From NCBI GenBank assembly GCA_016839905.1, contig JAEOTJ010000082.1:1-22207 (forward strand): DNA of 22,207 nucleotides. Reading direction: 5' to 3'. How positions within the stretch are numbered: the first letter of the stretch is position 1; every line of letters begins with the position of its first letter. A model generated the notes under the pieces. It was not told the DNA's origin. It made no database searches and saw nothing but the letters and a program-made list of their open reading frames with translations. Positions 1-22,207 of this stretch are shown one piece after another. Both the position numbers and the translations under genes were made by a program. Origin of the DNA: Promethearchaeota archaeon. Lineage in GTDB: Archaea > Asgardarchaeota > Lokiarchaeia > Sigynarchaeales > SOKP01.

Positions 1-47
1 TATATTATTAATTCAAGTAATTTTATTTAATTTTAAAGGTTAAAAGA

Positions 48-698
48 ATGAATAATATTACAATTAATTCAATTTCACTTAATTTAGATGAGTGGGAGTT
101 AAGAGAAAATACTGAATCCATTAAGGCGTGGTATAATGAATATGGAGACAAATTGAGCATTAATTTTTTTTCAAAAAGGCCAGATTTACCGGAAGATGCA
201 GTTGATATTCGTTCCTTAAGGTATTTTTATCGTGATAAGATTACAAAAGCAAAAGGTGCTATTGTTGAAGTTGAAAAGGAATATTTAGATTCTTTATTAG
301 CGATTAAAACTATTGTTAAATTTCCCCAAAATCCAACTGGATTCACCTTTATTGCTTCATACACTATCCCTCGAGTGGATTGCAGTTTTGTTCTAAAAGT
401 CCAATGTCCAGAACGCGGAATGACTGGCATAAGAGAGACTATTATTTTAGACAAGGCACTAGGAGAAGGATTGGTTGAAATGGATGGAGTAATGATGAAG
501 GGATGGTTTTTTGATCCCTACGATCCTGAATTTAAAGCTCCCATATTAAGTAATATTGCAGATAGAGAAGAATATGATAAACAATTTCCCAAACATCCCC
601 TTTCAAGAGTTAGAAATAGTCTAAAAATAATTAAAGAAAAAGTAGAATTTTCTGAGGATCTAATAAATTCTAATAAATTCTTCTTAAATTTTGAATAA
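48..698 (+). CDS. Conserved-looking hypothetical protein, 216 aa
   Basis: I do not recognise a named function. The protein looks soluble, with no signal peptide or membrane segment. The middle (about residues 95-145) alternates beta-like segments and carries the conserved-looking stretches FPQNPTGFTFI, VQCPERGMTGIRE and WFFDPYDPEF. The tail has FPKHPLSRVR followed by a helix. From memory, bacterial hypothetical proteins share the same 'GxRE ... DPYDP ... FPxHPLSR' order, so transfer from bacteria is possible but unverified. The start is supported by AAAGGT at 35-40, seven bases before the ATG. The gene appears to be monocistronic: the next 730 bases on this strand hold no gene. Confidence 0.75.
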   Translation: MNNITINSISLNLDEWELRENTESIKAWYNEYGDKLSINFFSKRPDLPEDAVDIRSLRYFYRDKITKAKGAIVEVEKEYLDSLLAIKTIVKFPQNPTGFTFIASYTIPRVDCSFVLKVQCPERGMTGIRETIILDKALGEGLVEMDGVMMKGWFFDPYDPEFKAPILSNIADREEYDKQFPKHPLSRVRNSLKIIKEKVEFSEDLINSNKFFLNFE

Positions 699-1145
699 AG
701 AATTATATCTAACTCTTAATCATAATCACGGGGGCATTAAATCTTGTTTCAGTAATTACAATTTATTAGCTTTAAACATCTTCTTTAGAGTATGCATTAG
801 TATTGATTCTAAATGTCCATAAAATTTCCGCACCATATTTTTATTTAAGTTCCTTAGGGAGCAACAGCATTTTATGGGAAGGAATAGAAAAAATCTGAAA
901 GCACAATACTTAATGAAAAATAAAAAGAGATATATTTATCTAATAACTCCATTAAGGGTTGAGGTATTATTTACCGGATCTCCGGTATTTAGGAATAAGA
1001 ATAAATTAAGCATGTGTTTTCAGATCCTTAAAAATTGATTTTCTTATATACAATTTTGTCATTCTTATATTTAAAAGTTATCTTTAATAATATTAAAGTT
1101 GAATTCCAATGACCTTTTTTTTATTTTTAATTATTGTAACTAAAG
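699..1145. other. Gene-poor AT-rich spacer
   Basis: No ORF of convincing length or start was seen on either strand. The only notable local structure is a 16-base inverted repeat at 972-987 (TACCGGA, two-base centre, TCCGGTA). A T-rich, TATA-like tract at 1115-1131 lies about 15-30 bases before the structured RNA candidate and may be its promoter. Confidence 0.5.
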
Positions 1146-1266
1146 GTGACTCCTGCCACTCGACCTAAACGAAGGTCAAAAATAAAATAGGGGGAGGAGG
1201 GCGAAATCAGAGTGTAATTTCTTACACTAACCAAAAGACAAAAATCCAGGGTGCGGCAGGAGTCAT
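1146..1266 (+). ncRNA. Candidate structured non-coding RNA, about 120 nt
   Basis: An AT-rich spacer contains a compact GC-richer block closed by a long stem. GTGACTCCTGCC at 1146-1157 pairs with GGCAGGAGTCAT at 1255-1266: 11 Watson-Crick pairs plus one terminal G-U. Two local hairpins lie inside: GACCT/AGGTC (1162-1166 with 1173-1177, six-base loop) and AGTGTAA/TTACACT (1211-1217 with 1222-1228, loop TTTC). A purine-rich single-stranded stretch GGGGGAGGAGGG lies near 1190-1201. T5 follows directly after the closing stem (1268-1272), and a TATA-like tract precedes it, so the plus strand is favoured. It does not match what I know of tRNA, 5S, SRP or RNase P RNA. A short mobile element with terminal inverted repeats is the main alternative, but I see no target duplication. 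Confidence 0.5.
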
Positions 1267-1429
1267 GTTTTTAAGGCTTTTTGAACTCATCCTCCTTATC
1301 TTAGTATCTAATATTGCTTATTATATTTAAACATAGTGGTTTTTTGTTATAAGAAAATATTAAAAAAAAATAGACTGCTTCTGATTATAGAAAAATAAAA
1401 AAATGAAATTTCTATGGAATTATAATGAT

Positions 1430-1936
1430 TTATTCAAATAATTTGGTTCCTTTTGGTTCTATCTTAAATTTTTGTTCAAAAAATAATGCTAATTTTTCAT
1501 TAATTCCATTTTTTTCAAAAATAAGAATCGTTGTCAATCCAACAAAAAAGAAAATCTCAAATCCAATCGCTAAAGTTGTATAGGCTTCACCATATGCATT
1601 ATCAATGATGGTTCCTATGATTCGAAATGTAACAACAAAGCCAGAAATAATTGATCCTCCTGTTAAACATTGAGTTATCAATTTTTGCTTAATTAACCAT
1701 AGGAAATATACTCCAAGGCCCAAGGATAATGCTCCATAATAAACTCGGATCTCTGTAATGCCTGAATTAAATCCTTCTACCCACGTAACATTTGCAAATT
1801 CTACTATATTAGAAGGTTGTATTACAAATATTAATCCAAAAACGAGAAAATATGTAACATATGACAAAGCGACAAGAAATGCTCCATTCCGAATTATCCA
1901 AACAAAGGCTTTTTTTATTGACACATAGATCCCCAT
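1430..1936 (-). CDS. Four-helix membrane protein, DUF4345-like
   Basis: The 168-aa protein has four hydrophobic segments at about residues 17-39, 65-83, 91-111 and 118-140, with a charged C-terminal tail after the last. The stretch TEIRVYYGALSLGLG (61-75) at the start of the second helix is the kind of motif that marks the DUF4345 family: an acidic-x-Arg pair, an aromatic pair, then a Gly/Leu-rich helix. The length also fits that family. The biochemical role of DUF4345 is not known to me. There is no good Shine-Dalgarno sequence; a TATA-like AT tract lies 20-45 bases upstream on the minus strand. It is divergent from smc, with a 175-base shared promoter region. Confidence 0.65.
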   Translation of the reverse strand: MGIYVSIKKAFVWIIRNGAFLVALSYVTYFLVFGLIFVIQPSNIVEFANVTWVEGFNSGITEIRVYYGALSLGLGVYFLWLIKQKLITQCLTGGSIISGFVVTFRIIGTIIDNAYGEAYTTLAIGFEIFFFVGLTTILIFEKNGINEKLALFFEQKFKIEPKGTKLFE

Positions 1937-2086
1937 TTATTTTTTGCTTTTAGACTTTAATACTTTTTTTAATTTTTCTTAATACAAATATCATCAAGAT
2001 ATTACACGGATTCAAATGAAATTATTATATCCTTGTTATATATATGTAGATATTTCATAGATATGAGAGAAATATGCATAATTTTC

Positions 2087-2094
2087 TATAAATA
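2087..2094 (+). promoter_or_regulatory. TATA box of smc
   Basis: TATAAATA is centred about 21 bases before the smc ATG. With normal archaeal spacing, transcription would begin at or next to the start codon. No Shine-Dalgarno sequence precedes the ATG, so the smc message is probably leaderless. Confidence 0.5.
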
Positions 2095-2111
2095 AATCTA
2101 TTGTTTTAACA

Positions 2112-5100
2112 ATGGTATATATAAAATCTCTAATATGTGAAGGATTTAAAAGTTTTAAACATAGAACCAAGATTGATTTTAGTAAGGGGTTCACGAGTAT
2201 CGTTGGAGCTAACGGAAGCGGTAAGTCTAATATTTTAGATGCTTTCGTGTTTGCTTTGGGGGAATTATCTGGAAATAAATTAAGGGTAAATAACATAAAA
2301 GACTTGATCTGTAATGGAGGGACGCATAAAGGAGCACCCTCTAATTGGGCAAGAGTGGATATCGTTTTTGACAATTCCGAAAGAACCATTCCAATTAATT
2401 CTAATGTAGTAAAAATTTCAAGAAAAGTCAATATAAAAAGGCAAGGGAAATATTATATCAATGATAAGGCAACAACACGTCGTGAATTACAAGATATTAT
2501 GGATTTGGCAGGATTAATACCAAATTCATCCAACTTGATTTTACAAGGAGAATTGTTTAGAATTATCAACATGAACAATAATGAACGAAGAGAATTAATA
2601 GAAGATATTTCTGGTATTGCGTCTTATAATGAAAAAAAAGAAGCTGCTGAAAAGGACTTAGTAAAAATAGAAGAAAATATTTCTAGAATAACAATACTTT
2701 TAAATGAACTGTCATTTCAACTGGATTCATTAGAAAAAGAGAGAAATGAAGCTTTAGAATACAATGAATTAGACATTGAGCAAAAAAAAGCGGAAAAAGC
2801 TAGTATTATACTTAAAATCAGAGATTTTGAAAAAAAAATAAAGAAAATAAAAACCAAAAAGCAAGCATTTCAGGACGAGATTGAGGAGATAAATAATAAG
2901 CTTATTGAAAAAAGAGAACATTTAATGCAAACTACCATAAATTTGGATGACATAAATACAGAGATTAAAAAACTACAATCAAGTGAATTAAAAGAACTTA
3001 CGATGAAATTAAATGATTATAAAACAACAATTACAAAAAAAGAAACCCAACAAGAGAGTCATTCGAGAGAAATTGAACGCCTTAAGAAAAACCTAATTAA
3101 AACATTTAGAAAAAAAGAGAGTAATGAAGAAGAGAAAAAAACTATTAAAGAGAAATTAATAGAGAAAAAGCAGAGAAAAAGTGAGGTAAAAATAAAATTA
3201 CTTTCATTAAAAGAAGAACTTTTTCACGGAGAAGCGCAAATAAAAGAATTTGATTCAGAAAATTTAGAATTTCAACAAAAACTTGATTCCATAATAAATA
3301 AAATCGATGAAAAAAATCTTATTAAAAATGATATTAGCTCAGATATAAAAGTTCTTAAAAATAAGTTAGAGAACTCAAATAGAAATTTGAACAATGTCAG
3401 AGTAAAAAATAATAAATTAAACCAGGAAATAATTAAAATAAAGGATAATATTAAGGACCTAATACAAAATGAAAAAAAGCATGAGAATATTTCCAATAAA
3501 GTAATAAACATTGAAGATTTAGAAAAAGAAAAAACAAATATCAATCAGAATTTAAAAAAACTCCAAAAAGGTATTGATGATAAATATACAAAATTAATAT
3601 CAATGAGAAGTAAAATAAAAGCAGTTCAAAAATTTTCCTCAAATAAGGCAATAACGGCAATATTAAAACTCAAAGACAATCCAGAAGTTAAAGAAAAACA
3701 TAAGATCAGAGGCAAAATTTATGATACAGTGGCACAATTAGGTAAGGCAAATCAAGAATATAATACAGCACTGCAAGTCGCAGGTGGAGCAAAGTTTAAT
3801 TATATAATTGTTGATAATCAATCAACTGCTAAACAATGTATAAATTATTTAAAAAAAAACAATATTGGCAGAGCTTCTTTTATTCCTCTGGACAAGATTA
3901 AAGCTAATCCTATCATTCTTAATGTTAAATTAAATGAAAATGTCATCGGTAGGGCTGTAGACTTAATTGAATTCAATCCGGTTTTCACCAAGGCATTTGA
4001 GTTTATTTTTGGAAGGTCAATTGTTGTATCGGATATAAACACGGCAATTGACTTAAACCTAAGTGCTAAAAGAATAACATTAGCCGGAGATGTTATTGAG
4101 TCTTCAAATTTAATGACAGGAGGTAAGAGAAATCAACAAAGTCAAGGAGGTTTTAGAGCAATTGAAGAATTAAAAATTCCCTTGTTAGAAAGAGAATTAG
4201 AAAATCTAAGACAACAGGAATCTGAATATATTAAACAATTGAAACAGATTGAAAAAGAAATTACATCCCATTACAAGAGAAAGATTTCTTTAAACAAAGA
4301 ACTTGGACAAGTAAAACAAAATTTAGCGATTTTTAATGATAAATTAGCAATAAAACAAGAAGAATTAAATGAATTAGAACCTAATATCCAAGAATTTGAA
4401 TCAGAAATAAATGCCTATGAACACCAAATCCAAGAGGAACAACAAAAATTAGATGACATTAGGGAAGTTTTAAACGAATTGAAGGCTAAAGAAAGGGATA
4501 TTAAAGCAAAAATCTCGATGTTAAAAAATAATGATTTTACTAAAAAGATTAATGGCTTAAGAACTCAAATTGATACTCTAGAAAAAGATAAGATGAAAAT
4601 TGAATTAGAGATTACAAAACTTGAGACTCAATTAGAAGAAATAGTGAATAATCGGGAAAAAGAAATTGAAAATGACATTCAAAAAGCTCAAGAAGAGATT
4701 GAAAATTATACCAGCGAACTTAAAACGATTAAAAATGAATTAATAGAATTAAATCAAGCCACTTCAGAATTAGAAGCTGAAGTCATGGAAAAAAATCAGG
4801 TTATTGGACAGTTATATACTAAAAAGGATGAACTTTTACAATCTCAAACAAGCATTAAATTGAAAATAGATGATTTGAAATCAAACATCCATCCAATAAG
4901 CTTGAAAATCAATACTTTAAAAAACAATTTGGATAACTTTGAAACACAAAAAAATATATTAGAACAGACAAGTAAAATAGCAGATGTAGATATAGATAGC
5001 ATTCAAGAATTCCTAAATTATTCCCAAGATAAATTAAACTCTATTATTGAAGAGAGTCTCTCAAAAAAGCATCTATTAGAACCAGTAAACATGAGAGCTA

Positions 5101-5693
5101 TTAAAAAATATGCCAAGATTAAAAGACGATATGATGACCTTATTGAAAAACATGAAATCGTGGTAAATGAAAGGCAAGCAATTTTAGAATTTATTGAAAA
5201 AATTGAATTGGAGAAAAAGAAAACGTTTATGGATGCATTTAATGGCATTAATAAGCATTTTAGGGAGATCTTCTCAAAATTATCCCCTGGAGGGGAAGCA
5301 AAATTAGAATTAGAAAATCCTGAGGAGCCTTTTATGGGGGGAGTAAAAATGCTCGCAAGACCAGGAGGAAAAAAGTGGTGCATAACCCAATCCATGTCCG
5401 GAGGAGAGAAGACTTTAACAGTCGTAGCATTGGTATTAGGGATTCAAATATACTTACCCTCACCATACTACATCTTAGATGAGATTGATGCTTCTTTTGA
5501 TGATTACAATGCAAGTCAAGTCGCTTCCTTGATTAAAGACCTCTCTAAAAAATCTCAGTTCATTCTAATTACCCATAGAGACGTAACCATGACCAAGACC
5601 GATCAATTATTAGGGGTATCAAATGTAAATGGATTGACTTCAATCATTAATCTTAATATTCATGATGCTCTTGAGCAAATTGCTCAGGCTTAA
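2112..5693 (+). CDS. smc: Chromosome segregation ATPase SMC
   Basis: The 1193-aa protein is the full usual length. The N-terminal ATPase half starts MVYIKSLICEGFKSF, with Walker A GANGSGKS at residues 32-39 and a Q-loop in LILQGE. Two long charged coiled coils (about 160-520 and 670-1030) flank a hinge domain at about 520-670, with typical glycines in RGKIYD and AGGAKFNYIIV. The C-terminal half carries SPGGEAKLELENPEEPF, the signature SMSGGEK (1094-1100; most SMCs have Leu where this has Met), Walker B YYILDEID (1119-1126) and a D-loop region. It is expected to form a homodimer that loops and compacts DNA. No ScpA or ScpB gene lies in the window. The last codons contain the dyad TGAGCAAATTGCTCA, and the gene's final 60 or so bases recur at 6741-6810. 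Confidence 0.98.
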   Translation: MVYIKSLICEGFKSFKHRTKIDFSKGFTSIVGANGSGKSNILDAFVFALGELSGNKLRVNNIKDLICNGGTHKGAPSNWARVDIVFDNSERTIPINSNVVKISRKVNIKRQGKYYINDKATTRRELQDIMDLAGLIPNSSNLILQGELFRIINMNNNERRELIEDISGIASYNEKKEAAEKDLVKIEENISRITILLNELSFQLDSLEKERNEALEYNELDIEQKKAEKASIILKIRDFEKKIKKIKTKKQAFQDEIEEINNKLIEKREHLMQTTINLDDINTEIKKLQSSELKELTMKLNDYKTTITKKETQQESHSREIERLKKNLIKTFRKKESNEEEKKTIKEKLIEKKQRKSEVKIKLLSLKEELFHGEAQIKEFDSENLEFQQKLDSIINKIDEKNLIKNDISSDIKVLKNKLENSNRNLNNVRVKNNKLNQEIIKIKDNIKDLIQNEKKHENISNKVINIEDLEKEKTNINQNLKKLQKGIDDKYTKLISMRSKIKAVQKFSSNKAITAILKLKDNPEVKEKHKIRGKIYDTVAQLGKANQEYNTALQVAGGAKFNYIIVDNQSTAKQCINYLKKNNIGRASFIPLDKIKANPIILNVKLNENVIGRAVDLIEFNPVFTKAFEFIFGRSIVVSDINTAIDLNLSAKRITLAGDVIESSNLMTGGKRNQQSQGGFRAIEELKIPLLERELENLRQQESEYIKQLKQIEKEITSHYKRKISLNKELGQVKQNLAIFNDKLAIKQEELNELEPNIQEFESEINAYEHQIQEEQQKLDDIREVLNELKAKERDIKAKISMLKNNDFTKKINGLRTQIDTLEKDKMKIELEITKLETQLEEIVNNREKEIENDIQKAQEEIENYTSELKTIKNELIELNQATSELEAEVMEKNQVIGQLYTKKDELLQSQTSIKLKIDDLKSNIHPISLKINTLKNNLDNFETQKNILEQTSKIADVDIDSIQEFLNYSQDKLNSIIEESLSKKHLLEPVNMRAIKKYAKIKRRYDDLIEKHEIVVNERQAILEFIEKIELEKKKTFMDAFNGINKHFREIFSKLSPGGEAKLELENPEEPFMGGVKMLARPGGKKWCITQSMSGGEKTLTVVALVLGIQIYLPSPYYILDEIDASFDDYNASQVASLIKDLSKKSQFILITHRDVTMTKTDQLLGVSNVNGLTSIINLNIHDALEQIAQA

Positions 5694-5700
5694 AGATCGT
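5631..5700 (+). repeat. 3' end of smc, direct repeat copy 1
   Basis: These 70 bases cover the last 20 or so codons of smc, its stop and a few bases beyond. They align without gaps to 6741-6810 with 63 of 70 positions identical; the last 30 (5671-5700) are identical. Similarity fades quickly on both sides. The identical core includes the 15-base dyad TGAGCAAATTGCTCA (5672-5686). Confidence 0.9.
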
Positions 5701-5735
5701 TATATACTTATGAAAGACATTACCAGTTAAAGTAT

Positions 5736-5746
5736 TAAAAAAAAAA
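5736..5746 (-). terminator. T-rich terminator of the surface protein gene
   Basis: A run of ten or more A on the plus strand, i.e. T on the minus strand, lies about 25 bases beyond the stop of the minus-strand surface protein gene. This is a normal archaeal U-tract termination signal. No stable stem was seen next to it. Confidence 0.4.
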
Positions 5747-5767
5747 TGTGATTTAGATGAAAAATCC

Positions 5768-6619
5768 TTATTTTATTTTTCTTTTCACCATCCAAGTCAG
5801 GCTACATATACTAATAACCAAGATTACTGATATAAAAGCGAGGTTAGGTCCAGATATTTTAAAATCTTTATCATCATCATCATCATCACTATTACCATCC
5901 ATTTCATCGAAAGTAAATAAGATTGCATATGAAGTTAAAGGAAAACTAGGAGAATAGCTGTTGTAATTATCCATATCTCCATGATCCAAACCTATAATTG
6001 GATCAAAATCCACAAAACCATTTACACTTTGATATTGAAATCTAATATCCCCATTTTCATAAAAAATTACTTCAAAAGTAGCAGATAATCCCTCTCCATA
6101 AGCATCAGTTACACCTTCGAATTGAATTACCAAGTATCTATTTGGAGAAGTTCCAAGGAATTCATAATAAATATCTCCCGCGGTGTCAGGATAAAGATCT
6201 TCACATAAAGGACAAACGACATCTTGATTTTCGAATTCGTTATCAGGGATTGGATTAACCCAACCCCAAGTATAACCTGAATCAGGAAAACTCATCCAAC
6301 CGTTAGAGCTAACTGATACATTATAATATTCATTTTCATAGAATGTAAAATTCCATGTCAAAAAATCAATTGTTTCATAATCATCGTCACTACTTGATAT
6401 CATCGACATCAAGGTACCAGAGCCAGAGATATCAATCCAAGAATAAGTAGCACTAGTATCCATATCATAACCACCTCCACTGTCATCTGAAATCTTTAAG
6501 CTTCCAGTTAAACCGTTTTTCGTTGTTGTTCCTGGATTTATACAAGTAATTGAAGCGGAAAATACCAAAATAACTATTGTAGTAAATAACAATGCTAACT
6601 TTATCTTTATTTTTGTCAT
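5768..6619 (-). CDS. Anchored surface protein with one beta-sandwich-like domain
   Basis: The 283-aa protein has an N-terminal signal segment (about residues 6-26, after the basic MTKIKIK). An extracellular domain (about 55-238) follows, rich in aromatic and Asp/Asn residues: YSWIDISGSGT, NVSVSSNGWMSF, NPIPD, PNRYLVIQFEGV and GDIRFQYQSV. This order resembles a domain common on archaeal and bacterial surface proteins ('NGYLSF ... NPIPD ... RxVVQWE ... GDIRFQY'). An Asp-rich linker (245-252) leads to a C-terminal hydrophobic helix (about 257-277) and a basic end WMVKRKIK, which reads as a stop-transfer or sorting-type tail. An odd feature is a CxxC pair at 136-139 in an outside domain. The start has a weak TAAGG before it. 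The gene is convergent with smc and lies between two copies of the smc 3' end. Confidence 0.8.
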   Translation of the reverse strand: MTKIKIKLALLFTTIVILVFSASITCINPGTTTKNGLTGSLKISDDSGGGYDMDTSATYSWIDISGSGTLMSMISSSDDDYETIDFLTWNFTFYENEYYNVSVSSNGWMSFPDSGYTWGWVNPIPDNEFENQDVVCPLCEDLYPDTAGDIYYEFLGTSPNRYLVIQFEGVTDAYGEGLSATFEVIFYENGDIRFQYQSVNGFVDFDPIIGLDHGDMDNYNSYSPSFPLTSYAILFTFDEMDGNSDDDDDDKDFKISGPNLAFISVILVISICSLTWMVKRKIK

Positions 6620-6934
6620 TTTTTTTCCTTAAATTTTTAATTATGATATATTTATTTTTTAATTAATATAAATGTTAAGAAATAATAAAAGGATTGAATA
6701 ATTTCAATTTAGAAAATAATACCTCCAATATTAAACAAGAGGATTGACTTCTATCATTTTTCTGAATATTCATTAAGCTTTTGAGCAAATTGCTCAGGCT
6801 TAAAGATCGTTTTTTTACTTTAAAAGTATATAATCTACACAAATCAAAATATAAAATAAAATAAATTAAATATTTATTATTAGAAGATTATATTGAAATT
6901 AGTAGATTATATTTTCAATTTTAAATAGGAGGAT
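6620..6934. other. Spacer with smc-tail remnant and divergent promoters
   Basis: This spacer separates the minus-strand surface protein gene from the MNT/HEPN pair. Its left part is AT-rich (TATA-like tract about 6655-6675 for the minus-strand gene). The middle holds the smc 3'-end copy. The right part has the direct repeat GATTATATT at 6886-6894 and 6905-6913, a possible TATA region for MNT/HEPN. Confidence 0.5.
6741..6810 (+). pseudogene. Decayed copy of the smc 3' end
   Basis: The 70 bases match 5631-5700 at 63 positions. Read in the smc frame, it still encodes the end of SMC (GLTSII, then LNIH, then FEQIAQA and the stop), except that the Asp codon GAT is replaced by TAA. It is therefore a dead fragment and not a gene. 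The shared tail TTGAGCAAATTGCTCAGG...GATCGT is intact and is here followed by T7, a better terminator than the one after the living smc. No other part of smc was seen beside it. Confidence 0.85.
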
Positions 6935-7369
6935 ATGAATCTAAATAATAAAACCATATATTATACAAAATATCGTTTAATTTTTAAAATTGTTAAAATA
7001 ATAAAGAATATGACAACATTAAGGGAAATAAGTAATATTTCAACGATTAAGCACGTCCTTAAAGAGGTTAAAAATGTTTTAAATGATCTATATAAAGATA
7101 AATTAGTAGACATCATTCTTTACGGTTCCTATGCTCGAGGAGATCAGAAAGATGAATCAGATATAGATTTAGCAATTATAATTGATGATGATATTAGACC
7201 ATTTAGAGAAATAGAACAAATAAATGATGAGATTTATGATATTGATTTGAAATATAGTGTTGTTATTTCCATCCATCCTATTTCAAAAAGGAAGTTTCTA
7301 GTAGAAAATCATTCTTATTTTAAAAATTTAAAAAAAGAGGGAATTTCCCTTTGTCAGATGATAATATAA
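6935..7369 (+). CDS. MNT-type nucleotidyltransferase (antitoxin of a HEPN/MNT pair)
   Basis: The minimal nucleotidyltransferase motif is clear: GSYARGDQKDESDIDLAII (residues 64-82) gives the GSxARG and DxD signature. A further Asp in YDIDLKYSVVI is a candidate third metal ligand. Such proteins pair with HEPN toxins and silence them, in studied cases by adding AMP to a tyrosine near the HEPN active site. The start is uncertain. The first ATG has AGGAGG at 6927-6932, but only two bases away, and the first 25 residues are unlike the family. The ATG at 7011 (MTTLREIS) gives a more usual N-terminus. The gene overlaps the HEPN gene by 19 bases, which suggests translational coupling. Confidence 0.85.
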   Translation: MNLNNKTIYYTKYRLIFKIVKIIKNMTTLREISNISTIKHVLKEVKNVLNDLYKDKLVDIILYGSYARGDQKDESDIDLAIIIDDDIRPFREIEQINDEIYDIDLKYSVVISIHPISKRKFLVENHSYFKNLKKEGISLCQMII

Positions 7370-7743
7370 AACTCCTTGTTGAAAAAGCAAAAAAATATTT
7401 AAAAACCGCGGAATTAGTTTTAAATCATGGAGATTATGATACAGCAGTCTCTAGAATCTATTATTCGATGTTTTATCTTGTAAAAGCTTTGCTCTTAACA
7501 AAAAATATTACTCCGAAAACTCATAGCGGTACAATTAATGCCTTCAGTCAAAATTTTATTAAAAATAAAATTCTCTTAAAAGAAACTGGAAAGCAATTTA
7601 AAAATGCTTTTGATAAAAGATTACAAGGAGATTATGATTTTACTAATTTATTAAATAAGGAAGAAACTGAAGGATTTCTTAAAATTGGAAAAGATTTTAT
7701 TTCTTCACTCTTGGATTATTTAAAGAACAACAATTTTATCTAA
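7351..7743 (+). CDS. HEPN-domain protein (toxin of a HEPN/MNT pair)
   Basis: The 130-aa all-helical protein matches the HEPN pattern: KAKKYLKTAELVL, then YDTAVSRIYYSMFYLVKALLL (about residues 29-49), KTHSG, and a late RLQGDYDF. In active members, the R-x-YY-x-MF-H arrangement supplies the RNase Arg and His (RX6H). Here the His position is Tyr (RIYYSMFY), so catalysis by the usual motif is doubtful, or the Tyr serves as a modification site. The start is TTG, with GAGGG at 7337-7341 nine bases before it. The gene lies in an operon with MNT and ends 15 bases from the convergent VWA gene. Confidence 0.85.
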   Translation: MSDDNIKLLVEKAKKYLKTAELVLNHGDYDTAVSRIYYSMFYLVKALLLTKNITPKTHSGTINAFSQNFIKNKILLKETGKQFKNAFDKRLQGDYDFTNLLNKEETEGFLKIGKDFISSLLDYLKNNNFI

Positions 7744-7758
7744 ATTTTAATTTAATGC

Positions 7759-9498
7759 TTAAGTATAATATTTTTTAATTTCTTCTATTACTAAATTAAT
7801 TAAATCTTTGACGTTTTGAATGGGATAAAAAGATACTTTATCTAATAAATCTTTAAAGCGGCTCTCCGGCACTTTTGAAGAGCCAATGAAAAAACCAACT
7901 ATTTTATGACCTTTATTTGCTAATTCCAGCAAGATTTTCTTGGATTTTCCCCAATTATAAATACCAAAATCAGTAATTACAAATATAAGGGTTTTTTTTT
8001 CCGCCTTATTGCATTGAGATAATATATTCTTTAAGGGGAGCACTGTACCTCCTCCTTGATATCTTAATAATTTCCTTTCAGCTTTTCTATAATTAAATGT
8101 CCAATCACAAACATCTGCTCGATTAGAAAAATTTATCACGCTAAATTTAACACCCTTGCTTGCAGCAAAATGAAGCGCTGCGAAAGATGCGACTAAAGCC
8201 GTGTGATAAGGCCCCCTTCCTCTATTTGTTTTTGCTACGTAGTTCCAACCCATAGAACCAGAAGAATCTAACACGATTAATAAATCAGGGATTTGTTTCT
8301 CTTCCAAGTGCCCAGGTCCTTCAGCGTGAGCCCATTTTCGAGTAGTTATATTAGGGATGATGATTGGACTGGTTAATACTGTTTGAATAAAATCCAATTC
8401 TTCAATTGGATCTCCAATACGCCATACTTCGGGATAAATGGGAACTTGTCCTCCTGGTTTTTCTTCATAAATTCGAATTTCAATGAGATTTTTGGCTAAA
8501 CCTCGATACCAAGTGGCTAAAGGGTTTCCATCTATCAGAAGACCAGCTTGCCCGGCAGGAGCACCAAACTCTGAGTAGGGCGTATCTTTAGCAAATTCCT
8601 CCGCTTTACGTCTTAAATCATCATCATTACTTTCTTTTAGCCTATCACCATTCTTATTTTCTAAAGGATTATCCATCGCTTCTAAAACGTCATCTGGTAC
8701 TTCGATTCTCGTTCTACCATCAGGACTCTTTCTTTTAGATTTTCCTTTATCTAAACCTCCACCCGTACCAATTAAAGCGAAAGTATCATTAATGATACCT
8801 TTTAAGTTATACGCAATTCTTGATACTTTTTGTTCCCAAGTCGTCTCATCTTCAAAATCTTTTTGAATAATTTTAGTTACTCGATTAACCAAGGAACTTA
8901 CATTTGTAAAATCATTTTCTCCTGAAATCTTTACATCCCACATTTTTTCATAGGAATGAAACAAAAACTTTGAGAACTCGCTTAATTTAGTCACATCTTC
9001 AGTTTTAAGATGTTCATAGGTTTTTTTTAATTCCCAAGACATTAGATCCGGATATTTTTCATGTAATTTAGTGTCTATGATTAAGTCCGCAAAGATATTG
9101 ACAATAACAGGAGCAAAATTTTGATTGACATGCCTCATTGCTGCCTTTAGCAATTTAGCATTAATGAGACCATCATAAGGAATAACTTGATAATGGGATA
9201 CCTCGTGCATTGTTATTGCGTAGAAATAATCCAGGTATTCATCATCATTCGTGAAAAGAGGTGTATTGGCTAAATTCATTGTTATTTGCCACTTGTGGTC
9301 CGGATCAATATAAAATCCTTCCTTAAGAGTATAATCAAAGACATAACGGGGGGTGTCAAGGGGCGGAAAGTAGAAATCCCTCATTGTTTTACCCCACGCA
9401 ATTCTCGCTAATTCCTTTAACTTTTTCTCTTTCTCTTTTTCTAATTTATTTTTAATTATCTTTCCTTTTCCAGAGGGTTTTTTCTTGGCTTCAATCAA
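7759..9498 (-). CDS. VWA-domain protein with N-terminal HExxH metallopeptidase-like region
   Basis: The 579-aa protein has a Lys-rich N-terminus (1-35), then a region with MHEVSHY (HExxH, His98-His102). About 30 residues later comes NIFADLIIDTKL, whose Asn and Asp residues are placed like the third-ligand segment of DUF2201-type proteins. A charged linker (245-310) leads to a C-terminal von Willebrand A domain with a complete MIDAS: DSSGS (411-415), Thr485 in GGGT and Asp510 in TDFG. It acts most likely as the metal-binding partner of the MoxR ATPase encoded 19 bases upstream. The start is TTG; the nearest G-rich sequence is about 12 bases away, so translation may depend on coupling. Whether the HExxH site is active is unknown. 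No membrane segment was seen. Confidence 0.85.
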   Translation of the reverse strand: MIEAKKKPSGKGKIIKNKLEKEKEKKLKELARIAWGKTMRDFYFPPLDTPRYVFDYTLKEGFYIDPDHKWQITMNLANTPLFTNDDEYLDYFYAITMHEVSHYQVIPYDGLINAKLLKAAMRHVNQNFAPVIVNIFADLIIDTKLHEKYPDLMSWELKKTYEHLKTEDVTKLSEFSKFLFHSYEKMWDVKISGENDFTNVSSLVNRVTKIIQKDFEDETTWEQKVSRIAYNLKGIINDTFALIGTGGGLDKGKSKRKSPDGRTRIEVPDDVLEAMDNPLENKNGDRLKESNDDDLRRKAEEFAKDTPYSEFGAPAGQAGLLIDGNPLATWYRGLAKNLIEIRIYEEKPGGQVPIYPEVWRIGDPIEELDFIQTVLTSPIIIPNITTRKWAHAEGPGHLEEKQIPDLLIVLDSSGSMGWNYVAKTNRGRGPYHTALVASFAALHFAASKGVKFSVINFSNRADVCDWTFNYRKAERKLLRYQGGGTVLPLKNILSQCNKAEKKTLIFVITDFGIYNWGKSKKILLELANKGHKIVGFFIGSSKVPESRFKDLLDKVSFYPIQNVKDLINLVIEEIKKYYT

Positions 9499-9517
9499 TG
9501 ATTCAAACTGCCCCTTT

Positions 9518-11251
9518 TTATTCCTCTTTTTGCATGTATTCTGATTTATCCAATACTTGTCTTAACCTTAAGGCTTCAGAACCTCCCGAGATTTGGATAT
9601 TTACAAGGGATTCGTCTTTTATTCCCGTAACATTAATCTCAATTAATAAATCTTCAGTACGTATTTGTCGCGTTTGTCTCTTACTGAGGGCTTCTTTTAT
9701 ATTCTCATCCAAGTCTGGGAATTCAGAAGCTATCTCTGCCCATACATTTGATTTATTGAGATATTTAAAAACATAATCAGAAACCGTTTGTTTATAGAGT
9801 TCTCGATTACACCAATTAATTAAATCTGCTCGATTGGCGAGATCTAAATTTTCAACTAATTCATTTCGGATTTCTGCTAATTCTTCGATTTGTCCTTTAT
9901 TTGCAACATTTTTTATTCTTGTAGCTAATGTCGAATAATTCTTATTGTTAATAGTTTTAACAAATGGAATTAAATCATGTTTAACAATTAAATCATTTTT
10001 TCCAAATTTTTTCAATTCTGATAAATCAGTGTCCTTAGGCTCACCATTTCTAAATCTTTCGGCAATCTGATAACAGATTTCACGGTTTTTAAAACGCCTT
10101 TGAACTAATTCCATTAAATTTTTTGAAAAAGCATATTTATTTCCCCAAAAGGGGGCTTTATTTAACTCTCTTTCTTGATAGGCTGCTCTATGCGATATAA
10201 TATAGGGAGTAATTGTATTAATGATATTTATATCAATTTTTTCAAGATCTAATAACCAAGTTAAGGCTTTAGAATATCTTAATAGATCTTTGGCAACTCT
10301 AACGCTAAAAATTGAGTCTATTTTATTACACGTATTTTGAGCAGTATTAAAATGGCAACTTGCACATAATCCAGAAGAAGGTTTAAGATCTTCAGTATTT
10401 CCTTTGTTAACTCTATCACATAATGTAAAATCTCGAATTATCGCATGGATATAATTATTTACATTGTTTTCATAGGGAATTTTATTCACGAAATACCATA
10501 TTTCCATTAATTCATCGATGTTTAGAATTTTTGGTACTTGAATGAGCTCGTCCACTCCACTAAATTTCTCATCCTTACCGGCTAAGATTAATTGTAAATC
10601 ATGACTAGCCGGCATTGAAATCGGAATTGATATCCCAAAGCGATCCAAAAACGGATTTGACAACTCAAATGTACCAATATCTTGAGGATTTATCGTAGCA
10701 TAGAGGCAATACTTGCTAATGGTTTCTACTTGATCATAATATTTAATGACTCCTTCGGCAAGAAGCGATAATAGAATGTCTTGAGCATAAGGAGTTAATC
10801 TATTCACTTCATCAATGATTTTCCAGAATTTTTTGATGAATTTCTTCCATTTTACTTCCTCTTCCCCTTGCATCAGTTTACCCAAGTTTAGGGTCCCTAC
10901 AAGCTTTTCTTCAGTTAATTGAGGATGTCCGCGGATTATTGCTTGCTCAATCTTTTTAAGCTCTTTTCCTGTAAACATCCTCCCTAAATATTTCAGGAGG
11001 GTTGTCTTGCCCCCACCATGCCCACCAATTAAAAGCATTGCAGAGTTTGGAACAATAGCATTTAAAACGCATATAGTTATGATTTCTGGAAGTAATTTTA
11101 TCTCGATTTTGTTTTTCTTTTTGCTATTTTCATCATAATATTTTATTTCCAAATTTTTTGAATGGATGAATAACTGATTTGCTTGGATAAGATTGATAAT
11201 TTTCCACACTTTTTTCCGAAGTCTATTCTCCTCTACATTTTTCGTCGTCAT
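9518..11251 (-). CDS. MoxR-type AAA+ ATPase with Cys4 insertion
   Basis: This is an AAA+ ATPase of the MoxR/RavA style, 577 aa from the chosen start. It shows Walker A GGHGGGKT (about 76-83), Walker B FWKIIDEVNR (Asp147-Glu148), sensor 1 ATINP, and the arginine-finger region NPFLDRFG. Between the core and the lid it carries four cysteines at about 278, 296, 299 and 308 (C-x17-C-x2-C-x8-C), a possible zinc or iron-sulfur site. The C-terminal third is helical and unassigned. MoxR ATPases work with VWA proteins to remodel or load metals or cofactors into target complexes. I chose the ATG at 11251: GAGG sits nine bases before it, and TATAAATA (11306-11313) predicts a transcript start near 11283. 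A TTG at 11281 would add ten residues. Confidence 0.88.
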   Translation of the reverse strand: MTTKNVEENRLRKKVWKIINLIQANQLFIHSKNLEIKYYDENSKKKNKIEIKLLPEIITICVLNAIVPNSAMLLIGGHGGGKTTLLKYLGRMFTGKELKKIEQAIIRGHPQLTEEKLVGTLNLGKLMQGEEEVKWKKFIKKFWKIIDEVNRLTPYAQDILLSLLAEGVIKYYDQVETISKYCLYATINPQDIGTFELSNPFLDRFGISIPISMPASHDLQLILAGKDEKFSGVDELIQVPKILNIDELMEIWYFVNKIPYENNVNNYIHAIIRDFTLCDRVNKGNTEDLKPSSGLCASCHFNTAQNTCNKIDSIFSVRVAKDLLRYSKALTWLLDLEKIDINIINTITPYIISHRAAYQERELNKAPFWGNKYAFSKNLMELVQRRFKNREICYQIAERFRNGEPKDTDLSELKKFGKNDLIVKHDLIPFVKTINNKNYSTLATRIKNVANKGQIEELAEIRNELVENLDLANRADLINWCNRELYKQTVSDYVFKYLNKSNVWAEIASEFPDLDENIKEALSKRQTRQIRTEDLLIEINVTGIKDESLVNIQISGGSEALRLRQVLDKSEYMQKEE

Positions 11252-11305
11252 TATTTTAATCCTCAAAAGATTCTTAGGCAATAAAATAAAGTATTTTCAT
11301 TTATT

Positions 11306-11313
11306 TATTTATA
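11306..11313 (-). promoter_or_regulatory. TATA box of the MoxR/VWA operon
   Basis: TATAAATA on the minus strand lies about 58 bases before the chosen ATG. Normal spacing gives a leader of about 30 bases that contains GAGG. It shows that the ATPase/VWA pair probably has its own promoter and is not read only from vapBC. Confidence 0.45.
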
Positions 11314-11385
11314 ATTATTCGATTTAGTCTCATTCAAATTGATTCGGATGACATTTTAACCAATAATAATTTTTTTCAAAGTAGT

Positions 11386-11901
11386 TTAAATACTCTTTAT
11401 TTTTACTTGAAAATCTTGATTATCAAATTCTTCATCGATTTCAAGGATTAAAGGAGATTCAAATACTGGATCTATTCTTTTGTATTTTTTTAAAGCTAAA
11501 ATATTTTTATCATGCGTAGCAATTAAGGGGACTTTTAATCTATCCATGGTTGCTAAAATCAAGGTGTCTCGACCCCCGATTCCTAATGGTGAATATTTCT
11601 TCATTTTTTGAATCACATCAACTAATAATATCGCATCAATGTCAATTATTTGACAATTTTCTGTTGAAATTAAAGCTAAAAGTAAATCTTCTATTGTGTT
11701 TTTATCTAGATCATTGCTCAAATCTGCCGCTTTGTACAAATGATGCGCCACTTCTATCGGTATAATCGAACTTAAAATTATATCCTCCTTAAAAAGAATT
11801 CCATCTTTTTCTGTACCATTGAGCCAATTCTTTACATTCTCATGCTCTATAGCATTAATATCCCAATAATAAATCCAAATCTGAGAATCTATCGTAATCA
11901 T
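11386..11901 (-). CDS. vapC: VapC-family PIN-domain toxin
   Basis: The 171-aa PIN-domain protein has the expected acidic metal-binding residues in order: Asp5 in MITIDSQIWIYYW, Glu in IPIEVAHHL, Asp in GGRDTLILATM and Asp in IATHDKNIL. PIN toxins of this type are ribonucleases that cut selected RNAs when not bound by their antitoxin. It is encoded three bases after the AbrB-type antitoxin, in the classic antitoxin-first order. It is slightly longer than a minimal VapC owing to a charged C-terminal tail (last 25 residues or so). Confidence 0.9.
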   Translation of the reverse strand: MITIDSQIWIYYWDINAIEHENVKNWLNGTEKDGILFKEDIILSSIIPIEVAHHLYKAADLSNDLDKNTIEDLLLALISTENCQIIDIDAILLVDVIQKMKKYSPLGIGGRDTLILATMDRLKVPLIATHDKNILALKKYKRIDPVFESPLILEIDEEFDNQDFQVKIKSI

Positions 11902-11904
11902 GGT

Positions 11905-12138
11905 TTATTCAAACATTTTTTTAAATTCAATTGGTTCTTTGGTTATTCCTTTCAATTTTTCACCAAACTCCTCCGATTTTGAGACGAATTCTTCCATTGA
12001 TGTAGATTTTCGTAATATAATTTTATCATCAAGAACTTGAAAGAGAATTTTCTCACCAGATTTTAGATTGAACATTTTTCTAATTTCAATTGGGATACAA
12101 ATCCTTCCTTTAGCATCTATTTTTGATTCAGCATTCAT
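11905..12138 (-). CDS. vapB: VapB-family antitoxin, AbrB fold
   Basis: The 77-aa protein has an N-terminal swapped-hairpin AbrB/SpoVT DNA-binding domain: SKIDAKGRICIPIEIRKMF, LKSGEKILFQV and KIILRKS. The C-terminal tail (EEFVSKSEEFGEKLKG onward) would bind and block the PIN toxin. Such proteins normally repress their own operon. A dyad lies 26-39 bases upstream of the start. Only a partial Shine-Dalgarno sequence (AGTGAT) precedes the ATG. Confidence 0.92.
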   Translation of the reverse strand: MNAESKIDAKGRICIPIEIRKMFNLKSGEKILFQVLDDKIILRKSTSMEEFVSKSEEFGEKLKGITKEPIEFKKMFE

Positions 12139-12163
12139 TTTTTTTAATCACTTTACTGATCCA

Positions 12164-12177
12164 CTAAGTGAACTTAG
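12164..12177 (-). promoter_or_regulatory. Likely vapBC operator dyad
   Basis: CTAAGT, two bases, ACTTAG form a 14-base inverted repeat; the outer flanks CCA and GGTGG extend it imperfectly. It sits between a TATA-like sequence (TATAAATTTA, minus strand, 12191-12200) and vapB, on the expected transcript start. That is a normal place for a VapB-VapC repression site. Confidence 0.5.
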
Positions 12178-12318
12178 GTGGGAAATCTAATAAATTTATA
12201 GTTAGAAAATTTGATTATTTTTAATTTCCCTTCATCGACAAAAATATTTAAATCATTTGCAGTTTAAATTATAAAAAAAAATAAATAGATAAGTCATTTG
12301 ACTTATAAAATCATATGT

Positions 12319-12435
12319 CTAAGGACCGCCTTCCCCACATCCAGGACCGCTCACGCCTGCAGCAGCCAAACTCAGACCATATGATACAGTTAGTAAAATA
12401 GCTAAAGCAACTATTACTTTTTTATTTAATTTCAA
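12319..12435 (-). CDS. Small predicted secreted peptide, 38 aa
   Basis: The first residues are MKLNKKVIVALAILLTVSYG, then LSLAAA, a plausible signal peptide with an Ala-rich cleavage site. After that comes only GVSGPGCGEGGP. The start is TTG, with AGGTG (12444-12448) eight bases upstream. The final 13 or so codons are much richer in G and C than the surroundings. The mature part would be about a dozen residues with one Cys and many Gly. It could be a secreted peptide, a processed signal or modified peptide precursor, or a truncated remnant of a larger surface protein. The function is unknown to me. The start, ribosome binding site and signal-like segment together support coding, but the size makes this uncertain. 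Confidence 0.5.
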   Translation of the reverse strand: MKLNKKVIVALAILLTVSYGLSLAAAGVSGPGCGEGGP

Positions 12436-12442
12436 CTTTGCA

Positions 12443-12463
12443 ACACCTATAATTATTAGGTGT
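12443..12463 (-). promoter_or_regulatory. Hairpin covering the ribosome binding site of the small peptide
   Basis: In the minus-strand message, ACACCTA pairs with TAGGTGT across a seven-base AT loop (seven base pairs). The 3' arm contains the AGGTG proposed as the ribosome binding site, so folding would hide it. It could also act as a DNA operator dyad. Confidence 0.4.
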
Positions 12464-12467
12464 AATA

Positions 12468-12490
12468 ACTTCTAAAAAGAAGTATTTAAA
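12468..12490 (-). promoter_or_regulatory. TATA box and overlapping dyad of the small peptide gene
   Basis: TTTAAATA (minus strand, 12483-12490) is followed at once by the inverted repeat ACTTCT-4-AGAAGT (12468-12483). Normal spacing would start the transcript near 12461, at the foot of the hairpin over the ribosome binding site. The dyad is placed where a repressor would block the promoter. Confidence 0.4.
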
Positions 12491-12810
12491 GTCATCATTT
12501 TAAAAATAGATCAGATATTTTCTGGATCCTTGGATTAGAAAGTGTAATATCTCATTTAAATTGAAATGAGTAATTATATTTTATTATTTTCTTAAAAAAA
12601 AAATTGATTAAACAGAATATGGAAAGAGTTATTATAAGTGAATCTCGTTTAAATATAATTTTTTCTTTAGGTCTGTTTTTTAAAAATAAATGTAAATCAA
12701 TGCAATTGTAGAAAAACTTATATTATTATCTTCAACTAATTTGTATAATATAAAGATAGCTTTAAAAAAATAAAAGCCTAAATGAAACCTTATCTAATAG
12801 GGAAAAAATT
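12484..12810 (+). promoter_or_regulatory. Promoter region of the giant surface protein
   Basis: This AT-rich spacer holds no gene. A TATA-like TATAATATAAA lies at 12744-12754, giving a predicted leader of about 35 bases. AGGGA at 12799-12803 is seven bases before the ATG and is a usable ribosome binding site. A stem CTCATTT/AAATGAG (12551-12557 with 12564-12570) lies further upstream, with no clear role. Confidence 0.45.
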
Positions 12811-15800
12811 ATGAGATCTTATAGCAAAAATTATTTAGCAAATTGGAGTTCTAAGCTTCTTCTCTTAGGATTTCTATTGGTTTTAATGGTAATTCCATTA
12901 ATGGATAATAATATAAATATTGAAAGCAATAGTAGTTCCCAAACTACAGAAAGGGAGGGTATAATTGAAGTCAAGTCATCGCCCTCTCTCATTTTATCGA
13001 ATGCTACCATAGTTTCGGATGGGTATCTAGGGGGCTATTGGAACAATGATAGCTCCGGTGATCCTTCAGTTGCTGTGGATGGTTCGGGAAACGTGCATGT
13101 TGTATGGGAAGAGGACACTGCTGGTGAATGGGGCACAGATCGGGAGGTAATGTATTGCAATTATACAACAGCTAATGGGTGGTCTAATATCACTGTGGTC
13201 TCTGATGGGTATTCAGGGAGCTATTGGAACGATGGATCCTCCGAAGAACCCAGAGTTGCTGTGGATGGTTCGGGAAACGTGCATGTTGTATGGTCAGATG
13301 GCACTGATGGGGAGTGGGGTACAGATTACGAAATAATGTATTGCAATTATACAGCAGCTAATGGGTGGTCTAATATCACCGTGGTCTCTGATGGTTATTC
13401 GGGGAGCTATTGGAACAATGGATCCTCCGAAGATCCCAGAGTTGCTGTGGATGGTTCGGAAAATGTACATGTTGTATGGACAGATGACACTGAAGGGGAG
13501 TGGGGTACAGATTACGAGATAATGTATTGCAATTATACAGCAGCTAATGGGTGGTCCAATGCCACCGTGATCTCGGATGGTTATTCAGGGAGCTATTGGA
13601 ACGATGGAGAATCCTATAGTTCCTCTATTTTCGTGGATGCCTCGGGAAACGTGCACATTGCATGGGACGATCATACTGATGGTAATTGGGGCACAGATCG
13701 GGAGATAATGTATTGTAATTATACCGCAGCTAATGGGTGGTCTAATGTCACCGTGGTCTCTGATGGATATTCAGGGAGCTATTGGAACAATGATTACTCT
13801 GGTGATCCCTCTATCGCCGTGGATGACTCAGGAAATGTACACCTTACATGGGAGGAGGAAACTAATGGTACATGGGGCGGTGATATAGAAGTAATGTATT
13901 GCAATTATACCGCAGCTTACGGGTGGTCTAATGTCACCGTGGTCTCTGATGGATATTCAGGGAGCTATTGGAACAATGATGACTCCAGGGATCCCTCTCT
14001 TGCCGTGGATGGCTCGGGGAACTTACACCTCGTATGGGAGGATCTCACTAACGGTAAATGGGGCATAGATATAGAGATAATGTATTGCAATTATACTATA
14101 GCTAATGGATGGTCCAATGTCACTGTGGTCTCTGATGGTTATTTAGGAAGCTATTGGAACAATGATGACTCCAGGGATCCTTCTGTTGCCGCGGATAACC
14201 GGGGAAACGCGTATATTGTATGGGAGGATGAGACTAACGGTATATGGGGCATTGATCGGGAGATTATGTATACAAGCTTAGAACTTCCAGAATTCTGGAG
14301 GCTTAATTCTATACATATAGATAATAATTGGTCGTTAACCGCATCTACTTATGGATGGTGTTATGGCGCCGGCACATGGGCAGATCCCTATATAATTGAG
14401 AATGTTATTATTAATTGTGAGGGATCGGGTAGTGGAATCTTTATTGAAAATTCTCAGAACGCCTATTTTACTATTCAGAATTGCACGGTTTATAATTCTG
14501 GCAGTGGTTCAAACGATGCAGGAATTCGTCTAGATAACTCCCGTAATGGTACTTTATATATTAATAACTGCTCAAAAAATGGACGTTTTGGAATCTCTAT
14601 AAATAGCAATAGTCAGAATAACACAATTTCGACAAATATAGTTAATGATAATCAAGATTGGGGAATAAATGTGGATGGTCCATCTAATATAATATTTAAT
14701 AATACTGTTGCTAACTCTCAAACAACTGATCAAGAACACGGAATATACTTTACAGGAAGTTGTATTAATAACTATATCATAAATAATACCATAAGTAATC
14801 ATACTCAAAACGCCATTTATACCTCCGGAGCAAATAGTTTAACTATAGCAAATAATACAATAGATTCAAATAGGGTAGGAATGTATATTGGTTCTTCTAA
14901 TAATTTTGTTCTTTCCGCAAATACATTCACAGATTGTGGATTAGTCTTTTATGGAAATACTTGGGATTTAGATTCACATATAATTTATGACAATAACACT
15001 GTGAACGGAAAACACATTTATTATATGGTTAATCAAAATTATTTAAACACTGCTGATTTTAGCACCCATGGAGCACCAGGTCAGATAGTCCTAGTTAATT
15101 GTAATCATTCACTTATTACCGGATTAAATATTTCTGATACTTCGACGGGTATTCATTTAATTGGTTCTCATAACAATACAGTATCGAATTGTATAATCAC
15201 TTATAATCAAGAGACCGGTATATATATCGAATATAGTGCTAATGATAATACTATTATTAACAACACATTTGATAACAATGGTGATGCTATAGATATTATA
15301 AGATCCGCAAATAGAAATAATATTACAGAAAACATAATAGAAAATAGCACTGGTGCAGGGATTGCTGCCTGGAATTCCTATTCCAATAACTACTTTAATA
15401 ACACAATACGCAATAATGCTGGTTATGGAATTCATATAGAGAGCACTACATCTGATTTCTGGATATACAATAATACAATAAATGATAATGCTGGTATGGG
15501 GATATTTTTCCAAGCTAGTGCAAATAATAGAGTAATAAATAATACTTGTATGGACACAGCAGGCGGATTAGTCCAAAATACGGGTATTTATGTAACCGCT
15601 AGTACAAATATTACAATCTCCCTAAATAAACTTGATAACGCACAAACGGGTGCTTATTTAAACTCAGGGACTAACTGCAATATTACCGATAATACTATGA
15701 TCGGTGGATTTCATGGAGTCCAAATATTTTGGAATAGTCATAATAACACAGTTTATGGTAATACAATATATGGAGGTACTTCTTCTGGAGTGCGTATTGA

Positions 15801-18800
15801 TAATACTTGCAATAACAATACCATTTCAAATAATAATATAACTGATAGTACAACTGGAATTTATATTACGACTAACTGTGATTATAATAATATTACCGGA
15901 AATCTTTTAAATGATCACTCCAACTATGGATTGGATATCCAAGCAGATTGTGATCATATCATAATCACTGGAAATGTTCTAAATTATAATACCCTCGGGG
16001 CTTATCAAGATGCAGGGAGCGATAATTCTTATAAGTGGAATGTTTTCAATTGGAATTTAATTGATCCTTTTACTATAGACGAAAGTGGAGGCGGGGATTT
16101 TACTTGGAATGAAGCATTTTCTGTTTTGGCATGGTTGTCTGGTTCAGGTTCTTGGAACGACCCATACCTAATTGAAAATTTGTTCCTTGATGTAGGCGGA
16201 ACTGGCTGTGGAATTTCAATTAAAAATTCAATAAAATATTTTATTCTCTCAAATTTAACCGTTTACAATACGGGTCTTGGTGCATCGGACGCAGGAATTT
16301 ATTTATTTAGTACATCTAATGGAACTATCATAGATGGTAATTGTTCCGCTAATGGATATTCTGGTATTTCATTAATAAATATTTGTAAAAATAATACAAT
16401 CTCTAATAATGAACTTAATAATCTTGGAGGGATTGGGATTATTCTTAATGGTAATAATGTTAATAACATTATTGAGTATAACAGAGTATTTGGTAACGCT
16501 TATGGAATGTATATTCTTGCTGGAAGTGATAAAAACACTATTTATAATAACACAGTATATAGTAGTGCTAGTTATGGGATATATCTTGATAGTGTCAACA
16601 GAAATAATGCATCAAGAAATTATATAACTACTTCTCCTTATGGATTTTATATTTCGAATAGTGATAACAATAATATCTCGTCTAACATTGTCAATGGTAA
16701 TACCGTAGATGGAATAAGAATAATCAGTGACTCTGATTGGAACACTGTTTTTAATAATACTGCAAATAATAATGGCCAAACCGGAATAAGACTAGAAGTC
16801 AATTGCCATTTTAACGACATCTTAAATAATACAATTAAAGATAATCAAATCAATGGTATACAACTTGATAACAACTGCGATTTTAATAATATTTCATATA
16901 ATAACGCAAGCAATATGGCGGGGACTGAACAAAATCGGGGAATTCACATTAATAATGGATGTGATAATAATACAATACATAATAATGAATTAATTGATAA
17001 TGCTGATTATGGTATATATATAAGCGCCGGTTGTTATGAAAATAATATTACTAGTAATTTAGCTCGAAGCTATGATGGAAGTCAGGATTCTGGCATTTAT
17101 TTACATAATACTTGCGAATACAACAGAATTACAGCAAATACTGTTATTTATAATTCAGACGGAATATATATACATGATAATTGTGATAATAACATCATTA
17201 GCGGGAATACTGTCGATAGCAACATTCTTAGGGGAATACGTATTCGTATTAGTTGCCATAATAACACCATTAGTTTCAATAATGTGAGTAATGAGGGTTC
17301 ACAAAATTATGGGATTAGTATTGGTGTTGATAGTTATTATAATAAAATCTTTGGAAATACAGCATCTAATAATACTAATAGCGGGATATACCTTTTTACT
17401 AATTGCGATTTTACGATAATTGCTAATAATACTTTATACGCTAATCCATACGGTAGTCAATCACGGGGAATTTTCATCCAATTTTCTTCTGAAAATACAA
17501 CTATTTATAATAATACTTGTTATGGTCATACATTTTATGGGATTATAATAGATCAAGGATGCAATTCTAATAATATCTCAAGTAATACTCTATATAATAA
17601 TAGTAATTCTGGATTGTATATGGATGAAACTCTTTATAACAATATAACCAATAATCATATTTATGATAACACTAATTTTGGAATAAATTTAGACTCAACC
17701 AATAATTCGTTGATAATAGGTAATCGCTTACATGGAGCAAATAACGAAATTACTCAAACAAATTGTATAAATAATGTTGAAAATATGAATAGTGTTGAGG
17801 GGGTCTATACATCTCTCTATATAGATGATACGGGTGCGATAATTGGTTCATTAACTTGGGCAGAGGCTGAGCAGTATGACTGGTGTAGCGGTGCTGGTAT
17901 GTGGAGCGATCCATATGTTATTGAGGATATATTAATTAACGCAGGCGGTTCTGGAAGTGGAATTATAATTGAGAATTCTCAAAATGAGTATTTTATCATC
18001 CGAAATTGTACAGTCTATAATTCAGGGACAAATAATGTCGATGCGGGAATAAAAATAGTTAATTCAAATAATGGCCTTTTAGAAGATAATAATTGTTCGA
18101 ATAACGGTTGGAGTGGTATTTATTTAAATAATAATTGTAATAATATTACAATTTCTAACAATTCCGCCGACGAAAATGGGTATGCGGGAATCTATCTATA
18201 TAATAACTGCAAGAATAATACTATCATTGACAACTCCATCAGGGATAATTATTATTATGGAATTTTCTTATATACTGGCTGTGATAATAATACTATTTCA
18301 GGAAACAATGTAACTGATACTGGAGCGGCCGGAACTCAAGAAGAGGGAATCTATTTACATACTTGTGATGATAACATCATATTTGATAATAATGCTAGCA
18401 ATAACATCGATAGAGGGATAAGATTATTTAATCTATGCGTTGGTAATAAAATCTTAGATAATACTGCTCATGATAACGTCGATGGGATATACATTACCCA
18501 AGGATGTGATTCTAATTATATTTCAAATAATAGTCTATATGATAACAGTAATTCAGGATTATTTCTAGATGGATGCAACTCTAATAACATAACCAATAAC
18601 CTCGTTTATGATAATACTAATTACGGAATTTATTTAGACTCATCAAACAATTCGTTAATAATAAGTAATCTCTTACATGGAGCAAATAATGAAATTACCC
18701 AAACAAATTGTCAAAACAATGTTTTATCGATGAATAGTATAAACGGTGTTTTTACGTCTATATTTATAGATAATGAACCCAGTTATGACACAGGCTCAAT

Positions 18801-21426
18801 AACTTGGGCAGAGGCGGCACAATACTATTGGTGTAGTGGTTCAGGTACATGGGCGGATCCATATCTTATTGAGGATATTATAATAAATGGATTAAATCAA
18901 ACTTATGGTCTTCATATTAAAGATTCATCAGTGTATTTTATAATTGATAATTGTACTTTCTATAATGCCGGGCCAACAAGTAGCGATGCTGGAATATATT
19001 TAGACTTTGCGGATAATGGAAAGATTATTAATAGTAATTGCTCTGATAATAATAGACATGGAATTACGATATATAGGTCTAATAATAATACAATTGAGAA
19101 TAATGATTTTAAAGATAATAGAGAAAATGGAATGAATGTATTAAGTAATAGTTATAATAATACCATTATTGGAAATAATGCAAGTAATAGTAATGATAAT
19201 TATTATCAAGATATTGGAATCTTATTAACAAATGGGTGTGCGGATAATAATATTTCAAATAATTTTATCATAAATAATGATGCTGCTGGAATTTATCTAT
19301 TGCAAGATTGCTATAGGAATACCATTTTTAATAATACTGTGAGGGATATGAATGTAGGTATTCAAGATATTGGTATTATTTTATATACACGGTGCAACAA
19401 TAATTCGATCTTATATAATACAATTATGGATAGTTTTTCAAGAGGGATTTATCTCTATCAGAATTGTTCGAATAATTTTATCAAATACAATACAGTAATA
19501 AATTTTCTCTCTACAATTCAGGATAAAGGAATATATCTAAGAGATAATTGTGATAATAATCAAATCATTGGTAATAATGTCTCATTCAATGAATTTCATG
19601 GGATTCATTTGTTTTTAAATTGTGATTTTAATAATATTACTGGCAATAATGCTTCATTTAATACTGAAAATGGGATATATTTAGAAAACTATTGTACTTT
19701 TAATAATATTTTTGGAAATACATTAAATCGCAACACTCAAAATGGAATATTTTTAGATGGAAATTGCGATTCTAACAATATTACGAGTAATACAGCAGCT
19801 TATAACACCGTTAATGGTATTTATTTATTTAAAAACTCGAATAATAATGCAATAATAGGAAACAACGTAAGTTTAAATACTAAAGATGGGATATACATGA
19901 ATAGTAGCCAGGAAAACGATATTATATTGAATACTGCCTTTAATAACGATGGTATGGGAATTCAATTAGAGCTAACGATTAATTCAACATTAATTGATAA
20001 TACTTGTGATAATAATACTTACGGAATATATATAATAAAGAGCAGCAATTTCAACAATATTATTGGAAATACTGCAAATGAAAATGATTGGGTTGGCTTG
20101 TTATTATCACAAAACTGCAATAATAACACTCTCGAAAGCAATACTTTAAATAATAACCTGCAATCGGGGCTATTATTATACATAAATTGTATTAATAATA
20201 CTCTTACTGATAACACAGCAAACGGTAATAAGGAATCTGGGATAAATTTAGTTACTGGATGCAATTTTAATGATATAATTGGGAACACGGCAAACTATAA
20301 CAACGGTTCTGGCATATATTTATGGGATAACAGTAATAACAACACAATTTCGGGAAATACATTAAATGAGAATGATAATTGTGGAATACAACTATTAAAT
20401 TGTCAATATAATAAAATATTAGATAATAGTGAAACTATTGATTCGAATGGAGTAGCGGGAATTCTCTTGGAAAATAGCCATTATAATAGGATTTCAGGAA
20501 ATTCAATAAAGAATAATCCAATTGGTGTTAATTTAAGCTCATCGAATACAAATACCATAACCAACAATATTTTCAGGGATAATGGTGAAAATCACGTAAA
20601 TACTGGTACCGATAATTATATTTCGAATAATGATTATGGTAAAGGAAATGGAGAGTCAAATGGAGAAGAAGAGCCTCCAGAAGAACCACCATCCGATCCA
20701 ATCCTTATAATCATAATTTTTATTGTTATTGGAAGCGCTATTGCTATCGCATCAGGTGGATATGTTGTTACTAAGAAAAAAACAAAAGTTCCACCTAAGA
20801 AAAAGCAGGTAATACCTCCTAAAAAAGATATCAGCAAGAAAGATAAATTACCCACTACAGACGTAAAAATATCTGAGGCAGAAGTGAAACCTTCAGCGAT
20901 TATGCCAAAAGTATCTCCTAAGAAACTTAAAGAACAAAAAGCACATAAAGGGTCTAAAGCAGCTAAAAAGGGAAAAATAGACGATGCTTCTGCGCCACAT
21001 GCAGGATTAACCGAATTAGAAAAGAAAGAAATAGAACAAACCGAATCTGAACTTGCTATAGAAAAGAAACAATATATTTGCGTAGTTCATAAAGGCCCTA
21101 TTGACGCCGATAATATCTACTTATGTCCTAATTGTCATACATTATATTGTACTAAATGTGCAATAACGTTGAAAGAAAAGGGAGAAAAGTGCTGGTCGTG
21201 TGAAAACGAAATTAAAGTTTCCACTACACCTCAAATATCTTCTGAAACGCAACTAAAAATTCAAGATTTAGAAGCAAAATTGGATTCACTTAAAATAACC
21301 GCCAAAAATCTTGATGATACCTACTATACTGGAGCTGTTGAAGAAGAAGAATACGTGAAAATGAAGACATCTTTAGGAGAAAAAATACGTGGGATAATTG
21401 AGGAAATTAAACAGTTAAAAGGTTAA
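12811..21426 (+). CDS. Giant membrane-anchored surface protein: seven-blade propeller, NosD-like beta-helices, cytosolic RING-like zinc finger
   Basis: A 2871-aa protein. Residues 1-35 form a signal or anchor segment. Residues 64-497 are seven 62-residue repeats (SDGYSGSYWNN ... DPSVAVDGSGNVHVVW ... EIMYCNYTAANGWS), fitting a seven-bladed propeller. From about residue 500 to 2610 come right-handed beta-helix (NosD/PbH1) coils, about 22-24 residues each, with patterns such as GIYLxNNCxNNTISGN. Four linker segments with the motif WCxGxGTWxDPYxIE (near residues 515, 1110, 1690 and 2005) divide this into modules. An acidic Pro-rich stalk leads to one membrane helix (about 2631-2653), then a Lys-rich tail, a zinc finger (2757-2797; CxxH-x11-CxxC-x4-CxxC-x10-CxxC) and a final coiled coil. 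NxS/T sites are extremely common. It is likely an adhesin, carbohydrate binder or receptor; the ligand is unknown. Confidence 0.92.
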   Translation: MRSYSKNYLANWSSKLLLLGFLLVLMVIPLMDNNINIESNSSSQTTEREGIIEVKSSPSLILSNATIVSDGYLGGYWNNDSSGDPSVAVDGSGNVHVVWEEDTAGEWGTDREVMYCNYTTANGWSNITVVSDGYSGSYWNDGSSEEPRVAVDGSGNVHVVWSDGTDGEWGTDYEIMYCNYTAANGWSNITVVSDGYSGSYWNNGSSEDPRVAVDGSENVHVVWTDDTEGEWGTDYEIMYCNYTAANGWSNATVISDGYSGSYWNDGESYSSSIFVDASGNVHIAWDDHTDGNWGTDREIMYCNYTAANGWSNVTVVSDGYSGSYWNNDYSGDPSIAVDDSGNVHLTWEEETNGTWGGDIEVMYCNYTAAYGWSNVTVVSDGYSGSYWNNDDSRDPSLAVDGSGNLHLVWEDLTNGKWGIDIEIMYCNYTIANGWSNVTVVSDGYLGSYWNNDDSRDPSVAADNRGNAYIVWEDETNGIWGIDREIMYTSLELPEFWRLNSIHIDNNWSLTASTYGWCYGAGTWADPYIIENVIINCEGSGSGIFIENSQNAYFTIQNCTVYNSGSGSNDAGIRLDNSRNGTLYINNCSKNGRFGISINSNSQNNTISTNIVNDNQDWGINVDGPSNIIFNNTVANSQTTDQEHGIYFTGSCINNYIINNTISNHTQNAIYTSGANSLTIANNTIDSNRVGMYIGSSNNFVLSANTFTDCGLVFYGNTWDLDSHIIYDNNTVNGKHIYYMVNQNYLNTADFSTHGAPGQIVLVNCNHSLITGLNISDTSTGIHLIGSHNNTVSNCIITYNQETGIYIEYSANDNTIINNTFDNNGDAIDIIRSANRNNITENIIENSTGAGIAAWNSYSNNYFNNTIRNNAGYGIHIESTTSDFWIYNNTINDNAGMGIFFQASANNRVINNTCMDTAGGLVQNTGIYVTASTNITISLNKLDNAQTGAYLNSGTNCNITDNTMIGGFHGVQIFWNSHNNTVYGNTIYGGTSSGVRIDNTCNNNTISNNNITDSTTGIYITTNCDYNNITGNLLNDHSNYGLDIQADCDHIIITGNVLNYNTLGAYQDAGSDNSYKWNVFNWNLIDPFTIDESGGGDFTWNEAFSVLAWLSGSGSWNDPYLIENLFLDVGGTGCGISIKNSIKYFILSNLTVYNTGLGASDAGIYLFSTSNGTIIDGNCSANGYSGISLINICKNNTISNNELNNLGGIGIILNGNNVNNIIEYNRVFGNAYGMYILAGSDKNTIYNNTVYSSASYGIYLDSVNRNNASRNYITTSPYGFYISNSDNNNISSNIVNGNTVDGIRIISDSDWNTVFNNTANNNGQTGIRLEVNCHFNDILNNTIKDNQINGIQLDNNCDFNNISYNNASNMAGTEQNRGIHINNGCDNNTIHNNELIDNADYGIYISAGCYENNITSNLARSYDGSQDSGIYLHNTCEYNRITANTVIYNSDGIYIHDNCDNNIISGNTVDSNILRGIRIRISCHNNTISFNNVSNEGSQNYGISIGVDSYYNKIFGNTASNNTNSGIYLFTNCDFTIIANNTLYANPYGSQSRGIFIQFSSENTTIYNNTCYGHTFYGIIIDQGCNSNNISSNTLYNNSNSGLYMDETLYNNITNNHIYDNTNFGINLDSTNNSLIIGNRLHGANNEITQTNCINNVENMNSVEGVYTSLYIDDTGAIIGSLTWAEAEQYDWCSGAGMWSDPYVIEDILINAGGSGSGIIIENSQNEYFIIRNCTVYNSGTNNVDAGIKIVNSNNGLLEDNNCSNNGWSGIYLNNNCNNITISNNSADENGYAGIYLYNNCKNNTIIDNSIRDNYYYGIFLYTGCDNNTISGNNVTDTGAAGTQEEGIYLHTCDDNIIFDNNASNNIDRGIRLFNLCVGNKILDNTAHDNVDGIYITQGCDSNYISNNSLYDNSNSGLFLDGCNSNNITNNLVYDNTNYGIYLDSSNNSLIISNLLHGANNEITQTNCQNNVLSMNSINGVFTSIFIDNEPSYDTGSITWAEAAQYYWCSGSGTWADPYLIEDIIINGLNQTYGLHIKDSSVYFIIDNCTFYNAGPTSSDAGIYLDFADNGKIINSNCSDNNRHGITIYRSNNNTIENNDFKDNRENGMNVLSNSYNNTIIGNNASNSNDNYYQDIGILLTNGCADNNISNNFIINNDAAGIYLLQDCYRNTIFNNTVRDMNVGIQDIGIILYTRCNNNSILYNTIMDSFSRGIYLYQNCSNNFIKYNTVINFLSTIQDKGIYLRDNCDNNQIIGNNVSFNEFHGIHLFLNCDFNNITGNNASFNTENGIYLENYCTFNNIFGNTLNRNTQNGIFLDGNCDSNNITSNTAAYNTVNGIYLFKNSNNNAIIGNNVSLNTKDGIYMNSSQENDIILNTAFNNDGMGIQLELTINSTLIDNTCDNNTYGIYIIKSSNFNNIIGNTANENDWVGLLLSQNCNNNTLESNTLNNNLQSGLLLYINCINNTLTDNTANGNKESGINLVTGCNFNDIIGNTANYNNGSGIYLWDNSNNNTISGNTLNENDNCGIQLLNCQYNKILDNSETIDSNGVAGILLENSHYNRISGNSIKNNPIGVNLSSSNTNTITNNIFRDNGENHVNTGTDNYISNNDYGKGNGESNGEEEPPEEPPSDPILIIIIFIVIGSAIAIASGGYVVTKKKTKVPPKKKQVIPPKKDISKKDKLPTTDVKISEAEVKPSAIMPKVSPKKLKEQKAHKGSKAAKKGKIDDASAPHAGLTELEKKEIEQTESELAIEKKQYICVVHKGPIDADNIYLCPNCHTLYCTKCAITLKEKGEKCWSCENEIKVSTTPQISSETQLKIQDLEAKLDSLKITAKNLDDTYYTGAVEEEEYVKMKTSLGEKIRGIIEEIKQLKG
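13000..14301 (+). repeat. Seven tandem 186-bp repeats encoding propeller blades
   Basis: Unit starts fall at 13000, 13186, 13372, 13558, 13744, 13930 and 14116: exactly 186 bases each time with no insertions or deletions. Units 2 and 3 differ at only about a dozen positions by eye. The seventh unit loses the repeat pattern in its last 12 residues or so. This block is visibly richer in G and C than the beta-helix region that follows. Confidence 0.95.
17571..17760 (+). repeat. Direct repeat inside the beta-helix, copy 1
   Basis: This stretch aligns without gaps to 18516-18705, an offset of 945 bases (315 codons). It encodes the end of one beta-helix module (NSLIIGNRLHGANNEITQTN) just before a WCSGAGMW linker. 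The similarity continues into the linker with a three-base shift. Confidence 0.8.
18516..18705 (+). repeat. Direct repeat inside the beta-helix, copy 2
   Basis: This is the partner of 17571-17760. It encodes NSLIISNLLHGANNEITQTN and then the TWAEAAQYYWCSGSGTW linker. The in-frame 945-base spacing suggests that the third module arose by tandem duplication within the gene. Confidence 0.8.
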
Positions 21427-21567
21427 TTTACCTTCTATTACTTTAACTATTCTTTTTTTTCTATTAGTTATATTAAGATCATTAGAAATGATATAAGTCT
21501 TAAAAAATAGTGAATTATTAATTATTAATTGTTAAAAATAGAATGTATTAAATAAAAAACTCATAGA

Positions 21568-22207
21568 ATGCCTAAACATAATCCAAAATTAGAACAACCG
21601 AATGGGAAGGATAAAAAAGCATCATCCCAAAAAGGAGTAGATTCTTATAAAGAACACAAAAGTTATCAAAAGATTTATATGACGATGATATTTATCGGCG
21701 TAATTGCAGTCATAACAATTATATTTTTTTTTATTTTTGGAGATCAAGGATTAAGAGTTGAGAAATATGATTTAGTCAAATTAGATTATAAAATTTATAC
21801 ACATGATGATTATGAGAATAATAAAGACCCTACTATTAATAAAAAGAAAGTATGGTTAAATGTAAGCTCTCGATATGATGATAAGAGCGAAGATGATATA
21901 ATTGTAGGATTTTATAAAGAATTACTTGGTAAGAAAATAGGGGATACATTACCAAATAAATTAATTGAAAAATGCAGAGATAAGGATAAAGATGAAAAAG
22001 ATGATACTTCTGGTGAAGATGCTCTTAGTTATGGCTTTCCCAGTGATGACCTATACAATACGGATATTGTTTTATGGTTTCATATCTTAGACATAAATAA
22101 AAGTGGACCAGAGGATGGAGTAGAAATAAGTTCAGCTCAGATTTCATCAGATTTCAATAAGAGAGATGTAAATATTTTTATAATCATTATTATTAATAAT
22201 AGAAAAA
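21568..22207 (+). CDS. Membrane-anchored protein, possibly FKBP-like, cut by the window end
   Basis: The frame is open from the ATG at 21568 to the edge (213 codons, no stop). A charged cytosolic N-terminus (1-36) is followed by one hydrophobic helix (about 37-58) and an outside domain. The domain begins RVEKYDLVKLDYKIY and includes DDIIVGFYKELLGKKIGD and LYNTDIVLWFHILDI. The order 'V-x-LDY ... GF-x-x-LLG-x-x-IGD ... WFHILDI' resembles FKBP-type peptidyl-prolyl isomerases, including the loop before the Gly-rich turn, but it is divergent and I hold this weakly. It lies 141 bases after the giant surface protein and reads in the same direction. No strong Shine-Dalgarno sequence precedes the ATG. 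The 3' end is missing. Confidence 0.7.
   Translation, partial: MPKHNPKLEQPNGKDKKASSQKGVDSYKEHKSYQKIYMTMIFIGVIAVITIIFFFIFGDQGLRVEKYDLVKLDYKIYTHDDYENNKDPTINKKKVWLNVSSRYDDKSEDDIIVGFYKELLGKKIGDTLPNKLIEKCRDKDKDEKDDTSGEDALSYGFPSDDLYNTDIVLWFHILDINKSGPEDGVEISSAQISSDFNKRDVNIFIIIIINNRK

Follow-up and report, generated by a model that had tools for sequence, protein, structure and literature searches.

Ubiquitin marking of membrane proteins and ESCRT sorting are central traits of eukaryotes, whose transmembrane RING E3s (PA-TM-RING, ZNRF3/RNF43) are built from an exterior domain, one membrane helix and a cytosolic RING. RING E3s use a hydrophobic residue before ligand 2 as an E2 contact, Trp or another hydrophobic residue four positions after ligand 6, Pro after ligand 7, and a linchpin Arg/Lys after ligand 8. 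The C4C4 RING of TFIIH p44 is a protein-protein interaction module. Among archaeal systems, the close ones are the Asgard RING proteins of ~690-750 aa found by the ubiquitin operon (L112, L113 and G001), with which we group the srfp E3 of Caldiarchaeum (excerpted text of PMC5654768). The same text refers to archaeal ubiquitin operon Clusters I, II and III and names the C1-C2 stretch. Components of the ubiquitin and ESCRT systems occur in Asgard archaea (PMC9192718), to which UFL1 and DDRGK1 have been traced (PMC10183829). The canonical RING spacing is given in PMC11354881 as C-X2-C-X(9-39)-C-X(1-3)-H-X(2-3)-C-X2-C-X(4-48)-C-X2-C.

Here we describe a zinc module in a window of 22,207 nucleotides (the whole stretch of DNA analysed) from a Promethearchaeota archaeon, where an earlier note, made from the sequence alone, had proposed a RING- or B-box-like finger on the inner tail of a giant surface protein. 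The features are as follows.

12811..21426, + strand: surface protein, 2871 aa (ORF translation, Pfam, hydropathy)
20701..20757, + strand: membrane helix, residues 2631-2649 (hydropathy)
21007..21072, + strand: conserved acidic stretch ahead of the module (alignment, two models)
21079..21201, + strand: RING-type zinc module, eight ligands C2757..C2797 (pattern, alignment, models, profile)
21232..21420, + strand: C-terminal two-helix hairpin (tail model, fold and profile matches)

A giant surface protein with a very probably cytosolic tail

The 2871-aa protein comprises, in order, a signal-like helix, a beta-helix exterior, one membrane helix and a tail that very probably lies on the cytosolic side. 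The beta-helix that the earlier note had read in the exterior matched Pfam Beta_helix (8.7e-168) and NosD (1.9e-158); the propeller it had also proposed there found no match in the Pfam scan. Our hydropathy script returned two hydrophobic segments, the N-terminal signal-like stretch and residues 2631-2649, the latter being the single membrane helix expected before the tail. Within 20 aa on either side of this helix the charge is -6 on the N-terminal side and +7 on the C-terminal side, in agreement with the inner position first claimed for the tail. The charge rule placed the tail inside in 24/24 module proteins examined, a set filtered from 66 for an exterior of at least 350 aa and few helices, and it is better topology evidence than sequon depletion, which is partly due to composition (shuffling leads one to expect 0.44 sequons for the window tail and 80.7 for the exterior). 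Among polytopic module proteins, Lys/Arg were richer on the C-terminal side in 9/15, as judged by loop charge and with unreliable helix counts.

The tail module has a predicted RING-type fold

The eight-ligand pattern read in the earlier note, CxxH-x11-CxxC-x4-CxxC-x10-CxxC, lies at exactly 21079-21201, residues 2757-2797 (C2757-x2-H2760-x11-C-x2-C-x4-C-x2-C-x10-C-x2-C2797), and its eight Cys/His ligands form four pairs in RING order. Across the family, x4 is kept in 98/99 and x10 in 99/99 distinct cores, which had been pre-selected by a pattern admitting x3-5 and x8-12; since the spacings are kept in this way, the pattern is not due to chance. Ligand 2 is His in 58 of these cores, as in the window, and Cys in 41. 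The acidic stretch ahead of the module contains three E columns that are invariant in a 12-row alignment, and it was modelled as a helix with middling confidence in the tail model and low confidence in the module-only model.

The module was predicted with pLDDT of 94-97 in a 217-aa tail model and 87-97 in a module-only model, made separately because hairpins filled the VIA-align list for the whole tail. With the module-only model, the Foldseek matches listed were mainly RING, and VIA-align returned mainly RING, U-box and spliceosome chains, the last of which we take to be Prp19. The structure prediction that the earlier note had called for yields a fold matching solved RING/U-box domains. When a 55-row family profile was searched against PDB sequences, the four top-scoring sequences were RING proteins; the matches included the p44 C4C4 RING (3.9e-4), TRIM37 (5.9e-4) and RNF4 (7.6e-4), with RBBP6 (0.0013) and MDM2 (0.0081) lower. 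The module as modelled is a RING-type fold, for which a two-zinc cross-brace is putative; of the initial suggestion, the RING half stands, and the resemblance to B-box is weak and, where scores are listed, below cut-off.

TFIIH p44/Ssl1 (PDB 1z60; PF07975) ranks first among the PDB matches to the profile, with RING E3s next, and its spacing, CxxC-x11-CxxC-x4-CxxC-x10-CxxC, equals that of the module. The canonical RING spacing has 2-3 residues between pairs 2 and 3, whereas the module has x4 (a feature also present in p44) and the window has its His at ligand 2. Unlike p44, which has Cys there, the window carries His, and the family has mostly membrane hosts and Trp after ligand 7. The window module stayed below the Pfam cut-offs of both C1_4 (p44/Ssl1; 18.6 bits vs 28.9) and the RING family zf-C3HC4_3 (20.2 bits vs 27). 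Against canonical Asgard RINGs, hhalign gave a probability of 93.5 and a pairwise E of 2.3e-7. The Asgard operon RINGs have in common with the module both the RING order and the spacing from C3 to C8, CxxC-x4-HxxC-x10-CxxC. In seven aligned Asgard RING rows (which include L095, L105, L110 and L111, operon context being established for L112, L113 and G001), C6+4 is Trp and ligand 7 is followed by Pro; the module mostly carries Leu at the first of these positions and Trp at the second.

The module defines a family of mostly membrane proteins

Module matches were found in 56/227 Asgard genomes, with up to 34 per genome, on giant surface proteins, polytopic membrane proteins and one TPR protein. 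The Asgard lineage and the recurrence of this tail in further surface proteins, both raised in the earlier note, are borne out by this distribution. Judged by sequence, the module represents one family, mostly of membrane proteins, in Lokiarchaeum-like and Sigynarchaeum-like archaea. In the passages of open-access papers that our literature search covered, neither such a family of membrane RINGs nor a linkage of this kind is described.

Some module genes adjoin a locus with Ubl, E1, a divergent E2 and JAMM

Part of the family lies beside a locus encoding a Ubl, a short ThiF-type E1, a divergent E2 ("E2b") and a JAMM protease. A module gene was present within 3 kb in 16/24 E2b loci and 0/43 control E2 loci, the controls having been chosen, not drawn at random, out of 94 other E2 matches. 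The first count was 16/21 E2b loci against 0/23 canonical-operon and 0/20 other E2 loci, every locus coming from a genome with the module (Fisher 4e-11, a value that overstates independence because the loci come from related genomes); it includes the eight loci whose adjoining modules drew attention to the E2b class. Three later E2b loci, on short stretches, had no module. At 8/21 E2b loci, module and Ubl genes share a strand, with the module gene 86-215 bp upstream. JAB, ThiF and UQ_con exceeded their Pfam cut-offs in L119, the one locus scanned fully, and HPN and Cys112 of E2b are kept in 12/12 aligned rows. E2b also shows GG replacing PP before the HPN motif and WSR/WSL replacing WSP. Among the 16 linked modules, five sit in short or truncated frames (58-198 aa), and two of these, at L124 and L129, are likely decayed. 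The E2b locus may correspond to one of the three operon Clusters, I, II and III, mentioned in PMC5654768.

All 24 E2b genomes belong to the 56 module genomes of 227 (Fisher 2.7e-17, likewise overstated by relatedness). An E2b match at 1e-20 is absent from 32/56 module genomes, G003 (15 module matches) and G007 (34) among them. Because E2 occurs in 166/227 Asgard genomes, and in 52/56 module genomes, its presence alone is not diagnostic. The neighbouring ubiquitin-system genes that the earlier note had proposed to look for were found at the level of the family (16/24 E2b loci); the ten window ORFs scanned contained no Ub, E1 or E2 gene.

A general linkage to the canonical ubiquitin operon was rejected. 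Matches lay within 8.5 kb in 3/23 canonical E2 loci, and in those three the nearest match (17.8-18.1 bits) was the operon's own RING; the linked module copies, unlike such operon RINGs, adjoin E2b. One true module lies 7.2 kb from the canonical operon E2 in L113. The sister locus L112, in genome G111, follows the same pattern and falls outside the 23-locus count.

A C-terminal hairpin resembling the Vps23 core

The stretch after the module that had been read as a coiled coil is predicted as a two-helix hairpin (residues 154-185 and 191-216 of the tail model, protein residues ~2808-2870). Its fold matches that of the steadiness box of ESCRT-I, the Vps23 core (2f6m_C, TMt 0.86), and so does its profile (hhalign probability 93.7). 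In the Vps23 core test, 4/4 single hairpin sequences scored 30-38 and 0/150 coiled-coil windows reached 25; these controls were generic coiled coils and shuffles, with CdvA and integrase hairpins left out of the sequence controls. The fold match is equally good to CdvA, serine-integrase and MK-D1 OST1 hairpins, and Pfam Vps23_core had no match at E<=1 on the window tail. The hairpin was rejected as a family-wide trait, its strict motif occurring in 2/66 tails. By sequence profile and model, then, the hairpin resembles the ESCRT-I Vps23 core, and only some tails have it.

Function of the module

We consider it probable that the module is a cytosolic, membrane-anchored RING domain, most likely the E3-like, E2-recruiting part of a Ubl conjugation pathway. 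The plan of the window protein is that of PA-TM-RING and ZNRF3/RNF43 proteins; unlike these, the module family has its own Ubl locus and CW signature. Membrane tagging is a likely role of the tail, as a putative E3-like element.

It is rather unlikely that the RING fold works without ligase function, as a docking tag tying diverse membrane proteins to one partner (cytoskeleton or ESCRT). The ligand spacing, p44's save Cys/His at ligand 2, fits such a tag, as do the rank of p44 in the profile search, the numerous copies and their very different hosts. It also fits the residues after ligands 7 and 8: Pro after ligand 7 gives way to Trp in 98/99 cores and Cys in 1/99, and the linchpin is Arg in 0/99 and Lys in 12/99, with Glu in the window. 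With these canonical E2-activation residues changed, the module cannot be classed with the ordinary RING E3s. Yet the hydrophobic contact positions are kept, C1+2 (before ligand 2) being V/I in 98/99 cores and C6+4 being L/I/M/V in 99/99 (mostly Leu, never Trp), and a pure tag does not predict the linkage to Ubl-E1-E2b-JAMM or the co-occurrence with E2b.

An unlikely reading, which overlaps the others so that the likelihoods given here do not add to one, holds that the two classes differ in function: the polytopic copies would be E3s of the Ubl pathway, and the CxxH surface copies, window included, would have been co-opted for anchoring or assembly. The linked copies are nearly all polytopic, and 16 of the 17 E2b-linked rows fall on the side of the tree with most polytopic copies, with 1 on the window's side. 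However, in genome G112 it is a CxxH-class protein that occupies the slot by the Ubl gene, and its tail is identical to the window's at 80/145 aligned positions (55%) across conserved helix, module and hairpin, and the sequence signatures of the 99 cores are common to both classes.

Very improbably, the module is a B-box, a lipid finger of the FYVE type or a pair of separate zinc ribbons: of 52 tails, 32 did match ANCHR-like B-box (best E 3.1e-4), 18 double zinc ribbon and 16 C1_2 at E<=0.1, and Midline-1 2ffw, presumably a B-box, appears at 0.0036 in the PDB profile list with PHD and C1 chains lower, but the scores listed on module stretches fall below family cut-offs (ANCHR-like 12.4 bits vs 27 for the window module, 12.4 to 16.5 where scores are listed) and the fold lists are mainly RING/U-box, with RING proteins as the four top PDB profile matches. 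No FYVE, C1 or zinc ribbon was among the 50 Foldseek rows listed or in the VIA-align list, which by itself excludes nothing. Separate zinc ribbons outside the module pass their cut-offs in L047.

For the E3-like reading, the computed elements are the family, the RING-type fold, the topology, the linkage and the hairpin similarity. E2b binding, ligase activity, targets and outcome are what we infer, along the following lines. E2b charged with Ubl would bind the module on the inner side of the membrane, the pathway served being in the simplest case that of the Ubl, short ThiF-type E1, E2b and JAMM beside family genes, and would modify the host protein's own tail or its neighbours. The hairpin, where present, may dock an ESCRT-I or CdvA-like partner and so link Ubl marking to the way in which surface proteins are sorted or turned over.

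On the sequence evidence, the linkage to Ubl, E1, E2 and JAMM genes is a stronger lead than the earlier note had. Membrane-anchored RINGs, in tens of copies in some genomes, would be candidates for both the targets and the place of archaeal E3 action, and the question of the archaeal E3 repertoire becomes testable with five small proteins. More tentatively, the family may form a Ubl system dedicated to the membrane: surface and polytopic membrane proteins, as many as tens per genome, would bring their own cytosolic RING, with a co-diverged E2 and, in some tails, ESCRT-I-like hairpins, and surface proteins would be marked and sorted on the inner side of the membrane. If true, this would be the prokaryotic equivalent of the ubiquitination of receptors and their sorting by ESCRT.

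A probable RING-type zinc module on the inner tail of the giant surface protein

The 2871-residue window protein starts with a signal-like helix, and its exterior is mostly built of right-handed beta-helix repeats, matched by the Pfam families Beta_helix (8.7e-168) and NosD (1.9e-158). A single membrane helix (residues 2631-2649) leads into a 222-residue tail. Its low-complexity linker is basic and is followed by a predicted acidic helix, which is conserved, by an eight-ligand zinc module (CxxH-x11-CxxC-x4-CxxC-x10-CxxC) and by a terminal two-helix hairpin, with the module at residues 2757-2797, exactly where the earlier note had placed a RING-like zinc finger.

Genes of the window
12811-21426, + strand: giant surface protein, 8.6-kb open reading frame
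2112-5693: SMC protein with hinge domain
6935-7743: nucleotidyltransferase and HEPN pair, toxin-antitoxin-like
7759-11281: VWA-like protein (sub-threshold) adjoining an AAA_5 ATPase
11386-11901: PIN domain protein

N-glycosylation sequons number 100 before the membrane helix and 0 after it, and the helix is flanked by a charge of -6 on its N-terminal and +7 on its C-terminal side. Among 24 large-exterior proteins, a filtered subset of 66 module proteins, the post-helix side was more positive in all 24, and the exteriors held 974 sequons (3.24 per 100 aa), the tails 6 (0.15 per 100 aa); much of this contrast is due to Asn content. Taken together, charge and sequon distribution place the tail in the cytosol. 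The window protein very likely carries a cytosolic module of RING type.

The hairpin fits onto Vps23-C with an rmsd of 0.8 across 57 columns and a TMt of 0.86, and equally well onto hairpins of CdvA, integrase and MK-D1 OST1. Its profile resembles Vps23_core segments from four module-bearing genomes (93.7); as single sequences all four scored 30-38, while 0 of 150 coiled-coil windows reached 25. One of these four segments alone reaches the Pfam cut-off, and no Vps23_core segment was obtained from 11 of 15 genomes. The ESCRT link is suggestive.

The module recurs on diverse Asgard membrane proteins

Two protein searches recovered 12 relatives beyond the window's own protein, one labelled Hermodarchaeota, and a two-pattern scan of one genome per species (84,980 species) returned 14 loci, each bearing the title Lokiarchaeota, Lokiarchaeia, Sigynarchaeum or Sigynarchaeota. 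By profile search (E<=1e-6), 56 of 227 Asgard genomes carry the module; the search scored at most 24 candidates per genome, so module counts are lower bounds. Seven genomes reached via the loci hold 4 to 34 matches each. Host exteriors comprise beta-helix, PKD, CARDB, NPCBM and carboxypeptidase-regulatory domains, and further hosts include polytopic proteins, one MFS-like protein (30.1 bits, cut-off 33.4) and one protein with clear TPR repeats. The occurrence of one module on so many different exteriors argues for a common cytosolic role.

A 1082-aa protein with a C-terminal module (L006:6965-10210) has no predicted membrane helix; its MIT match falls just below threshold (29.8 bits against 30), and its TPR matches are sub-threshold.

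Some module genes lie beside a ubiquitin-like conjugation locus with a divergent E2

Searching the 56 module genomes for E2 yielded 117 matches. Among them was a divergent E2 of ~190 aa, E2b, a class first noticed by its position, close to module genes at eight sites. A module occurs within 3 kb in 16 of 21 E2b loci, compared with 0 of 23 canonical-operon and 0 of 20 other E2 loci (Fisher 4e-11), a statistic that is strong, not exact, since the loci are phylogenetically related and the 43 controls were picked from among 94 other E2 matches. Three further E2b loci from a later profile search carry no module on their short stretches (16 of 24 overall). Five of the 16 linked modules are short or cut frames of 58-198 aa (L124, L128, L129, L130, L131), the other eleven lying in frames of 346-599 aa. 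E2b was found in 24 of 227 genomes, every one among the 56 with modules.

Motif tagging identified JAMM-like and E1-like frames in 21 of 21 E2b loci and a Ubl-like frame in 17. Ubl and E2b lie on opposite strands wherever both were tagged (15/15), and in 8 loci the module gene shares the strand of the Ubl gene and sits 86-215 bp upstream of it. JAB, ThiF and UQ_con exceed Pfam cut-offs in L119, and UQ_con does in L086. HPN and the catalytic Cys are retained in 12 aligned E2b rows, and E2b has matches at E<=0.01 to 179 distinct PDB sequences, of which the 60 best-scoring are ubiquitin- or NEDD8-conjugating enzymes and their kin; the G156 genome's copy carries an in-frame stop. The Ubl gave no Pfam match; its profile matches polyubiquitin chains, and single ubiquitins weakly. 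All 17 Ubl frames end in GG plus 0-4 residues, having been selected by a rule requiring G[GA] near the end.

This Ubl conjugation locus (JAMM, ThiF-type E1, E2b, GG-ended Ubl; L086:392-6403 and L117-L136) is separate from the canonical ubiquitin operon. Short module remnants by the Ubl gene (L124:9498-9596, L129:9120-9278) are probably decayed copies. Several E2b loci have an extra upstream gene beginning MIS(K/R)I; the one scanned gave weak P-loop and Arf-like matches below cut-off.

Features at the canonical operon in two similar genomes
L112:5670-6881 and L113:3883-5055, - strand: hydrophobic protein, apparently polytopic, whose Cys-rich C-terminus is RING-like with other spacing (L112 copy: no Pfam match at E<=0.01)
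L112:14869-16062 and L113:12692-13888: polytopic module gene oriented divergently from a proteasome-beta-like gene at the operon end, an arrangement that could arise by chance
L112:7740-8296: canonical E2 split into two short frames, perhaps through an assembly error

In a tree of 99 distinct module sequences (cores), with few columns, many open forks and several rows from one locus, 16 of 17 E2b-linked rows fall on the side where most polytopic copies lie. The remaining row, on the side of the window protein, is a 590-aa protein of genome G112 adjoining the Ubl gene (L047/L135), which matches the window tail at 55% of 145 positions across helix, module and hairpin; either class, surface or polytopic, can thus fill the slot. 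Ubiquitin-system genes were absent from the ten window ORFs scanned.

Residues at the E2 face and a putative E3-like role

At the E2-contact position just ahead of ligand 2, 98 of 99 cores have V/I, and the residue four places beyond ligand 6 is hydrophobic in 99/99. Ligand 7 is followed by Trp, not Pro, in 98, and the linchpin is Lys in 12 and never Arg. These positions are named in part in PMC5654768. Given the departures at the Pro and linchpin positions, we do not assign the module as a canonical RING E3.

E2b departs as well, at the matching face: the 18 sequences compared carry PYPGG in place of the PNHPP found in the canonical L113 E2, and WSR, in one case WSL, in place of its WSP. At the sequence level, such changes on both sides would be consistent with a putative dedicated pair. 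In the literature searched, which lay outside supplements, preprints and subscription papers, we found no description of the membrane RING family and its E2b linkage.

The earlier note had called an E3-like role conceivable, and we lean towards such a role in a Ubl pathway. As a working analogy, the best-supported explanation is that the module would act as a RING bringing charged E2 to its targets.
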